Shown here one piece after another: positions 1 to 64,000 of a stretch of 64,000 bases of DNA. A model generated the notes under the pieces. The model was given only the letters and a program-made list of their open reading frames with translations, did no database searches and was not told the DNA's origin. The translations under genes were made by a program, and so were the position numbers. How positions within the stretch are numbered: the first letter of the stretch is position 1; every line of letters begins with the position of its first letter. Source of the stretch: Chitinophagaceae bacterium (lineage in GTDB: Bacteria; Bacteroidota; Bacteroidia; Chitinophagales; Chitinophagaceae); assembly GCA_019638615.1 (NCBI GenBank), contig JAHBTL010000001.1:372001-436000 (forward strand), given 5' to 3'.

Positions 1-86
1 CATTATTTTTCGACATACGGGTAATTGATCACATTATAGTAAGCGATGAAGGGTATTTCAGCTTCTCGGAGGAGGGGTTGCTGTAA
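1..86 (+). CDS. radC: RadC (JAB/MPN domain) protein, C-terminal end only
   Basis: A reading frame open from the left edge (first full codon at 3) ends at TAA 84-86 and encodes the last 27 residues of a protein. It contains IRVIDHIIVSDEGYFSF and ends in EEGLL. This is the usual end of RadC-family JAB-domain proteins, where an 'LDHIIVG..GYYSF...GLL' tail follows the metal-binding HxH...D motif. The catalytic part lies outside the window. Despite its name, a direct role of RadC in DNA repair is doubtful. The identification rests on a short but characteristic tail. Confidence 0.8.
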   Translation, partial: LFFDIRVIDHIIVSDEGYFSFSEEGLL

Positions 87-164
87 AAAACCGGTTTGTA
101 TGGGCGCAACAACAACCTGCATACCGCCATGTGCCGGTTTGCATCTTTTTTATTAACTAGCAGT

Positions 165-965
165 ATGAATAAGCCAGATTATACAGCCCGGAAAATTTCT
201 TCCTCTATCATTATTGATGGCAATATCAACAAAGCGCCATGGTTTAACGCAAGCTGGAGTAAGCGGTTTGTTGATATGGTAACAGGTGAGCCGGGTATGT
301 ACAATACCCAATCGGCTTTGCTATGGAATGATGATCATTTATACATAGCATTTACTGCAGAAGAGCCCTTTGTTGAAGCAAAACTGACGGAGCGGGATAG
401 CATCATTTTTCTGGAAAATGACCTGGAAGTATTGATTGACGGAGGTGACTGCTATTATGAACTTGAAGTAAATGCTGCCGGCACGATATACGAAGTATTT
501 TTTATCTGGCGTGATGCGCTCACAAAAGGCAGTCGCTTTGATATTCCTTTATTTGATGTACATCATCCGCAGGTTTATACATTTGGCGGAGACTACGATC
601 GTACAGGGGCTACATTCTGGAAAGGCAATCATCCGCGCGGTATCCGCTGGGCTTTTACTCATTTTGATATGCCGGGCCTGCAGGTTGCTACCCAAATTGA
701 CGGTACATTAAATGACAATAGTGATATTGACAAAGGCTGGTCGCTTGAAATAGCCATCCCCTGGAACAGTCTTGAAATATTATCGAACGGAAAAACCGTG
801 CCGCCTGCAAATGGCGATATATGGAATATATTCCTGGGGAGATTTCAGAAATTGACGCCCGGCGGCAAAGAACTGGTTCCACACCCCGCAATGGCATTAA
901 ACAGCCATGGCATTTATGATACCCACCTCCCCGAAAAGTGGAGTAAAATCAGGTTTATAGAATAA
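165..965 (+). CDS. carbohydrate-binding family 9 (CBM9)-like protein
   Basis: A 266-residue protein resembling the CBM9-like domain proteins common in Bacteroidota, which bind carbohydrate or sit next to sugar-degrading enzymes. Seen: the opening 'SIIIDGNINKAPW', the 'SKRFVDMVTGEPG' segment, 'ALLWNDDHLYIAF' and 'FLENDLEVLIDGGDCYYELEVN', which are conserved in this family, and a late 'GDIWNIFLGRFQK'. The frame is open from a TTG at 96 and has an ATG at 129. ATG 165 is chosen because homologues start shortly before the IDG motif. No signal peptide is visible from this start, so a cytoplasmic place or a missed upstream start are both possible. It begins 78 bp after radC with no obvious promoter between. 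Confidence 0.8.
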   Translation: MNKPDYTARKISSSIIIDGNINKAPWFNASWSKRFVDMVTGEPGMYNTQSALLWNDDHLYIAFTAEEPFVEAKLTERDSIIFLENDLEVLIDGGDCYYELEVNAAGTIYEVFFIWRDALTKGSRFDIPLFDVHHPQVYTFGGDYDRTGATFWKGNHPRGIRWAFTHFDMPGLQVATQIDGTLNDNSDIDKGWSLEIAIPWNSLEILSNGKTVPPANGDIWNIFLGRFQKLTPGGKELVPHPAMALNSHGIYDTHLPEKWSKIRFIE

Positions 966-1151
966 GCCCTGCCCTGTGTATCTTATTACAGGTGAATGAA
1001 GCAGCCATTGACCGGAATATTTTGCCTGTTTACCGGGTAAAAGCATATTTAACTAAAGATGTGTTCGGCATTTTGATAACTTGCAATAAGCTGTAATGCA
1101 GGCATCTGTTGTATTAAGACCTGCGAGATAGCTATTCAATAGTTTTTTGGT

Positions 1152-3593
1152 ATGATGGCAAGAGTGACTTGTATTATTACCGGCTTGCTGGTATTATCTG
1201 TTTTTCCGGGAATCAGCCAGGATCAGTCCTGTCCGTTCAATATCAATTTTTCAACGGGGGACATTACTACCTGGGCCGCAAAAACCGGCTTGGTGGGTGG
1301 AGCAACGCAGCAATATGCCGCTCCCAATACCGGGGTATCTGCAATTCCTGAATACAGCATTTCAACCACGGGCATACAGGTGCTCACGTCGCCCGGCACC
1401 GACAGATTTGGCGGGTTCTCCACTGTTCCCACCATCAATGGTTATTCTTACGGCTATTCCATAAAATTAGGATCTGACGCTACTTCGTGGGAGCTTCGAT
1501 CTAACAGCCGCAACCCCGGAGGTTTTGTGCGGTCGGTTACCTATACCGTTCATGTTCCTGCAGGGTCTCCCTCTGTTCCATACACCATGACCTATGCCTA
1601 TGCGCTGGTACTGGAAAATGGTACGCACAACTCCAACCAGCAACCCGTATTTACGGCCACAGTAAGAGGGCCTGCCGGTATTATCAGTTGCGCTTCTCCG
1701 TCCTACTATCTTCCTACATTGAACGATGCAACGGGAGGAAATGGCCAGACCTCAACGGGGGCTACCCTGGATTCTGCCGCAGCTATTGCAGATGGATTTT
1801 CACTGAGCCCTACCCTGTTCCTTTCGCATGCCGGACAGAATAACAATAATGGCACTTTGTTGCAGGATGTATGGACCAAACCCTGGACAGAAGTAACTTT
1901 TGACCTGTCGGCGTATCGGGGTCAGCAGGTAACGCTTACTTTTGAAACCAGCAATTGTACGCCCGGCGCTCATTTCGCCTATGCCTATATTGCCTTACGC
2001 AATGATTGCGGAGGGCTCAGGATTTCCGGCTTTGATAATGCCTGTAGCAATACCAATACGGTATATTCTATACCCGCCCTGGCCAACAGCGTGTACACAT
2101 GGACGGTTCCTGCGGGATGGGACATTGTTTCAGGCGTTAATACCAACATTATTACCGTAAAACCGGGCAGTACAGGTGGCATTATTACCGTACGGGAAGT
2201 GAACAGTTGTGCAGATCTGAAGGACACGATCGCCGTAAGCACATCGCCACCCACAGTAGCAGGTAATGTTACCGGCGATAATATTGTTTGTGCGGATGCA
2301 AACAGTACTGTATTAACGCTCAGCGGAGAAACAGGGGGTATATTGGGCTGGCTGGCTTCAACAGACGGAGTTACATGGTCTGACATTACCAATACAACGC
2401 ACCAGCATACTGCCCGGGATATTGCTGCTACTACCCGGTACCGGGCTTTGGTGCAAAACGGAAGCGGCTGCAGTATAGATACCAGCACGGAAGCGATCGT
2501 TACGGTAGATCCCCGGAGCAATGGCGGCAGTTTAAGTCCTTCTGACTTTTCCATTTGTGCAACTCAAACCCAGAACAACTCCATTATGCTGAATGGCAGC
2601 GTCGGGCAGGTGCAAAACTGGCAATATTCCTACGATGGAATCAACTGGAACAGCTTCTCGCCTGTGAATAGAAGTATAGAGTATAATATAAATTCCATTG
2701 ATCGAACTACCTATTACAGGGCGCTGGTGAAAAGCGGAATATGCCCTGGCGACACCAGTACCGCAGCCCGCATTCAGTTTGTGAATGTTCCATTTCCGTC
2801 AGCAACGGTCGATCCGGGTACGGCTTCTATATGTTACGGAACCAGTATACCGGTGAATGCTACCATCATTGCCGGCACTCATTATTCATGGAACAATACA
2901 GCCACGCTGGATAATGCCGGTAATGGTTTGGTGAGTTCATGGCCTCATACCATTCAGGCGATGGCAACGCCACAGCAAAACACCGATTATGTGTTGAGCG
3001 TTAGCAATGCCGGCTGCCCAAATGTATTGCTGGATACCTTTCATGTTTCCGTTACGCAGCCCATAACCGTTTTCGCGGGGAACGATACTTTCATTGTGGC
3101 CGGCCAGCCCTTACAACTGAATATCCTGGTAAGCGATTCACTGGCCAATCAATATACCTGGTCACCTGCCACAGGATTAGATTATACTGATATTACCAAT
3201 CCTGTCGCCAATCTGTCGGGTATGGCAGGCAGCACTATAACTTATAGCGTAAAAGCTGCTACAGCAGAAGGGTGCTTTGGTGTGGATGATATCAAGGTCA
3301 TGGTATTTGCTACGGCTCCTGATATTTTTGTCCCGTCTGCATTTACTCCTAACGGGGATGGGCTCAATGACGTACTGCGCCCTATTGGTGTTGGTATTTC
3401 CCGGATCGATTATTTCCGCATTTATAATCGCTGGGGACAATTGGTATTCAACGCCAGCGACCTGGAAAAAGGATGGGATGGCAGAGTAAATGGCCAGGTA
3501 CAATCAACGGCTACTTTTGTTTACGTTACCCAGGGAGTAGATTATACAGGCAAAGTGATCACTAAAAGGGGAAGCATTACATTAGTTCACTAA
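1152..3593 (+). CDS. secreted multi-domain protein with T9SS type B (gliding-type) sorting domain
   Basis: An 813-residue exported protein. Residues 1-22 form a signal peptide (hydrophobic 'ITGLLVLSVFPGIS', then QDQS). The long middle part is rich in Thr, Ser, Gly and Asn with Ig/PKD-like beta-sandwich repeats; 'YRALVQNGSGC' and 'YRALVKSGIC' mark two related repeats. The last ~90 residues (DIFVPSAFTPNGDGLND ... IYNRWGQLVF ... GWDGRVNGQ) are a textbook gliding-motility-associated C-terminal domain, the type B signal for T9SS export and surface display. A surface adhesin or matrix protein is likely; the ligand cannot be read from sequence. A second ATG lies three bases downstream. The gene stands alone. 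Confidence 0.9.
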   Translation: MMARVTCIITGLLVLSVFPGISQDQSCPFNINFSTGDITTWAAKTGLVGGATQQYAAPNTGVSAIPEYSISTTGIQVLTSPGTDRFGGFSTVPTINGYSYGYSIKLGSDATSWELRSNSRNPGGFVRSVTYTVHVPAGSPSVPYTMTYAYALVLENGTHNSNQQPVFTATVRGPAGIISCASPSYYLPTLNDATGGNGQTSTGATLDSAAAIADGFSLSPTLFLSHAGQNNNNGTLLQDVWTKPWTEVTFDLSAYRGQQVTLTFETSNCTPGAHFAYAYIALRNDCGGLRISGFDNACSNTNTVYSIPALANSVYTWTVPAGWDIVSGVNTNIITVKPGSTGGIITVREVNSCADLKDTIAVSTSPPTVAGNVTGDNIVCADANSTVLTLSGETGGILGWLASTDGVTWSDITNTTHQHTARDIAATTRYRALVQNGSGCSIDTSTEAIVTVDPRSNGGSLSPSDFSICATQTQNNSIMLNGSVGQVQNWQYSYDGINWNSFSPVNRSIEYNINSIDRTTYYRALVKSGICPGDTSTAARIQFVNVPFPSATVDPGTASICYGTSIPVNATIIAGTHYSWNNTATLDNAGNGLVSSWPHTIQAMATPQQNTDYVLSVSNAGCPNVLLDTFHVSVTQPITVFAGNDTFIVAGQPLQLNILVSDSLANQYTWSPATGLDYTDITNPVANLSGMAGSTITYSVKAATAEGCFGVDDIKVMVFATAPDIFVPSAFTPNGDGLNDVLRPIGVGISRIDYFRIYNRWGQLVFNASDLEKGWDGRVNGQVQSTATFVYVTQGVDYTGKVITKRGSITLVH

Positions 3594-3653
3594 AATACCG
3601 GTATGGGTAAAAGCAAGCCTGTTGTCTGTAATAATGCATGATAAACCAGCTTT

Positions 3654-4280
3654 TTACCTTCCATAATATTTATTCAGGGCTTCTACCTTGCTGTTTACAT
3701 GCATTTTTTCATAAATATTGTAGATATGCTTTTTCATGGTTTTTTCGCTGATGAACAGCGTGTTGGCTATTTCGCGGTACAATAGTCCTTTAGCTAAATA
3801 CCCCAATATCTCTTCTTCTCTTTTGGTGATTCCATACAATGATCTTACATCTGTTTTACCGGTTTGCTGCATCTTTTGCACTACTTTACGCGCTATGTCG
3901 CTGCTCATGGGGCTGCCGCCTTCATACAGATCTCTTATAGCCTGCAGCAACTCTTCGTGACCGCTTCGTTTCAGAATATAAGCGTTAGCGCCTGCTTCCA
4001 GCGCTTTAAATACATTCTCATCTTCATCATACACGGTGCACATCATAAACTCCACATTTGGACAAACAGGTTTTAACTGCCTCACAGCTTCGATCCCGTT
4101 CATTTGGGGCAGACCAATATCCATCAGCACCACATCCGGTAATAAATCCGGTATACCTTTCACCGCCGCTTCTGCCGATTCAAAACGGGCAAGGCACGAA
4201 TAATCTTCATGGCTGTTAATGGCATGTTCCAGTAACTGCCCTATGTTTTTATTGTCTTCAACTATTACTACGGTTATCAT
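3654..4280 (-). CDS. NarL/LuxR-family response regulator
   Basis: A 208-residue two-domain regulator. The receiver domain (about 1-120) has the acidic pocket at residues 9-10, phospho-acceptor Asp54 (VLMDIGLP) and Lys104 (ILKRSG). The LuxR helix-turn-helix (about 145-205) has TKREEEILGYLAKGL and EIANTLFISEKTMKKHIYNIYEKM. It starts 19 bp after the stop of the sensor kinase on the same strand, so the two form one transcription unit and a cognate pair. The only upstream control region for the unit is the gap at 6247-6456, which carries repeated ATACTGC/GCAGTAT palindromes that could be its own binding sites (inference). Confidence 0.93.
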   Translation of the reverse strand: MITVVIVEDNKNIGQLLEHAINSHEDYSCLARFESAEAAVKGIPDLLPDVVLMDIGLPQMNGIEAVRQLKPVCPNVEFMMCTVYDEDENVFKALEAGANAYILKRSGHEELLQAIRDLYEGGSPMSSDIARKVVQKMQQTGKTDVRSLYGITKREEEILGYLAKGLLYREIANTLFISEKTMKKHIYNIYEKMHVNSKVEALNKYYGR

Positions 4281-4299
4281 TTAAAAGAAATAACAATGA

Positions 4300-6246
4300 T
4301 CAATCAAGTTTAACTGAAATCTCCACCAGGGTGCCGTTGTCGCTTGTCCATTGAATGTTACCGCCAATATTATCCATATTCTTCTTCATATTATGTAAGC
4401 CATTGCCGGTATACTGCTTTGATGTGTCAATTCCTTTGCCGTTGTCCTGTATTTTTATCAGCAATAATGATGAATGGCAAAAAAAGCCAAGATGTACTGC
4501 CGTTGCATTGCTGTGCTTCACGATATTATTCAGGCATTCTTTTGCAGTAAGATAAACGTAGCGGCGGATATTGCTTGTAACAACCAGGTCGGTTCCGGGC
4601 AGGCTTTCCGAAGTATGCAGTACAATTCCGGATTTATCCAAAAAAGATACAGCAAATTTGCGGATATATGCTATAAGCCCCATCATGCTGTCATTGCGGC
4701 TGTTCAGGCTCCACACAATTTCGTTGAGCGAATCAATAGAGGCGGTGGCGGTATCTGAAATCATCAGCACTGATGCTAATGCATCGCCTTTTTTGTTTTT
4801 CAATAAATCGCTCGCCAGTACAATGGATGTAAGAGAAGCACCTAAATCATCGTGCAATTCACGGCTGATGCGGTTGCGCTCTTCAAGCTGACCTTCCATC
4901 AATGATTTTTCACGTTCCCACTCTTTTTGCTTTTCGAGGTATTCAATTTTTTTCTTTTGCAGCGTACTTTTCCTGTTGTACCATACAAATAACAGCAAGG
5001 CTGTGGAAAATGCGGCTATAAAAAGTATAACCAATAATAAGATGGTATTGTCTTTTCTTTCTATTTGCAGTTGCCTTGTGAGCAATAATTTTTCCTGCAG
5101 TACTTTTTTTCTGTTAAGCTCGTACTCTTCCATGGCTTTATTGGTTTCCTGTGTACGCAATAAACCATTTAGCTGGTAGGCTATCTTTAAATATTGGTAA
5201 CCTTTTTTTTCATCCCTGGTAAGCGAATACAGGTAAGAAAGATTTTCTGCAAAATTTTTACGGCTTCGCAATGATAGCTGATCTTCCTGTGTTGCAAACA
5301 GATGAAATGCTGTTGTCATCACCGGTTTTTGAAGAACGGCCATCGCGAGCTTTGCATCCTTTGCATTTACGGCAATCTCCATCAGGTTATGAGTTGCATC
5401 GAATAAGCGCTGGGTATTGCCGCTTTGCTCAAAAAGAACAATGCTCTTTTCGCAAAAGAATAATGCGGAATCGTACATGCCACGATTATTGTACATAGCA
5501 AACATACCGGAGTATATTGAAGCTTCGTTTTGCTTATCAGGTTTTGCCGTAAAAAGCTGCCAGGCTTTATATGTATTTTCATATGCATTCACTGAATCGT
5601 CCAATAATGTATAATATACTCCCAGGTTGTTATAAGAGGTTATCATCCGCATCGTATCTTTTATCTTAAGCACATACTCATCCAGGTATTTGTTCGTGTA
5701 TTCTATAGCAAGCCGCTGATTATCCAGTTGACTGTAAAGGTCTGCTATGTTAAGGTATAGCGGCCAGTTTTTCAAAGAGTCCGGCGCTGTATCTTCATCC
5801 ATATATTTCAACGCCAGTTTGCCGGCAGCAATGGCTGAATCGGTATTACCGGCAGCCTGGTAAATTACGCCTCGCATACCATACATGTCGCACAGTGTAT
5901 TTGCATCTCCCAGCTTTGCTGAAAAAATCAACGCTTCATCCGAAATAGCCAGTGCATTTTCTGTATCATTCAACAAAGCGCCTGCTACAAAAGCCCCGCT
6001 GCGATATGCCTGCACAAGCCCGGCGTTATCGCCAATTGACCTGCCAAGCGCAATTGCTTCTTTGTAAAGAGAAAGGCTTTGCCTGTAATCTGCAGATCTT
6101 GCTTTATATGCCTTCCTCAAAACAGCTTTCATTGTGTCTGTAGCGTGCATTAAATAAACCGGCGTATCGGAAGACGAATGCTTTTTACAGGTAATCAGGC
6201 AGCAAAGATATAATGTAATAAACAGGCTGTACAAAAGAGTCTGCAT
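4300..6246 (-). CDS. TPR-containing sensor histidine kinase (HisKA_3 type)
   Basis: A 648-residue sensor kinase. The N-terminus is a lipoprotein-like signal (LCCLITC followed by KKHSSS). Residues about 40-370 are tetratricopeptide helices. One membrane helix (TILLLVILFIAAFSTALLLF, about 400-420) is followed by a coiled coil. The HisKA_3 box RISRELHDDLGASL has phospho-acceptor His465, then an HATPase_c domain with ECLNNIVKHS (N box), QDNGKGID and GNGLHNMKKN. This is the NarX/DesK-like architecture that pairs with LuxR-type regulators, and the next gene is one. The TPR part should lie in the periplasm; the signal is unknown. A lipobox on a protein that also has a transmembrane helix is unusual. 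Confidence 0.92.
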   Translation of the reverse strand: MQTLLYSLFITLYLCCLITCKKHSSSDTPVYLMHATDTMKAVLRKAYKARSADYRQSLSLYKEAIALGRSIGDNAGLVQAYRSGAFVAGALLNDTENALAISDEALIFSAKLGDANTLCDMYGMRGVIYQAAGNTDSAIAAGKLALKYMDEDTAPDSLKNWPLYLNIADLYSQLDNQRLAIEYTNKYLDEYVLKIKDTMRMITSYNNLGVYYTLLDDSVNAYENTYKAWQLFTAKPDKQNEASIYSGMFAMYNNRGMYDSALFFCEKSIVLFEQSGNTQRLFDATHNLMEIAVNAKDAKLAMAVLQKPVMTTAFHLFATQEDQLSLRSRKNFAENLSYLYSLTRDEKKGYQYLKIAYQLNGLLRTQETNKAMEEYELNRKKVLQEKLLLTRQLQIERKDNTILLLVILFIAAFSTALLLFVWYNRKSTLQKKKIEYLEKQKEWEREKSLMEGQLEERNRISRELHDDLGASLTSIVLASDLLKNKKGDALASVLMISDTATASIDSLNEIVWSLNSRNDSMMGLIAYIRKFAVSFLDKSGIVLHTSESLPGTDLVVTSNIRRYVYLTAKECLNNIVKHSNATAVHLGFFCHSSLLLIKIQDNGKGIDTSKQYTGNGLHNMKKNMDNIGGNIQWTSDNGTLVEISVKLD

Positions 6247-6280
6247 ACAACAAATATATCTTATGCCTTTAGCTTTTCCA

Positions 6281-6362
6281 ATACTGCATAAGCAGTATCC
6301 GGCAGGTGTTTAGCGTAAGGACATAGTATAAAATACTGAAAATGCAGTATTGCAGGCAGTAT
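6281..6362. promoter_or_regulatory. cluster of ATACTGC / GCAGTAT inverted repeats (candidate operator)
   Basis: In the gap between the sensor-kinase operon and the divergent gene at 6457 there is a perfect 7-bp inverted repeat, ATACTGC-ATAA-GCAGTAT (6281-6298), a second one, ATACTG-AAAATG-CAGTAT (6333-6350), and a further GCAGTAT (6356-6362). Repeated palindromes with short spacers between divergent genes suggest binding sites for a dimeric regulator. The LuxR-type regulator of this operon is the obvious candidate (inference). Confidence 0.45.
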
Positions 6363-6456
6363 AACCTGCTTTTAATTTTACCTGACTTAACTATTAAAAA
6401 TGCTTTGTTGAAACAGAACTTGCCGGCCGATTATTCATTCAAACAAAAAAACAATC

Positions 6457-6867
6457 ATGAGTTTAACTACCCGCAGGATGCTGAAAGAAATTAAAGAAAC
6501 CACTGCAAAAGCAGAAGCTGATTTGAAACAACAAACCGGGCTTGACATTGGTTTAACCGTTGATGAAACCAGTTTCCCGGAAGATGAAGCGGTGCTAAAT
6601 GATTTTCACGTACATAGAATATACGGGATTGATTCCATACTTGGAGCGATGACCACCGTTACATCTGACGAATTGGGTAAAGAAGCCGTGAAGGAAGCCA
6701 TTCAGAAAATCGTATTGACAAACACTGCTAAATCGTGGAAAGAAGACGGCGGACGCAGTCTCCGGTTAAAAGACGGTGTACTTACGGTAAGTTGCTCCTT
6801 CAGCGAAAGCAGCAATAACCTGTATAAGCCGGAGGTATTGTCTAAAGAAATCTCCAATTTGTTATAA
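6457..6867 (+). CDS. hypothetical protein (136 aa)
   Basis: I do not recognise this family. It is a small soluble protein with no signal peptide or membrane segment. The first ~30 residues (SLTTRRMLKEIKETTAKAEADLKQ) are predicted as a charged amphipathic helix, followed by a mixed alpha/beta body with 'HRIYGIDSILGAMTTVTSDEL' and a C-terminal 'KDGVLTVSCSFSESSNNLY'. It is divergent from the sensor-kinase operon and shares its palindrome-rich upstream region. The next gene follows after 22 bp on the same strand, so co-transcription is likely. Both may be targets of the neighbouring two-component system (inference). Confidence 0.6.
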   Translation: MSLTTRRMLKEIKETTAKAEADLKQQTGLDIGLTVDETSFPEDEAVLNDFHVHRIYGIDSILGAMTTVTSDELGKEAVKEAIQKIVLTNTAKSWKEDGGRSLRLKDGVLTVSCSFSESSNNLYKPEVLSKEISNLL

Positions 6868-6889
6868 CCACCCTTTAAAAATTACAATT

Positions 6890-7348
6890 ATGAAGTTTTT
6901 TTTCCTGTATAGTCTTTTTAGTGTAATAACTGTATGTACAATGGCACAAAATAAACCCCGCCCCGAAGTGGGCAAAGTATGCAAAGCTTATACCGGCGCC
7001 GAAGGTTTGAAAATAACTACCTGCAGGGTAGGCCCCGAAGAAAAAAATGAAGCGCTCTTAGGTTTTAGCGACGTTGATCATCCGTGGAGCGGAAAGATAT
7101 TTAAAGCGAAAATGAAGAAGTTTAAAAACAACAGCAACAGCAATAATTTTAATATTGACTATAGCATAGAATGGAAAGGGAAAGAATATGTTGTATTAAC
7201 CTACCGGGATGGTTATGGCAGCGGCTTTACCGCTTATTTAATGCCTTTCGGATCCTTGCAGGCAGAGCACAAGCTGGCGTATAATGAGTACGCATCCCAA
7301 TCCTGTAGCCCCGAAAGATTCCTTACTGAATATCTTGAGCAGCAATAG
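6890..7348 (+). CDS. secreted hypothetical protein (152 aa)
   Basis: I do not recognise this family. A signal peptide is clear (KFFFLYSLFSVITVCTMAQ, cleavage near residue 19). The mature part is about 133 residues, basic, with an Asn/Ser-rich stretch 'KKFKNNSNSNNFNIDYS' and the segment 'EWKGKEYVVLTYRDGYGSG', suggesting a small beta-rich periplasmic or surface protein. Three cysteines (in KVCKAY, TTCRVG and QSCSPE) remain in the mature part. It probably forms an operon with the gene at 6457. Confidence 0.6.
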   Translation: MKFFFLYSLFSVITVCTMAQNKPRPEVGKVCKAYTGAEGLKITTCRVGPEEKNEALLGFSDVDHPWSGKIFKAKMKKFKNNSNSNNFNIDYSIEWKGKEYVVLTYRDGYGSGFTAYLMPFGSLQAEHKLAYNEYASQSCSPERFLTEYLEQQ

Positions 7349-7406
7349 CGGGGATATATGAATACATGAAGTATTCGCTCTGGACTGTTTTTTGCTGTGT
7401 CATGAG

Positions 7407-7556
7407 GTCGCCGGGAGGCGACAGGACAGGAGTGCTAAGCAAGCTTGCCTAACGGCAGTCAGGGACGTTTGGCGCAGCTTTCGCTATCCGAAGTCTCCGA
7501 CTTCGGATTTCTATGTTCTTCCGGGACTTAGTCCCGCAAATGTTCGCCGTGGGCGA
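7407..7556. repeat. cluster of short GC-rich hairpins in a 430-bp intergenic gap
   Basis: The gap 7349-7780 holds no gene but a row of perfect short inverted repeats: GTCGCC-GGGA-GGCGAC (7407-7422), ATCCGAAGTC-TCC-GACTTCGGAT (7486-7508), CGGGAC-TTA-GTCCCG (7522-7536) and TCGCC-GTG-GGCGA (7544-7556). A self-complementary GCAAGCTTGC also lies between the first two. The stems are unrelated in sequence but alike in form, with 5-10 bp arms and 3-4 nt loops. This looks like a composite intergenic repeat or a structured RNA, not a terminator. Confidence 0.55.
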
Positions 7557-7693
7557 TAAGAGAAAACTGCTAAACGGGGATTCCCGACATAACAGAGCAG
7601 CATAGTATTATTGCAGCACAAGCTAGCCCCGACTGAAGTACGGGATAAACTGTGACAACAAAAGCCTAACAGTATTACCAATGCCGGTTATAT

Positions 7694-7730
7694 AAAAATC
7701 ACCCCGAAAAATTATTCCGGGGTAATTTTT
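7694..7730. terminator. bidirectional rho-independent terminator
   Basis: AAAAATcACCCCG pairs with CGGGGTaATTTTT around an 11-nt loop, giving an A-run on one side and a T-run on the other. It lies between the rightward gene ending at 7348 and the leftward operon ending at 7781 and can serve both, with the leftward operon closer. Confidence 0.75.
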
Positions 7731-7780
7731 ATAATTGATTCAAGAGACAAGAATCGAGGCGAATGTGAACTAATAAAGAT

Positions 7781-8944
7781 TTACTTCTCCACCCATTCAA
7801 CATCCGTTTCTTTCCAGCTCCTGCTTTTTGCCGAATCAATCACCGCTTCACATACTTTCTGTGTTTCGTATGCATCGCGGAAGTTAGGGTGACATTCGGT
7901 GCCATCCTGCAATGCTTTCAGGAAATCGGCTGCCTGGTGTATAAAGCTGTGCTCATAACCAATGATCAAACCGGGCACCCACCATTTGCCCATATAAGGC
8001 TGGTCGCCATCGGTAACCAGGATAGAGCGCCAGCCGCGTACGATGCCTTCATCGTTGTGATCAAAATATTCCAAGCGGTTCAGATCATGCAGATCCCAGC
8101 GCAAAGAACCTTTTTCACCATTGATCTCGAAAGTATACAAGGCTTTGTGTCCGCGCGCATAGCGGGTTGATTCAAACAAACCTAATGATCCATTGGCGAA
8201 ATGACAATGGAAAATACAGGCATCATCAATGCCTACTTTTTCTACTTTACCCGTTAACTGGTGAAATCTTTCTTTAATGAAAGTTTCCGTAACTGCAGAC
8301 ACATCGGTGATACCACCGTTGAGCCACATGGCGGTGTCAATACAGTGCGCCAGCAGGTCGCCCGTTACACCGGAGCCTGCGGCCTCCACATCAAGCCTCC
8401 AGGCAGCAGTACCACCCTGCGGCACATCAGCGCTGATGGTCCAGTCCTGTAGAAAATTGGCACGGTAATGAAATATTTTACCCAGCTTGCCGCTGTCAAT
8501 GATCTGCTTTGCTAATGTAACCGCAGGCAAACGACGGTAGTTATACCATACCGTGTTTTTTACTTTTGCTTTTTCTATTGCATCCACCATTCCTTTGGCT
8601 TCTGCGAGTGTGCGTGCCAGTGGTTTTTCGCACAGGATCATTTTTCCTGCTTTTGCGGCAGCAATAGCTATTTCGGCATGCATATCATTGGGCGTGCAAA
8701 TATCTACAGCGTCAATATCGCTGCGCTCAATGAGTTTCTTCCAGTCTGTTTCAATGGATTCATAGCCCCACTGGTCGGCAAATGCCTGCACTTTTTCTTT
8801 GTTGCGCGAGCATACTGCTTTTAATACAGGCGTGTATTCCAGATCTGGAAAAAAATTAGGCACCCTGTTGTAACCGTTTGAGTGTGTACGGCCCATAAAG
8901 CCTGTACCTACCAAACCTATTCTGAGTTGTTTTTTAGTTGACAT
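7781..8944 (-). CDS. Gfo/Idh/MocA-family NAD(P)-dependent oxidoreductase
   Basis: A 387-residue sugar dehydrogenase-like enzyme. The Rossmann fold starts at residue 7 with the dinucleotide motif [12 protein letters not shown]. The family's EKPLA motif (Lys near residue 106) and the C-terminal alpha/beta substrate domain with '[20 protein letters not shown]' are present. No signal peptide, so cytoplasmic. It is the last gene of a leftward cluster with a TIM-barrel isomerase, a cupin and a DUF4432 epimerase. Such enzymes oxidise or reduce a hydroxyl of a sugar or cyclitol; with the DUF1080 protein across the divergent region, a 3-keto-sugar step is plausible (inference). Confidence 0.9.
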
Positions 8945-9140
8945 GATTGATTAAAAATTTGAGATTTGAAATTTGAACCACAAAGGCACGGAGGCACAAA
9001 GGTTCACCAAGGCGTTTTTATTTTTTAAAAAGTTTCAAGTTCCAGGTTTCAAGTTTCTAGGTTGTGCTGGTTCATCCTTTCACCCCTGCTCCGCATTCCC
9101 CACACCTTTCACCTTATACCTTTTACCTTATACCTTACCA
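8945..9140. repeat. array of degenerate intergenic words
   Basis: The gap between two genes of the sugar cluster contains successive low-complexity words: AATTTGAGATTTGAAATTTG, then CACAAAGGCACGGAGGCACA, then GTTTCAAGTTCCAGGTTTCA, then CCTTATACCTTTTACCTTAT. The same word families recur in other gaps of the window (16695-17127, 32571-32687, 43880-43915, 50518-50553, 57035-57155). A long rightward reading frame across it is an artefact. Confidence 0.6.
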
Positions 9141-10166
9141 CTAACTCCACCCATGTGCCTCTCTTACCTTTATCATCACTGCCAGGATATCATTCCAGGT
9201 TTGTTGATTGTGCATTACCGAATTAGGGAACATACAACCATCCCAGCAGATATGATTGAACTTTTTGGTGAGATTGCCGTTTTCATCACGGAGCCAGTAG
9301 CCTGCATCTTTTACAATATCCAGCCTGCCGTTGGGGTCTGTAGCCAGGCAGTGACGGCCTGTTTTATCATGAGAACCTGTACCGTGTACAGTGCCGTCGT
9401 TTTGCGCAACGTGAAAATCTATTGTCCAGGGACGAAGCGCTGCGGTTAATTTTTTCAGTCCTTCTTCCAATGCGGCACGATCGCTCCACTGGAAATTTTC
9501 AGGGAGGATGCGATGCTCAGATGCATTATAACCCAACAGGTACAGGAAGGTATGCGACATATCTGCCTGGAACCCGAGATGGGGGCTGTTCACCGCTTCC
9601 AGCGTATCAAGCATGGTGCGCCAGCTGTGCATACCTGCCCAGCAAATTTCACCTTCGGCGGCTAGCTTCTCGCCATTGTCGCCGGCAATTTTTGCTGCCT
9701 CTTTAAATGTTTCTACAATCAGTTTCTGGCTGCCTGCAGGGTCTTTTGAATATTGCTCAGGACTGCTCGCAGAATCAATACGCACAATACCGTATTTGCG
9801 GATACCGATATCATTCAGCTTTTGTGCAAACACGCAGCTTTTCCGCACTTCTTCTAAAAATGTCTTGCGGTCATCTGCAGTGCCTAATATAGGGCCACCC
9901 CAGATGGGAGCTACCACACTGCCTATTACCAGGTTATGTTTGGCTACTTTATCGGCAAGTTTCTTTGGCCCATCGGGGTCGTTCAGGTCAATGGAAGGGT
10001 CAAAGAAACCCACATCAACACCATCGAATTTTACACCGTTCACTTCTGCTTTCGCGGTATACTCCAGCATGGTATCAATCAATAGTGGCGGTTCGGAATC
10101 GGGTCCTTTACCCACCACGCCGGGCCAGGTAGCATTGTGTAATTTGGGAAGATTGTTTTGTGCCAT
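9141..10166 (-). CDS. sugar phosphate isomerase/epimerase (AP-endonuclease-2-like TIM barrel)
   Basis: A 341-residue TIM-barrel protein of the xylose-isomerase-like / IolE superfamily. Seen: '[17 protein letters not shown]' near the N-terminus, '[12 protein letters not shown]' (Glu as probable metal ligand), '[13 protein letters not shown]' (Asp and His), and '[25 protein letters not shown]' (His-rich metal site). In sugar and inositol catabolism these enzymes isomerise, epimerise or eliminate from keto-sugars made by Gfo/Idh/MocA dehydrogenases, which matches the downstream gene. Slightly longer than the common ~280 residues. Cytoplasmic. Confidence 0.87.
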
Positions 10167-10269
10167 ATAATATTATATTAAAGGTGTTAAAATAAAATGT
10201 TCACTGCTGTTTTAGCTCAAACCTTGCCTTTTAACGCTATTTTTCTGAGGACGATCATGCGACCGGGTT

Positions 10270-11484
10270 TTACAGTTTTAAATCCGGATTAAATGGTCCG
10301 AAATGTTTCAATATCACTATCGGATCTGTTGCAGATTCATTGGTGATGGTAACACCTTCCTTCGCAGCCTGCTCGCTCACAAAAAACTCATCGTTCGTTA
10401 ACTGACCGTAACGGATCAACGCCGGGCAATCTATATTCCAAACGCCGAACTTGCCATGCCCCTGCATTAAGATAATGCCGTACGCTGCGCTGTCTTTGAT
10501 AGTAACAGTAGCACCGGGCAATACGGTTAATTCTTTTGCGCTGAATGCGTCTGATTTATAGCAGATCCATGTTTCATAGTATCCCTGCGGTTTGGTTTGT
10601 TCGAAGGGCTGCACCGGTACAGGCGCCATGAAACGGTTTTGATACTGGTTGGGGTCTACGTTCAGTTCCCAGTCAATTACATCCATCAGGGCATCGTAAT
10701 TACCGATTTGGTCCGCAGGTGTTCCATTCCATAACAGTACTTCGGGCACAATCGCTTCGTTCACCAGGCTCTGGTACATCGCGAAAACATCAGACGCTTT
10801 TTGTGGCTCGTATGTACAAAGGCTGCCCGGCGCGTGCAATAACCCCGGAGGTACATCCCAACCCGTGCCCGGCTGTAAACGATATGCCTGCGAGTAATTC
10901 GTGATCTTGTTATCGCCTTTGGTAAAGTTCATCAAACATTCTTTGATCTGCTCTTTGGTGGTGCCGGGCGCAATACCCATAAATGTATACGGGAAATCGC
11001 CGCCATGATTGTTTACCTGCGGAGGAAAATAATACGCTTCCGGTTTACCCAACTGCCCGATCAGCGCCGCCTTTTCATCGTTATGATGAATATGATGCGG
11101 CAGGGGTCCCATGTTATCAAAAAATTTGGAATACATTGGCCAGCTTTCATATTCTTTCCATAAGCGCTCACCAATCAATTGTCCCTTTAATTCGCTTACG
11201 GCATCTCTTAGCAGCACCTGCTGTGTTTTTCCGCCGTCTTCAAATACGATCTGGCTCAATCCTTCAAATTCACCGGTAAGCGGGCCGTTTTTTGCGGGCG
11301 TGGTTGATGAAAACCATCTTTCATCTATACCTCCTCGTTCACCTCCCAATACATAATAATCATCGGGATGGAGCTTTATTCTTCTGCCCGGCACACAAAA
11401 TGAACGCGGCACCCAGTTAGGAGCTAACCGCACAATACCTTTTCCCTGGTCAAATGCTTTCTGCGCTAAACTTAATTTTTCCAT
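10270..11484 (-). CDS. cupin-fold, mannose-6-phosphate isomerase-like protein
   Basis: A 404-residue protein with the features of a type I phosphomannose-isomerase-like bicupin. The histidine cluster PLPHHIHHNDEK at about 128-139 followed by GKPEAYYFPP gives a His-x-His...Glu metal site. 'GTGWDVPPGLLHAPGSL' is the matching motif of the barrel. The C-terminal part has a second cupin-like segment, 'LTVLPGATVTIKDSAAYGIILMQGHGKFG'. It is co-directional with, and 8 bp downstream of, the DUF4432 gene, so translational coupling is likely. It probably isomerises a keto/aldo sugar; I cannot name the substrate. Confidence 0.75.
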   Translation of the reverse strand: MEKLSLAQKAFDQGKGIVRLAPNWVPRSFCVPGRRIKLHPDDYYVLGGERGGIDERWFSSTTPAKNGPLTGEFEGLSQIVFEDGGKTQQVLLRDAVSELKGQLIGERLWKEYESWPMYSKFFDNMGPLPHHIHHNDEKAALIGQLGKPEAYYFPPQVNNHGGDFPYTFMGIAPGTTKEQIKECLMNFTKGDNKITNYSQAYRLQPGTGWDVPPGLLHAPGSLCTYEPQKASDVFAMYQSLVNEAIVPEVLLWNGTPADQIGNYDALMDVIDWELNVDPNQYQNRFMAPVPVQPFEQTKPQGYYETWICYKSDAFSAKELTVLPGATVTIKDSAAYGIILMQGHGKFGVWNIDCPALIRYGQLTNDEFFVSEQAAKEGVTITNESATDPIVILKHFGPFNPDLKL

Positions 11485-11492
11485 TTGGTTTA

Positions 11493-12587
11493 TTAATTTG
11501 CTTTCGTTGAAATATGTAAAAAGTTGTTGATCTCTTCTTTGTCGTGTAATACTTTTATTTCAAGGCGATAGGTCTTTGACTCGCCCGGTTCAATAAAAAT
11601 CAATTTATTTTCGGCTCTTGCTTTTGCCTGTCCTACCGGCGGCAGGGTAGCAGGCTCCAGGCCTGTAACATATTCTCCCTTACCCCAATGCTGCCAGTTG
11701 ATGAGCCAGGGCAATTCTTTTTTATAAAACTTCAGGCTAACAGCTATCCCTAAACGATCATTATGCAACCCGCAATAACATTCTCCTGCTTCATTTTCAG
11801 CTATATCAATGAAAGCGGCTTCTTCCCCTCTGCCTGCATGGTCATTCAGGGGAGCGGGGCATTTTCTGAAATTATTATTCTTATTGAAAATTTTGTTGTT
11901 AGGCTCTCCTTCGCGGGATTGCCATTCGCCATCCCATACAATATCTGTTCCTTCATCAACCAATGGCCAGCCAAAGTTACAGTGGTATAGCAGCATATGT
12001 GGCGCAGGCTGATTACCGCGGTTTATGATTGTATCAATAATTTGAATGGATGATGAACCGAGTATGCTTTTGATGGTTCTTTTTAATTCAAGGTTAGGTC
12101 CTAATGCCATTGACTGTTTTACAACGCCTGTAATGCTCATCTCCAATTTACCTGTGGCAGGGTCGGGTTGAATAACAGATTCTATTTCAGCAGGAAGATT
12201 GCTTATTTCTCCGTGTAAGCCGCGTTGACCCCATGCATCTGATTCCGGCCCGCCGGTATGTGAAAGTCCGCAGGTGGTGAGCAGACCACCTGCAAATGTT
12301 CTTAACCAGTCAACACCCTGGTTGGAAAAGGGTTGTGGAGCAGCAACGCCGCTATGACTTAGCCATGCCAGGCTATGCTGATTATAGAATGCATCGGCTA
12401 TATCCATTGCACGATCTATAACAACCTTATAGCGAAGCCCGGTTCCTGTATTGATCCATGCAATGCGTGTGCCTCTTGCCAAACCATTGTCAAGCACTGA
12501 AGTTTCTATTCCCCCGATTTGCGCATGATGGGAAATCTTATTTTTCCAGCGTTGATGATCTGTATTTTTTGGATCGGTAGTAAGCAT
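11493..12587 (-). CDS. DUF4432 family aldose-1-epimerase-like protein
   Basis: A 364-residue galactose-mutarotase-like beta-sandwich protein of the DUF4432 type. Seen: 'RYKVVIDRAMDIADAFYNQHSLAWLSHSG', 'FAGGLLTTCGLSHTGGP', 'GLHGEISNLPAE', 'MLLYHCNFGWPLVDEG' (the His-Cys-Asn-Phe segment is typical) and 'VTGLEPATLPP' with a Glu late in the protein as in mutarotases. It is the first gene of the leftward sugar cluster and probably interconverts anomers or epimers of the cluster's sugar. Cytoplasmic. Confidence 0.85.
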   Translation of the reverse strand: MLTTDPKNTDHQRWKNKISHHAQIGGIETSVLDNGLARGTRIAWINTGTGLRYKVVIDRAMDIADAFYNQHSLAWLSHSGVAAPQPFSNQGVDWLRTFAGGLLTTCGLSHTGGPESDAWGQRGLHGEISNLPAEIESVIQPDPATGKLEMSITGVVKQSMALGPNLELKRTIKSILGSSSIQIIDTIINRGNQPAPHMLLYHCNFGWPLVDEGTDIVWDGEWQSREGEPNNKIFNKNNNFRKCPAPLNDHAGRGEEAAFIDIAENEAGECYCGLHNDRLGIAVSLKFYKKELPWLINWQHWGKGEYVTGLEPATLPPVGQAKARAENKLIFIEPGESKTYRLEIKVLHDKEEINNFLHISTKAN

Positions 12588-12951
12588 CGTTGATAAAAAG
12601 CGAATCGTTTTAATTTCCGTTCGTAAATGTTATTCTTTCTGTTTTATATTGTCATATAGCACGTACCCTCAACGCCGCAGATAATCAGGGGTCTAATATC
12701 CAATATTTTCCCCAAGAAAGCGACTAAAATAGGAAAATACTCTGAAAGTAATGAGCAGGTAACTTCAGGATAGTTGTTTGCTGTTTTTTGCATAAAGGCT
12801 TATTGGGAGCAGATTTCAGCAAAATAAAGTAGGTCATTGTTAAAATAATTTCATTGCTTTGTGCTGTCTCATTTTTTGTTGCCTGCTATTTATCACCGAT
12901 AATGGCCAACGAAAAGGATACCCAACCGTTTCATTCTAAAAACTTAAAAAA
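12588..12951. promoter_or_regulatory. divergent control region of the 3-keto-sugar-like cluster
   Basis: A 364-bp AT-rich gap between the leftward DUF4432 gene and the rightward DUF1080 gene. It must hold the promoters of both. I see no clear TAnnTTTG element or operator palindrome. Small reading frames here (for example one starting at 12854 that runs into the DUF1080 gene in another frame) have no support. Confidence 0.4.
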
Positions 12952-13728
12952 ATGCTCAGAAAAAAAGGACAACTTTTTATTGTATGTGGATTTTTACTGG
13001 CTGCCATTGCCGGCTGTAATTCCGGATCGGAGGGCGAGAAAAAAGCAGTTACTGTTGACTCTTCCGGCAGCGCTGTGCCCGGTTTCACTCAAATATTTGA
13101 TGGCAAAACGTTGACCGGCTGGGAGGGTGATACCACATACTGGCGGGTAGAAGACGGCGCCATTACCGGTGAAATCACTGACAAGCCTTTAAAAACAAAC
13201 AGCTTTTTGATATGGCGTGGCGGAGAGCCTGGAGACTTTGAACTGATCGCTGATTTTAAGATCACCGAAAGCGGCAACAGCGGTATCAATTACAGGAGTG
13301 AGCAGTTAACAGACATTCCATTTGCGTTAAAGGGCTACCAGGCAGATATTGACGGAAAAAATGTATATACCGGGCAGAACTATGAAGAACGCGGCAGAAC
13401 GATCATTGCTTTCCGGGGGCAAAATGTAACCTTACCGGCAACGGATACCGGCAAGTCTGTTGGAAATATTTGGAATGCAGCTCAACAGAGCCCTTCGTTA
13501 GGCAACACGGATTCATTGAAATCGCTTATCAAAGTAAATGACTGGAATGAAGTGCGCATCGTTGCAAAAGGCAATAATCTTAAACATTACATAAACGGGG
13601 TATTGATGAGTGAAGTGACGGATGAAGATACGGCGCATCGCAAATCTTCGGGACTGCTTGGCATGCAGGTACATGTAGGACCGCCCATGAAAATACAATA
13701 CAAAAACCTGCGCTATAAAGTGCTGTAA
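12952..13728 (+). CDS. DUF1080 (3-keto-disaccharide hydrolase-type) lipoprotein
   Basis: A 258-residue lipoprotein. The signal LFIVCGFLLAAIAGC ends in a lipobox with Cys22. The mature part is one concanavalin-like DUF1080 domain, with the family's opening 'GFTQIFDGKTLTGWEGD', 'YWRVEDGAITGE', 'NSFLIWRGGEPGDFELIADFKI', 'GNSGINYRSEQ', 'LKGYQADIDG' and closing 'GLLGMQVHVGPPMKIQYKNLRYK'. Members of this family (Pfam 3-keto-disaccharide hydrolase) cleave 3-oxidised glycosides. It probably acts in the periplasm or on the outer membrane. The divergent sugar cluster supplies the oxidoreductase and isomerases such a route needs (inference). Confidence 0.9.
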   Translation: MLRKKGQLFIVCGFLLAAIAGCNSGSEGEKKAVTVDSSGSAVPGFTQIFDGKTLTGWEGDTTYWRVEDGAITGEITDKPLKTNSFLIWRGGEPGDFELIADFKITESGNSGINYRSEQLTDIPFALKGYQADIDGKNVYTGQNYEERGRTIIAFRGQNVTLPATDTGKSVGNIWNAAQQSPSLGNTDSLKSLIKVNDWNEVRIVAKGNNLKHYINGVLMSEVTDEDTAHRKSSGLLGMQVHVGPPMKIQYKNLRYKVL

Positions 13729-13753
13729 GCAGTTAATTGAAATTTTTATGAAC

Positions 13754-13784
13754 AATCCCGCTTCTAAAAAGAGCGGGATTTTTT
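13754..13784. terminator. bidirectional rho-independent terminator
   Basis: AATCCCGCT (13754-13762) pairs with AGCGGGATT (13772-13780), followed by TTTT. It lies between the converging DUF1080 and SRPBCC genes and overlaps the SRPBCC stop codon by two bases. Confidence 0.75.
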
Positions 13785-14163
13785 ATTCATCATAAAATTC
13801 TTCCAGCGCTCCGAAATACATTTCATTCCAGCCCTCCACCATTTCTTCATACACTTCATCGGGTATATTGGTATGTCTTAATTCTACCGATGTGCCCGAT
13901 TTGTCAGGATGCAGTTTGATGGTTACTACAGATATTTCTTCCTGTCCGTCAAAGTACCATTGCTGAACAATTTTCCTGTTTTTTTCAAATTCCAGGTTCC
14001 TGCCACTGATGTTTCCTTCCCACAACGAAAACTCGGAACCGGGCGCTGTACTCATAACAGCGGGTTCGCCGCTCCACAATTGTATGGTGGCAGGATTGGT
14101 CAATGCGGCATATACCTCCGACGGCAGCGCGGGTAATCTATAATATTTCTTATAATCTTTCAT
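13783..14163 (-). CDS. SRPBCC-family (AHSA1-like) protein
   Basis: A 126-residue START-like domain of the SRPBCC/AHSA1 type: 'LPALPSEVYAALTNPATIQLWSG' is the usual N-terminal ligand-pocket entry, 'GSEFSLWEGNISGRNLEFEKNRKIVQQW' the central strands, 'GTSVELRHTNIPDE' and the terminal helix 'VEGWNEMYFGALEEFY'. Such single-domain proteins bind small hydrophobic ligands; no function can be assigned. Monocistronic, ending in the shared terminator. Confidence 0.85.
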   Translation of the reverse strand: MKDYKKYYRLPALPSEVYAALTNPATIQLWSGEPAVMSTAPGSEFSLWEGNISGRNLEFEKNRKIVQQWYFDGQEEISVVTIKLHPDKSGTSVELRHTNIPDEVYEEMVEGWNEMYFGALEEFYDE

Positions 14164-14279
14164 AACCGTTGGTAATAAAGGTATAAAATTAACCCCCGAC
14201 TAACAGTTTACATTATTAAATTGCATCTTATTCTTTACGGGTAAAACAGCCTAACATATATACTATAAAGCGTGGAAAC

Positions 14280-16694
14280 ATGAAAAGAACGTGTTTTTTA
14301 ATGATTATAAGCCTGTCGCTTACAACTTTGTATTCCCAGGATAAGGCGGAGCAGGCGCTACAACAGTTTGAACAGCACTACCCGCAGGAAAAGGTATACA
14401 TGCTGTTCAGTAAAAACAGCTATGTTGCAGGCGAAACAATTTGGTTTAAAGCCGTGGTATTTGAAGGATACAACAGGTCTTCCATCTCTACAAGCCTTTT
14501 TGTAGAATTGTATAACAGCAATAAAAACCAGGTAACCCGTGGCATTATCCCTTTATTTGACGGGGAAGGAAACGGAAGCATTGTTTTGCCTGATTCGCTG
14601 AAAGAAGGAGCTTATTATGTGAGAGCCTATACGCAGTGGATGCTCAACTTCGACGAATCTTTTCAGTATATACAGCCGATCGCCGTATACAATCCTTCCT
14701 CTCAGCAAAAGCTGGTTGCGGATACGACCGCGCCCTGGACTGCGGCAGCCTTCCCGGAAGGAGGCACTTTTATTGAAGGCGTAGCGAATAAAGTGGCGGT
14801 AAGACTTTCGTCGCAGGGAGTATTGCCGGCCGAATGGAGCGGCTATGTGGCAGATGCAGCAAAACCGGCTGAAAAAATTGCCAGCTTTAATTCGCTGGAC
14901 AGAAACGTTGGGCTTTTTACCATCACTCCCCAAAAGGGAAAGCAATACCAGGTAATCGTACAGGACAAAAAAGGAAAGAAGCAAACCGTCAACCTCCCCG
15001 CAGCGACCGCTTCGGGCGTCAGCCTGCAGGTAAGCAGCACTCCTGAATCTGTTTTATATTCGATCAGGTTTATAAACCTTCCATCGGGATCTAAAGGGTA
15101 CAAGGTCATCGGCACGATCAATAATGTCCTGGTATATAAAGCCAATATCAATAAGATCTCCCCAGAGATCTCCAGTTCTATCCCTACCGATAAGCTCATT
15201 AACGGGGTGTTGAATCTCACTGTTTTCGACGAGCAGGAAAATGTGGCAGCCCAGCGTCTTTGCTTTATACAGGCAGAAAACATACGGGTAGGACGCCCTT
15301 CTTTTCCGCCTTTATACCTGAGCAAATCGGCACGCGGGCTCAATGCTTTTGACATTGCCCCCGATACCAGCTACCTGAACTATACGGTACTGGTAAGAGA
15401 TGGCGCCACAAAAGACGAACTGGAAAGCGACAATATCTTAACTGCTATGTGGCTGACAGGTGATGTTCCCGGTAAAATATTCGCTCCAGCCACCTACCTT
15501 GGCTATGATGCCAATATTGAAGCGTTGGATGCTTTGCTGATCTCTGAAAAATGGAGGCGCTTTGACTGGGCTTCTATCATCTCCGGTAAGTTCCCCGAAA
15601 TAAAATACCGCCCGCAGCCTTATATTTCTTATAAAGGAAAAGTAACTACCAACGGAGGAAGAACCGCCTCCAACAGCACAGTAAATCTTATTTTTTACTT
15701 CCAGGATTCTACAACCCAGATACACCAGGTACAAACAGACGCCAATGGCTCTTTTGTACTGGATAACCTGATTTTTGAAGAGCCGATAAAAGTATATTAC
15801 CAGTTGAACAATGAAAGCAAAGGAGCAGTAGCAAGAGAGACCAATGTAATTTTTGAACCTTTGTACATGTTTGTTCCTTTTAAAGGCAGCCTGCCCGGCA
15901 GCGGCTATACACTGGTGAAACGGCCGGCCAACGACGTTTTGCCGAGAGATGTAGCCAGAAGTTTAACTACCCGTAAAAACCAGCGGGATGCAGACGAAAA
16001 GTTTAAAACCCTCCAGGAGGTAAAAATCACGGCTCAGAAAAAAAGCAGTAAGGAGCAATTAAATGAACAACTCAGCAGCGGCATGTTCCGGAGCATGAAT
16101 GAAAATGTATTTGATTTCGTAAATGAAAACCAGGAAGCACAATCTTACACCAATATATTGCAATGGCTGCAGGGGCGTGTAGCGGGGTTGCAAATACAGA
16201 TGCAGAATGGAAATTATGTACCCATATTACGGGGAAGCCAGGTAGGTATTTATTTGAACGAAATGCCGTCAGACCCCAGCCAGATCAGCAGTTTGCCTGT
16301 ATCTGATATTGCCATGGTGAAGGTAATTAAAGGCCCGTTTGTAGGAGGTGTTGGTGGCGGCGGTGGCGGCGCTGTTGCTATTTATACCAAGAGGGGCGAT
16401 ACACGGGCCGCCTCTTCCGGAAAACTACCTCCAGCTTTAAACAATGCTGCCATTACAGGCTACGATAAAGTAGCTGCTTTTACTGCTCCCGACTATAAAG
16501 AAATTGGCGTTAAAAGTGTAGAGAAAGATGTAAGAGATGTATTATACTGGAATCCTGCGATCGTTACAGAAAGAAACAGGCCGGTAACAGTAAAGTGGTA
16601 TAACAACGACGATGCCAAAAACTTCAGGGTAATTATCATTGGCTTCTCAAAAGACGATGATACGGTGCTGTATTACAACGATATTTTTAAGTAG
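14280..16694 (+). CDS. MG2-domain protein with C-terminal TonB-dependent receptor plug domain
   Basis: An 804-residue exported protein. The signal peptide covers residues 1-19 (LMIISLSLTTLYSQ). An alpha-2-macroglobulin-like MG2 domain follows (VYMLFSKNSYVAGETIWFKA ... GAYYVRAYTQWMLN). More beta domains include a carboxypeptidase-regulatory-like one (YISYKGKVTTNGGR ... TDANGSFVLDNLIF). Near residues 620-710 is a plug domain (ILQWLQGRVAGLQIQ, PILRGSQVGIYLNEMP, IAMVKVIKGPFVGG) with a glycine run. No beta-barrel follows, so it cannot be a complete receptor; it probably sits in the periplasm. This architecture recurs in Bacteroidota but its job is unknown. Confidence 0.82.
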   Translation: MKRTCFLMIISLSLTTLYSQDKAEQALQQFEQHYPQEKVYMLFSKNSYVAGETIWFKAVVFEGYNRSSISTSLFVELYNSNKNQVTRGIIPLFDGEGNGSIVLPDSLKEGAYYVRAYTQWMLNFDESFQYIQPIAVYNPSSQQKLVADTTAPWTAAAFPEGGTFIEGVANKVAVRLSSQGVLPAEWSGYVADAAKPAEKIASFNSLDRNVGLFTITPQKGKQYQVIVQDKKGKKQTVNLPAATASGVSLQVSSTPESVLYSIRFINLPSGSKGYKVIGTINNVLVYKANINKISPEISSSIPTDKLINGVLNLTVFDEQENVAAQRLCFIQAENIRVGRPSFPPLYLSKSARGLNAFDIAPDTSYLNYTVLVRDGATKDELESDNILTAMWLTGDVPGKIFAPATYLGYDANIEALDALLISEKWRRFDWASIISGKFPEIKYRPQPYISYKGKVTTNGGRTASNSTVNLIFYFQDSTTQIHQVQTDANGSFVLDNLIFEEPIKVYYQLNNESKGAVARETNVIFEPLYMFVPFKGSLPGSGYTLVKRPANDVLPRDVARSLTTRKNQRDADEKFKTLQEVKITAQKKSSKEQLNEQLSSGMFRSMNENVFDFVNENQEAQSYTNILQWLQGRVAGLQIQMQNGNYVPILRGSQVGIYLNEMPSDPSQISSLPVSDIAMVKVIKGPFVGGVGGGGGGAVAIYTKRGDTRAASSGKLPPALNNAAITGYDKVAAFTAPDYKEIGVKSVEKDVRDVLYWNPAIVTERNRPVTVKWYNNDDAKNFRVIIIGFSKDDDTVLYYNDIFK

Positions 16695-17127
16695 GGCGTA
16701 AGGTTTATGGTTTGGGGTTTATAGTTTGAAGATTTGAGGTTACACTGATAGCTGAAAGCTGACGGCTGACAGCTCATAGCTGAGATACGCTCTGTGTACC
16801 TTTGTGCCTCAGTGGCTTTGTGCCTGCCGGCATAGGCAGGGTTCAAAAAAGCTGATCGCTGACGGCTGAAAGCAGCTGATAGCCCAAAGCCGACAGATCA
16901 CAGCCCCCCATAGATTCTTCACTCACGAAAATGATTCATTATTATCTAACAGTTATTTGTTCGTTCTGAATGACAAGAAACAAAATGATTGACGTTGATA
17001 GTGATTTTCATTGTCCATTGTCAACTGTCAATTTTCCATTCATGAGGCCTCATCTCAAATCAGAAATCAAAAAATCAAAAATCAGGAATCTTCCTGCAAC
17101 TTGCAACCTGCATTTGATAGCCAACTG
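16695..17127. repeat. mosaic of at least six degenerate word arrays
   Basis: This 433-bp gap has no credible gene. Reading left to right it holds GGTTTATGGTTTGGGGTTTA; GCTGAAAGCTGACGGCTGAC (twice, variants); CTTTGTGCCTCAGTGGCTTT; CATTGTCCATTGTCAACTGT; AAATCAGAAATCAAAAAATC; and ACTTGCAACCTGC. Each is a degenerate near-repeat of a short word, and several recur elsewhere in the window. The rightward reading frame 16970-17425 is made mostly of these words and is rejected. Confidence 0.65.
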
Positions 17128-18174
17128 CTATCTCATTCTAACCCTGGGATCAACAATAGTATATAATATATCCGCCAGCATATTGATTATTACAAACAAT
17201 GTGGCTGTAACAAGCACGCTGCCCATGACCACGGGAAAATCCAGCTTGTCGAGCGCATCCACTGTTATTTTGCCGACTCCTTTCCAGCCAAAAATATATT
17301 CCACAAAAAAGGCGCCGGCAAGCAACTCTGCGAACCAGCCCGTAACCGCGGTAAGCACGGGATTCAACGCGTTCCTCAATGCATGTTTAAATATTACTTT
17401 GGTTTTACCCAGTCCTTTTGCATAGGCAGTACGGATATAGTCCTGGTTCAATACATCCAGCATGGCGCTCCGGGTAAGCTGTGTTATGATGGCAAGCGGC
17501 CTTATGCCCAGTGTAAATGCAGGAAGCACCAGGTTTTTCAACGACAGGTATTTCTCCCCGGTATAACTATCGTATTCATAATAGCTGCCTGTTATATTAA
17601 GTCCCGTATAAGGCGCCAGCACAATGGCAAACAAATAGGCAATCAGTATGCCCATGAAAAATGAAGGCGCAGATATGCCAAGCACACTGGCAAATACGGC
17701 CGAAGTATCCATCCATGTATTTTGTTTTACTGCCGCTATCACTCCCAGTGCAATGCCTGTGATGGTAGCAAATAGCATAGCTGCCGTGGCCAGCAGTAAA
17801 GTGCCGGGCAAGGCTTCCATCAGCACTGCCAGTACGTCTCTTTTGGTTTGATAGGAGGTTCTCAGGTAAGGAAGCTTAATGGCCAGCGCATGCTCTTTAC
17901 CAATAAATATTCCCCTGAGCTTTTTCTTCCGGATTTCTTCCCTTGAATGATAACTCAGCGGGGATATATCTTTTATATACAGTAAAAATTGCTTCCATTT
18001 GGGTTGATCAAGATAAAGCTCCTTCCTGATATTCTGTATGGTAGCGCTGTCGCCGGTTTGGCCCAATACCAACCGTGCAGGGTCGCCAAATCCCTGGAAC
18101 AGGAAAAAAACCATCGCCACCACACCGGCAAGCACCAGGAGCCCGTACAATATTTTCTTTGTAAGGAACTGCAT
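17128..18174 (-). CDS. DppB-like ABC transporter permease
   Basis: A 348-residue membrane protein of the binding-protein-dependent transport permease family (oligopeptide/dipeptide DppB type). There is an N-terminal helix (ILYGLLVLAGVVAMVFFLFQ), a periplasmic loop, then five helices. The EAA cytoplasmic loop is seen in 'YIRTAYAKGLGKTKVIFKHALRNALNPV', and the end 'ILYTIVDPRVRMR' is the standard end of this family. GTG 18177 would add one residue; ATG 18174 is used. It lies 6 bp after the BT_3928-like gene. The second permease, ATPase and binding protein are not nearby. Confidence 0.9.
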   Translation of the reverse strand: MQFLTKKILYGLLVLAGVVAMVFFLFQGFGDPARLVLGQTGDSATIQNIRKELYLDQPKWKQFLLYIKDISPLSYHSREEIRKKKLRGIFIGKEHALAIKLPYLRTSYQTKRDVLAVLMEALPGTLLLATAAMLFATITGIALGVIAAVKQNTWMDTSAVFASVLGISAPSFFMGILIAYLFAIVLAPYTGLNITGSYYEYDSYTGEKYLSLKNLVLPAFTLGIRPLAIITQLTRSAMLDVLNQDYIRTAYAKGLGKTKVIFKHALRNALNPVLTAVTGWFAELLAGAFFVEYIFGWKGVGKITVDALDKLDFPVVMGSVLVTATLFVIINMLADILYTIVDPRVRMR

Positions 18175-18180
18175 CACTGT

Positions 18181-19323
18181 TTAGTTGGATTGCGCGTTAA
18201 CGGTTTCAATGGCTTCATCCAAATCAGCATAGCTCCATTTGCTCAATATCGTTCCGTTGTTCAACAGGTAAAAAGCAGGGTTAGCTCTCGCTGCCGTTTT
18301 AATCGGAACCACATCGCATTTCAATAAGGTAACGCCGGGCATGTTGGCAAAATAGCCCGAAACCTCGTCGGTATTATTTGAAATAATATAAACCGGTATT
18401 TGTTTTTGGTACAAAGCTGTTTGCAATTCACTGAAACGATTGAGCCATTCCCCCGCGCCTGGATTATCTTTCATAAACAGCAGCCCTGTTTTACCCGGGG
18501 CAGCAAGCAGCGCCTGCGTGGTGTCATTACCCGACAAAGTCGTTAAAACAAAATCTTTAATAGGCGCTTCTGCATTGCCTTTCCTTACCAGCTTGTCGTA
18601 GCGTTTTACAAACCGGTAAATGCTGTCGTCAAAATCGTCGGGAAAACGATCGGATGTAAATTCAACGGTTTGACCGGCTTTTTCATATACAAAGGTTATT
18701 ACTGAACTATCAGGTATGGCGCCGGCAGGAATTTTCATTTTTTCAGGAATAGAATTTCCTTTCTGAAAAGGAAGACAATCGGCAAAGGGCAAATGTTTCA
18801 AAACATGCCATTGAATCCATAACGTAATGATGGTTGAGATAACGATAACGGATACACTGAGAAACGCCGGCAAAGCCGGTTTGATCTTCTTCCTGTAAAA
18901 GAAAATAATAAGAATGAACAGGGTAAGAAAGATGTCTTTAATGAAAGATGCTTTAGGCGTTAAGGGTATACAGTCGCCAAAACAACCGCAGCTCCTGAAT
19001 TTACCCGATAAATAGGCATACCCGGTGAGGAAAGTAAAAAACAGGATGAGCAGCAATAATAGCCAACTGAATAATTGCATGCGCCAGCCTACCATTACAG
19101 CCACACCCGCAACTATTTCAAAAGTGATCATGATAACAGAAAAAGCCAGTGCATAATCGTTCAACCCATGCATTAAGCCCGGTAAAAAGCCTGATTGTGC
19201 CCATATCTCAAAAAATTCCTGCATTTTGTAGGCCAATCCCAGCGGATCGTTGGCTTTTACAAGCCCCGAAAAGATGAAGAGCACTCCTACAATGAACCTG
19301 ACGACTGTAATAAGGGATTTCAT
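18181..19323 (-). CDS. BT_3928-family protein (DoxX/MauE-like membrane domain plus thioredoxin-like domain)
   Basis: A 380-residue protein. Residues 1-165 form a four-helix DoxX/MauE-like membrane domain (FIVGVLFIFSGLVKANDPLG; the loop 'KFRSCGCFGDCIPLTP' carries the CGCFGDC cysteines typical of MauE). Residues about 240-375 look like a thioredoxin fold ('KTGLLFMKDNPGAGEW', 'IPVYIISNNTDEVSGYF', 'AFYLLNNGTILSKW') without a CxxC. The BT_3928 name is a Bacteroidota family label with no proven role; a part in redox handling of envelope proteins is likely. It is first in a two-gene unit with the DppB-like permease. Confidence 0.85.
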   Translation of the reverse strand: MKSLITVVRFIVGVLFIFSGLVKANDPLGLAYKMQEFFEIWAQSGFLPGLMHGLNDYALAFSVIMITFEIVAGVAVMVGWRMQLFSWLLLLLILFFTFLTGYAYLSGKFRSCGCFGDCIPLTPKASFIKDIFLTLFILIIFFYRKKIKPALPAFLSVSVIVISTIITLWIQWHVLKHLPFADCLPFQKGNSIPEKMKIPAGAIPDSSVITFVYEKAGQTVEFTSDRFPDDFDDSIYRFVKRYDKLVRKGNAEAPIKDFVLTTLSGNDTTQALLAAPGKTGLLFMKDNPGAGEWLNRFSELQTALYQKQIPVYIISNNTDEVSGYFANMPGVTLLKCDVVPIKTAARANPAFYLLNNGTILSKWSYADLDEAIETVNAQSN

Positions 19324-19459
19324 GGAATAATAAAATTAATGCCAATGATTATCAAATGTAAAAACTGATACCCATATAACCCTGTTGTGCCTTAACATTT
19401 TATTGAACGCTGCGGAATAATTTTTGAATAGCTTCGTTATTCATTGTCGAATAACAATT

Positions 19460-21373
19460 ATGAAATATATCATTACGCTTTTTTATTGCCTTTTAGTATC
19501 AGGATTTTGTTTTGCGCAACAGTATAACCCTGATAAGGTGAACAAAAAGGCGATCAATCTTTATAATCTCGGGCTCGACCAGGCCCAGAACGGCCATTAC
19601 AAAGAAGCGTTAGAGTTTATAGACCAGGCATTGCAACTGGATAATAAGTATGTAGACGCATATCTTACAAAAGCAGGCATTTACGGGCAGATCAAAGATT
19701 ATCTGAACTGTATTGCCAATTACGAAAAAGCGTTTGAAATTGATCTGCCTTACAGCAGAGATTATAAACTACCCTATGCCATCAACCTGGCAGGAGTGGG
19801 GCAGTTTCAAAAAGCGCTTGCTGCGGTGAATGAGTTTTTAGCCTCCCACGAGTTGAATGAACCCAGTCGAAAAGCAGGTGAATACAGGAGGCGTGCGTTT
19901 GAATTTGCAGTACAATATGAGCAGGATCAGAACACTAAAAACTACGTTTTTGCTCCTCAAAATGAGGGCGACAGCATTAATACCGCCGACCTGGAGTATT
20001 ATCCCTCGGTTACGGTAGATGGCAATACGCTTGTTTTCACGCGACGTGTAAAGGGGCATAATGAAGACTTTTTTGAAAGTGAAAGAACGCCGGGTGGATG
20101 GAGCAGGGCTGAAGGAATGGACGGAGATATCAACAGCAATTTTAACGAAGGCGCCCAGAATATTTCCCAGGATGGGGAATGGCTGATCTTTACCGGCTGT
20201 AATTTCCCCGAAGGATTGGGGAGCTGTGATCTTTATTTTTCATCAAAAACCAAACAGGGCTGGAGCAAGCCCGAAAACCTGGGAGAATCGGTGAATACAG
20301 AATTTTGGGAATCAGCCCCTTCCCTGTCGCCCGACAAAAGAGAGCTTTATTTTTCAAGCAACCGCCCCGGTGGTTTTGGCGGGAAAGATATTTATGTAAG
20401 CCGGCGGCTGGCGAACGGCAGGTGGAGCGAACCCGAAAACCTTGGCCCGCAAATCAATACGGTTGGCGATGAGAGCTGTCCTTTTGTTCATGCCGATAAC
20501 CAGACATTGTACTTTACTTCTAACGGGCTTCCGGGATATGGAGGTGATGACCTGTTCCTGGCCAAACGCCAGCTTAACGATACATGGGACAGTGTGAAAA
20601 ACCTCGGATATCCCATCAATACGATAGAAAACGAAGGAAGCCTTATTGTTGCCTCAGATGCTAAAACGGCTTATTACGCCAGCGACCGGAGCGATACAAG
20701 AGGAGGATTGGACATTTATTCATTTGAGCTGCGGGAGGACGTTCGCCCCAGCAAAACACTATGGGTAAGCGGAAAAGTATTCGATAAAAAAACAGCAGAG
20801 GGATTGCCCTCTGCAGTTGAGCTGATTGATATCGGAACCGGCAAAGCTTTACTGAAAGTACAAACCAGTGAAACAGGCAACTATTTGATCACGCTTCCGT
20901 TGGGAAAAGATTACGCATTTAACGTAAACAGGAAAGGGTACCTGTTCTATTCACGCAATTTTCCTTTCAGCCAAAAAGCACCCGATTCAACCTATGTTAT
21001 AGATATTCCCCTGCAGCCCATAGAAGCAAATGCTTCAGTTATACTCAATAATATTTTCTTCGATATAAATAAATATGAGTTGAGACCTGAGTCATTGGCA
21101 GAACTGGACAAAGTAGTGCAATTGCTGAATGATAATCCCGGTACCAGGGTACTTATCAGCGGGCATACAGACAATACGGGCAAAGCGGCAGATAACCTGA
21201 AGCTGTCTGACAACAGGGCAAAATCGGTAATAGCTTATCTTGTTTCAAAAGGTATCCAGGCAGAACGGCTTCAATCAAAAGGATTTGGCTCCTCAAAGCC
21301 TGTTGCCGATAACAATACCGAAGAAGGGCGAACACAGAATCGCAGAACGGAGCTGACGATACTATCGAAATAA
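19460..21373 (+). CDS. TPR-PD40-OmpA outer-membrane/peptidoglycan-binding protein
   Basis: Starting at ATG 19460 (not the upstream in-frame start at 19424) gives 637 residues with a clean signal peptide (KYIITLFYCLLVSGFCFAQ). Then come TPR repeats (about 25-140; 'AINLYNLGLDQAQNGHYKEALEF'), a PD40/WD40-like propeller with repeated 'LYFSSNRPGG' motifs, a carboxypeptidase-regulatory-like beta domain (WVSGKVFDKKTAEGLPSAVELI), and a C-terminal OmpA domain (IFFDINKYELRPES, LISGHTDNTG, NRAKSVIAYLVSKGI, NRRTEL). This is the Bacteroidota architecture related to the T9SS-associated protein PorE. It should tie an outer-membrane complex to peptidoglycan. Confidence 0.92.
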   Translation: MKYIITLFYCLLVSGFCFAQQYNPDKVNKKAINLYNLGLDQAQNGHYKEALEFIDQALQLDNKYVDAYLTKAGIYGQIKDYLNCIANYEKAFEIDLPYSRDYKLPYAINLAGVGQFQKALAAVNEFLASHELNEPSRKAGEYRRRAFEFAVQYEQDQNTKNYVFAPQNEGDSINTADLEYYPSVTVDGNTLVFTRRVKGHNEDFFESERTPGGWSRAEGMDGDINSNFNEGAQNISQDGEWLIFTGCNFPEGLGSCDLYFSSKTKQGWSKPENLGESVNTEFWESAPSLSPDKRELYFSSNRPGGFGGKDIYVSRRLANGRWSEPENLGPQINTVGDESCPFVHADNQTLYFTSNGLPGYGGDDLFLAKRQLNDTWDSVKNLGYPINTIENEGSLIVASDAKTAYYASDRSDTRGGLDIYSFELREDVRPSKTLWVSGKVFDKKTAEGLPSAVELIDIGTGKALLKVQTSETGNYLITLPLGKDYAFNVNRKGYLFYSRNFPFSQKAPDSTYVIDIPLQPIEANASVILNNIFFDINKYELRPESLAELDKVVQLLNDNPGTRVLISGHTDNTGKAADNLKLSDNRAKSVIAYLVSKGIQAERLQSKGFGSSKPVADNNTEEGRTQNRRTELTILSK

Positions 21374-21434
21374 GCCTCTTGCAGGTAAACAATATATATT
21401 GTATTTTAACATCCAACGTATAATTAACCAGCAT

Positions 21435-21848
21435 ATGAGTGATGCCGACAATAAACTAAAAGCAATTGAGCTGCTTTCCGGCTGGAGCAAATGGCTAATA
21501 GGCATCAACTTTGGCGCTGCAACAGGATGTGCGGTCGTATTAAAAACAGGAGTGAGCGAAAAAGTAAGCCCCCTTCTTTTTACAGCGATTTTATTCTTTA
21601 TTTGTTCGTTGGTGGTAGCTACTTTACTTACACTTGTGCTTGCAACAGCGCTTCATAAAGGCTCCGGCATCAGCAAAACACACCAGTTCCTTGCCTGGTT
21701 ACAGCTTGCTTTATTCCTTGTAGCCATTGTTTTTTTACTTACCTGGATCTGGAGGCTGAAGGAGTCGCAGGGCAAACCTCCTGCAACGGCAACAACTTCT
21801 GCCATTACAGGCAACAACGCCGTTGATCTTCACGGCTTTAACAATTAA
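21435..21848 (+). CDS. small integral membrane protein, unknown
   Basis: A 137-residue protein when started at ATG 21435 (MSDADNKLKAIELLSGW). Three hydrophobic stretches are seen: 'WLIGINFGAATGCAVVL', 'PLLFTAILFFICSLVVATLLTLVLA' and 'FLAWLQLALFLVAIVFLLTWIW'. The C-terminal tail is polar (ATTSAITGNNAVDLHGF). I do not recognise the family. It lies between the OmpA-family gene (61 bp upstream) and the NlpC/P60 gene (2 bp downstream), and may belong to the same transcription unit. Confidence 0.6.
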   Translation: MSDADNKLKAIELLSGWSKWLIGINFGAATGCAVVLKTGVSEKVSPLLFTAILFFICSLVVATLLTLVLATALHKGSGISKTHQFLAWLQLALFLVAIVFLLTWIWRLKESQGKPPATATTSAITGNNAVDLHGFNN

Positions 21849-21850
21849 AC

Positions 21851-22612
21851 ATGCATTGCTGGTTTGATTTTTGTGATAAATTTGCGCTTTTAAAATTATT
21901 GAATTTGCGTTACCTGATCTTCCTTTTGGGCATTTCGGTATTTGTTGCCAGTTGCAGCAGCACCAGGCACGCGGCGCGGTCGGGCGGCGGCAATGCCGGG
22001 AGCCAGTCTGCAGGCGCTAACCCCAGGTTTTTAGATAATATTTCAATCAACGGGTCAGCAGCTCCAAGTAACACCAATGAGCAGCTTCCTGCCATCCCCG
22101 AATTACGATCTAACCCCAGGATATTTTTTATCCCCGCTTTTAATATTGAATATGGCGAGCCTTTGCAATTTAAATACGCCATTAAAATGAATGTAGAAGT
22201 AGAGCGGCTGGCTAATGCTGAGTTGTATAAATTTATTGAAAACTGGTGGGCTACCCCTTACAGGATGGGTGGTTCCACTAAAAAGGGAGTAGATTGTTCA
22301 GCCTTCACACAAACTTTACTGTCTGTCATATACAACATACAGGTTCCGAGAACAGCCAGTGAACAAAAGCAATATTGTATGCCCGTTGACCCGGAACAAC
22401 TGAAAGAAGGTGATCTCGTTTTCTTTAACACCAAAGGGCGCGGCATATCACATGTAGGCATCTATCTTCACGATCATAAATTTGTTCATGCGGCTTCGTC
22501 GAACGGCGTTATGATAAGCAGCCTGGAGGAAAATTACTGGAGTAAAAAATATGCCGGCGCGGGCAGGGTGGTAGATGAAAAAATAACAAGCAATGTTTCA
22601 CTCAGCCGTTAG
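21851..22612 (+). CDS. NlpC/P60-family (C40) cell-wall peptidase lipoprotein
   Basis: A 253-residue protein ending in an NlpC/P60 domain with the catalytic triad in place: Cys in VDCSAFTQTLL, His in SHVGIYLHD, and His in FVHAAS. It hydrolyses peptide bonds in peptidoglycan stems. A lipoprotein signal is present (LIFLLGISVFVASC). Two starts are possible. ATG 21851, 2 bp after the previous stop, gives an odd acidic and aromatic leader (MHCWFDFCDKF). TTG 21899 gives MNLRYLIFLLGISVFVASC, a cleaner lipoprotein signal, and a TAnnTTTG element at 21877-21884 would then lie just upstream. Confidence 0.9.
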   Translation: MHCWFDFCDKFALLKLLNLRYLIFLLGISVFVASCSSTRHAARSGGGNAGSQSAGANPRFLDNISINGSAAPSNTNEQLPAIPELRSNPRIFFIPAFNIEYGEPLQFKYAIKMNVEVERLANAELYKFIENWWATPYRMGGSTKKGVDCSAFTQTLLSVIYNIQVPRTASEQKQYCMPVDPEQLKEGDLVFFNTKGRGISHVGIYLHDHKFVHAASSNGVMISSLEENYWSKKYAGAGRVVDEKITSNVSLSR

Positions 22613-22660
22613 CATGGGCTGCGAACATTTTTTGTAATTTTCCATTCATAAAAAGCAATC

Positions 22661-25495
22661 CTACTTTTTCTTTTCCCAATCCGCCGGCATTAAAACAGCG
22701 GTATACCTGTTTTTTCCGTTCAGCAGCAGTGCGGCTGCTTGCTGTATGTCTTTGGTAGTGAGCTTATCAATGTATTTTTCAAAATTCACGAAACGGTCTA
22801 TATTTTTACCCTCCGTTTTAGCAGCCAGCAGTTCAGAAGACCAGGAACCGTTTTCTTTTAATTGTTGTTTCTGCGATTCGCGCCATTGTTGCTTTACCTT
22901 GTTCAGCGTTTGCTCCGATGGCCCGTTTTTAATTACAGAGGCAATTTCATGATCCAGCGCTTTAAGCAGGGTATCTACCTTTTCAGGACCGCAGGGCAAT
23001 TGAACGATCAGTTGAAACGATTGGTACGGCACTTTGTTCAAACCGCCGAAAATACCCCCGCCATAAATCCCCTGCACTTTCTCTCTCAGCTCTTCAATGA
23101 TGCGTATGTTCAATACTTCCGTTAATGCGCTTGCCTTTAAAGCCAGGTCTTCATTGTAAGGGAGCTCACCATGATAAATAGAAAGGATAAAGCTTTTTTG
23201 TTCCGCCCCTTTATAAAAAGTCAATTCTTTTTTGCCGTTGACCGGTCTTACTTTATTATCCTTATAACTGAATTTTTTGCCGCTTGCCGGAAGCCCGCCA
23301 ATATAAGTTTCAATCAACGGGATAATCACTTCCGGTTGAAAGCTTCCTGTAAATACAAAATGCAGGCCGCCGGCATCGCCCAGTCTTTCTTTATAAATTG
23401 CCATCGCCCTGTTCAATTGTATACTGTCAAAATAAGCCGCTTTAGGAACATTGATATTAGCCAACGGGTTATTGTTGGTGTAAACACGAAAGGCAGTATC
23501 AATAAATGAAGCTTCAGGATTAGCGCTCAGCAACGCAAGCTGGGCTTTGTTCTTTTGAATGAAAGACTGATACAGGCTGCTGTCTTTACGGGGTGAGGTA
23601 AGTTTAAGATAAGCGAGCTGAAACATACTTTCGAGGTCTTTAACGGTAGCGCTCCCGTTAATGCCTTCGCTGGTACGTCCTATAAAGGGAGAGGCAGAGA
23701 TCGTTTTGCCTGATAACGCCTTCTGAAGATCAATGGGTGAAAAGTTACCATAGCCCATTGCATTTACTACAGGCACGGTATAATTTGCATTGTATTTATC
23801 GGCCAGCCCGTAATTAATCGTGCCGCCATAGCGCGATGCGGCCATTAGTATTTCATCGTTTTTAAAATCGGTAGGCTTTAAAGTAACGGTAATGCCATTG
23901 CTTAATGTAAGTTCTGTAGTACCTAATACAGCATTGGTTTTTCGCGTGATGATCTTACCCGGCTTGGGCTTTAAAGGCAGCAGATTATCCGCGATCGTTT
24001 TTTCTTCATAGGGCTTTACATCCGCTTTTTCAGCTGCGGTTACTGTTGCTATTAATTCAGCAGGTGAGGGGAGTTTTACATTTTCTTTATCGGGACCAAT
24101 AATATAGCTGAACAGGTGCTGATCTCCTTTTAGCGGGGCTGCAACCGCATTTACATCCTCTACTGTAATACCCGGCAGCAATGATTTCACCAGTTCATAT
24201 TCAACCGCTATGCCCGGCACTGCTTCATTTTGTAAAAAATGCGTTACATACTCTTCTACAAAAGAAGCGGATTCTCTTTTATTGCGGTCGTTATAGCTCT
24301 TTTCGTATCCAGCCAGCAGGTTCTTTTTAGCCCTTTCCAGTTCGGAAGCGGTAAATCCAAAACGTTTTACACGCTCTACTTCCGCTACGCCGGCCTTAAC
24401 AGCATCGTCCGGCTCTTTATCGCCCGATACTACATAGATTTCAAAATTTTCGTATCCTCTTGCAAAACCGCTAAAGCCTGTTCCTCCATATACAAAAGGA
24501 GGGTTTTCTTTCTGGGTCAATTCCTGCATGCGTTTATTCAGCATGGCGGTAAACAGTTCTTTCAAAAGATTGTTCCTGTAGTCGTTATAAGTAACTACAG
24601 GATCGCTTTTTTGAGCAGAATACTCAACCGCGGCCTGGTAGCTTGTAGCTTCCTTATCGGTAACCACGATGGCATCGCTTTTTGTATAGGCCGGCACTGC
24701 AGGCGCTTTACGCTCGCGCGGATTGGCAGGATTGGTTAACCCGCTAAAATGTTTCGTAACCAGCTCTTTTGCTTTTTCTTTTGCAATATCCCCTACCACT
24801 ATTACCGCCATCAGGTCGGGGCGGTACCAGTCTTTATAATACCGCCTGATCACATCGTGCTTAAATGTTTGGATCAGGCTGTCTTTCCCTATCGGAAGCC
24901 TGTCGGCGTATAACGAGCCTGCAAACAGCCCGGGTAATATTTTTTTGAACATTCTTTCTTCGGCTCCTTTGCCCAGCCTGCTTTCTTCCAGTATGATCGC
25001 TCTTTCGTTGTCTATGTCTTCGCCGAGGAAAGTGATATTGTGCGCCCAGTCTTCCAGCACATTAAATCCTTTTTCGAGGTTACCGGGCTTATCGGTGGGA
25101 ACAGGAAGTATATAAATTGTTTCATCGAAGCCCGTTTGCGCGTTCAGATCGTTTCCGAACCCCACGCCTATATCCTGCAGAAAAGAAATAATTTCATTTT
25201 TCCTGAAATTTTTAGTGCCGTTGAAAGCCATGTGCTCTGTCATGTGCGCCAATCCCAGTTGATCATCGTCTTCTGTGATGGACCCGGTGTTAATTACCAG
25301 GCGCAACTCAACCTTTTGTTCCGGCCTGCTGTTGTGTTTAATGTAGTAAGTTAAGCCGTTGGGAAGTTTGCCGATGGTAAGGCTTGTATCGATAGGTAGT
25401 CTGCCGTTAAGATCAACCTGTGCAAATACGGGAATACACATAATTGCCAGGATGAATGCTATGCACGTATTTTTTAAAGTTGCATTTATTCGCAT
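22661..25495 (-). CDS. M16-family zinc metallopeptidase (pitrilysin/insulinase-like)
   Basis: Using ATG 25495 (the reading frame reaches a TTG at 25519) the product has 944 residues with a signal peptide (TCIAFILAIMCIPVFAQ). The inverted zinc motif HMTEH is at residues 84-88, and the downstream Glu lies in 'NERAIILEESRLG'. The usual two M16 halves follow: 'YRPDLMAVIVVGDI' in the first, and an inactive second half with 'LHFVFTGSFQPEVIIPLIETYIGGLPA'. It degrades peptides in the periplasm. A TATTTTTG promoter-like element on this strand (25524-25517) overlaps the TTG and supports the ATG. Monocistronic. Confidence 0.92.
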   Translation of the reverse strand: MRINATLKNTCIAFILAIMCIPVFAQVDLNGRLPIDTSLTIGKLPNGLTYYIKHNSRPEQKVELRLVINTGSITEDDDQLGLAHMTEHMAFNGTKNFRKNEIISFLQDIGVGFGNDLNAQTGFDETIYILPVPTDKPGNLEKGFNVLEDWAHNITFLGEDIDNERAIILEESRLGKGAEERMFKKILPGLFAGSLYADRLPIGKDSLIQTFKHDVIRRYYKDWYRPDLMAVIVVGDIAKEKAKELVTKHFSGLTNPANPRERKAPAVPAYTKSDAIVVTDKEATSYQAAVEYSAQKSDPVVTYNDYRNNLLKELFTAMLNKRMQELTQKENPPFVYGGTGFSGFARGYENFEIYVVSGDKEPDDAVKAGVAEVERVKRFGFTASELERAKKNLLAGYEKSYNDRNKRESASFVEEYVTHFLQNEAVPGIAVEYELVKSLLPGITVEDVNAVAAPLKGDQHLFSYIIGPDKENVKLPSPAELIATVTAAEKADVKPYEEKTIADNLLPLKPKPGKIITRKTNAVLGTTELTLSNGITVTLKPTDFKNDEILMAASRYGGTINYGLADKYNANYTVPVVNAMGYGNFSPIDLQKALSGKTISASPFIGRTSEGINGSATVKDLESMFQLAYLKLTSPRKDSSLYQSFIQKNKAQLALLSANPEASFIDTAFRVYTNNNPLANINVPKAAYFDSIQLNRAMAIYKERLGDAGGLHFVFTGSFQPEVIIPLIETYIGGLPASGKKFSYKDNKVRPVNGKKELTFYKGAEQKSFILSIYHGELPYNEDLALKASALTEVLNIRIIEELREKVQGIYGGGIFGGLNKVPYQSFQLIVQLPCGPEKVDTLLKALDHEIASVIKNGPSEQTLNKVKQQWRESQKQQLKENGSWSSELLAAKTEGKNIDRFVNFEKYIDKLTTKDIQQAAALLLNGKNRYTAVLMPADWEKKK

Positions 25496-25693
25496 ATACA
25501 AGAGGATGTTTGTGTCCAAAAATATGTAAATAAAAGATAAAGCTGTTACCGTTCAAAATAAACACAGCTACATTACAACAACCTCAAAAAGGCGTATCGT
25601 TGAACAAAATGTAATTGGGGCTGTAGTCCTGTAAGAGCTTTTAGAGTGATGATGTGCGGCGAAGCAGTCCTCGCACATAATAAAAGCAATTCC

Positions 25694-26388
25694 GTTGGGA
25701 CTGCTTCTACCGCCACAAGATCCATTTAATTTAGTACAGCACACAGGCGGATATCACAGTGACCGGAAAATGGTTGGGACTGCTTCTCCCGCCACAAGAT
25801 GCATTTAAAGTAATGCAGCTTGCGGGTGGTATTGAGACAAAAAAACTTCCGTCATTGCGAGTTACTAATTAGGCGGCGCCTCCATCATTGCGCCGTGACA
25901 AGTTGCATTTGTTTGTCACAGCTTTCTGATTTGTAAGTATCCTAAGTCGGCTAAGTTATCAGCAAACGTATCAGGGCTCTGTTGCTGAATTCACAGTAGT
26001 ACTAAAGCTTCATCAGAGCGTTCCGGGAAATTGCGGTAATAATTTCCCGGCGGCTTTTTGGTTACTTTTTTCCGCAAAAAAGTAACAGAAAAAAGCGGAG
26101 GGATTGTAGTTGAAAGGAAAACCGAGTTTGTGGAACAACAAATTGAAGTTCATAACCTGTTGATAAATAGCAAACTGGATGATATGTCATTGGCAATCTC
26201 AGCCAAAGGTTGGGAGAAGCAATCTCAACGATTGATTTAGGTTAGGGCTGCTTCTCCCGCCGTAAAATCCAATTTAATTTAATGCAGTACCTGGGCGGTA
26301 TCACAGTGACGGAAAATAATTGAGACTACTTCTCCCCTCGCGCCGACATGTTTAATCCAATACAACCCATTGGGAGTATCGCAGTGAC
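25694..26388. repeat. four copies of a ~70-bp intergenic repeat (family shared with 34133-34493)
   Basis: Unit: GTTGGGACTGCTTCTCCCGC, a CAAAATCCATTTAATTTAAT block, then a GCAGTACCTGGGCGGT and ATCGCAGTGAC end. Copies lie at about 25694-25770, 25773-25840, 26241-26310 and 26318-26388 (most decayed). Between them are halves of a second element: CCGTCATTGCGAG at about 25849 and AAGCAATCTCAACGATTGA at about 26218. The gap 25496-26421 has no gene I can support. The 60-codon frame at 26058-26240 lies in repeat sequence. Confidence 0.75.
26023..26086. repeat. two adjacent perfect hairpins
   Basis: CCGGGAAATT-(8 nt)-AATTTCCCGG (26023-26050, 10-bp stem) is followed 10 bp later by GTTACTTTTTT-CCGC-AAAAAAGTAAC (26061-26086, 11-bp stem). 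The second is reminiscent of 'GGTTACTTTTTT...AAAAAAGTAAC' elements seen in other Bacteroidota genomes (from memory, not checked). Confidence 0.6.
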
Positions 26389-26421
26389 AGGGGCAAAGAT
26401 TTTTATTCTTTACTAAAAATG

Positions 26422-27852
26422 CTAAAGCGCGAGCTTTCCCTGGTAGAAATCGAGTATCCTTGTGCGAAAAATATATTCATACCATGTTTGCGTGAGATTG
26501 AGTCTTGCCCGGTCGAAATTATTTTTAGTGATCAGGTATTCGGTTGAAACGATCGTTCCCAGGTTAAAACGTATTTCTGCCGAGCGAAAAGATTCTTTAT
26601 ACTGTACCACCTGCTCCTGCAGCACCTTGTAGCGTTCATACGACGAAACCATGTCCTGGTGCGCTTTTTCAATGTTTTGTCTTAATATGATCTTGGTGTT
26701 TTCGGCTTCATATTCCGCATTTTTCGCAGTAAGTTTTGCTTTTTTTACGTTAGTAGTTACCTGCAGATTATTGAAGATAGGAATGTTCAGGCTCAGCCCC
26801 ACGTAAGTACCTATATTGTTCTTTAGTTGGTTGTTATACGAAATTTTATGTGAAGTATAATTCTGTTGTTCCTTAAACACCGGGGCCCTGTCGCCGTTTA
26901 TATTTACATATTCGCCCGTGGTAACTTCGGTAATATTTGTAGGCGTTAAGGTGTTGGATACACTGGAATAGTTAGAGTTTACATTGCCGTTCAGTCTCAG
27001 GTAGGGATAATAGCCCCCTTTGGCTACCTGGTAAGCCTTGTGCGTGCCTTTAACCCGAAGATCGACCGCTTTTACCATGGCCAGGTTCTGCAGCGAAGCG
27101 GCATATACGCCTGCCGCGTCAACGGGGTATATTTCCAGCAGTTCGGCTTCGCTTAGCCTTTCCAGTTGTATATCCTTATTGTAAGGAACATTCATCAGCT
27201 GGGCGAGGTTCAGCTTAGCGGTTTGCAACGCGTTATAGTTGTTAATGGTAGCCAGCTCATCCGAAGCAAGCTGGCCTTTCATATCAGACAACATATAGCT
27301 GCCTATGGCACCTTTTTCAACCATTACAGTCAGGCGCTCTACCTGCTTATGGGTCACTTCTGCCTGCTCCGACATGATCCGCCAGGTATCTTCATTGTTC
27401 AGCACCGTAAGGTAGGCTAGAATGACATCCAGGGTCAGCTTGTCCTTCGACTGTTGCCATTCCATTTCACTGGCGTGATAGGCATAGCCGGTCTGGCGTA
27501 TCAAGTTCTGCAACTGCAAGCCGCTGAACAAAGTCAATCCTGCGCTCACCCCGGCTCCGGAGGAAGAGAACCGCTGGTCAATATAAGTATTCGTAAAAGG
27601 ATCAATGGCGCGACCCTGGTTCCAGCCATAGCCCCAGTTGCCATTCACATCGGGCAGCAGGTTGGCCTTTGCCTTTTTCCAGTCTGCTTTTGCCGCTTCT
27701 GCAAGCAGCCCCGTTTGTTTGACCGATATATTATTGTTCAGGGCAGTTTCAACGCATTGCTTCAGCGACAGCGTTCCATTTTGCGCATAGCCGCTTGCCG
27801 TTACCACGCATGCCAGTATGCACATCATTATTCCAGAATATATTTTAAACAT
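26422..27852 (-). CDS. TolC-family outer-membrane efflux protein
   Basis: A 476-residue TolC-like channel subunit (start at ATG 27852; a TTG lies two codons upstream). Signal peptide: IYSGIMMCILACVVTASGYAQ. The two internally repeated OEP halves are visible: 'LKQCVETALNNNISVKQTGLLAEAAKADWKKAKANLLPD' in the first and 'LRLNGNVNSNYSSV ... VGLSLNIPIFNNLQVTTNVKKAKLTAKNAEYE' in the second, with long helical coiled-coil stretches. The gene ends 'FYQGKLAL'. It follows the ABC ATPase gene by 102 bp on the same strand and should form the outer-membrane exit of that pump. Confidence 0.92.
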   Translation of the reverse strand: MFKIYSGIMMCILACVVTASGYAQNGTLSLKQCVETALNNNISVKQTGLLAEAAKADWKKAKANLLPDVNGNWGYGWNQGRAIDPFTNTYIDQRFSSSGAGVSAGLTLFSGLQLQNLIRQTGYAYHASEMEWQQSKDKLTLDVILAYLTVLNNEDTWRIMSEQAEVTHKQVERLTVMVEKGAIGSYMLSDMKGQLASDELATINNYNALQTAKLNLAQLMNVPYNKDIQLERLSEAELLEIYPVDAAGVYAASLQNLAMVKAVDLRVKGTHKAYQVAKGGYYPYLRLNGNVNSNYSSVSNTLTPTNITEVTTGEYVNINGDRAPVFKEQQNYTSHKISYNNQLKNNIGTYVGLSLNIPIFNNLQVTTNVKKAKLTAKNAEYEAENTKIILRQNIEKAHQDMVSSYERYKVLQEQVVQYKESFRSAEIRFNLGTIVSTEYLITKNNFDRARLNLTQTWYEYIFRTRILDFYQGKLAL

Positions 27853-27954
27853 TGTCAAGTTTTAAAGTAGTACCCTTTTCTGCAATTGATACATTATCAT
27901 TCACACACCCTTCTGTTGCGAAAAATTTAATGCCGGCAGGTCTCAAATCTCAAA

Positions 27955-28617
27955 TCAAACAATCCTTCCGTCCAGCAGGTTAACAATGCGCGATCCATAT
28001 TCCGCATTTTTCTCTGAGTGTGTTACCTGTATAATGGTCACTCCGTCTTCCTGGTTCAGCTTTTTGAACAATGCCATGATCTCTTCCCCCTGCTTGGAAT
28101 TGAGGTTGCCCGTAGGTTCATCTGCCAGCAGCAGGCCGGGTTTAGCCACCAGCGCCCGCGCTATGCCCACCAGTTGCTGCTGCCCGCCCGAAAGCTGGGT
28201 AGGAAACAAATCTTTTTTTCCCACGATCTGGAAACGGTCCAGTATGTCTGCCACCACCGCTTTTCGTTCAGAAGATTTCATGTCCTGGTAAATCAGGGGT
28301 GTTTCTATGTTCTCGTATACCGTCAGCTCGTCAATCAGGTGATAAGCCTGGAAAACAAAGCCGATGTATTTTTTATACAACTGCGATCTTTGCTTTTCTC
28401 TCATCAGGTGCACCGCTTCGCCCATGAAATAATGGTATCCTTCCGAAGGATCGTCCAGCATGCCCAGTATGTTCAATAAAGTTGACTTCCCCGATCCGGA
28501 GGGTCCCATAATGGATATGAACTCGCCCTGGTTCACCTTAAAGTTGATGTCTTTTAATATATAGGTTTTAACACCGCCTATATTTACAGTTTTTGAAATG
28601 TTCTTTAGCTCTATCAT
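27955..28617 (-). CDS. ABC transporter ATP-binding protein (MacB/LolD type)
   Basis: A 220-residue ATPase with all motifs: Walker A GPSGSGKST (about 39-47), Q-loop 'FVFQAYHLIDELTVYENI', signature LSGGQQQ, Walker B LLLADEPTGNL, and the switch His in IQVTHSE. The 'ADEPTGNL' and 'FVFQ.YHL' segments mark the MacB/LolD/FtsE family, which moves lipoproteins, peptides or drugs across the periplasm rather than through the membrane. It pairs with TolC downstream. The MacB-type permease and membrane-fusion protein normally found in such operons are absent here. Confidence 0.93.
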   Translation of the reverse strand: MIELKNISKTVNIGGVKTYILKDINFKVNQGEFISIMGPSGSGKSTLLNILGMLDDPSEGYHYFMGEAVHLMREKQRSQLYKKYIGFVFQAYHLIDELTVYENIETPLIYQDMKSSERKAVVADILDRFQIVGKKDLFPTQLSGGQQQLVGIARALVAKPGLLLADEPTGNLNSKQGEEIMALFKKLNQEDGVTIIQVTHSEKNAEYGSRIVNLLDGRIV

Positions 28618-28845
28618 TGGTTCTTTTTTAAGTAGAAGATGCGATGAAGATAGGGTATGTTCATCCTTCTTCTTTCATTGCATGCCACCCTGTTTCAGTA
28701 AATTCAGTGCCACAGATTTAATTTTTTGATAATCAGCGTATTGAAGGTGGGCTACCAATAGAGAACTGTACGCTTTTGATACAATAAAAGTATGATTATG
28801 ATACATTCGGCGGCAGGCATTCACTATTCAAAATCTTATTTTCCA

Positions 28846-28876
28846 TTGTATAACGTCAACAGAGTAAATAGATTTG
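28846..28876 (+). promoter_or_regulatory. Bacteroidota-type promoter for the IMPase-like gene
   Basis: TTG (28846-28848), a 20-bp spacer, then TAGATTTG (28869-28876), matching the primary sigma-factor consensus TTG-N(17-23)-TAnnTTTG. The start codon follows at 28896, giving a very short leader of about 12-13 nt. Confidence 0.65.
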
Positions 28877-28895
28877 TATCTCAAATAAACAACTT

Positions 28896-30266
28896 ATGAA
28901 CTATTCGTCCATCACTGACCAGCTTTTTGAAATAATAGAAAACCACATAGTGGGGCCTTATTACAATGACCCGTTAAAAGCGGATACTGCTGATGTTTGG
29001 ATGAGGCAGACTTTTGAGCAACATCTGCCCGGCATATTACCGGAAGCGGCACTATGGATGAAAGATGATGCTCAACCACAGGATACCAACCTGCTATGGA
29101 TTGTAAACCCCTACCGGAAGGATTTGATGGGCAAAGAAATGACCAGCGTCGCCCTGGCGCACAGCGGGACGCTGCGGATCGGCATCATAGCCAATTTTTC
29201 AGACGGTGAAATGATCATTGCCGTGGAAGGGGAAGGGACGCAGCTTGCAGGCACGGAAACTGTTTGCAAGGTAAGGGAAACCGTGTTGCCGAAAGGCAAT
29301 TCCGGTATACGCTTTGCATTTCCCGATATACTCGCCCAACGCGTAAAAAGCCATCCCCACGCAAAACTTATACTTTACTTCCAGGAAAAGTACAACCTTA
29401 CCGGAGTATTGAACAGCGTACCCACCAACATGACGTATTATATGACACAGGTTGCGCGGGGCAACATGCATTTCGTGTGGAGCACAGGCCATTTTTCTTA
29501 TCATGATATCGCCGCAGCCATCTGTGTGGTACAACAGGCTGGCGGTATTGTCACCGATTTTGAGGGAGGAGACAGGGGTTTATATGAAGGCAGCTCTTTT
29601 TTTTGCAGCAATAAAAAATTGCACGGGCAATTCATGGAAACCGTAACCGAAGTAATAACAGGAAACGCAACAAGCGATATAGAAAATGTTCCGGAAACGC
29701 AACCGGTTGCCATCGATAAAATAGAGCTTTTGCCGATGAAAGGCATATTGATAAATGAGCAGACAGGGCTCAGCTTTGGCGCTACGCATGAAGAAGTGGA
29801 TCGGATACTAGGCAGCCCGGCGATCAAAAACAACAAAGGCTGGGAACATTCCGCCAATGTATGGGAATATCCCCAGCATGAAATGACTTTGGAATTTGAC
29901 GAAAATGATTTGCTCATGCTGTTCATATTTCACACCACTGGTGCAGAAAGGAACATTGAATTGGTCCTGCACGGGAAAAACCTCTTTATAACGCCGGACA
30001 CAGCATTGCTGCCGCTGTTAACTCACAAAAACAATAACAACATAACGGATGAAAACGGCGGCTTTTCATATATATTCCCTGAAACCGGCGTTGCCCTCCA
30101 ACGTTTTATGACAACAGCCATGGCTGAAGACATGATAACAGACGCTAAAGCACAGGGGAGCTATGAAGAGAGTAAGGATTACCTTGAGTCAAATTTAAAA
30201 AAGGCTCCTTTTTTTACAAAGATTTGCATGGGCACAAAAGATGCTGTCCTGTTAGAAGAAGAATAA
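28896..30266 (+). CDS. degenerate inositol-monophosphatase-like domain fused to an unknown C-terminal domain
   Basis: A 456-residue soluble protein. Residues about 1-255 follow the inositol-monophosphatase/FBPase fold: 'LLWIVNPYRKDLMG' stands where 'WVIDPLDGT' is expected, and 'IIAVEGEGTQLAG', 'NMTYYMTQVARGNMHFVW' and 'YHDIAAAICVVQQAGGIVTDFEG' match the later blocks. The metal-binding DPxDG motif is replaced by NPYRK, and no Glu-Glu motif is clear upstream, so phosphatase activity is doubtful. Residues about 275-456 form a second domain ('GLSFGATHEEVDRILGSPAI ... VWEYPQHEMTLEF') that resembles small lipoprotein or immunity-type beta folds only loosely. Divergent from the ABC/TolC genes; the esterase gene follows after 39 bp. 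Confidence 0.65.
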   Translation: MNYSSITDQLFEIIENHIVGPYYNDPLKADTADVWMRQTFEQHLPGILPEAALWMKDDAQPQDTNLLWIVNPYRKDLMGKEMTSVALAHSGTLRIGIIANFSDGEMIIAVEGEGTQLAGTETVCKVRETVLPKGNSGIRFAFPDILAQRVKSHPHAKLILYFQEKYNLTGVLNSVPTNMTYYMTQVARGNMHFVWSTGHFSYHDIAAAICVVQQAGGIVTDFEGGDRGLYEGSSFFCSNKKLHGQFMETVTEVITGNATSDIENVPETQPVAIDKIELLPMKGILINEQTGLSFGATHEEVDRILGSPAIKNNKGWEHSANVWEYPQHEMTLEFDENDLLMLFIFHTTGAERNIELVLHGKNLFITPDTALLPLLTHKNNNNITDENGGFSYIFPETGVALQRFMTTAMAEDMITDAKAQGSYEESKDYLESNLKKAPFFTKICMGTKDAVLLEEE

Positions 30267-30305
30267 GCCAATAATATACCTATCTTTCCGGGAAACAAAT
30301 GCTCT

Positions 30306-31238
30306 ATGCTACGATATCTTTCCTTTGTATTAGCAACGATTATACAAATACTATCTGCATGTGCACAAACAAAACCCATGGAAATAAGCTTGTATCCTGA
30401 AAATAATGTACCCAACAATATTCCCGGGGCCAACCAGGAAAAATCAGAAACTTCGGGAGGCATTTTACGGATCAGCCACATCACCCAGCCAACGCTCACC
30501 GTGTTTTTGCCTGATGCCGCCAAAGCGAACGGAACCGCTGTTGTAATTTGCCCCGGCGGCGGCTATGCTATAGTAGCTGCAGGGCACGAAGGATACGATG
30601 TTGCTAAAAAGTTCAATGAAATGGGTATAGCCGCGTTTGTTTTAAAATACAGGTTACCCAATGACCAGCGTCAGCCCGATCCCTCCATTGCACCATTGCA
30701 GGATGCCCAGCAGGCATTGCTTACAGTGAGGCAAAATGCAAAGAAATGGAATATCAACCCGGAGCGGGTAGGCATAATGGGATTTTCTGCCGGCGGGCAT
30801 TTAGCCTCTACAGCCGGAACGCATTTCAACAGGGTGCTGGTTAACAATCCTGCCAATATCAGCGCACGCCCTGATTTCATGATCCTGATTTATCCTGTTA
30901 TCAGCGCCAATGTTTCCATTGGTCATGCGGGGTCGTTTAAAAATTTGCTGGGAGAAAGCGCGAAACCCGAACAACTGAATCTCTACTCAAATGAGTTACA
31001 GGTAAATGAAACCACGCCACCGGCCTTCCTGGTACACGCGTCAGATGATGGCGCCGTGCCCCCCGATAACAGCATCGTCTTTTACCAGACGCTGATTAAA
31101 AATAAGGTACCGGCTGAAATGCACATCTATCAAAAAGGGGGACATGGGTTTGGTATGAACAATCCCACTACCAAAGACGCATGGATGGACAGGTGTAAAA
31201 ACTGGATTGACCAGAATGGCTGGTTAAAAAAGCAATAA
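30306..31238 (+). CDS. secreted alpha/beta hydrolase (esterase/acetylxylan-esterase-like)
   Basis: A 310-residue enzyme. Signal peptide: LSFVLATIIQILSACAQ. The oxyanion segment VICPGGGYAIVAAGHEG is of the HGGG-like type. The nucleophile elbow is GFSAGGH, the acid is Asp in LVHASDDGAVPP, and the catalytic His is in KGGHGFG. These are the hallmarks of the BD-FAE/AXE-like esterases that remove acyl groups from sugars. It probably acts in the periplasm. The 3' end overlaps the converging histidine-kinase gene by 15 bp. Confidence 0.9.
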   Translation: MLRYLSFVLATIIQILSACAQTKPMEISLYPENNVPNNIPGANQEKSETSGGILRISHITQPTLTVFLPDAAKANGTAVVICPGGGYAIVAAGHEGYDVAKKFNEMGIAAFVLKYRLPNDQRQPDPSIAPLQDAQQALLTVRQNAKKWNINPERVGIMGFSAGGHLASTAGTHFNRVLVNNPANISARPDFMILIYPVISANVSIGHAGSFKNLLGESAKPEQLNLYSNELQVNETTPPAFLVHASDDGAVPPDNSIVFYQTLIKNKVPAEMHIYQKGGHGFGMNNPTTKDAWMDRCKNWIDQNGWLKKQ

Positions 31239-32570
31239 GAAAGTAGTTCCCTCTCCTTCCTTACTTTGTACCTGCACATTCCCCTTATGCAGCAGCATGA
31301 TTTGTTTGCAGAGGCTTAAGCCAATGCCACTGCCACTTTTTTTGGTACTGAAAAAAGGGATAAAAATTTTATCGAGCACATCGGCAGGCATGCCGGTCCC
31401 GTTGTCTGTAACCTTGATCACCACTTTTTGATTAGGCATTTTGTATGCCGACAAAGCAATGTGTGGCTCCTGCTTATCCTTTACAGCTTCAATGGCATTT
31501 ACCAGCAGGTTGATCAATACCTGCTCCACCAGATTGGTATCCGCCTCAACAGTAAGCTCAGTGTCCTTCAAAATAACATCAATGTCTATTTTCTTCTGCT
31601 CCAGCGTGGGTTCCATTAACAAGTACAGGTTCTCAAACAAATCGCGTACATATATTTTTGTAAGACTGAGGGTTGTGATCTTATTGAGATTCCGGTAAGT
31701 TTCTGCAAATTTTAACAACCCCTCACTTCTTCTTTTGATAGTGATAATGCCCAGTTCAAGATCCTCCACCGTTCCTTCTTTGTCTTCTATATGCCGCGAG
31801 GCAAGCTGTAAGCGGTTTTTTAATGTATCGGCCAACGAAGAAATAGGCGCCACTGAATTCATGATCTCATGCGTCATTACGCTCAATAACTTTTGCCATG
31901 CCTGGGCTTCATTCTCATCCAATGCTTCATCCACGTTCTGAAAGGCGATCAGCTTGTATATGCTGTTGTCGGTTTGAAAAGCAGTTGCGGAAAGCAATAC
32001 CTTCATTATTTTATTGTCTCTGGTTATCTGCACCACTTTCCCATCGCCCGGCCGAAGCGCAATAATTTCATGATACAATTTCGCATCACGCTTTTCAAGT
32101 GAATGGATTGTTTTGAGATAGGGTATGCCAAGCATTTTTTTGAGCGATTCATTCATCCAGCCCGTTTTGCCGTTTTCATGATTATACGACAGGATGCCTG
32201 TATCTACCAGCTCCAGTATTTTTTGCAGATACTGGTATTGTGTTTCCCTCTCCTTACTGATCACTTTAAAAGTGGTATTGATGTCGTTGAATCCCCGCCG
32301 CAGGGGCTGGAGCTCAAGCGGGGCATGCTTAACATCAAAGTAGCGGGAAAAATCCCTGTAATGTACCGACTCTACAAACTGCGACACTTCGTCCTGCGCT
32401 TTTTTGTGAAACCTGTAAAAGTCTACCAATTGATACGCTATTACCGGTAATGTTAATGCGAGGTATACATACCAGGAAGGGCCTTTCACTATAACAAAAG
32501 CGGTAGTGGTGAGCGTTACAAACAGTAACATCACCCTTACCAGTATGCGCCATTCGTATTTTTTAAGCAT
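31224..32570 (-). CDS. NtrB-like sensor histidine kinase
   Basis: A 448-residue kinase. Two N-terminal membrane helices (LVRVMLLFVTLTTTAFVIV and WYVYLALTLPVIAYQLV) are joined by a very short loop, so little is exposed outside. A PAS-like domain follows (about 110-215; 'ILELVDTGILSYNHENGKTGWMNESLKKML'). The H box is LLSVMTHEIMNSVAPISS, and the HATPase has LVNAIEAVKD, VTDNGTGMPA and GSGIGLSLCKQIM. It lies downstream of the sigma-54 regulator gene on the same strand and is its likely partner. The sensed cue is probably cytoplasmic or membrane-borne. Confidence 0.92.
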   Translation of the reverse strand: MLKKYEWRILVRVMLLFVTLTTTAFVIVKGPSWYVYLALTLPVIAYQLVDFYRFHKKAQDEVSQFVESVHYRDFSRYFDVKHAPLELQPLRRGFNDINTTFKVISKERETQYQYLQKILELVDTGILSYNHENGKTGWMNESLKKMLGIPYLKTIHSLEKRDAKLYHEIIALRPGDGKVVQITRDNKIMKVLLSATAFQTDNSIYKLIAFQNVDEALDENEAQAWQKLLSVMTHEIMNSVAPISSLADTLKNRLQLASRHIEDKEGTVEDLELGIITIKRRSEGLLKFAETYRNLNKITTLSLTKIYVRDLFENLYLLMEPTLEQKKIDIDVILKDTELTVEADTNLVEQVLINLLVNAIEAVKDKQEPHIALSAYKMPNQKVVIKVTDNGTGMPADVLDKIFIPFFSTKKSGSGIGLSLCKQIMLLHKGNVQVQSKEGEGTTFLLLF

Positions 32571-32687
32571 AGTTTTTTAAGGTGGAAGGTGAAAGGTAGA
32601 GGGTGAAAGGTGAAAGCTAAAAGGTGGAGGGTGGCAGGCCTTATGCCCTCTACCCTATACCTTTTACCCTATACCTCACACCCTTAT
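32571..32687. repeat. purine-rich words followed by their pyrimidine-rich complement
   Basis: The 117-bp spacer between the two-component genes holds GGTGGAAGGTGAAAGGTAGA-type words and then their near-complement (CCCTCTACCCTATACCTTTT). It could fold into a long imperfect hairpin between the regulator and kinase cistrons and so affect kinase expression (inference). The same word family occurs at about 9100-9150. Confidence 0.5.
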
Positions 32688-34046
32688 TCAGATGTCATAC
32701 TTACTTAGCCTGCGGTATAAGGCCGTTCGTGTCAACCCCAGTTCTTTTGCCGCTTTTGTAATATTACCATTGTGCTTTTCGATCACTTTTAAGATTGCAT
32801 TCTTTTCAATAATGCTAAGATTCAGCTCATCAGGCTCATCGGCTTCGGCAACACCGGCTTCTATAGGGGAAAAGATAAGGTCTGCAGCGCTTAGCCTGTC
32901 CGAATCGGCCATTATTACCGCGCGCTCAATCGTGTATTGCAGCTCTCTTACATTGCCCGGATAATGATATTGTTTTAGCTTTTCTGTTGCGGAAGCGTCG
33001 AGCGCTAACATTGGCTTTAAGTACTTGGCGGCATACTGCTGCACAAAATGCCTGGCCAGCAGCACAATATCTTCCTGGCGTTTGCGTAAAGGCGGAACCG
33101 TAATTTCAACAGTGTTGATGCGATAGATCAGGTCTTTCCGAAAGCGGTTCTCATTAGCCAGCTCTGCCAGTGGAACATTGGTAGCGCAGATCAGCCGTAT
33201 ATCTATAGGCGTAGCCTGGTTAGCACCTAAGCGGGTTACCATTCTGTTCTGAAGCACCGTGAGCAATTTGGCCTGCTGGTGCAGGGATATATTACCAATT
33301 TCATCCAGGAAGAGCGTGCCGCCGTTTGCCGATTCAAATCTTCCTGCCCTGTCTTCTTTCGCGTCTGTAAAAGCACCCTTTTTGTGTCCAAACAATTCAC
33401 TTTCAAACAACGATTCGGTTAAGGCGCCCACATCTACTTTTACAAAAGCTTTGTCTTTACGCAACGATTGCTGGTGAATCGCGCGTGCTATTAGATCCTT
33501 GCCCGTGCCATTTTCGCCCAATATCAGGATATTGGCATCGGTAGGCGCTATTTTATTGACTTTGTAAAAGATGTCCTGCATTGGCCCGGAACTGCCAAGC
33601 AGCTCGGTGCCGATAATAGAATCCGAAGAAATTACCTTTTCGTCCGGCTGGGTATTGCCTTTTTGCTTCAGTGTTTCTTTTATGGAAGCAATCAATCTTT
33701 CATTGTGCCAGGGCTTTACCATAAAATCAGCAGCGCCTTCTTTTAGGGAGCGGACAGCCAGGTCAATATCACCATACGCGGTAATCATGATCACTGCCGC
33801 GTCTGATCCCAATTCTTTTATTTTCCTCAGCCAGTACAACCCCTCGTTACCGGTATTGATAGAGCTATTAAAATTCATGTCAAGCAGGATCAGGTCGAAA
33901 GATTGTTTCGACAACAGCCACCGGATGTTTTCGGGATTCTTTTCGATCACTACCGAACCCGCTTCTGTTTTCAGCAGCAGCCTTACGGCCGTAAGCACGT
34001 CCTGATCATCATCTATTACCAGTACAGACGCATTTTTTAAATTCAT
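32688..34046 (-). CDS. sigma-54-dependent response regulator (NtrC family)
   Basis: A 452-residue regulator. The receiver domain (about 1-120) has phospho-acceptor Asp in LILLDMNFNSS; 'VMITAYGDIDLAV' and 'FMVKPW' complete the pocket. The AAA+ domain (about 150-380) has Walker A GENGTGKD, the sigma-54 contact loop GAFTDA (usual form GAFTGA) and Walker B GGTLFLDEIG. The C-terminal Fis-type helix-turn-helix is NGNITKAAKELGLTRTALYRRL. It activates sigma-54 promoters. First gene of a unit with the NtrB-like kinase. Such pairs in Bacteroidota often control envelope or efflux operons, which would fit the ABC/TolC genes nearby (inference). Confidence 0.93.
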   Translation of the reverse strand: MNLKNASVLVIDDDQDVLTAVRLLLKTEAGSVVIEKNPENIRWLLSKQSFDLILLDMNFNSSINTGNEGLYWLRKIKELGSDAAVIMITAYGDIDLAVRSLKEGAADFMVKPWHNERLIASIKETLKQKGNTQPDEKVISSDSIIGTELLGSSGPMQDIFYKVNKIAPTDANILILGENGTGKDLIARAIHQQSLRKDKAFVKVDVGALTESLFESELFGHKKGAFTDAKEDRAGRFESANGGTLFLDEIGNISLHQQAKLLTVLQNRMVTRLGANQATPIDIRLICATNVPLAELANENRFRKDLIYRINTVEITVPPLRKRQEDIVLLARHFVQQYAAKYLKPMLALDASATEKLKQYHYPGNVRELQYTIERAVIMADSDRLSAADLIFSPIEAGVAEADEPDELNLSIIEKNAILKVIEKHNGNITKAAKELGLTRTALYRRLSKYDI

Positions 34047-34132
34047 TGAACGATCTTTTTAAATCTCAGGATTTATCGCACTAAATTAAGGTGAAAATGG
34101 GGAATGCGGTCAATTGATTGAGAAGGGAAACT

Positions 34133-34493
34133 GTTGGGACTGCTTCACCCGCTGCAAAATCCATTTAATTTAATGCGGTACCTGGGCGGTATCGCAGTGA
34201 CAAAAAAAATTACCGTCATTGCGAGCCGCTAGATCGACTCAAAAGCATTACGAATGATGGGAGGAAAAGCAATCTCAATGATTGACATTAGGTTGGGACT
34301 GCTTCGCCCGCCACAAAATCCAATTTAATTTAATGCAGTACCTGGGCGGTCTCGCAGTGACGAAAAAAGCGGTTGGTACTGCTTCTCCCGCTGCAAAATC
34401 CATTTAATTCAAAGCAGCACGCGAGCGGACTCGCAGTGACTTGAAAATTGGTTGAAACTGCTTCACCCAATCTCCGGTCGGGTTCGCATGACC
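34133..34493. repeat. four copies of the ~70-bp intergenic repeat plus an interleaved element
   Basis: Copies at 34133-34201, 34292-34361, 34372-34440 and a shortened 34451-34493, all in the same orientation as those at 25694-26388. Between the first two lies a complete copy of the second element: ACCGTCATTGCGAG (34212 onward) through GAAAAGCAATCTCAATGATT. This fills the gap 34047-34508; no gene is seen there. Confidence 0.75.
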
Positions 34494-34508
34494 TTTGGAA
34501 AAAGTGTC

Positions 34509-37409
34509 TTATTTATGTTCCAGCAGAACCTGCTCAATGGCTGCCAATGCTGTCTTACTGTTCTCGTCTGTATTTTTTTGAAGTGTTTGTTTTGCCTTTT
34601 GAAGAACATCTGTTGCACTTTTATCGGGTATTGCACCTATCCGCTGGATCGTACATACCAACAGGTTGGGTAATTTAGCTCCCATTGCCAACTCAATGGC
34701 CCTGCCGGGATCTGCTTCAGTCAAAGGTTCCAGCGCGTACCATACCAGGAACGGAATATTGGCATCTTTAGCATCTTCATTCCTGGCAGACAGGTTCTTT
34801 ACTATTTCCCATCTTTGAGACAGTTCCATCCTTTGAAGCGCGGAAGCAATATACAAACGCACAATGGCGGAGGAATCTTTTCCTGCCAGCGTTTCAAAAC
34901 GTTTTTGAGCGGCGGCTGATACTTTTTTATTTTCTGCCAGCAACTGCACAGCCCATGACCTTACGTACTCATTGGCATTATCCAGCAAGCCGATCAGTTG
35001 TTCTTCGCTGATGCCATTGGTAGCATGCAAAGCCCACAGGGCACGCAGCTTACGCGTGGCATCCGGATTTTCATTTAATATCTTCCAAAGCGCCTTGTGA
35101 ACATCGTCTCCCGCTTTTCTTTCCTGCAATAAACGACGGGCATGACGGACATAAAACTCATTTTCATGAAGCTGCAATGCCACCAGCTCTGCATTGGTTT
35201 TGCTGGAAAGATCAACAGGTTCCCAGGTGTCATCTTTATGAGAGATCCTGAAGATGCGACCCAGGGTTTTGTTGTGTACAGCCGGGTTTGGATTGTGACA
35301 TTGATTCTGGTCGTACCAGTCTATTACAAAAACAGACCCGTTAGGCGCTATCTGGAAGTTCAGCCACAACGACCAGGAATCGTTGCGTAAGATAAAATCC
35401 TTTCCATGCCTGCCGGTATACCCCGAGCCGGACCGCACAAGCATATCTGTATTCACCCGGTGACCATGCAGGTTATTCATATAAATGGAGCTCCTGTCTA
35501 ACCCCCATTTTTTGTTGCCAAGATAAAACATGGCACCTGCATGCGCATGCCCGCCACCTACGGAGCCGGAACGGAAATTACCGGCATGCGGACCGGCATT
35601 CCCTATCCAGTGAACATGATCCGCAATGGTTTTAATATCGTCATAAGTATAAGCGTTAAAGTGTTTTCCACCCTGGCGGAAATACCTGCCGCCCTGGATC
35701 ATGTGGTAGAGATGCGGAATTACACATGCTGTGATGAACGCATGCCCGTAATCGTTAAAATCAATTCCCCAGGGATTGCTGGTTCCATGCGCAAACACTT
35801 CAAATTCATGCCGGGTGGGATGGTACCTCCATACACCTGCGTTGATGCGTGTCCGTTCGGCATCGGGCGCGCCGGGCTTGCCTACATTGGAATGGGTGAA
35901 CACGCCATGTGTACCATACAACCATCCGTCCGGTCCCCATTTGAAAGTATTTAAGGTTTCGTGTGTGTCCTCATATCCCCATCCGTCCAGTAATATCTGT
36001 GGCTTGCCTGCCGGCTTATCGCCGCTTTCATCTATGGGAATAAACATTAAATAAGGGGCAGCACCTATCCATACACCTCCAAATCCCCATTCGATACCGC
36101 TAACAAGATTTAAACCATCGGTAAAAACTTTTTTACTATCAAGCGTGCCATTGCCATCCGTATCTTCAAAAATAAGAATACGGTCTCTTCCTTTTCCTTC
36201 CTCAGCCCTTACAGGATAAGTTTGAGATTCAACCACCCACAGCCTTCCCCTGTCGTCGAGCGCAAATGCTATTGGTTTAACGATGTCCGGTTCAGCAGCA
36301 CCCAACTGTACAGAAAATCCTTCAGGGAGCGACATTGCTTTTACCGCTTCCGGGCCGGAAAGACCCGCATGCGGCACAATATCCCTGGCGGGCAATATCA
36401 CGATATCTTCCGGGCGTAACTGGTTCTTGTATTTAGGTTGTTCCTTATGAAAACGGAAATTATCGAAAGCAATATGCGACCATACATTATCGCCTATATA
36501 GTGGATTTCCGGCACTTTTCCATTTTCCTCATCTACCAGCCGGATGTACATTTTTTTACCAATATAGGGCCGTAAATCCACTACTACCGGGCGAAAAACA
36601 GCCTGGCGCGTTCCTCTTATGTATCCTTCTGTTACAGGACCTGAAATCTTAAAAAACGGTTTCGATGAATCTTCAAGTATTAACTCAACCCTCGCTCCTT
36701 CCAGCGCGCCGCCGGCAACTTTAAAAGTGGCCCAGGGATGAGTGATCTCAAATGTTTCTGAGATAAGCGTTCCCTTCAACTGGTAATTAACCGTGCCGCC
36801 GCTGCTGACATAATAGTCGCCGTCCTGCTGCAACTGCAACGAATCGGGATATAACGGAGCAGCATCAAAAGCAACAGATCTTGGGCCGAATGCTTCGCCG
36901 CTAGCTTTCCAATCCTGGAGGCTTCCCCTCTCAAAACCGAGGTTCAAAGGCCTGCCGTTCTTGCGGGGGGATACTCCTTCATCAACTGCCGCATCTTCAA
37001 AACTTTCAACAATCTCAAAACGTCCGTTCATGATCTGCCGGTGCCCGGGGATGCTGCAGAAATAAACATCGTCTTCCTGTGCCTCTACTACCACGCTCGT
37101 GGTATCTCCCTTTTGAACGATGGGAATACTTTTCGCGCCCGATTTTTCAAATACAATATCATGCGACATCAACTCACCATTCACCAGCCGCACCCGCACT
37201 CGTTCTCCTTTTTTTGCCCGTAATACCGGGTTTCTTATTCCATCAATATCACCACCAATGCCTGTATACCCGGTCATTTTTGACTCCAGCACATATTCCC
37301 TGTCTGTTTTTACTACTACTTCTTCTTTCGCGGCAGGAGCTTTGCAACCAACGGCAAAATACAGCGAAAACATTAAGGGCAAAAGGTTTGAAAGACGAAA
37401 CAATTTCAT
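34509..37409 (-). CDS. lipoprotein: cupredoxin fused to a PVC-type dehydrogenase with HEAT-like tail
   Basis: From ATG 37409 (not 37511) the product is 966 residues with lipobox FAVGC (Cys22). Domains: a cupredoxin (about 35-135) with a type 1 copper site, His in SHDIVF and CSIPGHRQIM (Cys-x4-His-x3-Met); a galactose-binding-like beta domain (about 150-335); a PVC-type membrane-bound dehydrogenase propeller (about 365-760; 'GFSVQLGAAEPDIVKPIAFALDDRGRLWVVES', 'NPWGIDFNDYGHAF'); and HEAT-like helices (about 780-960). No CxxCH haem motif follows, unlike many relatives. It probably oxidises a sugar or alcohol in the periplasm and passes electrons to copper. It lies 115 bp downstream of susD and may share its operon. 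Confidence 0.87.
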   Translation of the reverse strand: MKLFRLSNLLPLMFSLYFAVGCKAPAAKEEVVVKTDREYVLESKMTGYTGIGGDIDGIRNPVLRAKKGERVRVRLVNGELMSHDIVFEKSGAKSIPIVQKGDTTSVVVEAQEDDVYFCSIPGHRQIMNGRFEIVESFEDAAVDEGVSPRKNGRPLNLGFERGSLQDWKASGEAFGPRSVAFDAAPLYPDSLQLQQDGDYYVSSGGTVNYQLKGTLISETFEITHPWATFKVAGGALEGARVELILEDSSKPFFKISGPVTEGYIRGTRQAVFRPVVVDLRPYIGKKMYIRLVDEENGKVPEIHYIGDNVWSHIAFDNFRFHKEQPKYKNQLRPEDIVILPARDIVPHAGLSGPEAVKAMSLPEGFSVQLGAAEPDIVKPIAFALDDRGRLWVVESQTYPVRAEEGKGRDRILIFEDTDGNGTLDSKKVFTDGLNLVSGIEWGFGGVWIGAAPYLMFIPIDESGDKPAGKPQILLDGWGYEDTHETLNTFKWGPDGWLYGTHGVFTHSNVGKPGAPDAERTRINAGVWRYHPTRHEFEVFAHGTSNPWGIDFNDYGHAFITACVIPHLYHMIQGGRYFRQGGKHFNAYTYDDIKTIADHVHWIGNAGPHAGNFRSGSVGGGHAHAGAMFYLGNKKWGLDRSSIYMNNLHGHRVNTDMLVRSGSGYTGRHGKDFILRNDSWSLWLNFQIAPNGSVFVIDWYDQNQCHNPNPAVHNKTLGRIFRISHKDDTWEPVDLSSKTNAELVALQLHENEFYVRHARRLLQERKAGDDVHKALWKILNENPDATRKLRALWALHATNGISEEQLIGLLDNANEYVRSWAVQLLAENKKVSAAAQKRFETLAGKDSSAIVRLYIASALQRMELSQRWEIVKNLSARNEDAKDANIPFLVWYALEPLTEADPGRAIELAMGAKLPNLLVCTIQRIGAIPDKSATDVLQKAKQTLQKNTDENSKTALAAIEQVLLEHK

Positions 37410-37524
37410 ACGAAAACGATACTTTTTAAATTTATAATTTGAACAGATATTAACGTTATTCCATCCTGCGCTACAGTAAAAAATTTTCCTGTATATACTC
37501 TTACTGTACATATTTCCTCAGCGA

Positions 37525-39264
37525 TCAGTAGCCAACATTTTGCTTATACACACCAAATGAATAATTTACCTGGGGCTGTGGAATAGGCATGTATTCATCG
37601 CGCCCGGCAGTAAAATGTCCATCCTTCATCCAGGGACGGCCTCTTGGAAACTCTTTTGCAAAATAAGCGTTTAACACAGATTCTGCTATCCCCCAGCGTA
37701 CAAGGTCGTACCAGCGTATCCCTTCCATCGCAAACTCAAGCCGGTTTTCAAACATAAGGGCCTTCCACGCAAATTCTTTCGTCCAGTTACAATTCACCCC
37801 GTTCTGGTATGTACTGATATGATACGATAAAGTAGGCGTTCCGTTAGCGAACTTTAACCGCCCGGTACTTTCTGCTGCCCGCTGGCGCACTTCATTTATA
37901 ATAGGCAAAGCTTCATTTTCGCGCCCCAGTTGAATCAATATTTCAGCTTTTTGAAGCAATATCCTGCTGTAACGTATAGCGATCTCATTCTTTGAGTTAT
38001 GCATCCAGAACAGGTTTACCAAACAGGCGCAATCAGACTCAACATTTTCTTTAAGTGAATTAAAATAACCATAGTTAGCCGGATCTCTTGATCCGCTGCT
38101 GTCGAACAACAGGCCAGACTGATACTTCCAGGGAAGCCCGGGAACAGCTACAGTATGGCTAATCCTGGGATCCCAGGTGTTGCTGGCAAAGTAGGTATTT
38201 TTATTCACAATCTCAGCATCATTGTAGGTATCAAACAGCGGAAGACCATTGGCATCTACCCTAAAGGCATTTACAAGATTTACCGATGCCTTGTGAAAGT
38301 CGCAACATGCAAACTGGGGCGGCCACCAGGGCGCGTTCAAAGGAGTACCAAAGTTCAAATTACCATTGGGAGTTCCGTCTCCATGCGAATACTGCCATTC
38401 AAAAATAGATTCCGGCGACTGGTTATCGTAACTGTATAAAAAGTTGATGGCAAAATCGGGCGCAAGGCTGTATTTACCACCTGAAATAATTTGATCCGCC
38501 ACACCCAATGCCTGGGTGAGCTTTTCCTGGTTAATGTTAACCAGTTGGTTCCTGTCATCCTGCTCATACGCCATCCACATTAATATTTCCAGCATTTGTG
38601 AAAGGGCCGCATATTTGGTTGGACGCCCTGCATCGGGCTGTGTTTCCGGCAGATCCGCAGCAGCTGCAGCAAAATCATCATAAATATTTTGCCATAAATA
38701 AAGATCATTGGGGGCGCCATCGGGCCTGTTAGGGATTTTCGCGATAGAATCGTTGCTCACTGTTTCATCAAAATAGGGAATCCACCTGTACCATTTTTTC
38801 AGATCAAGAAATATATACCCACGCAGGAAACGGACTTCAGCGATTCTCTGCTTCTTTTTTGGATATGCCGACTCGTCAATAGCATTTAATGCCCTTAAAG
38901 CAGTATTGCACCTTGATACACCCTGGTACTGACCATACCAAATACCATCATTGTTACCGGTGCTGGGGGTATTCAGGGAAAAAACTTCCCATTGATACCA
39001 TGGAATCTGGTCGCCAATTCCGCCGCCTCCCTTATAAGAATCGTCAGATTTAATATCCGCCAGCCAGGTTGCCTGCTTTTGGTTAATAACGCCTGCATGA
39101 GGTATCCAGGCATAGGCCGCCACTACCAATCCGTCAATATTTTCCGGCGTGCTTACATTTTCTTCTGTCACAACACCCTGCGGTGTGACATCTAAAAATT
39201 TTTTACAACTGATGATCAATATACAAACAGTTGATATCAGCATATACTTAGATAATGTTTTCAT
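37525..39264 (-). CDS. RagB/SusD-family nutrient-binding outer-membrane lipoprotein
   Basis: A 579-residue SusD-like lipoprotein (start ATG 39264; the frame extends 17 codons upstream without support). The signal KYMLISTVCILIISC ends in lipobox Cys20, followed by 'KKFLDVTPQGVVTEEN', the standard SusD opening. TPR-like helices and late motifs 'RLEFAMEGIRWYDLVRWG', 'FPRGRPW' and 'YMPIPQPQVNYS' are typical. It caps the SusC barrel and captures the ligand on the cell surface. Located 68 bp downstream of susC. The substrate cannot be read from sequence. Confidence 0.95.
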   Translation of the reverse strand: MKTLSKYMLISTVCILIISCKKFLDVTPQGVVTEENVSTPENIDGLVVAAYAWIPHAGVINQKQATWLADIKSDDSYKGGGGIGDQIPWYQWEVFSLNTPSTGNNDGIWYGQYQGVSRCNTALRALNAIDESAYPKKKQRIAEVRFLRGYIFLDLKKWYRWIPYFDETVSNDSIAKIPNRPDGAPNDLYLWQNIYDDFAAAAADLPETQPDAGRPTKYAALSQMLEILMWMAYEQDDRNQLVNINQEKLTQALGVADQIISGGKYSLAPDFAINFLYSYDNQSPESIFEWQYSHGDGTPNGNLNFGTPLNAPWWPPQFACCDFHKASVNLVNAFRVDANGLPLFDTYNDAEIVNKNTYFASNTWDPRISHTVAVPGLPWKYQSGLLFDSSGSRDPANYGYFNSLKENVESDCACLVNLFWMHNSKNEIAIRYSRILLQKAEILIQLGRENEALPIINEVRQRAAESTGRLKFANGTPTLSYHISTYQNGVNCNWTKEFAWKALMFENRLEFAMEGIRWYDLVRWGIAESVLNAYFAKEFPRGRPWMKDGHFTAGRDEYMPIPQPQVNYSFGVYKQNVGY

Positions 39265-39332
39265 ATAAATTCTTTTTTCGATGCTCAAAAATGCCTGGTA
39301 CATTAACCAGAACATGTTTTACAGTCTACGCT

Positions 39333-42300
39333 TTAAAATGACACTTCTATTCCTGCTTTTACAATCTGCGGACGCACATACGGGTTAGAGTAGTCGCTTC
39401 CTTCAGGCGTTTCAGGATCTATGCTGGTGAATTTTTTATTCTTGAAACCAAGAATATTTTCGGCCATTATAAAAAAGTACAACTTTTCCATTCCCAGCCT
39501 GGAACGTAATGATTGCGGAATGTTATAACCTAACTGAATATTTCTAAGCTTAAGATAATTACCCGGCTCTATTAAATAGGTAGACAGGCGAAGCTCATCA
39601 TTTACATTATTAAGCGACAAGCCCGGAATGGTAGAATTAGGATTGGAAAGCGACCACGCATCCAGCACACGCGTTGGATGATTGAATCCATTTTGTATCC
39701 ATACATTCCAGAAATCACTGTAGGTTTTCCAACCATTGTATACCTTAAGGCCACCTATACCCTGCCAGAACATAGAGAAGTCGAAGTTCTTATAGGTCAG
39801 ATTTACAGAAAAACCATATTCAACCTTTGGGATCGGGCCATCACCAATCCAGGTCCGGTCATAATCATAGTCTATTACGCCATCAGGATGCCCGTCCGGG
39901 CCGGAAATGTCTTTATACCTGATCCGTCCTAAACTTTTTCCGGGTTGTACTGCGGAATTGCCTACTTCATCCTGTGATTTAAAAAGCCCATCGGCAATAA
40001 AGCCATAATAAGATCCCCAGGGATGCCCGGCAATACCATCGCCCTTTAAAGCGCTACCTCCCCAGCTATACTGCACCGAAACGGGCAGGCTGTTTACAAC
40101 ATTCTTGTTATATGCTATATTCCCCCGTACCTGGTAATTAAAATTCCTGCCGGCATTTCCCTGGTATACAAGTGTAAGCTCCACGCCCCTGTTAGTCATA
40201 TTCGCAGCATTGATATAAGTATAGGCCCCTTCACCAAAAGTTCCCAGGTAAGGAGGCTGGATCAACATGCCATCGGTATATTTTTTATAGAAATCGATAG
40301 AACCCGAAATTTTCTGGCTCAGGAACCCAAAGTCTAGACCGATGTTGGTTTGTGTAGTGGTTTCCCATCGTAGATTACTATTACCTGTACGCACCCTGTT
40401 ATAGCCTGAAGGAAGGCTGGAAGTTATATTTCCGTCAATGGCATAGGATGTATAATTATAGTTGGTGGCAAAATATGTTTGAGCTGCCAGTGAACTGATA
40501 TTTGCAAGGCTTCCGTTCCTGCCCCAGCTTGCACGTATCTTCAGGTCGGAGATAAACTGGTTATCGGCCATAAAAGCTTCATTATTGATACGCCAACCGG
40601 CTGCAAAAGCAGGGAATAATGCAAACCGGTTGTTTGCACCAAATTTAGAAGACCCGTCGTACCTTAACGAACCCGATAAAAGGTATCTGGAATCAAAGGA
40701 ATAATTGAACTTTCCAAAATACGAAAGAAGGTTATACTGATCGCCACCAGCCGACATAGACATATTACCGGTAGCAGTGCTCAGGTAAGCATAATCGTAA
40801 TTCTGGAACGCAAGTGTTTGACGGGTAGCGCTCATATTTTCGCTGGTAAACTTATTTGCCTGCATACCGGCCAGCACATCCAGGTTGTGTTTCCCTGTAT
40901 TTAATTTATAGTTAAGCGTATTGGTAAGGTCCAATATGGCTTCCCGCCAATACCATTGATTGACATTGCTGATAGGATCAAATTTTCCTCCTCCTTCTAC
41001 AAAACTAAAACGAATATTCCTGTGATACCCATCAGTATATACAAGTCCCAATTGAGACCGGAGTGTAAGATTTTTTACCAGTATCAGGTTCGCGTGTACA
41101 TCTCCGAATATCTTATTGTACTTGTTGCCGTTCTTCCTGTTAAGCGTAAGCGTTCTTACCGGGTTCCAGTAATCGTCCATGCCCAAGGCCACCGCAGAAC
41201 CGCCCCAGCCACCATCTGTAGTATAAACCGGAACAATAGCAGGCATTACCATGGCATCATGCATTACATTTTGATTATTGTCTATGATATGGGCTACTTC
41301 TATATTCTCTCCTATAGACAATCGGTCACGGATCACTTTATACTCGGTATTCAACCTCACCGAAAATCTTTTAAACCCGGTGTGGATCATGATTCCCTGG
41401 TTTTGCATAAAGTTCAGCGACAACAGGGATGTTGATTTTTCATTGCCACCGGATACCGTTAGCTGGTGATTGTGCTGCACGCCCAGTTGAGAAATAGCAT
41501 CCAGCCAGTTGGTATTAGCGGCTAACATGGTTTTATCTGCATTGAGATACTGCACCGGCGTTACCTTATCCAAAACCGGAATGCCTGAAGCGTCTGTATG
41601 CCATTCATAATCGTATATCTGTGTAACCGCATTCGGATCTTGTCCGCCGTTCACGGCTGCCTGCCATAAAGCCTGTCCATATTGTTGCGTATTGAGCATT
41701 GGCACTTTATTCCAAAAAGCAGAATATCCAATGGAACCGTTGTAAGAGATTTTTGCTTTGCCCGCCTGTCCTTTTTTTGTTTGAATAAGTATAACACCCG
41801 CTCCCCCCTGTGTGCCATAGATACTGGCAGAGTAGGCGTCTTTCAAAACCTGCATCGACGCAATATTCTCCGGATTGATATCTCTTAGGTTCATGTAGCT
41901 GGGTACACCGTCGATTACAATCAACGGAGCACCGCCGTTTAAAGAAGTTAGCCCTCTTACCTGTATGCCCACATTACCTGCAGGATTACCATCTGTAGTG
42001 ACACGCATACCGGGTACAACCCCTTGCAGGGACTGCATTACGTTGGTACCGCCATGGCTCTTTGTTAGCTCCCTGGGTGTAATTACTGCCACGGCCCCGG
42101 TTAAATCTGCTTTTTTCTGTGTCATATAACCGGTTACCACTACTTCATCCAGATCAGAAGTAGCCTTCGGTTTTAGCACCACCTCAATATTAGTAGCATT
42201 TCCAACGGTCAGCTTTTGTTCAATCATTCCTACATATGATATCTCAAGCGTTTGACCTTTAAATGCGCTGATAGAAAAGATACCATCCACATCGGTGGTA

Positions 42301-42503
42301 GCTACTGTGGTGGTACCCGAAACCCTCACCGTTACTCCTCCGAGAGGATTCGAGTTGTCATCTGTTATTTTTCCTGAAATAATGCTTTGCTGCGAAAAGA
42401 CCGTTGAGGAAAAAAGAAGCAGCAGGGCAGCTAATAGTTGCATTCTGAAGCCGGATAGGACTCTCAGACGCCTAGCAATCGTTTGGCGCAAATTTAAACA
42501 CAT
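39333..42503 (-). CDS. SusC/RagA-family TonB-linked outer-membrane transporter
   Basis: A 1056-residue TonB-dependent transporter. Signal region: MQLLAALLLLFSSTVFSQQ (an internal Met at residue 21 is an alternative start). A carboxypeptidase-regulatory-like domain follows (SGKITDDNSNPLGGVTVRV ... ISYVGM), then the SusC linker 'LDEVVVTGYMTQKKADLTGAV', the plug ('LQGVVPGMRV', 'VRGLTSLNGGAPLIVIDGVP', 'IASMQVLKDAYSASIYGTQGGAGVILIQTKKG') and a 22-strand barrel ending 'RPQIVKAGIEVSF'. No STN domain and no FecR/anti-sigma pair nearby, so control is not by the usual surface-signalling route. First gene of the susC-susD-(dehydrogenase) unit. Confidence 0.95.
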   Translation of the reverse strand: MCLNLRQTIARRLRVLSGFRMQLLAALLLLFSSTVFSQQSIISGKITDDNSNPLGGVTVRVSGTTTVATTDVDGIFSISAFKGQTLEISYVGMIEQKLTVGNATNIEVVLKPKATSDLDEVVVTGYMTQKKADLTGAVAVITPRELTKSHGGTNVMQSLQGVVPGMRVTTDGNPAGNVGIQVRGLTSLNGGAPLIVIDGVPSYMNLRDINPENIASMQVLKDAYSASIYGTQGGAGVILIQTKKGQAGKAKISYNGSIGYSAFWNKVPMLNTQQYGQALWQAAVNGGQDPNAVTQIYDYEWHTDASGIPVLDKVTPVQYLNADKTMLAANTNWLDAISQLGVQHNHQLTVSGGNEKSTSLLSLNFMQNQGIMIHTGFKRFSVRLNTEYKVIRDRLSIGENIEVAHIIDNNQNVMHDAMVMPAIVPVYTTDGGWGGSAVALGMDDYWNPVRTLTLNRKNGNKYNKIFGDVHANLILVKNLTLRSQLGLVYTDGYHRNIRFSFVEGGGKFDPISNVNQWYWREAILDLTNTLNYKLNTGKHNLDVLAGMQANKFTSENMSATRQTLAFQNYDYAYLSTATGNMSMSAGGDQYNLLSYFGKFNYSFDSRYLLSGSLRYDGSSKFGANNRFALFPAFAAGWRINNEAFMADNQFISDLKIRASWGRNGSLANISSLAAQTYFATNYNYTSYAIDGNITSSLPSGYNRVRTGNSNLRWETTTQTNIGLDFGFLSQKISGSIDFYKKYTDGMLIQPPYLGTFGEGAYTYINAANMTNRGVELTLVYQGNAGRNFNYQVRGNIAYNKNVVNSLPVSVQYSWGGSALKGDGIAGHPWGSYYGFIADGLFKSQDEVGNSAVQPGKSLGRIRYKDISGPDGHPDGVIDYDYDRTWIGDGPIPKVEYGFSVNLTYKNFDFSMFWQGIGGLKVYNGWKTYSDFWNVWIQNGFNHPTRVLDAWSLSNPNSTIPGLSLNNVNDELRLSTYLIEPGNYLKLRNIQLGYNIPQSLRSRLGMEKLYFFIMAENILGFKNKKFTSIDPETPEGSDYSNPYVRPQIVKAGIEVSF

Positions 42504-42992
42504 GGCTTTTGTTTTTAGTGATCCATGAATAAATTACAATCTACTCTCTGGGACTAAAAGGTTGAGAATACAGGCAGCATTCAACCGGGTAGGTTCGTAC
42601 ATCGATCAATGTGATAATTACTATTCCAGGATTTCTGATAGCGGGATATGCGGGCTTAAACAAAACAATATTTACAACAGGAAAGCATGGCAGGCAGTTT
42701 ATTTTGATTAATAAAAATTTAACAATTCTAAGGTAGAAGAAATAACAGATCGGGAAATTGCATATTATGTCCAATACTGACTGTATTATATCCTGTTTTA
42801 AATGTTTACACATCAACAGGTGGCATTATTTTGCTATTGAATGGCAGTATTGCCTGTTTTGCGAAGAATTTTTTGAAAAAGAATATTTGTAAGATATGCA
42901 GCAGGACAATTGCACTGGATGCTGTGCCTTATTACAAATTTGTAAAATGAACTTATTATTGAACCATTCTATTTATATTGATACCACGTAAT
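42504..42992. promoter_or_regulatory. upstream region of susC; no gene seen
   Basis: An AT-rich 489-bp gap between susC and the TIM-barrel isomerase gene, both leftward. It should contain the susC promoter, but no clear TTG/TAnnTTTG pair stands out. It shares the 16-mer ACATCAACAGGTGGCA (42810-42825) with 63200-63215. The 91-codon reading frame at 42541-42816 has no protein-like composition and is not called. Confidence 0.4.
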
Positions 42993-43877
42993 TTATCCCC
43001 AATACTCTTTCATTTTCTTTCTTAAAAAAGCTACGCTGCGTTCCAGTTGATCCATGCCGTCGACCCCATCTTCAATACTGATCCAGCTATCGAATCCCAC
43101 TCTTTTTAATTCTGCAAAAATGGCATCGTAATTATTCAATCCCTTTCCTATCTCACCATGGCTCAGTCTTTTGGCATAGCCCAATGCCCCGCCTTCCTCT
43201 TTTCTCAAATCTTCAATAGTACCTTCTTTCAGGTAGCGGTCGCTGGCATGCATGGTTACCACGCGGTCTGATATTTTATATAACAACTCAAGTGGATCTT
43301 CGCCGGCCAGGTAAGTATTGCTGGGGTCGTAATTCACGCCAAAGTTTGGGTGATGAATGCTATTGACCAGCTTACTGAATACATCCATTTTTTGTGCAAA
43401 TTCGGGGTATTCCCAAAAATCGTCTTTATAATGATTTTCCAGTATCAATGTAATCCCTCTTTCCTGCGCATAAGGTAAGCATACATAAATACTGTCAGCC
43501 GCAAGCTTCACACCCTCCTCTACCGAAAGTTCAGGACGTCGTTGCCCCGATAATACACGACAATAAGAACCACCCAACACATAAGTCATATCAATCCATT
43601 CCTTTTGTTTGGCAATTTCCTTTTCGCGGAATTTTGCATCCGGATGAGTAAAATCGGGCGAGCAGCACATCATGGGGATTGTTTTACCATGATCTTCTAC
43701 CTGTTTACGAAATCCGGCCCATTTGCTTTTATCTGCCATTTCCAGGAAACCGGCATACCATTCCAGCCCGTCAATATCCAGTTTTACAGCAAGATCAATC
43801 CATTCTGATACGGTCATTGTTCCCTCTTTGCAAAGAGCGGTCATAAAGGCTTTGGGAAATGCGGCTAAACGGGGCAT
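42993..43877 (-). CDS. sugar phosphate isomerase/epimerase (TIM barrel)
   Basis: A 294-residue AP-endonuclease-2-like TIM barrel of standard length. Metal ligands can be placed: Glu in ITLILENHYKDD, Asp/Asn in FGVNYDPSNTYLAG (with 'HHPNFG' before), His in VTMHASDRYL and Glu at the end in WISIEDGVDG. No signal peptide. It is divergent from the secreted Gfo/Idh/MocA gene across a 179-bp gap, and the pair is the usual dehydrogenase/isomerase combination of sugar and cyclitol routes (as in MocA/MocC of rhizopine catabolism). The substrate is not determined. Confidence 0.9.
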   Translation of the reverse strand: MPRLAAFPKAFMTALCKEGTMTVSEWIDLAVKLDIDGLEWYAGFLEMADKSKWAGFRKQVEDHGKTIPMMCCSPDFTHPDAKFREKEIAKQKEWIDMTYVLGGSYCRVLSGQRRPELSVEEGVKLAADSIYVCLPYAQERGITLILENHYKDDFWEYPEFAQKMDVFSKLVNSIHHPNFGVNYDPSNTYLAGEDPLELLYKISDRVVTMHASDRYLKEGTIEDLRKEEGGALGYAKRLSHGEIGKGLNNYDAIFAELKRVGFDSWISIEDGVDGMDQLERSVAFLRKKMKEYWG

Positions 43878-44056
43878 AATATAATTTGAGATTTGAAATT
43901 TGAAATTCGAGATTTTATAAAACCAACTTTTGTTAAAAATATAATTTTCTTGCTTACGGAAGCAAAAAAAACAACCACTTTAAAAACAAAAATGCTTTTA
44001 GTAATTTCATGCTGTTGTATATGCTTCCCCTATCTGTAACTAAAATAACCAACAAG

Positions 44057-45226
44057 ATGAACAATCATATTTCGCGCAAGAAATTTTTACAGTATACAGC
44101 CTCAGCCGGGGCTGCCGCCCTGTTATCATCACTGGAAAGTTTTGCCATTGAAACCAAACAGCAAAAACTACGCGTGGCCGTTATTGGTTGCGGAAGTGTG
44201 AGCAACAGGTATATTCCGCATCTGCAAAGTTCGTCGCTCATAGAAATTGTCAGTCTTTGCGATATAAAGCCCGAGCGCGCCGAAGCACAAAACAAACAAT
44301 ACAATGTAGGCGCCAAAACCTACCCGGATATTGACGCCATGCTGAAAGGAGTTCCTTTTGATATGATGATCACCTTAACAGACATGCAGCAGCATGGGCA
44401 ACTAAACAGGAAAGCGCTGCTGGCAGGCAGGCACGTTTGGAGCGAAAAGCCAATGGCAAATACTTATACAGAAGGTAAGGCCCTGCTGGATCTGGCAAAG
44501 CAGAAAAAGCTGCGTATATGGGGCGCCCCGGCGGTGGTAAACAGCCCTCAGTTTGCTTTCATGAACCAGTGCATACAGGAAGGTAAATTGGGTAAACTGG
44601 CCAGTGCGCACGGGCAATACGGCCATACGGGTCCCACCTGGTCGGCCTTTTTTTATGAAAAGGGCGGTGGCAGCATGCCGGATCTTGGTGTATATAATAT
44701 GGCTACGCTCACTGCATTATTAGGCCCGGCAAAAAGCGTGATGGCCATGCTTTCCATTGTTAAGCCCGAAAGAAAGGTAGATGATAAAGGCATTGTTAAA
44801 GTAGAAGCGGAAGACAATGCGCATGTATTGATGGATCACGGCAATGGAGTGATCTCTCATGTAATGTGCGGGTTTAATTTCTTTGATCCTCACGGGCATG
44901 AAGCCGGCAATCAAACACTGCACAGCATACAGATCTTTGGTGACAAAGGCAATATCCGCCTGATAGGCTACGACTGGGAAACCAACGGTGTAATACTCGA
45001 CGACTCCTGGGATGAAGCGCCTAAATTATTAAGCACCGACAAAGGCGGGTATGTATGGCAGGAAGGCGCCACCAAAGTAGGAGAAGCATTGATAAATAAA
45101 ACGGAACCTACCATTAATGTGGAACATGCATTGCATGTGCTGGAGGTGATAGAAGCCGCGAGAAAATCATCAGCCACAGGAATGAAGATTCCTCTGAAGA
45201 GCACTTTCAAATACCCGGTATTGTAG
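44057..45226 (+). CDS. exported Gfo/Idh/MocA-family oxidoreductase
   Basis: From ATG 44057 (48 bp inside the longest frame) the product is 389 residues. The N-terminus 'HISRKKFLQYTASAGAAALLSS' resembles a Tat signal (S-R-K-K-F-L, with Lys for the second Arg), as usual for exported Gfo/Idh/MocA enzymes that fold with bound NAD(P). The Rossmann motif VIGCGSVSNRY, 'WSEKPMANT' and 'GGSMPDLGVYNMATLTALLG' are present. It should act in the periplasm on a sugar-like substrate. It is the only rightward gene in the island. Confidence 0.9.
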   Translation: MNNHISRKKFLQYTASAGAAALLSSLESFAIETKQQKLRVAVIGCGSVSNRYIPHLQSSSLIEIVSLCDIKPERAEAQNKQYNVGAKTYPDIDAMLKGVPFDMMITLTDMQQHGQLNRKALLAGRHVWSEKPMANTYTEGKALLDLAKQKKLRIWGAPAVVNSPQFAFMNQCIQEGKLGKLASAHGQYGHTGPTWSAFFYEKGGGSMPDLGVYNMATLTALLGPAKSVMAMLSIVKPERKVDDKGIVKVEAEDNAHVLMDHGNGVISHVMCGFNFFDPHGHEAGNQTLHSIQIFGDKGNIRLIGYDWETNGVILDDSWDEAPKLLSTDKGGYVWQEGATKVGEALINKTEPTINVEHALHVLEVIEAARKSSATGMKIPLKSTFKYPVL

Positions 45227-45249
45227 TTCTTAACATAACATGTAAACCC

Positions 45250-45490
45250 TGATATACCGTTGAAGTGCTTGCACGTTCCCAACCGGCAAGAGATGCCTCA
45301 GCTCTGCTACGCTTCGTTCAGCATGACGAGCTCTATTGTACCGTCATTTCGAACAAAATAAAACGAGGAGGTACGACGAAGTTTTATGAAGTGAGAAATC
45401 TCCTGGGACAATGATACACTGTTGAAATGCTTTGCACGCTGCCAACCGGCATTCCGAACGTTCGGAACCGCTTCACCCATTTGGCATGAC
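45250..45490. repeat. intergenic repeat: GTCATTTCGAAC...GAAATCTCCT core between two related flanks
   Basis: The core runs from CCGTCATTTCGAACAAAATA (45341 onward) to AAGTGAGAAATCTCCT (about 45403), a form of the widespread 'GTCATTTCGA...GAAATCTC' intergenic repeat. On each side is a copy of a ~75-bp flank: GTTGAAGTGCTTGCACGTTC (about 45260) and GTTGAAATGCTTTGCACGCT (about 45422), each ending in GCATGAC. This fills the gap 45227-45495. Confidence 0.6.
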
Positions 45491-45495
45491 TGATA

Positions 45496-46542
45496 CTAAA
45501 GCCCTCCTTCTGTTTCAACAATAAAATTGCAGAAGTAGAAATTGTCGGGATCGATATTTTTTTGGCGTGCCAGCTTTTCTGCCGCGATCTGCAAAGGGAT
45601 AATATTGACAACCGGGCTAAAAAAAGACGGCAGCGCAGGTATATTGATTCCTTCTGCGCCTGCAATATCCGGTAAATCATCTCCGATCATCAATACCTTT
45701 ACTCCTTTTGCAACCAGGTCTTTTATCAAAGCGATATCATGAGCTTTCACTGCTCCTTCATCTAACCAAACTGCAATGCTCAAAGGATTTTTGATGATCT
45801 CCTGCGGACCATGACGGAAGCTGCCGGTGGTAAGTGCGGATGCAGGTTGCTTTGCAGCTTCCTGCCATAACAACATACTCTCATGGGCAGAAGCAAGGTT
45901 GATATGCCGTGCCAAAAAATATACATGCGGATTCATTTGCTGAAGCCATGCGGTTGATTCAATTTGTTGTTGCCAGGAAAGAATATCCTGTTGCAGCGTT
46001 TCAAAACAGTTTTTTAATGCTGCCTGTGTTGAAAGGGTAATCTCATTTTTTGCTATTATTTCTGCCAGCAGTTGTCCTACCAGTATAATAGCAGTATAGG
46101 TGCTTACCGATATGCTATGATCGAATGCTACATTGGTAAGCAAACAAATATCGGCCTGCTCTCCAAGAGGACTATCAACAGCATTGGTAATGGCTACTAC
46201 CGAGGCTTTGGCAGCTTTGCATTTTGTGAGCGCATTGACAATTTCGATACTCTTACCGCTACGCGATAAAAAAATTACGGTAGACGATGCCGGAATTTTC
46301 GTGTGATGCAAAAAGTCTGCTGCATCGCACAGCATTGACTGTATACCTGCCTGGTTAAAAGCCGCCTGTATAGCCAGCCCGGCACTCCAGCTTGCGCCGA
46401 TGGCGCTGATAAAAACATTTCCTGCATTTTTTATCAACCCGGTGGCCAGGTGCAGTTGCTCTTTCCCTGCTGTGCTGCTGTATTGCAACGATTGCCATAA
46501 CTGATCGGGCTGATTCAGAATATCGGTAAAGTATTTTGTCAT
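45496..46542 (-). CDS. tandem SIS-domain sugar isomerase/deglycase (GlmS-C/AgaS/FrlB-like)
   Basis: A 348-residue protein (ATG 46542) made of two SIS phosphosugar-binding domains, like the isomerase half of GlmS. First domain: 'VFISAIGASWSAGLAIQAAF' and 'VIFLSRSGKSIEIVNAL' (the Ser-rich sugar-phosphate loop). Second domain: 'HVYFLARHINLASAHESMLLWQEAAKQPASALTTGSFRHGPQEII', where the Glu and HGP are conserved in amino-sugar isomerases and fructosamine deglycases. It would convert an amino-sugar or glycated-amine phosphate. It is last in a leftward unit behind the flavoprotein and Rieske genes (95-bp gap), a combination I do not know from a described pathway. Confidence 0.85.
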   Translation of the reverse strand: MTKYFTDILNQPDQLWQSLQYSSTAGKEQLHLATGLIKNAGNVFISAIGASWSAGLAIQAAFNQAGIQSMLCDAADFLHHTKIPASSTVIFLSRSGKSIEIVNALTKCKAAKASVVAITNAVDSPLGEQADICLLTNVAFDHSISVSTYTAIILVGQLLAEIIAKNEITLSTQAALKNCFETLQQDILSWQQQIESTAWLQQMNPHVYFLARHINLASAHESMLLWQEAAKQPASALTTGSFRHGPQEIIKNPLSIAVWLDEGAVKAHDIALIKDLVAKGVKVLMIGDDLPDIAGAEGINIPALPSFFSPVVNIIPLQIAAEKLARQKNIDPDNFYFCNFIVETEGGL

Positions 46543-46637
46543 CAATGAATGTTTTTGTTTGTTACGGTTTGTCCTTTATGTTACCTGATCCTTTCAGGTC
46601 TGATACGGCACAGTAAAATTCCGGCTGCATGCATGTC

Positions 46638-48080
46638 CTAATGCTGTGCGTTCATTTCCGCTAATATTTCTTCCAGCAGCGCTGTGCAACTTTCGCAACC
46701 GGTGCCGGCATTGGTTCCTTTTTTTACTTCATCCAGCCTGGTACATCCATTCTCTTTTATATCGGCTACAATAGCGCCTTTGGTTACTCCTTCACACAAA
46801 CATATAATGGCGTTGTCGGGCAAATCAATTACACGCTGCTGCAGGCCACCGAGCCCGGGATCGATCAGTTCCGAAAGATCTGTGGCGATCTTTATTTTAT
46901 TTCTCAGCAAATTGAAAAGCGCGGAATACCCGCCTGTATCTCCTATCATCATTCCCCCTAACACATACCGGCCATCGGGCGATATGTTCACCCTTTTGTA
47001 AACACCTGCATTTTTATCTATATACAGTAAAGGGGTATGAGGCGCCGTTCCCAATGCATCTCCAAAAGAAATTACCCTGACATCCATAATCTTAAGGGTG
47101 ATCAAAAAAGCATTTCCCAAAAAGACCTTGTAGATTTTTGCCAGCCTGGCGGCTACTACTTCTGCCATTTCAAAACAGGGCGCAGCAAGCCCCCATATTT
47201 TCCCGGCCGCAAAAGCACACTCACCTATAGCATATATATCACCATCGCTGGTAAGGTTGTAGTTGTTTACTGTAATGCCGCCATGCTCTCCCAGTGTTAA
47301 CCCACATTCTCTGGCCAGTTCGTCACGTGGACGTATACCTGCTGAAATCACTACCACATCCGCCGCCAAAACTGTTCCATCGGCACATACAATCGCTTCC
47401 GTTTTTGCATCACCTGTTATCCTGTGCACCTGTTTGTTGCAGCATACATGCAAACCTGCATGAACAAGATGTTGTTGTAGCAGAGCAGCGCCTTCTTCAT
47501 CCAACTGTTTTGCCATCAGGTGAGGAGCAACCTCTATTACTGTAGTATGCAATCCCATATTCGCCAGGGCACGGGCGGCTTCCAATCCCAGGATGCCACC
47601 ACCCACCACCACTGCTTTGTGCTGAGGCTGGATATATTCTTTTATCGCTACAAGATCAGGTAACGTACGGTATACAAATACTCCCGGTATATTTTTATTT
47701 TCAATAGGGGGAACAAATGGATTTGAACCGGTTGCCAAAACCAGCCTGTCATATTTTTCGATCGTGCCTTTTGCAGTTCTTATCCATTTTTCTGGCCGGT
47801 TTATTTCAATTACCTGCTCACCGGTTTTCAATACTATTTTATGCTGCGTGTACCATGCAGCAGGGGCAAGCATCAGCTTTTCCGCTATTGGTTCAGTAAA
47901 AAAGCTGGTCAGGTTGATCCTGTCATATGCAGGGTAAGTTTCTTCCCCATATACTACCAGATCGTAGCTTTTTGACAACCGGTATTTTACAAATTTTTCG
48001 CAAAATTTAAATCCCACGGGGCCATTTCCTACCAAAACTATTTTTAACTTTTTTTCGGGAGCACTGGTTGTTTTTTTCAT
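46638..48080 (-). CDS. NirB-like FAD/NAD(P)H reductase with BFD-type [2Fe-2S] domain
   Basis: A 480-residue flavoprotein. FAD-binding motif VLVGNGPVGFKF (about 15-26), NAD(P)H-binding motif VVVGGGILGLEAARAL, and the FAD-anchoring 'DGDIYAIGECA'. The C-terminal ~60 residues are a BFD-like iron-sulfur domain with CLC...GTGCESC (Cys-x-Cys and Cys-x2-Cys). This is the N-terminal half of assimilatory nitrite reductase NirB without the sirohaem part. The stop of the upstream Rieske gene lies 1 bp before its start codon, so the two are almost certainly co-translated. The natural reading is that it feeds electrons to the Rieske oxygenase (inference). Confidence 0.88.
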   Translation of the reverse strand: MKKTTSAPEKKLKIVLVGNGPVGFKFCEKFVKYRLSKSYDLVVYGEETYPAYDRINLTSFFTEPIAEKLMLAPAAWYTQHKIVLKTGEQVIEINRPEKWIRTAKGTIEKYDRLVLATGSNPFVPPIENKNIPGVFVYRTLPDLVAIKEYIQPQHKAVVVGGGILGLEAARALANMGLHTTVIEVAPHLMAKQLDEEGAALLQQHLVHAGLHVCCNKQVHRITGDAKTEAIVCADGTVLAADVVVISAGIRPRDELARECGLTLGEHGGITVNNYNLTSDGDIYAIGECAFAAGKIWGLAAPCFEMAEVVAARLAKIYKVFLGNAFLITLKIMDVRVISFGDALGTAPHTPLLYIDKNAGVYKRVNISPDGRYVLGGMMIGDTGGYSALFNLLRNKIKIATDLSELIDPGLGGLQQRVIDLPDNAIICLCEGVTKGAIVADIKENGCTRLDEVKKGTNAGTGCESCTALLEEILAEMNAQH

Positions 48081-48081
48081 A

Positions 48082-49272
48082 TCAGCCTTTTTTCACTCCC
48101 TGCCGCAATTTATCCAGGTACCACCAGTGGAAATTCACCACATCAGCTTCCGATGGCGCCAATGGACCGGGTTCATATCTCGAAGACAATATACCTTTCT
48201 GGTTGTTTTCACACAAATGCCAGTCCTGCTCACCGGTTATTTTCCAGAACTCTGTTAATCTTTCAACATCGTAGTCAACCCCTTCTTCCGCAGCACCATT
48301 TACCAGCCAGGTTAAATCTACTGCAGAATGCAAAGCATCTATAGGGGTAATGCGCATTGCCCAGATGTAATCGCTCACTCCGTCCATCCAGAAGTTAGGA
48401 TAGTTGATCAATCCCACCACACCACTGTCATAGTGCAGATGCCCCCCCATTAAAGGAGCTGCCGGCTTACCATCTAACGTGTAGCTTTCCATGCCGGGGC
48501 GCAACGGGTACCTTGTGGCATAATGAGTGCTGCCATTTTCATTCTCGATCGTTTCAACTGCCAGCCCATTGCGTTTCCATATTTCCATGCTATCCTGCAC
48601 AACTGCTTCCCTGTCTTCCACCAGGTTAGCACCCACTACTACACTGCAGTATTCAATATGCACAGGCCCGCAATGGTAACATTCCCTGAAATTTTCACCG
48701 ATCAGCTTCCAGTTCGCATCCAGTTCATAACGCTCCCTGTACGCAACCCTGGCGTTATGCAATTGGTAAGGACGCAGGTAAGGCGACAGCTCCCGGGTTT
48801 CTTTGGTAAAGTCGGGCGCTGTATCTGCCAGGCAGATAAATATGGCACCCTCAATAAGCGACACATGTACCGGGTGCAGTCCAAAACGACTTTTATCAAA
48901 ATCATCGGGCATTAAACGTGCATTCCTGAGCCTGCCGTTTTTTTCATACACCCAGTTATGATAGGGGCATTTGAGTTTATCTTCATGCCCTCGTTCTTCG
49001 AGGCATATGGCTGAGCCGCGGTGCCTGCATGAATTGTGATGCGCATATACGCAGCCGTCATCTCCCCGGATGATGATGATGGACTGATCCAGTATAGTGA
49101 ACAAAAAATAATCACCCGCCCCGGGTATTTCACAATCGAACCCCGCAAACAACCAGCTTTTTTTCCATACATGTTCTATTTCAGCATCAAACACTTCCTG
49201 GCTGGTATAAAAATCACGCCCGAGGCTCCAGTTCTTTTTATAGGCCTGCAATAACAACTGAACTTTGTTCAT
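48082..49272 (-). CDS. Rieske oxygenase alpha subunit, GbcA-like (quaternary-amine type)
   Basis: A 396-residue Rieske non-haem iron oxygenase. The [2Fe-2S] site is Cys82-x-His84 and Cys102-x2-His105 (CRH...CPYH). The catalytic iron site is in NFRECYHCGPVH, with Glu197, His200 and His205; a bridging Glu in place of the usual Asp and the 'ECYHC' string mark the glycine-betaine, stachydrine and carnitine subgroup. 'FYTSQEVFDAEIEHVWKKSW' and 'CRHRGSAICLEERGH' also match that group. It would oxidise an N-methyl or similar C-N-linked group, releasing formaldehyde. Flanked by a dedicated reductase and an MFS importer. No beta subunit, as expected for this type. Confidence 0.9.
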   Translation of the reverse strand: MNKVQLLLQAYKKNWSLGRDFYTSQEVFDAEIEHVWKKSWLFAGFDCEIPGAGDYFLFTILDQSIIIIRGDDGCVYAHHNSCRHRGSAICLEERGHEDKLKCPYHNWVYEKNGRLRNARLMPDDFDKSRFGLHPVHVSLIEGAIFICLADTAPDFTKETRELSPYLRPYQLHNARVAYRERYELDANWKLIGENFRECYHCGPVHIEYCSVVVGANLVEDREAVVQDSMEIWKRNGLAVETIENENGSTHYATRYPLRPGMESYTLDGKPAAPLMGGHLHYDSGVVGLINYPNFWMDGVSDYIWAMRITPIDALHSAVDLTWLVNGAAEEGVDYDVERLTEFWKITGEQDWHLCENNQKGILSSRYEPGPLAPSEADVVNFHWWYLDKLRQGVKKG

Positions 49273-49326
49273 ATAACAACAGTTTTATCGGTTCATAATT
49301 TTAATGCCCCCGGCCATTTATTTTCA

Positions 49327-50517
49327 TCATTGCTGCATTGCTACGGATTTATTTTTTCTTACCCGCATCAAAAACAAAAAAATTACGGCCACCGCCCATA
49401 CCACCACACTGAATATACCAAAAATCTGTCGCATTGGCAATGACTCATACAACCTTCCTGTAAGAATATTTCCCAAAACAGCCCCGGCGCCAAAATACAT
49501 GGCCCATAACAGCGACTGGCCGGTGGTTCGCCATGCTGCAGGCACTTTATGGTTCACAAACTCAACACTGGCAATCCACAGCAATGTCCAGGTAACACCA
49601 TTGAGGGTTTCAATTCCAATCACCATATAGGGATTACCATTCAGGTAATACAACAACAACCGCACCGCAGTTCCCCAAATGGCAATTTGTAAAACATTGT
49701 CCGCGCTTGTTTTGCGCAGCAGCCAGGCGGCAATAAAATAAAATGGTAATTCACTCAATGCCTGTATACCAATCGCCGTTCCGGTAACGGAAGAGGAGGC
49801 GCCGATCTCACGCATGTATACGGTCAAGAAAAAAGAGCTGGCAGACTGTGCAATGGAGACCACCATCACTATGATCAAAAAGCTCAGCAATAGCTTATTT
49901 TCCAGTGTTTGCCGCAACCCTTTAAAACTGATATCTGCTGCCGAAACAGAAGAGATGTACAGAGCAAGTCCTCTTGCGGCAATCCATGTAATAAAAAGAA
50001 ATGCCGCTCCCAGGTAGAACACCACATCGCTGCCATATGTTTCAGTAAGCAACCCGGTAAGCAATGCTCCTGTTCCAAAGCCCGGAGCACCCCAGAATCG
50101 CAGGTTGCTGTATGATGTATTTTGCTGCCGTGCTGTATAATCAAGCGTTAAGCTATCCAGCAAAGGCAATACCGGTGTTTGAAAAAGAGCAAGCAAAAAA
50201 GTAGATGATCCGATTGAAAATTTTCCTTTGGCAACAAAAGGAAAAACAGCAAACAACAAAGCGGCTGCCAGAACTGCTATATTAAAGCAAAGCATCTTCC
50301 CCTTTTTGTCTGCCATTACTCCCCAGAAAGGTTGTACCACCAGCATTACCAGCCAGGGAATAGCAGATATATATCCCATTACAGAACCGCTCATCCCTTT
50401 ATCCTCCAGCCATAAATTAAAATTAGGCATCCAGCAACCCAATGAGGCAAAGCCAAAAAAGAATACGGCCCTGAACAGGTTGCTTTCTTTATTTCCTATG
50501 GTGAATGATGATTTCAA
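49327..50517 (-). CDS. MFS transporter (PPP/nucleoside-H+-symporter-like)
   Basis: A 396-residue, 12-helix major-facilitator protein. The first helix 'LFRAVFFFGFASLGCWMPNF' with 'LWLEDKGMSGSVMGYISAIPWLVMLVVQPFWGVMADKKGK' is the MFS_1-like/3-phenylpropionate-transporter (HcaT) type, related to LacY-like sugar symporters. The only plausible start is TTG 50517, which lies inside the word AAATTTCAAATCTCAAATTG. It is the first gene of the MFS-Rieske-reductase-SIS unit (54 bp before the Rieske gene) and should import the substrate into the cytoplasm. Confidence 0.88.
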   Translation of the reverse strand: MKSSFTIGNKESNLFRAVFFFGFASLGCWMPNFNLWLEDKGMSGSVMGYISAIPWLVMLVVQPFWGVMADKKGKMLCFNIAVLAAALLFAVFPFVAKGKFSIGSSTFLLALFQTPVLPLLDSLTLDYTARQQNTSYSNLRFWGAPGFGTGALLTGLLTETYGSDVVFYLGAAFLFITWIAARGLALYISSVSAADISFKGLRQTLENKLLLSFLIIVMVVSIAQSASSFFLTVYMREIGASSSVTGTAIGIQALSELPFYFIAAWLLRKTSADNVLQIAIWGTAVRLLLYYLNGNPYMVIGIETLNGVTWTLLWIASVEFVNHKVPAAWRTTGQSLLWAMYFGAGAVLGNILTGRLYESLPMRQIFGIFSVVVWAVAVIFLFLMRVRKNKSVAMQQ

Positions 50518-50553
50518 TTTGAGATTTGAAATTTAAGAATTTGAAATTTGAAA
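50518..50553. repeat. AAATTTGAGATTTG word array abutting the MFS gene
   Basis: TGAGATTTGAAATTTAAGAA and TTTGAAATTTGAAA follow each other directly at the 5' end of the MFS gene; the same word lies at 8953-8980 and 43880-43915. The TTG start codon of the MFS gene is part of the array. The rest of the gap to 50753 shows nothing clear. Confidence 0.55.
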
Positions 50554-50753
50554 CCCCCGGATTTTGAATAAGTTGATCACTGGCATCGGTTGCCGCTTTA
50601 GGAATATATTTAATAACAGGAATTTTTTTCGCAGTTGTGGACAGGGCGAAAATTGAACTTGACCACCGAAGATAAATGCGCTGTTTCTCGAATTCCTTGA
50701 TATATTCCGGGTGTGGGCTGTTTCCATTCCATGAAGCTACAAAAAGACAATGG

Positions 50754-51518
50754 CTACTCTTCTACCTTACCCAGCCCCAGCTTTTCTACTGCAATTTGTG
50801 AGGCGATCTGGCTGGCATCTTTTTTATTGAAAGCTTTTCCTTCGGCAATCAGTTCGCCATCTACCACGGCGCCTACAGTAAACAGGCGGCGTCCGTTTTC
50901 GAAACGCTCTTCCAGGGTCTCAAATTCCAGGTTCTTGCCGTTTTTGTTTGCCCAGCCGTATAACTTGTTCTTATGATTGATCTCCAGGGTTTCCAGGTCT
51001 TCTACAAACATATGCGGTATAATAATCCGCTTTAATACCCACTGCTTGGTGGTATTATACCCCTTGTCTACATAAATGGCCCCTACCAATGCTTCAAGAG
51101 TATTACCAAAGATCTGGCTTACCTTAAGCGAACCGTCGTTTTTATTATAGATGGTTATTTTTTTCAGCCCCATTTTCACCGCTATTTCGTTAAGCGTTTG
51201 ACGGTTTACCATTTTACTCCTCATTTCGGTTAAAAAACCTTCCCCTTTATAAGGATAGCGCTTAAACAGATAATCGGCTACAATACCACTTAGTATGGCA
51301 TCGCCCAGGTACTCAAGGCGCTCATTATTTTCATCAGTGCTTTCCTTTACAGAGCGATGACTTAAGGCTGTTTTATAAAGAGACAGGGTTCCGGGTGCAA
51401 AACCAAGCACATTGCATAACTGCTTATAAAAGAATCGGCTGGTTTTGTCGACACCCAGATATTGAATAAAATACCGCACTAATGCCAAAACAGAGAATTT
51501 AAAAGTAATGTATAGCAA
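50754..51518 (-). CDS. rnc: ribonuclease III
   Basis: RNase III cleaves double-stranded RNA in rRNA and mRNA maturation. The signature NERLEYLGDAILS (nuclease metal site) is present, as are the second acidic cluster 'GNTLEALVGAIYVDKGY' and a C-terminal dsRNA-binding domain (NKLYGWANKNGKNLEF ... GKAFNKKDASQIASQIAVEKL). The frame opens at TTG 51518, but TACATTTG on this strand (51523-51516) looks like a promoter element over that codon. If so, the true start is downstream (TTG 51488 or GTG 51479), before 'RYFIQYLGVDKTSRFFYK'. Last of acpP-fabF-rnc. Confidence 0.95.
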   Translation of the reverse strand: MLYITFKFSVLALVRYFIQYLGVDKTSRFFYKQLCNVLGFAPGTLSLYKTALSHRSVKESTDENNERLEYLGDAILSGIVADYLFKRYPYKGEGFLTEMRSKMVNRQTLNEIAVKMGLKKITIYNKNDGSLKVSQIFGNTLEALVGAIYVDKGYNTTKQWVLKRIIIPHMFVEDLETLEINHKNKLYGWANKNGKNLEFETLEERFENGRRLFTVGAVVDGELIAEGKAFNKKDASQIASQIAVEKLGLGKVEE

Positions 51519-51570
51519 ATGTAACGCAACTCTTTAAGAGTTGGAACATTCAATAACGTTAACGGCAGAA

Positions 51571-52824
51571 TCAGGCAGAATATTTTTTTACAATCACCGA
51601 GGCATTATGCCCGCCAAAACCAAAAGTATTGCTCAATGCGGCCCTTACGGGACGTTGCTGGGCCTTCCAGAAGGTAAAATTAAGCGCAGGATCCAATCCC
51701 GGATCGTCTGTAAAATGATTAATGGTAGGAGGGACAATGTCATTTTTAACCGCCATTACACAGGCTATTGCTTCTATTACGCCTGCAGCGCCCAAAAGGT
51801 GCCCGGTCATGGATTTGGTAGAGCTTATATTCAGTTTATACGCATGTTCGCCAAAAACAGACTGTATGGCTTTTACTTCCGAAATATCGCCCAGCGGAGT
51901 AGAAGTGCCATGTACATTGATATAGTCGATATCTTCCGGTTTCATTCCTGCATCCTGCAAAGTAGCCAGCATAACATTTTTTGCCCCCAATCCTTCGGGA
52001 TGAGGTGCTGTAATGTGATGGGCATCTGCGGTAGCGCCGGCGCCTGCAATTTCGCCAATAATGTTGGCGCCCCTGGCCAGGGCATGTTCCAGGTTTTCCA
52101 GTATCAGCATCCCGGCGCCCTCGCCAATTACAAACCCATCGCGGTCCTTATCAAAGGGGCGCGAGGCAGTTTTGGGATCATCATTCCTTTCGCTCAATGC
52201 TTTCATGGCATTAAAGCCACCCACCCCCGCTTCCCTGATCACGCTTTCGCTGCCACCTGCCAGTATAATATCCGCCTTCCCCAAACGAATCAGGTTAAAA
52301 GCATCCATGATGGCGTGTGTGGAAGAAGCGCAGGCAGAAACAACCGCGTAATTGGGTCCGCGGAATCCGTGCCGCATGGATATTTGCCCAGCGGCAATAT
52401 CCAGTATCATTTTGGGAATGAAAAAAGGATTAAACCGGGGGGTGCCATCTCCCAGTGCAAATTCTGTTACCTCCTGCTGAAAAGTAATCAATCCACCAAT
52501 TCCACTCGAAAAGATAACGCCAACCCTGTCGGGGTTAATCGAATCTTTACTGATACCGGCACTTTTAACAGCTTCGTCGCTGCATACCAGCGCCGTTTGT
52601 GTAAACCGGTCTATTTTGCGGGCTTCTTTTTTATCAAGAAAACTGGTGGGGTCAAATTGCTTAAGTTCGCAGGCAAACCGTGTTTTGAATTTTGAGGCAT
52701 CAAATAGCGTAATGGCATCTGCCCCCGACACGCCATTAATCAACCCATGCCAGTAATCCGGCACGGAATTTCCCAATGGGGTTAAGGCACCTATGCCTGT
52801 TACAACAACTCGTTTTAAATCCAT
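51571..52824 (-). CDS. fabF: beta-ketoacyl-ACP synthase II
   Basis: A 417-residue condensing enzyme of fatty-acid elongation, which adds malonyl-ACP units to acyl-ACP. The Cys-His-His triad is present: VVSACASSTHA, NVHGTSTPLGD and KSMTGHLLGAAG, with the terminal 'NTFGFGGHNASVI'. ATG 52824 (MDLKRVVVTGIG) is chosen over a TTG two codons upstream. It lies 37 bp after acpP in the usual order. Confidence 0.97.
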   Translation of the reverse strand: MDLKRVVVTGIGALTPLGNSVPDYWHGLINGVSGADAITLFDASKFKTRFACELKQFDPTSFLDKKEARKIDRFTQTALVCSDEAVKSAGISKDSINPDRVGVIFSSGIGGLITFQQEVTEFALGDGTPRFNPFFIPKMILDIAAGQISMRHGFRGPNYAVVSACASSTHAIMDAFNLIRLGKADIILAGGSESVIREAGVGGFNAMKALSERNDDPKTASRPFDKDRDGFVIGEGAGMLILENLEHALARGANIIGEIAGAGATADAHHITAPHPEGLGAKNVMLATLQDAGMKPEDIDYINVHGTSTPLGDISEVKAIQSVFGEHAYKLNISSTKSMTGHLLGAAGVIEAIACVMAVKNDIVPPTINHFTDDPGLDPALNFTFWKAQQRPVRAALSNTFGFGGHNASVIVKKYSA

Positions 52825-52861
52825 AAGCAAGTTTGCCTGCGATCAGCTAAATAGGAAGAAA

Positions 52862-53098
52862 TTACTTTGCATGCTCTTCAAGGTAAGCAATAGACTGTCC
52901 TACAGTAGTAATAGTTTCAGCTTGCTCATCAGGAATAGAGATATTGAATTCTTTTTCGAATTCCATGATCAGTTCTACTGTGTCTAATGAATCAGCTCCC
53001 AGATCATTGGTGAACGATGCTTCGGGAGTTACCTCAGCTTCATCAACACCTAGTTTGTCAACAATAATCTTCTTAACTCTTGTTGCAATGTCAGACAT
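52862..53098 (-). CDS. acpP: acyl carrier protein
   Basis: A 78-residue acidic helical protein with the phosphopantetheine attachment motif [10 protein letters not shown] (Ser37). It carries the growing chain in fatty-acid synthesis. First gene of acpP-fabF-rnc, with its own promoter just upstream. Confidence 0.97.
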
Positions 53099-53127
53099 GG
53101 TTGTAAAATTTGGTTAATACTTGGGTG

Positions 53128-53156
53128 CAAAAATATAGTTTTTGGGATAAAAACAA
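53128..53156 (-). promoter_or_regulatory. Bacteroidota-type promoter for acpP-fabF-rnc
   Basis: On the minus strand, TTG (53156-53154), an 18-bp spacer, then TATTTTTG (53135-53128), matching TTG-N(17-23)-TAnnTTTG. The acpP start is 29 bp downstream of the -7 element. Confidence 0.65.
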
Positions 53157-53303
53157 TATCTATTTGAATTTGTGCAAAAAAGAGGCTTTCTGCCCTCTTT
53201 TTAAAACAGCCGGACTTCCAGGTATATAAATCGAAATCTCCCTCTGTATTATAGTGCATTTTTTGTATTTTTAAACCATTCTCCCGGTTAAACCTAGCAC
53301 AGC

Positions 53304-53735
53304 ATGCCATTAAAGATCATCGACCACGGCACCCCCGAATACCAGCAAATGATCCGTTTGCGGGATGAAATCCTGCGCAAGCCCCTGGGTTTATATTTTG
53401 ACCCCGAAGAATTAAACAGAGAAAAAGACGATGTATTAATAGGAGCATTTGAAGAAGACAAATTAATCGGGTGCTGCCTGCTTACCCGGTTTGACAGCAC
53501 GACCTGCCGGTTGCGGCAAATGGCAGTAAGCAGCAATTTACAACAAAAAGGAGTGGGTGCCACCCTCATGAACTTTGCTGAAAATGTTGCCCGGGAAAGG
53601 GGCTATGAAACACTGGTCATGCATGCACGAAAATCGGTTGTCGGATTTTACGAAAGATTCGGGTATATCATTTCCGGCGATGAATTTTATGAAGTGACCA
53701 TCCCTCATTATGTAATGAAAAAAAGGCTGCGGTAA
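53304..53735 (+). CDS. GNAT-family N-acetyltransferase
   Basis: A 143-residue single-domain acetyltransferase. The acetyl-CoA-binding motif A is 'LRQMAVSSNLQQKGVGATLMNFAENVARERGY' (Q-x-x-G-V-G), followed by 'ARKSVVGFYERFGY' (motif B). An 'IRLRDEILRKPLG' opening like that of the ElaA/YitI group is seen as 'MIRLRDEILRKPLGLYFD'. The acceptor is unknown. Monocistronic, with a shared terminator after it. Confidence 0.9.
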   Translation: MPLKIIDHGTPEYQQMIRLRDEILRKPLGLYFDPEELNREKDDVLIGAFEEDKLIGCCLLTRFDSTTCRLRQMAVSSNLQQKGVGATLMNFAENVARERGYETLVMHARKSVVGFYERFGYIISGDEFYEVTIPHYVMKKRLR

Positions 53736-53767
53736 ACGTGGGCAACCTGGTAATTGCGGACAGTAAA

Positions 53768-53791
53768 AAAGCGCAACGATCATTGCGCTTT
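53768..53791. terminator. bidirectional rho-independent terminator
   Basis: AAAGCGCAA-CGATCA-TTGCGCTTT, with an A-run on the left and a short T-run on the right. It lies between the converging GNAT gene and the histone-like gene. Confidence 0.7.
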
Positions 53792-53824
53792 AGTTGAATA
53801 TATAATTGACCAAGCATTCTCTAC

Positions 53825-54277
53825 TTAACTAAACAGTCCCCCTCCATTTTCTTCGGACTCAGGAGCAGGCCCCGGATCCACCGGCTCAGACGTTACAACG
53901 ATCAGTTCTACAACAGACTCCTCGGCTACAGGAAGTATTTCAACAGGCGTTGCAGCAGGGGTCTTCTTCGGGGGAGCGGCTTTTTTTACGGCTTTCTTAA
54001 CTACCTTTTTAGGAGCCGCCTTCTTTTTAGGAGCAGCTTTTTTAGCAGCTTTTTTTACCGCTTTCTTTACAGCTTTCTTGGCTGCCTTTTTGGGCGCTGC
54101 CTTCTTTTTGGGAGCGGCTTTTTTAGCAGCTTTTTTCACCGCTTTTTTAGCTGCTTTTTTAGGTGGTGCCTTCTTTTTAGGAGCGGCTTTTTTAGCAGCT
54201 TTTTTCACCACTTTCTTAACTGCTTTTTTGGGCGCTGCCTTTTTTTTAGGCGCACTCTTTTTCTTTGCTTTAGCCAT
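53825..54277 (-). CDS. histone H1-like Lys/Ala/Pro-rich protein with acidic tail
   Basis: A 150-residue protein. Residues 1-105 are almost only Lys, Ala, Pro and Val in repeats of the form AAPKKKAAPKKAAKKAVKK, like the C-terminal tail of eukaryotic H1 and the bacterial HC2/AlgP type. Residues 106-150 are uncharged to acidic (VEILPVAEESVVELIVV ... PESEENGGGLFS). The basic part should bind DNA or RNA without sequence preference and act as a nucleoid-associated protein. The coding DNA is itself an imperfect tandem repeat of about 80-90 bp, so its length may vary between strains (inference). Confidence 0.8.
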   Translation of the reverse strand: MAKAKKKSAPKKKAAPKKAVKKVVKKAAKKAAPKKKAPPKKAAKKAVKKAAKKAAPKKKAAPKKAAKKAVKKAVKKAAKKAAPKKKAAPKKVVKKAVKKAAPPKKTPAATPVEILPVAEESVVELIVVTSEPVDPGPAPESEENGGGLFS

Positions 54278-54393
54278 GATTGTTGGAATTTATTGTGTTT
54301 GTAGAAGAGATTAATTGATGCAGAAAATTAGGTAATAATATTTATATAATAAAAAACCCCATCATTTTTTTATTATTCTGTATGTATATCACT

Positions 54394-54420
54394 AAAAACC
54401 CCCGCTTTTAGCGGGGGCTT
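54394..54420 (-). terminator. rho-independent terminator of the peroxiredoxin gene
   Basis: CCCCCGC (54399-54405), loop TTTTA, GCGGGGG (54411-54417). On the minus strand the stem is followed by TTTTTAG. It lies 27 bp beyond the peroxiredoxin stop codon. Confidence 0.85.
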
Positions 54421-54444
54421 TCAAACTATTCAAAGTCAGTGCTA

Positions 54445-55080
54445 TTACAAATTAGGCTGCGGAGTATAACGGAGGTAAGGTTTTACCACATTTACGCCTT
54501 TAGGGAATTTCTTAACAGCATCTTCGGTAGATACGGCAGGAACCACAATTACATCTTCTGTCGGCTGCCAGTCTGCAGGGGTAGCCACGCTGTAATTAGC
54601 AGTCAGCTGTAAAGAATCAATTACGCGCAACACCTCGTTAAAATTCCTTCCGGTAGACGCGGGATAAGTAATGGTCAATTTTACCTTTTTATCAGGACCT
54701 ATTACAAACAGCGAACGAACCGTAAAGTTTTCCGATGCATTGGGATGGATCATGCCATAAGCAGTCGCCACTTTCCTTTCAGGATCGGCTATGATAGGAA
54801 AACGGACATCAGCATTCTGTGTTTCATTGATATCCTTGATCCAGCCGGTATGCCTGTCGAGCGTGTCAACGCTTACTGCCAGCACTTTTACATTCCGCTT
54901 CGCAAATTCATCCTGTAAAAGAGCGGTTTTACCCAGCTCGGTGGTACATACAGGCGTATAGTCAGCAGGGTGGGAGAATAAAACACCCCAGCCATCTCCA
55001 AGATATTCGTAAAAATCAATTTTGCCCGCGCTTGTTTCAGCGGTAAAGTTTGGTGCTATATCACCTAAACGCAAACTCAT
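54445..55080 (-). CDS. 1-Cys peroxiredoxin (Prx6 type)
   Basis: A 211-residue peroxidase that reduces H2O2 and organic peroxides. Peroxidatic Cys45 is in HPADYTPVCTTELG. The C-terminal extension 'DWQPTEDVIVVPAVSTEDAVKKFPKG' is characteristic of the Prx6/1-Cys class. There is no second conserved Cys. Single gene with its own terminator. Confidence 0.94.
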   Translation of the reverse strand: MSLRLGDIAPNFTAETSAGKIDFYEYLGDGWGVLFSHPADYTPVCTTELGKTALLQDEFAKRNVKVLAVSVDTLDRHTGWIKDINETQNADVRFPIIADPERKVATAYGMIHPNASENFTVRSLFVIGPDKKVKLTITYPASTGRNFNEVLRVIDSLQLTANYSVATPADWQPTEDVIVVPAVSTEDAVKKFPKGVNVVKPYLRYTPQPNL

Positions 55081-55162
55081 AAAACTTCTATTTAAAGGTT
55101 AAAAATGGATTGCGAATATATTCATTTCCTACCATTTCGGTGGACTATTCTTCTAAAAAAAA

Positions 55163-56308
55163 TTAAAATGTTCTCCCACGGCCGATAGCCGACCTGCCAA
55201 ACCGGTCTTTTACGCCGTCAATGGCTTTGTATAAACCGGTTTTTTTCTCATTGTTTTCGAACAGGTTGGTTTGAAGGGCTTCATTTGTCAACTCACTGAG
55301 CCTCACGCCCAAAAGCCTTACATGGTCGCCTTTTTTGTACAATTTATGAAAGAGATCTTTTGCAACAGGCATTAATTCATCGTCGTAAAAAGTATATGAT
55401 ATGGAAAGCTGGCGCGACGTAGTCTGAAAATCGGCATACCTGATTTTAACAGCCACACAGCCGGCCATCTTATTGTCCTGCCGCAGTTCATACCCTACTT
55501 TTTCTGTCATCCGCACCAGCTCTTTCAACAAAAAATCAGGGTCATTGCTGTTGGCTTCGAACGTGTTTTCGGTTGAAATGGATTTCGCTTCGTGGTAGGA
55601 CGATACCTCCCCGTTATGCCTGCCATGCGCTTTATGCCACAGTTCTATCCCGTAATTACCCAGCAAAAACTCCATTTCTTCCTGTTTCCTTGCCGCAATA
55701 TCACCAATGGTTACTATACCAACGGCTAAAAGCTGCTGATGGGTTTGCCTGCCAATGCCGGGAATCGTATTGACGGGAAGAGGAGCCAGGTATTCTTTTT
55801 CCATACCGGCAGCCACCTGCACGTAGCCGTTGGGCTTGGCTTCGTTCGTGGCTATTTTAGCTATCATTTTATTGGAGGCCAGCGCAAAAGAAATAGGCAA
55901 TCCTGTTTTATCAATAATTTCCTGCCTAAGGTCTTTTGTCCATTGCCAGGGATTGAAGTATTTATCCATCCCTGTCAGGTCAAGATAAAACTCATCAATA
56001 GAAGCTTTTTCGAATAAAGGAGCTTTGGCAGCAATAATTTCGGTAACCCATCTTGAATATTTGCTGTATTCGCCCCTTGTACCTTTTACAACCGTTGCAT
56101 GCGGGCATAGTCGCATGGCAGTAGCCATTGGCATAGCCGAATGAATACCAAATTTCCGGGCTTCGTAACTGCAGGCGGCTACTACTCCCCTTTCTTTACT
56201 GCCACCTACAATTAAAGGTTTTCCTTTTAAAGAAGGATCGTTGATGCACTCCACCGAAACAAAAAAAGCATCCAGGTCAAAATGTGCTATGATGCGCGTT
56301 TGAGCCAT
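55163..56308 (-). CDS. dinB: DNA polymerase IV (Y family)
   Basis: A 381-residue translesion polymerase. Catalytic acids are in AHFDLDAFFVSVE (residues 9-21) and ASIDEFYLDLTG. 'VVAACSYEARKFGIHSAMPM' is the fingers motif, and 'GIGRQTHQQLLAVGI' the helix-hairpin-helix of the thumb. The little-finger domain ends with 'VRLLGVRLSEL'. The C-terminus 'RSAIGRGRTF' lacks an obvious beta-clamp-binding tail; one may lie inside as 'LQTNLFEN'. It follows rsmE by 18 bp, so the two are probably co-transcribed. Confidence 0.95.
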   Translation of the reverse strand: MAQTRIIAHFDLDAFFVSVECINDPSLKGKPLIVGGSKERGVVAACSYEARKFGIHSAMPMATAMRLCPHATVVKGTRGEYSKYSRWVTEIIAAKAPLFEKASIDEFYLDLTGMDKYFNPWQWTKDLRQEIIDKTGLPISFALASNKMIAKIATNEAKPNGYVQVAAGMEKEYLAPLPVNTIPGIGRQTHQQLLAVGIVTIGDIAARKQEEMEFLLGNYGIELWHKAHGRHNGEVSSYHEAKSISTENTFEANSNDPDFLLKELVRMTEKVGYELRQDNKMAGCVAVKIRYADFQTTSRQLSISYTFYDDELMPVAKDLFHKLYKKGDHVRLLGVRLSELTNEALQTNLFENNEKKTGLYKAIDGVKDRFGRSAIGRGRTF

Positions 56309-56326
56309 TTACAGGTGACATGCAAT

Positions 56327-57031
56327 TTACTGAATAGCCAGCAAAACTGCCGCAGCCAGGGCAGCCGTTTCCGTTCTGAGCCGGGTGTTGCCCAAACTTA
56401 CCGCCCTGAACCGATGCTCCAGGGCCAAGGCAGCTTCCTGAGGTGTAAAATCGCCTTCGGGGCCTATACATATTGTTTTACTTCCCGCACAGGCAACCAC
56501 TTTGGGTAAAGGTTCCTTTTCCGATTCCATACAATGAGCTATCCATTTTATATCCCCGGTTGAAACAGGTATCCATTCCTTAAAATTCACCGGGTCCGGC
56601 ATAGAAGGCAGCCAGCATTGCCGGCTCTGCAGCATGGCACTTACCAGGATATTTTGCATCCTGTCGCGGCGAAAATGGGTACGCTCTGTTCTTTCGCAAA
56701 CCAGCGGAACAATGACCGTAATGCCTGTTTCAGTAGCTTTTTCAAGGAACCATTCGAACCGGGATGTATTTTTAAGCAATGAAACCGCGATGGTAAGCTG
56801 CTGCTGTGGCGGGGGAACATTCGTCTCGCTTTGGATTTGCACCATACAATTCCTCCTGCCCATGCTGTGCACCGACCCAATGAATTTTTTCCCTTTTCCA
56901 TCTGTGAGATACATCTGGTCGTCTTTTTTCATACGCAGCACCTGCATCACGTGTTTAGACGCAGTTTCATCCAGCGTAACAATACCGCCGGGCGGAACTA
57001 TCTCTTCCGAATAAAAAAAAGGAAAAGGCAT
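56327..57031 (-). CDS. rsmE: 16S rRNA m3U1498 methyltransferase RsmE
   Basis: A 234-residue SPOUT methyltransferase that methylates U1498 of 16S rRNA. The N-terminal PUA-like part is 'ETASKHVMQVLRMKKDDQMYLTDGKGK'. The SPOUT part has 'KATETGITVIVPLVCERTE', 'MLQSRQCWLPSM' and the knot 'ICIGPEGDFTPQEAALAL' and 'SLGNTRLRTETAALAA', all diagnostic. First of a two-gene unit with dinB, and separated from dnaB by a word-array gap. Confidence 0.95.
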   Translation of the reverse strand: MPFPFFYSEEIVPPGGIVTLDETASKHVMQVLRMKKDDQMYLTDGKGKKFIGSVHSMGRRNCMVQIQSETNVPPPQQQLTIAVSLLKNTSRFEWFLEKATETGITVIVPLVCERTERTHFRRDRMQNILVSAMLQSRQCWLPSMPDPVNFKEWIPVSTGDIKWIAHCMESEKEPLPKVVACAGSKTICIGPEGDFTPQEAALALEHRFRAVSLGNTRLRTETAALAAAVLLAIQ

Positions 57032-57034
57032 TGT

Positions 57035-57155
57035 GATGTATTGTTTGTGGTTTATAGTTTATTGTTTCGGGTTACAGGTTGCAGGTTACAAGTTTTTTTT
57101 ATAAACAATAAACCTCAAACTATTAAACATCAAACCATAAACTCCAAACCCGAAA
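57035..57155. repeat. inverted array of GTTTATAGTTTATTG words
   Basis: GTGGTTTATAGTTTATTGTT, GGTTACAGGTTGCAGGTTAC and then the near-complement AAACAATAAACCTCAAACTA, with further AAACC words. The two arms could pair over about 25 nt, forming a large imperfect hairpin between dnaB and rsmE. It may act as a terminator-like or mRNA-stabilising structure (inference). Confidence 0.55.
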
Positions 57156-57156
57156 C

Positions 57157-58725
57157 CTAAAAAGGCGCTTCATCATCAAAGCCGCTGTCGTTCATTTTAC
57201 TGCCTTTTTGAATAAAAAGACGGGCATTATCATTGCCGCTGCCACTATCGCCGGGAACCGGTTTCCAGTTACCCTGGGGCAAACCCAGCCCTCCGAAGTC
57301 GTCGTTTTCCATTTCCACAAACTTCTGTATATGAAGCAAAGCTCTGAGCTTAATGGTTTCGAGCGAGCCATTTCTGTGCTTGGCTATACGAACATGGGTT
57401 TCTCCTTTATTGTTCTCCCCCATTTCGTTGGCGGTTATGTTATAGTATTCCGGGCGATACAGGAACATGACCATATCCGCATCCTGCTCTATGGCTCCCG
57501 ACTCGCGGAGGTCACTCAACTGTGGCATCTTGTCGCCTTCCTTTCTTTTTTCAACCTCGCGGCTCAACTGGCTCAGCGCAATAATGGGTATCCCCAGCTC
57601 TTTTGCCAGCCCTTTCAGATTTCTTGAAATGGTACTGATCTCCTGCTCACGGTTTGTGCTCTTTTTATCTCCGGTGCCGCTCATCAGCTGCAGGTAATCT
57701 ATAATGATCAAACCAAGATTGTGCTTGTTCTTTAAACGCCTGCACTTCGCCCTCAATTCAAAAATGTTCAGCGCGGGCGTATCGTCTATAAATATAGGCG
57801 CTTTTTGAAGCCGCTGGATACCATTCCGGTACAATTGCTCCATTTCATGGTCTTCCATCTTTCCCCGAGCAATTTTTTCAAGCCATATTTCGCTTTCCGC
57901 ACTTAATATACGCTGCGCCAATTGCGCAGAGCTCATTTCCAGGCTAAAAAATGCAATGGGAGTAGGCTTGGTTGAGCTTAATGCGGCATTGCGTACCAGG
58001 TTAAGCGCAAAAGCTGTTTTACCCACGGCAGGACGGGCGGCAAGAATGATCAGGTCGGTAGGTTGCCAGCCATAAGTTACTCTATCGAGCGAGGGAAAAC
58101 CGCTTGGCACTCCTGTAATGTCTTCCTGGCGATTGCGCATGTCTTCTATGCGCTGTATGGTTTTTACCAATACGGTATCAATGCTGTCGAAATTCTTGCG
58201 CAGGTGGTTATTGGTTATTTCAAAAAGCTTGCTCTCGGCTTCATCCAGTAAATCAAACACATCGGTAGAATCTTCATAAGCGTCACTTATTACTTCTCCA
58301 CTGATGCGTATCAAATCGCGCTGTATGAATTTTTGAAGAATAATACGCGAATGGGTATCTACGTTTGCCGACGATACTACTGCATTGGTAAGTTTTGTTA
58401 CAAAATAAGGACCACCCACTAATTCCAGCTCTTCCCTTGTTCTTAATTCTTCTACTACGGTAAGTAAATCTATAGGCATGCTTTTCTGGGCAAGACTTTG
58501 CATGGCCCTGAAAATCCGCTGGTGAGCATCTACATAAAAGCACTCAGGCTTCAGTATCTCAATTACTGTATCAAAAGCTGTTTTTTCCAGCATAATCGCT
58601 CCCAGTACAGCCTCTTCCAGGTCTCTCGCCTGCGGAGGAACCTTTCCGTACATCATAGTACTCAGGTCGAGGGAAGTTTTACGACGGGTTTTACGATCTT
58701 TATTAAGATTGGCAAGAGGATCCAT
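57157..58725 (-). CDS. dnaB: replicative DNA helicase DnaB
   Basis: A 522-residue hexameric helicase of the replication fork. The N-terminal DnaB domain begins 'VPPQARDLEEAVLGAIMLEKTAFDTVIEIL'. The RecA-like core has Walker A ARPAVGKTA, 'FFSLEMSSAQLAQRIL', Walker B 'LIIIDYLQLMSG' and the late 'SDLRESGAIEQDADMVMFLYRPEYY'. No intein. The long polar C-terminal tail ends 'DSGFDDEAPF'. Start ATG 58725; a TTG precedes it by one codon. Confidence 0.97.
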   Translation of the reverse strand: MDPLANLNKDRKTRRKTSLDLSTMMYGKVPPQARDLEEAVLGAIMLEKTAFDTVIEILKPECFYVDAHQRIFRAMQSLAQKSMPIDLLTVVEELRTREELELVGGPYFVTKLTNAVVSSANVDTHSRIILQKFIQRDLIRISGEVISDAYEDSTDVFDLLDEAESKLFEITNNHLRKNFDSIDTVLVKTIQRIEDMRNRQEDITGVPSGFPSLDRVTYGWQPTDLIILAARPAVGKTAFALNLVRNAALSSTKPTPIAFFSLEMSSAQLAQRILSAESEIWLEKIARGKMEDHEMEQLYRNGIQRLQKAPIFIDDTPALNIFELRAKCRRLKNKHNLGLIIIDYLQLMSGTGDKKSTNREQEISTISRNLKGLAKELGIPIIALSQLSREVEKRKEGDKMPQLSDLRESGAIEQDADMVMFLYRPEYYNITANEMGENNKGETHVRIAKHRNGSLETIKLRALLHIQKFVEMENDDFGGLGLPQGNWKPVPGDSGSGNDNARLFIQKGSKMNDSGFDDEAPF

Positions 58726-59228
58726 CAATATTTTTTATATAGGGTGACATTTGTTGTTTTTGTTTTCATCAGATAGCTGAAAAGCCGCGTCACATTTCAA
58801 AATTCACGTATATATGTTTTTTATTTATCCCATCACAGGTAATCAACCCTATTGTTCAGTAAATGTTAAACCATTGTTACCGGAATGTTACCAACTGTAT
58901 TGGGAGAGCGAATTTAACGGCATTGATTTTTGTTATCCAAATTGAAAAGGGATTTTTTTTTATTAAATAATGCGCACATGTTAATACACAGGTTACAGGC
59001 ACTTTTCCACCTGAATATTTTACTTGTACACAATTTACCAAAAAATTGCGCTTCTTAAAAGAGGTAATTCACACTTCATGTGCAAAACAATTCATCCGGT
59101 ATTTTTTGGCTGAATAAGAAAGATAACAGTATGGGCTTTACATGAAATTGAGCGCTCATGTCAATTTAATTATCTTTGCCCCGCCCTGTTTTTAAGGGTT
59201 TGTATACTATTAAAAGGATCAAATTAAT
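58726..59228. promoter_or_regulatory. divergent dnaB-pheT control region
   Basis: A 503-bp AT-rich gap. A promoter for pheT is placed near its right end (separate entry). No clear promoter for dnaB, no tRNA and no reading frame with support were seen. No tRNA-Phe T-box or leader peptide was recognised. Confidence 0.45.
59148..59178 (+). promoter_or_regulatory. Bacteroidota-type promoter for pheT
   Basis: TTG (59148-59150), a 20-bp spacer, then TATCTTTG (59171-59178), matching the TTG-N(17-23)-TAnnTTTG consensus. The pheT start is 50 bp downstream. Confidence 0.7.
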
Positions 59229-61658
59229 ATGACGATCAGCTATAACTGGCTTTGCGAATACTTAACGATAAGCATTACCCCCGAAAAACTGTCAGCAGTT
59301 TTGACCTCTCTGGGGCTGGAAGTAGAAAATTTTGAAAAAAAAGAGCAGGTGAAAGGCGGCTTAGAGGGGTTGGTAACGGGCGAAGTGATAGAATGCGGCA
59401 AACACCCCAACGCCGATAAGTTAAGTCTTACCAGGGTAAATACCGGGTCTGGTGAGGCTTTAACCATTGTTTGCGGCGCGCCCAATGTTGCCGTGGGACA
59501 AAAGGTAATTGTTGCTCCTGTAGGTACTACCATTTACCCGTTGAAGGGGGAACCTGTTACTATGAAAGTAGCCAGGATACGCGGGCAGGAAAGCTATGGA
59601 ATGATTTGCGCAGAAGACGAAATCGGACTGGGTGAGCGCCATGACGGTATTGTTGTATTGCCTGCAGATACGCCGGTAGGGTTGCCGGCTGCCTCGTACT
59701 ACCAGCTTAAAGAGGACTGGATATACGAAATAGGGCTGACCCCCAACCGGATGGATGCAATGAGCCACCTGGGTGTTGCCAAAGACGTTGCGGCCTACCT
59801 GGCGATACACGACAACCGGGAAAACATCATGAAGTATCCCTATACGAATGATTTTAACAAAGACAGGCAGGGCACGGAAATTGAAGTAAAGATTGAAAAT
59901 ACACAAGCCTGCCAACGCTATTGCGGTGTGGTTATTGATGATATAGTGGTAAAGGAAAGCCCGGCATGGTTAAAAAACAGGCTTAAATCGATCGGTTTGC
60001 GCGCCATTAACAACATAGTAGACATTACCAACTTCATTCTTCACGAAACCGGGCAACCATTGCACGCTTTTGATGCAGACAAAATAAAAGGAAACGCCGT
60101 TATCGTAAAGAACCTCCCCGCCGGCACTCCCTTTATTACACTTGATGAAAAAGAAAGGAAAGTTGGAGCGGATGATATTATGATATGCAACGGAGCAGGA
60201 GAACCCATGTGCTTTGGGGGAGTATTCGGCGGACTGGAAAGCGGGGTAACAGCCGCCACCAAACGAATATTCCTGGAAAGCGCGTGGTTCAATCCCGTTA
60301 CAATAAGAAAAACTTCCTTTGGGCATAACCTGCGTACCGATGCCGCTACCCGTTTTGAAAAAGGGGTTGATATCAGCAATACGGCGAATGTTTTAAAAAG
60401 GGCCGCCCTGTTAATCAAAGAAATAGCCGGCGGCACAATCAGCTCGGATCTCATAGATGTTTATCCTGATCCAAAGCCAAAAAAACAGGTAACCCTTACC
60501 TACAAATACCTGCGGAGGCTTAGTGGCAAGGAATATGCGCCTGCTGCCGTGAAAAAAGTTTTAACAAGCCTGGGATTTGACATCATCCGGGAAAACAAAG
60601 AAGAGATTACGGTAGCTGCACCTTTCAGCAAACCCGATATAGAATTACCAGCCGATATCGTAGAAGAAATAATGCGGGTTGATGGTTATGACAATGTAGC
60701 GATCCCTCAGCGTATTACCGTTAGTCCTTCGGTTGAAGCCTTCGGCTTTCAAACAGCCCTTAAAGAAAAAACAGGTAATTATCTCGCTGGAAACGGGTTC
60801 AACGAAATATTTACCAACTCCATTACCAACAGCGCCTATTTTGATGATGAGATACTACAAACATCTGTAAAGATGATCAACAGCCTGAGCGCTGACTTGA
60901 ACATCATGCGCCCCTCCATGCTGGAAACAGGGCTGGAATGTATTGTGCACAACCTCAACAGGAAGAACAACCACCTGCGCCTCTTTGAATTTGGTAAGAC
61001 CTACAAAAGCATGGGTGCAGGCAGGTATGAAGAAAAGGAAAAGCTATGCCTGTATATAACCGGCATGATCCGGGAAGCATCGTGGAAGGAAAAAGAAAGC
61101 AAAAGCGATTTTTTTTATGCGAAGGGAGTAACGGAAAGCATTTTACAAATCTCGGGGCTGGATTCGTGGCAATTTGAAACCACCGACAGCCGTGAATTAG
61201 AATACGGATTGAACGTTTCGGTCGGTAAAACCGCCATAGCAACGCTTGGGCTTGTTAAAAATGCGATTACCAAACGCTTTGATATTAAACAACAGGTTTG
61301 GTACATTATTTTCGACTGGGAAAAGCTGCATACACTTGCTGCCGCACAAAAGCAGGGCTATACAGAAATACCGAGATTCCCGGCGGTACAGCGGGACCTT
61401 GCCATTGTGCTGGGCAAACAGGTAGCTTTTGAAACGGTTGAGCAAACCGTAAGAAAGGCAGCTATACAACGATTAGAGTCAGTGAAACTCTTTGATGTTT
61501 TTGAAAGCGATAAGCTGGGAGCCGGTAAGAAATCGCTGGCGGTGAGCTTTACTTTCCTGGACAGGGAAAAGACACTTACAGATACCGAAATAGACGCCAT
61601 GATGCAGCATATAATAACACGGTTTGAAAAAGAGTTATCTGCAGAAATAAGAAAATAA
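59229..61658 (+). CDS. pheT: phenylalanine--tRNA ligase beta subunit
   Basis: An 809-residue subunit of the alpha2-beta2 enzyme. Domains in order: N-terminal 'ISYNWLCEYLTISITPEKLSAVLTSLGLEVE', EMAP/tRNA-binding OB fold (about 40-150; 'HPNADKLSLTRV', 'VCGAPNV'), B3/B4 editing domain ('NNIVDITNFILHETGQPLHAFDADKI'), B5 domain ('DIVEEIMRVDGYDNV'), catalytic-like core and C-terminal FDX-ACB anticodon-binding domain ('FPAVQRDLAIVLG ... FTFLDREKTLTDTEIDAMM'). Full length. pheS is not adjacent. The ZapB-like gene follows after 27 bp. Confidence 0.97.
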   Translation: MTISYNWLCEYLTISITPEKLSAVLTSLGLEVENFEKKEQVKGGLEGLVTGEVIECGKHPNADKLSLTRVNTGSGEALTIVCGAPNVAVGQKVIVAPVGTTIYPLKGEPVTMKVARIRGQESYGMICAEDEIGLGERHDGIVVLPADTPVGLPAASYYQLKEDWIYEIGLTPNRMDAMSHLGVAKDVAAYLAIHDNRENIMKYPYTNDFNKDRQGTEIEVKIENTQACQRYCGVVIDDIVVKESPAWLKNRLKSIGLRAINNIVDITNFILHETGQPLHAFDADKIKGNAVIVKNLPAGTPFITLDEKERKVGADDIMICNGAGEPMCFGGVFGGLESGVTAATKRIFLESAWFNPVTIRKTSFGHNLRTDAATRFEKGVDISNTANVLKRAALLIKEIAGGTISSDLIDVYPDPKPKKQVTLTYKYLRRLSGKEYAPAAVKKVLTSLGFDIIRENKEEITVAAPFSKPDIELPADIVEEIMRVDGYDNVAIPQRITVSPSVEAFGFQTALKEKTGNYLAGNGFNEIFTNSITNSAYFDDEILQTSVKMINSLSADLNIMRPSMLETGLECIVHNLNRKNNHLRLFEFGKTYKSMGAGRYEEKEKLCLYITGMIREASWKEKESKSDFFYAKGVTESILQISGLDSWQFETTDSRELEYGLNVSVGKTAIATLGLVKNAITKRFDIKQQVWYIIFDWEKLHTLAAAQKQGYTEIPRFPAVQRDLAIVLGKQVAFETVEQTVRKAAIQRLESVKLFDVFESDKLGAGKKSLAVSFTFLDREKTLTDTEIDAMMQHIITRFEKELSAEIRK

Positions 61659-61685
61659 TAAATACATTACAGCCATACCATACCA

Positions 61686-61976
61686 ATGGCCTATTTTGAT
61701 GAACATATCAGCCGGGTTAACGACAAATTACAATTGTTGCTGAAACAGTTTCAGGCATTGCAAAAAGAAAATGAGAAGCTGAAGCTGGAGCTGAATCAGA
61801 AAAATGAACTGGAAAAACAAATGCTTCAAAAAACCGAGCTATTGCAGCAGCAGGTTGAAATAGCCAGAGCTTCTGTTGGAGAGTCGGGGAAGGAGGTAAA
61901 ATCGGAACTGGAGAAAAGGATCAACATGTATGTACGGGAGATCGACCGTTGTATTGCACTGCTTGCCAATCAATAA
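61686..61976 (+). CDS. ZapB-like coiled-coil protein
   Basis: A 96-residue protein that is nearly all coiled coil (about 8-85; 'LLKQFQALQKENEKLKLELNQKNELEKQMLQKTELLQQQ'), with a short tail 'MYVREIDRCIALLANQ'. Its place between pheT and zapA suggests a division-ring accessory factor of ZapB type, but coiled coils are weak evidence of homology. The stop codon directly abuts the stop of the converging gene at 61977. Confidence 0.7.
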   Translation: MAYFDEHISRVNDKLQLLLKQFQALQKENEKLKLELNQKNELEKQMLQKTELLQQQVEIARASVGESGKEVKSELEKRINMYVREIDRCIALLANQ

Positions 61977-62231
61977 TTAAATTCTTTTTACAAGTTGCAG
62001 GCTTTGTTCGGCTGATTGACAGGAAAGTTCGAGTGAGTAAATTCCATAAGGCAGGTCGTTCAGGCCTTTCCAGCACACCAATCGCTGGCTTGGCTCTATT
62101 TTTGTTTCCAGCATGCTGCAGATGCATCCTTTTTCATCTCTCAGTACTGCTTTAAGAGGAGATAACACAGCGTCAGTAAGTTCCAGGACCAGGGTATCGA
62201 TAAATACCTGTGATTTTAAAGTTGCAAGCAT
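61977..62231 (-). CDS. 84-residue protein resembling a free-standing T9SS type A sorting domain, copy 1
   Basis: A small protein without signal peptide, about half identical to the one at 62723-62977 over its full length. Shared blocks are LKSQVFIDTL, AVLRD, LPYG-x-Y-x-LELS and the end LVKRI. The pattern 'DLPYGIYSLELS...LVKRI' is close to the T9SS type A C-terminal domain ('LPAGVYxVxV...KlVK'), and the strand before it (AVLRDEKGCICSML) matches its 'vyd..G..v' strand. Such domains normally sit at the end of large secreted proteins. The family is otherwise unknown to me. Transcribed opposite to the ZapB-like gene and zapA. Confidence 0.65.
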   Translation of the reverse strand: MLATLKSQVFIDTLVLELTDAVLSPLKAVLRDEKGCICSMLETKIEPSQRLVCWKGLNDLPYGIYSLELSCQSAEQSLQLVKRI

Positions 62232-62263
62232 CGTTTTCCGGGATTTGAGGTTTAAAGGATTTT

Positions 62264-62292
62264 TTGGCGATTAACACAATAATGTATTTTTG
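62264..62292 (+). promoter_or_regulatory. Bacteroidota-type promoter for zapA
   Basis: TTG (62264-62266), an 18-bp spacer, then TATTTTTG (62285-62292), matching TTG-N(17-23)-TAnnTTTG. It gives a leader of about 60 nt to the ATG at 62361. It means zapA has its own promoter although pheT and the ZapB-like gene point the same way. Confidence 0.6.
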
Positions 62293-62360
62293 AAATAACG
62301 CAAAAAACAATGTTTTCTGTTGATAACCTGTGAATAAATATAAAAACTAATCATTTGGCA

Positions 62361-62657
62361 ATGCAAGCATTGATAGCAATCAATATACCCATTGGCGACC
62401 GGACCTTCCGCATCAAGGTGGCGCCTGCTGATGAAGAACAGGTACGAAAAACCATTAAGATCATCAATGACAAGATCATTGAGTTTAAAACCGAGTTCGC
62501 CGGAAAGGATATGCAGGACTATATTTCGATGGTATTGCTTTGGTATGCAACACAAATGCAGAGCGGGAAAGCTACCGTACTGGAAAAAGAAGTAACAGAT
62601 GCTCTTTCAAAAATTGAAGGGCAACTAAATAAAACACTTGGCCTGCAGAAAGGTTAA
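62361..62657 (+). CDS. zapA: cell division protein ZapA
   Basis: A 98-residue ZapA, which bundles FtsZ filaments at the division ring. The N-terminal beta-beta-alpha part is 'IAINIPIGDRTFRIKVAPADEEQVRKTIKIINDKI', followed by the long dimer/tetramer helix 'DMQDYISMVLLWYATQMQSGKATVLEKEV'. The start is ATG 62361; a TTG six bases upstream is less likely. Flanked on both sides by the sorting-domain-like paralogues on the opposite strand. Confidence 0.9.
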   Translation: MQALIAINIPIGDRTFRIKVAPADEEQVRKTIKIINDKIIEFKTEFAGKDMQDYISMVLLWYATQMQSGKATVLEKEVTDALSKIEGQLNKTLGLQKG

Positions 62658-62722
62658 ATAATTTATCAAACATCAATAACCTCCCAAATAGAATGGTCCG
62701 GATAAGTTTGGGCTGGGCGGCA

Positions 62723-62977
62723 TCAAATCCTTTTCACAAGATTCAACAACCTTTTTTCCTCTTCGCCCGATAATTCAAGAGTATACACTCCATAAGGAAG
62801 CTCATTGAAACCGCTCCAGCAAAAAGTTTTTATGCCTTGCTCAAACTTTGTGTTGAGGCTGTTGCATACCTTTCCCTGGTCGTCGCGCAATACCGCATTT
62901 AAAGATGGAGATAGTGTTTCACTTAAATCAAAAACCAGCGTATCAATAAATACCTGCGATTTTAATCTGGCAGTCAT
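62723..62977 (-). CDS. 84-residue protein resembling a free-standing T9SS type A sorting domain, copy 2
   Basis: Paralogue of the gene at 61977, same length (start ATG 62977; the frame reaches a TTG at 62986). Conserved blocks: LKSQVFIDTL, NAVLRDDQG, CWSGFNELPYGVYTLELSG and NLVKRI. Three cysteines in copy 1 are reduced to two here, so a conserved disulfide is unlikely. No signal peptide. Its upstream region has the inverted repeat ACCGCGGAA-(28 nt)-TTCCGCGGT (63000-63045), which could fold in the mRNA leader. Confidence 0.65.
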   Translation of the reverse strand: MTARLKSQVFIDTLVFDLSETLSPSLNAVLRDDQGKVCNSLNTKFEQGIKTFCWSGFNELPYGVYTLELSGEEEKRLLNLVKRI

Positions 62978-62999
62978 ATTATTCAAGTATTCTCAGGTT

Positions 63000-63045
63000 A
63001 CCGCGGAATGGTTTTTCAACCCTTTATAAGGTCAGCTTCCGCGGT
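63000..63045 (-). promoter_or_regulatory. 9-bp inverted repeat in the leader of the second sorting-domain-like gene
   Basis: ACCGCGGAA (63000-63008) and TTCCGCGGT (63037-63045) are exact complements separated by 28 nt. They lie 23 bp upstream of the start codon at 62977. The repeat may be an RNA stem in the leader or a protein-binding site. Confidence 0.4.
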
Positions 63046-63188
63046 TAAAATAGTAATGTAAAGTTAGGCCTGGTAAAAAAACAAACCAATCTTTACATCG
63101 TATAATTTACACTATTGATCGAAAATATACTACGTAAACTTTCTTTATCGCCCTATAATCATACAGCACTAAAGGAAAGACCTTACTC

Positions 63189-63339
63189 TCCTTTACCATA
63201 CATCAACAGGTGGCAATTTCCAGGGAGTTTTTACGGGTTGTGTAGTTGCGGGTGAAAACGCCCGCAACGGCGACCACCGATGTTGGTGTTTTCACCAACA
63301 TCTTAAGGAATCCTTTATCATACATCAACAGCCGGTAAT
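63189..63339. repeat. direct repeats flanking two perfect hairpins
   Basis: TCCTTTACCATACATCAACA (63189 onward) and TCCTTTATCATACATCAACA (63311 onward) are near-identical direct repeats 122 bp apart, with weaker similarity continuing for about 30 bp. Between them are GTTGCGGG-(8 nt)-CCCGCAAC (63245-63268) and GATGTTGGTG-TTTT-CACCAACATC (63279-63302). The 16-mer ACATCAACAGGTGGCA recurs at 42810. No gene is seen in 62978-63351. Confidence 0.6.
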
Positions 63340-63351
63340 CTGTGCGGGGTT

Positions 63352-63831
63352 TTATGAGTGAGAATCAGTCAATATAAAATCAGCCAGTAATTTCATCCGG
63401 TAATAGAGATTGCTGATCATGAGAGAAATATTGTTCTTAACGTCTTTAAACGAGTTATTGTTTAGCTTTTTTATATTACGCAGCTCGATGATCTTCTCAT
63501 CGATCTTATCAGCCAGCCGTTCCGCATCCCACCCTGCATATTTCTTGTTGCGCTCATCAAAAATATGCCGTGCTTCTATCTTTCCTGCCTTCAGCTTTTT
63601 AAAAGTAAAGTTTACTTTGACCGCCTCCTGAAATGCGTTGTTGCTTAACAGATCAACAATGGCATCATACGATGAATTATTTAAAAAACCATTCTTGAAA
63701 ACATTGAGGTTATTTCTTAGTTCTTTGATGAGTTGTTTTTTATGGATATTATTGGTTTGCGATTTTTTATGCAAAAAACCGATCAGATCTTTTAAAGGAC
63801 CAATACCTGTTTTAAGCCATTCCATATCCAT
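63352..63831 (-). CDS. hypothetical protein (159 aa)
   Basis: I do not recognise this family. It is a soluble, Lys/Asn-rich, predicted all-helical protein: 'GPLKDLIGFLHKKSQTNNIHKKQLIKELRNNLNVFKNGFLN' at the N-terminus, 'IFDERNKKYAGWDAERLADKIDEKIIELRNIKKL' in the middle, and a last helix 'LMISNLYYRMKLLADFIL'. No signal peptide. Its base composition is more AT-rich than the housekeeping genes nearby, and together with the surrounding repeats this makes it a candidate accessory gene (inference). Confidence 0.55.
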   Translation of the reverse strand: MDMEWLKTGIGPLKDLIGFLHKKSQTNNIHKKQLIKELRNNLNVFKNGFLNNSSYDAIVDLLSNNAFQEAVKVNFTFKKLKAGKIEARHIFDERNKKYAGWDAERLADKIDEKIIELRNIKKLNNNSFKDVKNNISLMISNLYYRMKLLADFILTDSHS

Positions 63832-63889
63832 ATAGTCTTAAAATTATGGCTAAAACTACAAAAACCGCCGATACCGGTCATTCAAAAAA

Positions 63890-63917
63890 AATTGCCCGGC
63901 TGTAAAGCCAGGCAATT
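63890..63917 (-). terminator. rho-independent terminator of the gene entering from the right edge
   Basis: AATTGCC-c-GGCT GTAA AGCC-a-GGCAATT forms an 11-bp stem with one mismatch. On the minus strand it is followed by a run of T (complement of the A-run at 63884-63890). It lies 20 bp beyond the stop codon at 63938. Confidence 0.8.
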
Positions 63918-63937
63918 CGCTATAGCACGAGGTTTGC

Positions 63938-64000
63938 TTAATTGTTATTAAATCTTGTCCAACCCTTATGCCATCCTGCATTTTCACCGGCAGGCGCAAT
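63938..64000 (-). CDS. C-terminal end of an unidentified protein
   Basis: A leftward frame open to the right edge of the window. The last 20 residues include AGWHKGWTRFNNN before the TAA at 63940-63938. A strong terminator follows, which supports a real gene end. Too short to name. Confidence 0.6.
   Translation of the reverse strand: MAPAGENAGWHKGWTRFNNN

Follow-up and report, generated by a model that had tools for sequence, protein, structure and literature searches.

A conserved Rieske oxygenase operon of Chitinophagaceae with a predicted role in the breakdown of N-methylated amino sugars

Four adjacent genes of a Chitinophagaceae bacterium probably make up the central part of an operon for breaking down an N-methylated 2-amino-2-deoxy-hexose or its glycoside, in which the nitrogen is most likely quaternary (trimethylammonio). 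Gene content, synteny, phylogeny and conserved residues, all read from the sequences, point to this assignment, to which we give a probability of roughly 0.58. The window, which is the whole stretch of 64,000 nt that was analysed (GCA_019638615.1, contig JAHBTL010000001.1, positions 372,001–436,000 of the forward strand), carries the genes as four minus-strand ORFs at 45496–50517, in the order MFS, Rieske, flavoprotein and SIS. The ORF coordinates confirm the four leftward genes described in an earlier sequence-only reading, with intergenic gaps of 54, 1 and 95 bp (the last is 92 bp if the SIS gene starts at TTG). The core idea of that reading, that the operon imports a methylated amine joined to a sugar, oxidatively removes the N-substituent and isomerises the sugar, is partly supported. 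The features, in window positions, are as follows.

49327..50517, minus strand: putative MFS importer (MFS_1_like, LacY/nucleoside-symporter like), TTG start; from Pfam and NCBIfam.
48082..49272, minus strand: Rieske non-haem iron oxygenase of an amino-sugar-associated clade beside group Vb (GbcA/Stc2), ATG start; from Pfam, NCBIfam and the tree.
48688..48690, minus strand: codon of Phe195, the equivalent of CntA Tyr203 (pi-cation residue); from alignments.
46638..48080, minus strand: half-NirB FAD/NAD(P)H reductase with a C-terminal BFD [2Fe-2S] domain, predicted donor to the oxygenase, ATG start.
45496..46545, minus strand: tandem-SIS GlmS/NagB-II-like phosphosugar protein, predicted amino-sugar-phosphate deaminase, TTG start or ATG at 46542.
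44009..45226, plus strand: Gfo/Idh/MocA oxidoreductase with a Tat-like N-terminus (by eye), convergent to the operon.

The oxygenase contains the Rieske (57 bits) and Ring_hydroxyl_A (108 bits) domains of Pfam. Its best NCBIfam match is GbcA at 348.9 bits, under the cut-off of 670 of the equivalog NF058607. Compared with structures, it scores 306 bits to 3n0q, 290 bits to 3vca and 4qup, which we take to be Stc2, and about 112 bits to CntA, far fewer than Stc2 gives. The Rieske CxH...CxxH motif, the bridging Glu197 and, as noticed earlier, the ECYHC string and the iron ligands (His200, His205 and Asp350) are present in the sequence and the alignment. The Cys198/Cys201 pair (CYHC) occurs in the window protein and in all 28 rows of its two sets; the available text of PMC10952381 describes a Cys-x-x-Cys pair adjoining the iron site as a feature of some group V oxygenases. 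The position of CntA Tyr203, whose pi-cation role in binding a quaternary nitrogen is taken, with the roles of neighbouring residues, from the available portions of PMC7948474 and PMC10952381, is Phe in 28/28 rows; of the eight rows of the sister set, seven have Asn and one has Ala. Since 22 of the 28 other alignment rows are also aromatic here (in 5 the Cys pair is present too), the Phe sets these proteins apart from their nearest relatives only. This 56-row alignment had been filtered to drop ORFs of less than 330 aa, 60 bits or 45% query cover, as well as rows identical across residues 60–300.

The tree was built from 34 rows: 32 of the 56 plus L088 and L089, which the ORF filter had removed and which were restored from annotated positions. 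The window Rieske set places beside, not within, the 8-row Stc2-like set (98/96 versus 99/98) in this tree, which drew a long-branch warning from the program and has no CntA row; the second Rieske set has weak support as a clade (88/77). By sequence, the Rieske proteins of this operon are a clade beside the GbcA/Stc2-type enzymes. Similarity scores, alignment and tree agree on the previously noted alliance with quaternary-amine oxygenases, and the phylogeny keeps the oxygenase beside that group rather than with an unrelated substrate class. With GbcA and Stc2, their sister set in the tree, these proteins share a similar length, the CxH/CxxH and His-His-Asp sites, the bridging Glu and the Cys pair, but they differ in having Phe for Asn/Ala, a half-NirB partner and amino-sugar neighbours. 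They fall outside group Vb in the strict sense, which combines grouping with GbcA/Stc2 and a non-aromatic residue at the Tyr203 position. The aromatic pi-cation residue and the Cys pair are shared with group Va (CntA, choline monooxygenase and OxyBAC), yet the similarity is to Vb proteins, and the tree has no row for CntA.

The flavoprotein (480 aa) combines Pyr_redox_2 (176 bits) with Fer2_BFD (51.8 bits, cut-off 26) in Pfam. Its best NCBIfam match covers positions 1–470 of the 794 of NirB (463 bits, under the cut-off of 578), and it shares 46% identity with a NirB-like protein, in the N-terminal half of the latter, which the same genome encodes on contig C23 as an open frame of 860 aa. The protein resembles the N-terminal FAD/NAD and BFD part of NirB but is without the sirohaem/[4Fe-4S] part and is paired with a Rieske oxygenase. 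Because it has no counterpart to the C-terminal part of the NirB model, and a NirB-like frame exists elsewhere, nitrite reductase activity is not expected of it. The half-NirB with BFD, named as the partner in the sequence-only reading, is kept in 9/9 clade-1 operons (window included), as are the CxC...CxxC cysteines of the BFD domain. That the usual partner differs also holds: the next gene encodes another reductase kind in four of the five annotated Pseudomonadota GbcA/Stc2-type relatives, and not in the fifth. The half-NirB is predicted to pass electrons to the Rieske oxygenase. Its role as a general donor for clade 2, the second Rieske set, is not supported by genome searches (13 genomes in all): among the nine clade-2-only genomes, five gave no match at E 1e-30, three matched NirB-like frames of 803–847 aa, and one gave a partial 34% match.

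Although Pfam marks only one SIS domain (66 bits) in the SIS protein, the whole protein aligns to the isomerase part of GlmS over residues 6–335 and the fold comparison agrees, so the tandem-SIS call made from sequence stands. Equivalents of Glu481, Glu488 and His504 (presumably GlmS numbering, here and for the lysines) are kept. The predicted model (pLDDT 77) falls below 50 at residues 211–221 and 224–251, which contain the catalytic Glu and His, and superimposes on its PDB matches with an rmsd of about 6 Å; sequence and model both give a tandem-SIS fold with these residues. The protein is in these respects like GlmS, NagB-II, GlmD and FrlB, but it misses every curated NCBIfam cut-off (127.5 bits against 418 for GlmS, 57 against 430 for NagB-II, 48 against 580 for GlmD and 36.5 against 430 for FrlB). 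It also differs in the absence of the Lys485 and Lys603 equivalents, the latter absent in 9/9 SIS orthologues, and in a conserved C-terminus ending GGL that the orthologues share. The missing lysines suggest that its chemistry may differ from GlcN6P deamination. From these sequences an enzyme of GlmS/NagB-II type that releases an amine is a better interpretation than a plain isomerase, since the protein is GlmS-like and a NagB-type deaminase takes its place in the second Rieske set. The amino-sugar link drawn in the sequence-only reading is retained, and the plain sugar isomerase is not favoured.

The MFS, Rieske, half-NirB and SIS genes occur together in 8/8 clade-1 loci outside the window (Chitinophagaceae and one Prolixibacteraceae), which indicates that the grouping is more than chance; the synteny expected earlier is thus found in the relatives. 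The four genes hold as a core, and the relatives show a larger operon with SusD (7 of the 8 loci), Gfo2 (6), SusC (6), FecR (6), PfkB (5) and ROK (1). The 19 clade-2 loci contain MFS (19), NagB-type deaminase (18), ROK (10), UlaG-like metallo-hydrolases (10) and no half-NirB. Short family loci (L003–L031) were excluded from these neighbour counts. L085 and L039 denote one place, which leaves 29 distinct loci among the 30 that were queried with genes of the choline/betaine-type locus and a NagA-type amidohydrolase. The MFS homologues are 49–91% identical in the 8 clade-1 loci and 28–33% in the 19 clade-2 loci. Of the 19 NagB-type proteins (clade 2 and the relative G634), 18 retain the catalytic Asp, His and Glu of NagB; the exception, in L045, is split in two frames and lacks the catalytic stretch. 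Twenty control loci with other Rieske genes (L058–L069, L078 and L088–L094), a loose set mostly from other phyla and in part just 6–12 kb long, gave no MFS, NIR, SIS, PfkB, NagB or ROK match in tblastn at E 1e-8, with Rieske in 20/20, weak SDR in two and DMGDH in two (one being the query's own locus). An ORF-based version of this control overlooked Rieske genes in GC-rich loci.

In the window, the MFS protein scores 195 bits to MFS_1_like and 59 bits to LacY_symp (Pfam) and would transport inward. The Gfo/Idh gene at 44009..45226 probably belongs to the wider operon neighbourhood: a 92–96% orthologue adjoins the operon in two clade-1 loci, and a 77–82% orthologue occurs in 7/19 clade-2 loci. 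SusC/SusD of the relatives' kind are absent beside the window's copy. A kinase gene is missing from its operon, as it is from L032 and L034; the window's genome contains a best PfkB match of only 32% elsewhere and eight ROK-family matches.

The Prolixibacteraceae operon (L039) adds an MttB-superfamily methyltransferase (77 bits, cut-off 25, Pfam MTTB). A 71% homologue in G634, which also passes this cut-off, lies with Gfo2, MFS, NagB and GH123 genes, and no kinase was recognised in that locus. The window Rieske as query found no match in the G634 genome at E 1e-3, an absence that is not proof because the completeness of the genome is not stated. According to the available text of PMC8604678, the characterised non-pyrrolysine MttB proteins are quaternary-amine methyltransferases. 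Free corrinoid proteins are encoded in both genomes, as well as in family members without the MttB-type gene, and G634 also has a RACo-type activator. The two proteins belong with the MttB superfamily (MtgB, MtpB, MtcB and MtyB) by Pfam, but the L039 protein is only weakly similar to solved members (25–27 bits; MtgB 27) and sits inside an amino-sugar type operon; its AlphaFold model has a pLDDT of 35. The linkage rests on two genomes. At E 1e-20, the MttB search matched 0/395 genomes of the phylum sample; it matched 1/344 in the order of G625 (G625 itself) and 3/140 in its family, including itself and one only 24% identical. Tentatively, and at somewhat less than even odds, these operons may represent a dedicated N,N,N-trimethyl amino-sugar pathway that comes in two forms able to replace each other: one aerobic, built on the Rieske oxygenase and the truncated NirB, the other anaerobic, built on a corrinoid methyltransferase of MttB type.

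We infer a route whose substrate, order of steps, electron partner and number of methyl groups removed are all predictions. SusC/SusD, in most relatives' operons, would carry the glycoside across the outer membrane, in the periplasm it might be a substrate of the exported Gfo/Idh oxidoreductase, and the LacY-like MFS protein would bring the sugar into the cell. Electrons would flow from NAD(P)H through the FAD and the BFD [2Fe-2S] cluster of the half-NirB to the Rieske oxygenase, which would hydroxylate an N-methyl group, and formaldehyde would leave. Because such a substrate would have no alpha-carboxylate to bind the iron, Phe195 may hold its cationic nitrogen. A PfkB or ROK kinase would phosphorylate the sugar, and the GlmS-like SIS protein (NagB in the second Rieske set) would free the remaining amine to leave a ketose phosphate.

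PfkB together with SIS is the arrangement of fructoselysine use, and a glycated (Amadori) amine, with the SIS protein as a FrlB/FraB-like deglycase beside the PfkB kinase and the Rieske oxygenase trimming the amine part, would explain this pair and their weak NCBIfam matches to FrlB and fructoselysine 6-kinase (58 bits). We hold it improbable: GlmS and NagB-II outscore FrlB, inositol-type and ribokinase models outscore fructoselysine 6-kinase, NagB-type genes with catalytic residues occur in the second set and G634, and the G634 locus has a GH123 hexosaminidase. The N-methyl amino sugar among the substrates proposed earlier is accordingly preferred, with a glycated betaine as the weaker alternative. 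An ordinary glycine-betaine operon is rejected on two grounds: the tree separates the Rieske protein from the Stc2/GbcA-type rows, and choline/betaine-type genes have a locus of their own elsewhere in the genome, where a GbcA-like paralogue lies with FAD/GcvT, DAO, Aldedh, GMC and APC genes.

Phosphocholine occurs on GlcNAc/GalNAc glycans, and the oxygenase could act on the choline head of a choline- or phosphocholine-bearing aminoglycan while the other genes act on the amino sugar. The UlaG-like metallo-hydrolases of clade 2 and the aromatic residue, shared by choline monooxygenases (available portion of PMC7948474), fit this scheme, but the five query types from the paralogue locus found no match in the 30 loci at E 1e-8, nor did a NagA-type amidohydrolase (one query) in 29 loci besides its own, and we give it the poorest chance. 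Slightly better placed, though still unlikely, is C–N cleavage, in which the oxygenase would hydroxylate the N-bearing sugar carbon and release trimethylamine (or dimethylamine) and a keto sugar. CntA itself cuts C–N and releases trimethylamine (available portions of PMC10952381 and PMC7948474), and the Phe stands at the group Va position; however, similarity and tree put the Rieske protein next to the demethylating group Vb, 8/8 clade-1 and 18/19 clade-2 loci keep a gene of deaminase type (SIS or NagB) for which there would be no use once the C–N bond was cut, and the MttB-type methyltransferase standing in for the Rieske oxygenase points to methyl removal.

Demethylation of an amino sugar, if true, would add sugars to the substrates of the quaternary-amine oxygenases (betaines, carnitine and choline), provide group V with the half-NirB as a new electron-donor type, and predict an unrecognised environmental pool of N-methylated amino sugars. 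The two-form pathway would make trimethylated amino sugars a regular environmental carbon and nitrogen source, not an oddity confined to a single antibiotic-like compound; in the literature found, N,N,N-trimethylglucosamine is documented only in a Streptomyces inhibitor. The oxygen-dependent and corrinoid-dependent versions of this pathway would form a matched pair, so that growth experiments and assays could test the substrate directly. As the sequence-only reading had it, no pathway with this gene set, joining N-dealkylation to amino-sugar enzymes, is described among the literature matches listed. In rhizopine (methyl-inosamine) moc catabolism, which serves a methylated amino cyclitol, an oxygenase is accompanied by Gfo/Idh and sugar-type genes and uses a separate ferredoxin and reductase, whereas the operon family described here has the half-NirB, a kinase and a deaminase.

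A promoter scan did no better than on shuffled sequence (9 sites against 11.5 expected), a PHROGs search gave no match, and of 13 terminator-like sites, where 6.6 were expected, none falls outside the four genes; these sites were left unused. The SIS search of 395 Bacteroidota genomes at E 1e-20 returned seven matches: the window protein, five full-size GlmS proteins and one 29% homologue (L071/L077), which adjoins amidohydrolase, NagB-like and ROK genes.

Re-reading the open reading frames of the window recovered the four genes of the sequence-only reading, whose order, strand and gaps all match. The operon and the adjoining genes are:

45496-50517, minus strand, four-gene operon: MFS transporter, Rieske oxygenase, half-NirB (an FAD/NAD(P)H reductase with a C-terminal BFD [2Fe-2S] domain) and SIS protein
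34509-42503, SusC-type gene (Pfam, 39333-42503) and two other large ORFs, adjoining the operon

Pfam assigns the transporter to the MFS_1_like/LacY type, the oxygenase to the Rieske and ring-hydroxylating alpha catalytic domains, the flavoprotein to the pyridine-nucleotide FAD reductase and BFD [2Fe-2S] families and the fourth product to the SIS family. The closest NCBIfam models are GbcA for the oxygenase and NirB, over its first 470 positions, for the flavoprotein, both with scores under the curated cut-off. The PDB ranking of the oxygenase places 3n0q (a putative dioxygenase), 3vca and 4qup first, the last two being Stc2 entries, followed by the carnitine monooxygenase CntA. The window corresponds to G000:C1:372001-436000 of a 7.2 Mb genome, whose near relatives carry the name Chitinophagaceae.

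When one genome was scanned for each species, 38 Rieske loci came up: 8 close to the window's Rieske protein (clade 1; 60–94% identity), 18 of a second set (clade 2; 52–57%) and 12 distant ones. The Rieske and half-NirB pair is also present in Chitinophaga barathri YLT18 and Flavihumibacter solisilvae 3-3. Within the family, Rieske matches at E 1e-3 occur in 51 of 244 genomes and matches of at least 54% identity in 11, the window's own included. The linkage of the four genes extends beyond the window, as MFS, Rieske, half-NirB and SIS genes stand together in 8/8 clade-1 loci. The additional clade-1 neighbours, counted as lower bounds because several contigs are short, are SusD (7), SusC (6), Gfo2, an oxidoreductase of the Gfo/Idh/MocA family (6), FecR (6), PfkB (5), ECF sigma factor (3) and PhyH (3); the two loci without Gfo2 carry a related Gfo instead. 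The longest form, for example in L035, reads FecR-SusC-SusD-Gfo-MFS-Rieske-reductase-PfkB-SIS, the window and L032 have the short core only, and L034 is without the kinase. The SusC beside the window operon is ~28–31% like the SusC of the relatives' operons. In a loose control of 20 loci with other Rieske proteins, none had MFS, reductase, SIS, NagB, PfkB or ROK partners. The PhyH-family (phytanoyl-CoA dioxygenase) genes lie near the operons of L033, L035 and L036.

Clade-2 neighbours were counted in 19 loci, the 18 of the scan and L080 from genome G158; these lower-bound counts are MFS 19, NagB-type 18, ROK 10, SDR 9 and Gfo 7, and half-NirB was found in 0/19. Ten loci each in this set (L040–L057 and L080; for example L050:11336-15034) also hold a PRK02947-type SIS, a MetE-like stand-alone methyltransferase and a UlaG-like metallo-hydrolase. 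Two recognised functions recur in clade 1, almost throughout clade 2, in a Prolixibacteraceae locus (L039, in genome G625) and in its counterpart in the related genome G634: an MFS transporter and a deaminase of amino-sugar type, either SIS or NagB. Sugar kinases of the PfkB or ROK family occur in 6/8 clade-1 and 10/19 clade-2 loci; the G634 locus and the window's operon had no recognisable one. Our best reading is that this conserved operon type serves to demethylate, at the nitrogen, and to deaminate an amino sugar that is N-methylated and probably quaternary, a substrate that we infer. A documented natural trimethylglucosamine compound is TMG-chitotriomycin of Streptomyces anulatus (PMC5480352). 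Searches on Rieske, amino-sugar, trimethylglucosamine, MttB and NirB literature, with subscription journals mostly outside their scope, gave no described pathway of this kind among the matches listed, and nothing for N-methylglucosamine catabolism or for a Rieske oxygenase combined with glucosamine-6-phosphate deaminase. The operon type itself has no description in the literature searched.

The sequence-only reading had the SIS protein isomerise the sugar. Plain isomerisation is disfavoured by the similarity to GlmS and by the NagB-type gene that takes the place of the SIS gene in clade 2. The clade-2 NagB of L050 scores 138 bits against PDB 2bkv, the B. subtilis NagB. Of the 19 NagB-type proteins in clade 2 and G634, 18 keep the three catalytic residues Asp, His and Glu (D72, H143 and E148 in E. 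coli NagB). The exception, L045:11117-11801, is in two frames in the record and lacks the catalytic stretch. Compared with GlmS, the SIS orthologues retain residues equivalent to Glu481, Glu488 and His504, are without Lys485 and Lys603, and share a conserved GGL C-terminal end (9/9). The AlphaFold model of the SIS protein (pLDDT 77, <50 around the catalytic stretch) best matches 3fj1, a putative phosphosugar isomerase, and GlmS isomerase domains (E ~1e-15, TM ~0.7, rmsd ~6 Å). The neighbouring deaminases, the kept residues and these model matches together make some form of amine release on a phosphorylated amino sugar likelier than simple isomerisation. Beyond this operon type, the closest SIS homologue (29–30%; L077, G609:C58) lies beside amidohydrolase, GlcNAc-epimerase, NagB-like, ROK and SSF transporter genes, a locus of amino-sugar type.

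The oxygenase falls beside the quaternary-amine enzymes, in line with the proposal. In a phylogeny of 34 rows, the 19 Bacteroidota rows linked to amino-sugar genes group in a single clade (98/96), next to an 8-row Stc2-like set (99/98), with a program warning of long branches, two of them in the Stc2-like set. The genome's own second Rieske protein (L078, contig C41), GbcA-like and 37% identical to that of the window, falls within the Stc2-like set. Its neighbours are FAD/GcvT-type, DAO-type, Aldedh and GMC genes, by family the putative makings of a choline-betaine-sarcosine route; queries with these four against the amino-sugar-type loci found nothing.

According to PMC7948474 and PMC10952381, group Va enzymes (CntA, choline, benzalkonium) hold the cation with an aromatic residue at CntA position 203, group Vb enzymes (GbcA, Stc2) are without it, and in Stc2 the substrate carboxylate binds the iron. 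The alignment places Phe195 of the window protein at this position, with Phe in 28/28 rows of the two Bacteroidota sets and Asn (7) or Ala (1) in the sister set. The residue sets the protein apart from its nearest relatives only, since 22 of the other 28 rows also have Tyr or Phe (15 belong to an unrelated type of Rieske protein that lacks the Cys pair, and 5 are more distant rows that have it). A cation site of Va type in a protein otherwise like Vb would suit a quaternary amine that has no alpha-carboxylate; a trimethylammonio sugar is one example.

By unrefined gene starts, the half-NirB gene either overlaps the open frame of the Rieske gene or lies at most 21 bp from it, and the BFD cysteines are kept in 9/9 operons. 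Half-NirB is likely to derive from NirB, given its 46% identity to the corresponding part of a full-size NirB-like protein on contig C23 of the same genome. In contrast, four of five annotated Vb-type Pseudomonadota relatives have as next gene a hybrid-cluster NAD(P)-dependent, FAD-binding or PDR/VanB family oxidoreductase, and in the fifth a gene of the flavin reductase family lies ~0.9 kb away. Judged by sequence, this is a group V Rieske system of a variant kind, whose predicted electron donor, the half-NirB, is unusual.

The L039 operon (SusC-SusD-Gfo-MFS-MttB-ROK-reductase-Rieske-SIS) adds an MttB-like gene, a single open frame without an amber codon, whose product scores 77 bits against Pfam MTTB (cut-off 25) but only weakly resembles the solved MtgB (27 bits). 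G634 has an orthologue (71%) beside Gfo2 (64%), MFS (50%), NagB-type, GH123 hexosaminidase and DeoR regulator genes; the window Rieske has no match at E 1e-3 in this genome, whose completeness is not stated. Those MttB proteins without pyrrolysine that have been characterised act as demethylases of quaternary amines (PMC8604678). Since L039 has both enzymes, G634 the MttB-like one without a detected Rieske, and both amino-sugar neighbours, oxygen-dependent and corrinoid-dependent demethylases seem to replace each other beside amino-sugar genes in these two genomes. Both encode free corrinoid proteins of 221–222 residues, one of which in G634 adjoins a RACo-type activator and MtaB; this evidence is permissive, as B12-binding proteins (226–291 residues by open frame) also occur in other family members tested. 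At L086:3110-7116, in a Prolixibacteraceae-family genome, DeoR, NagB-type and GH123 genes lie upstream of Gfo2, MFS and the MttB-like gene.
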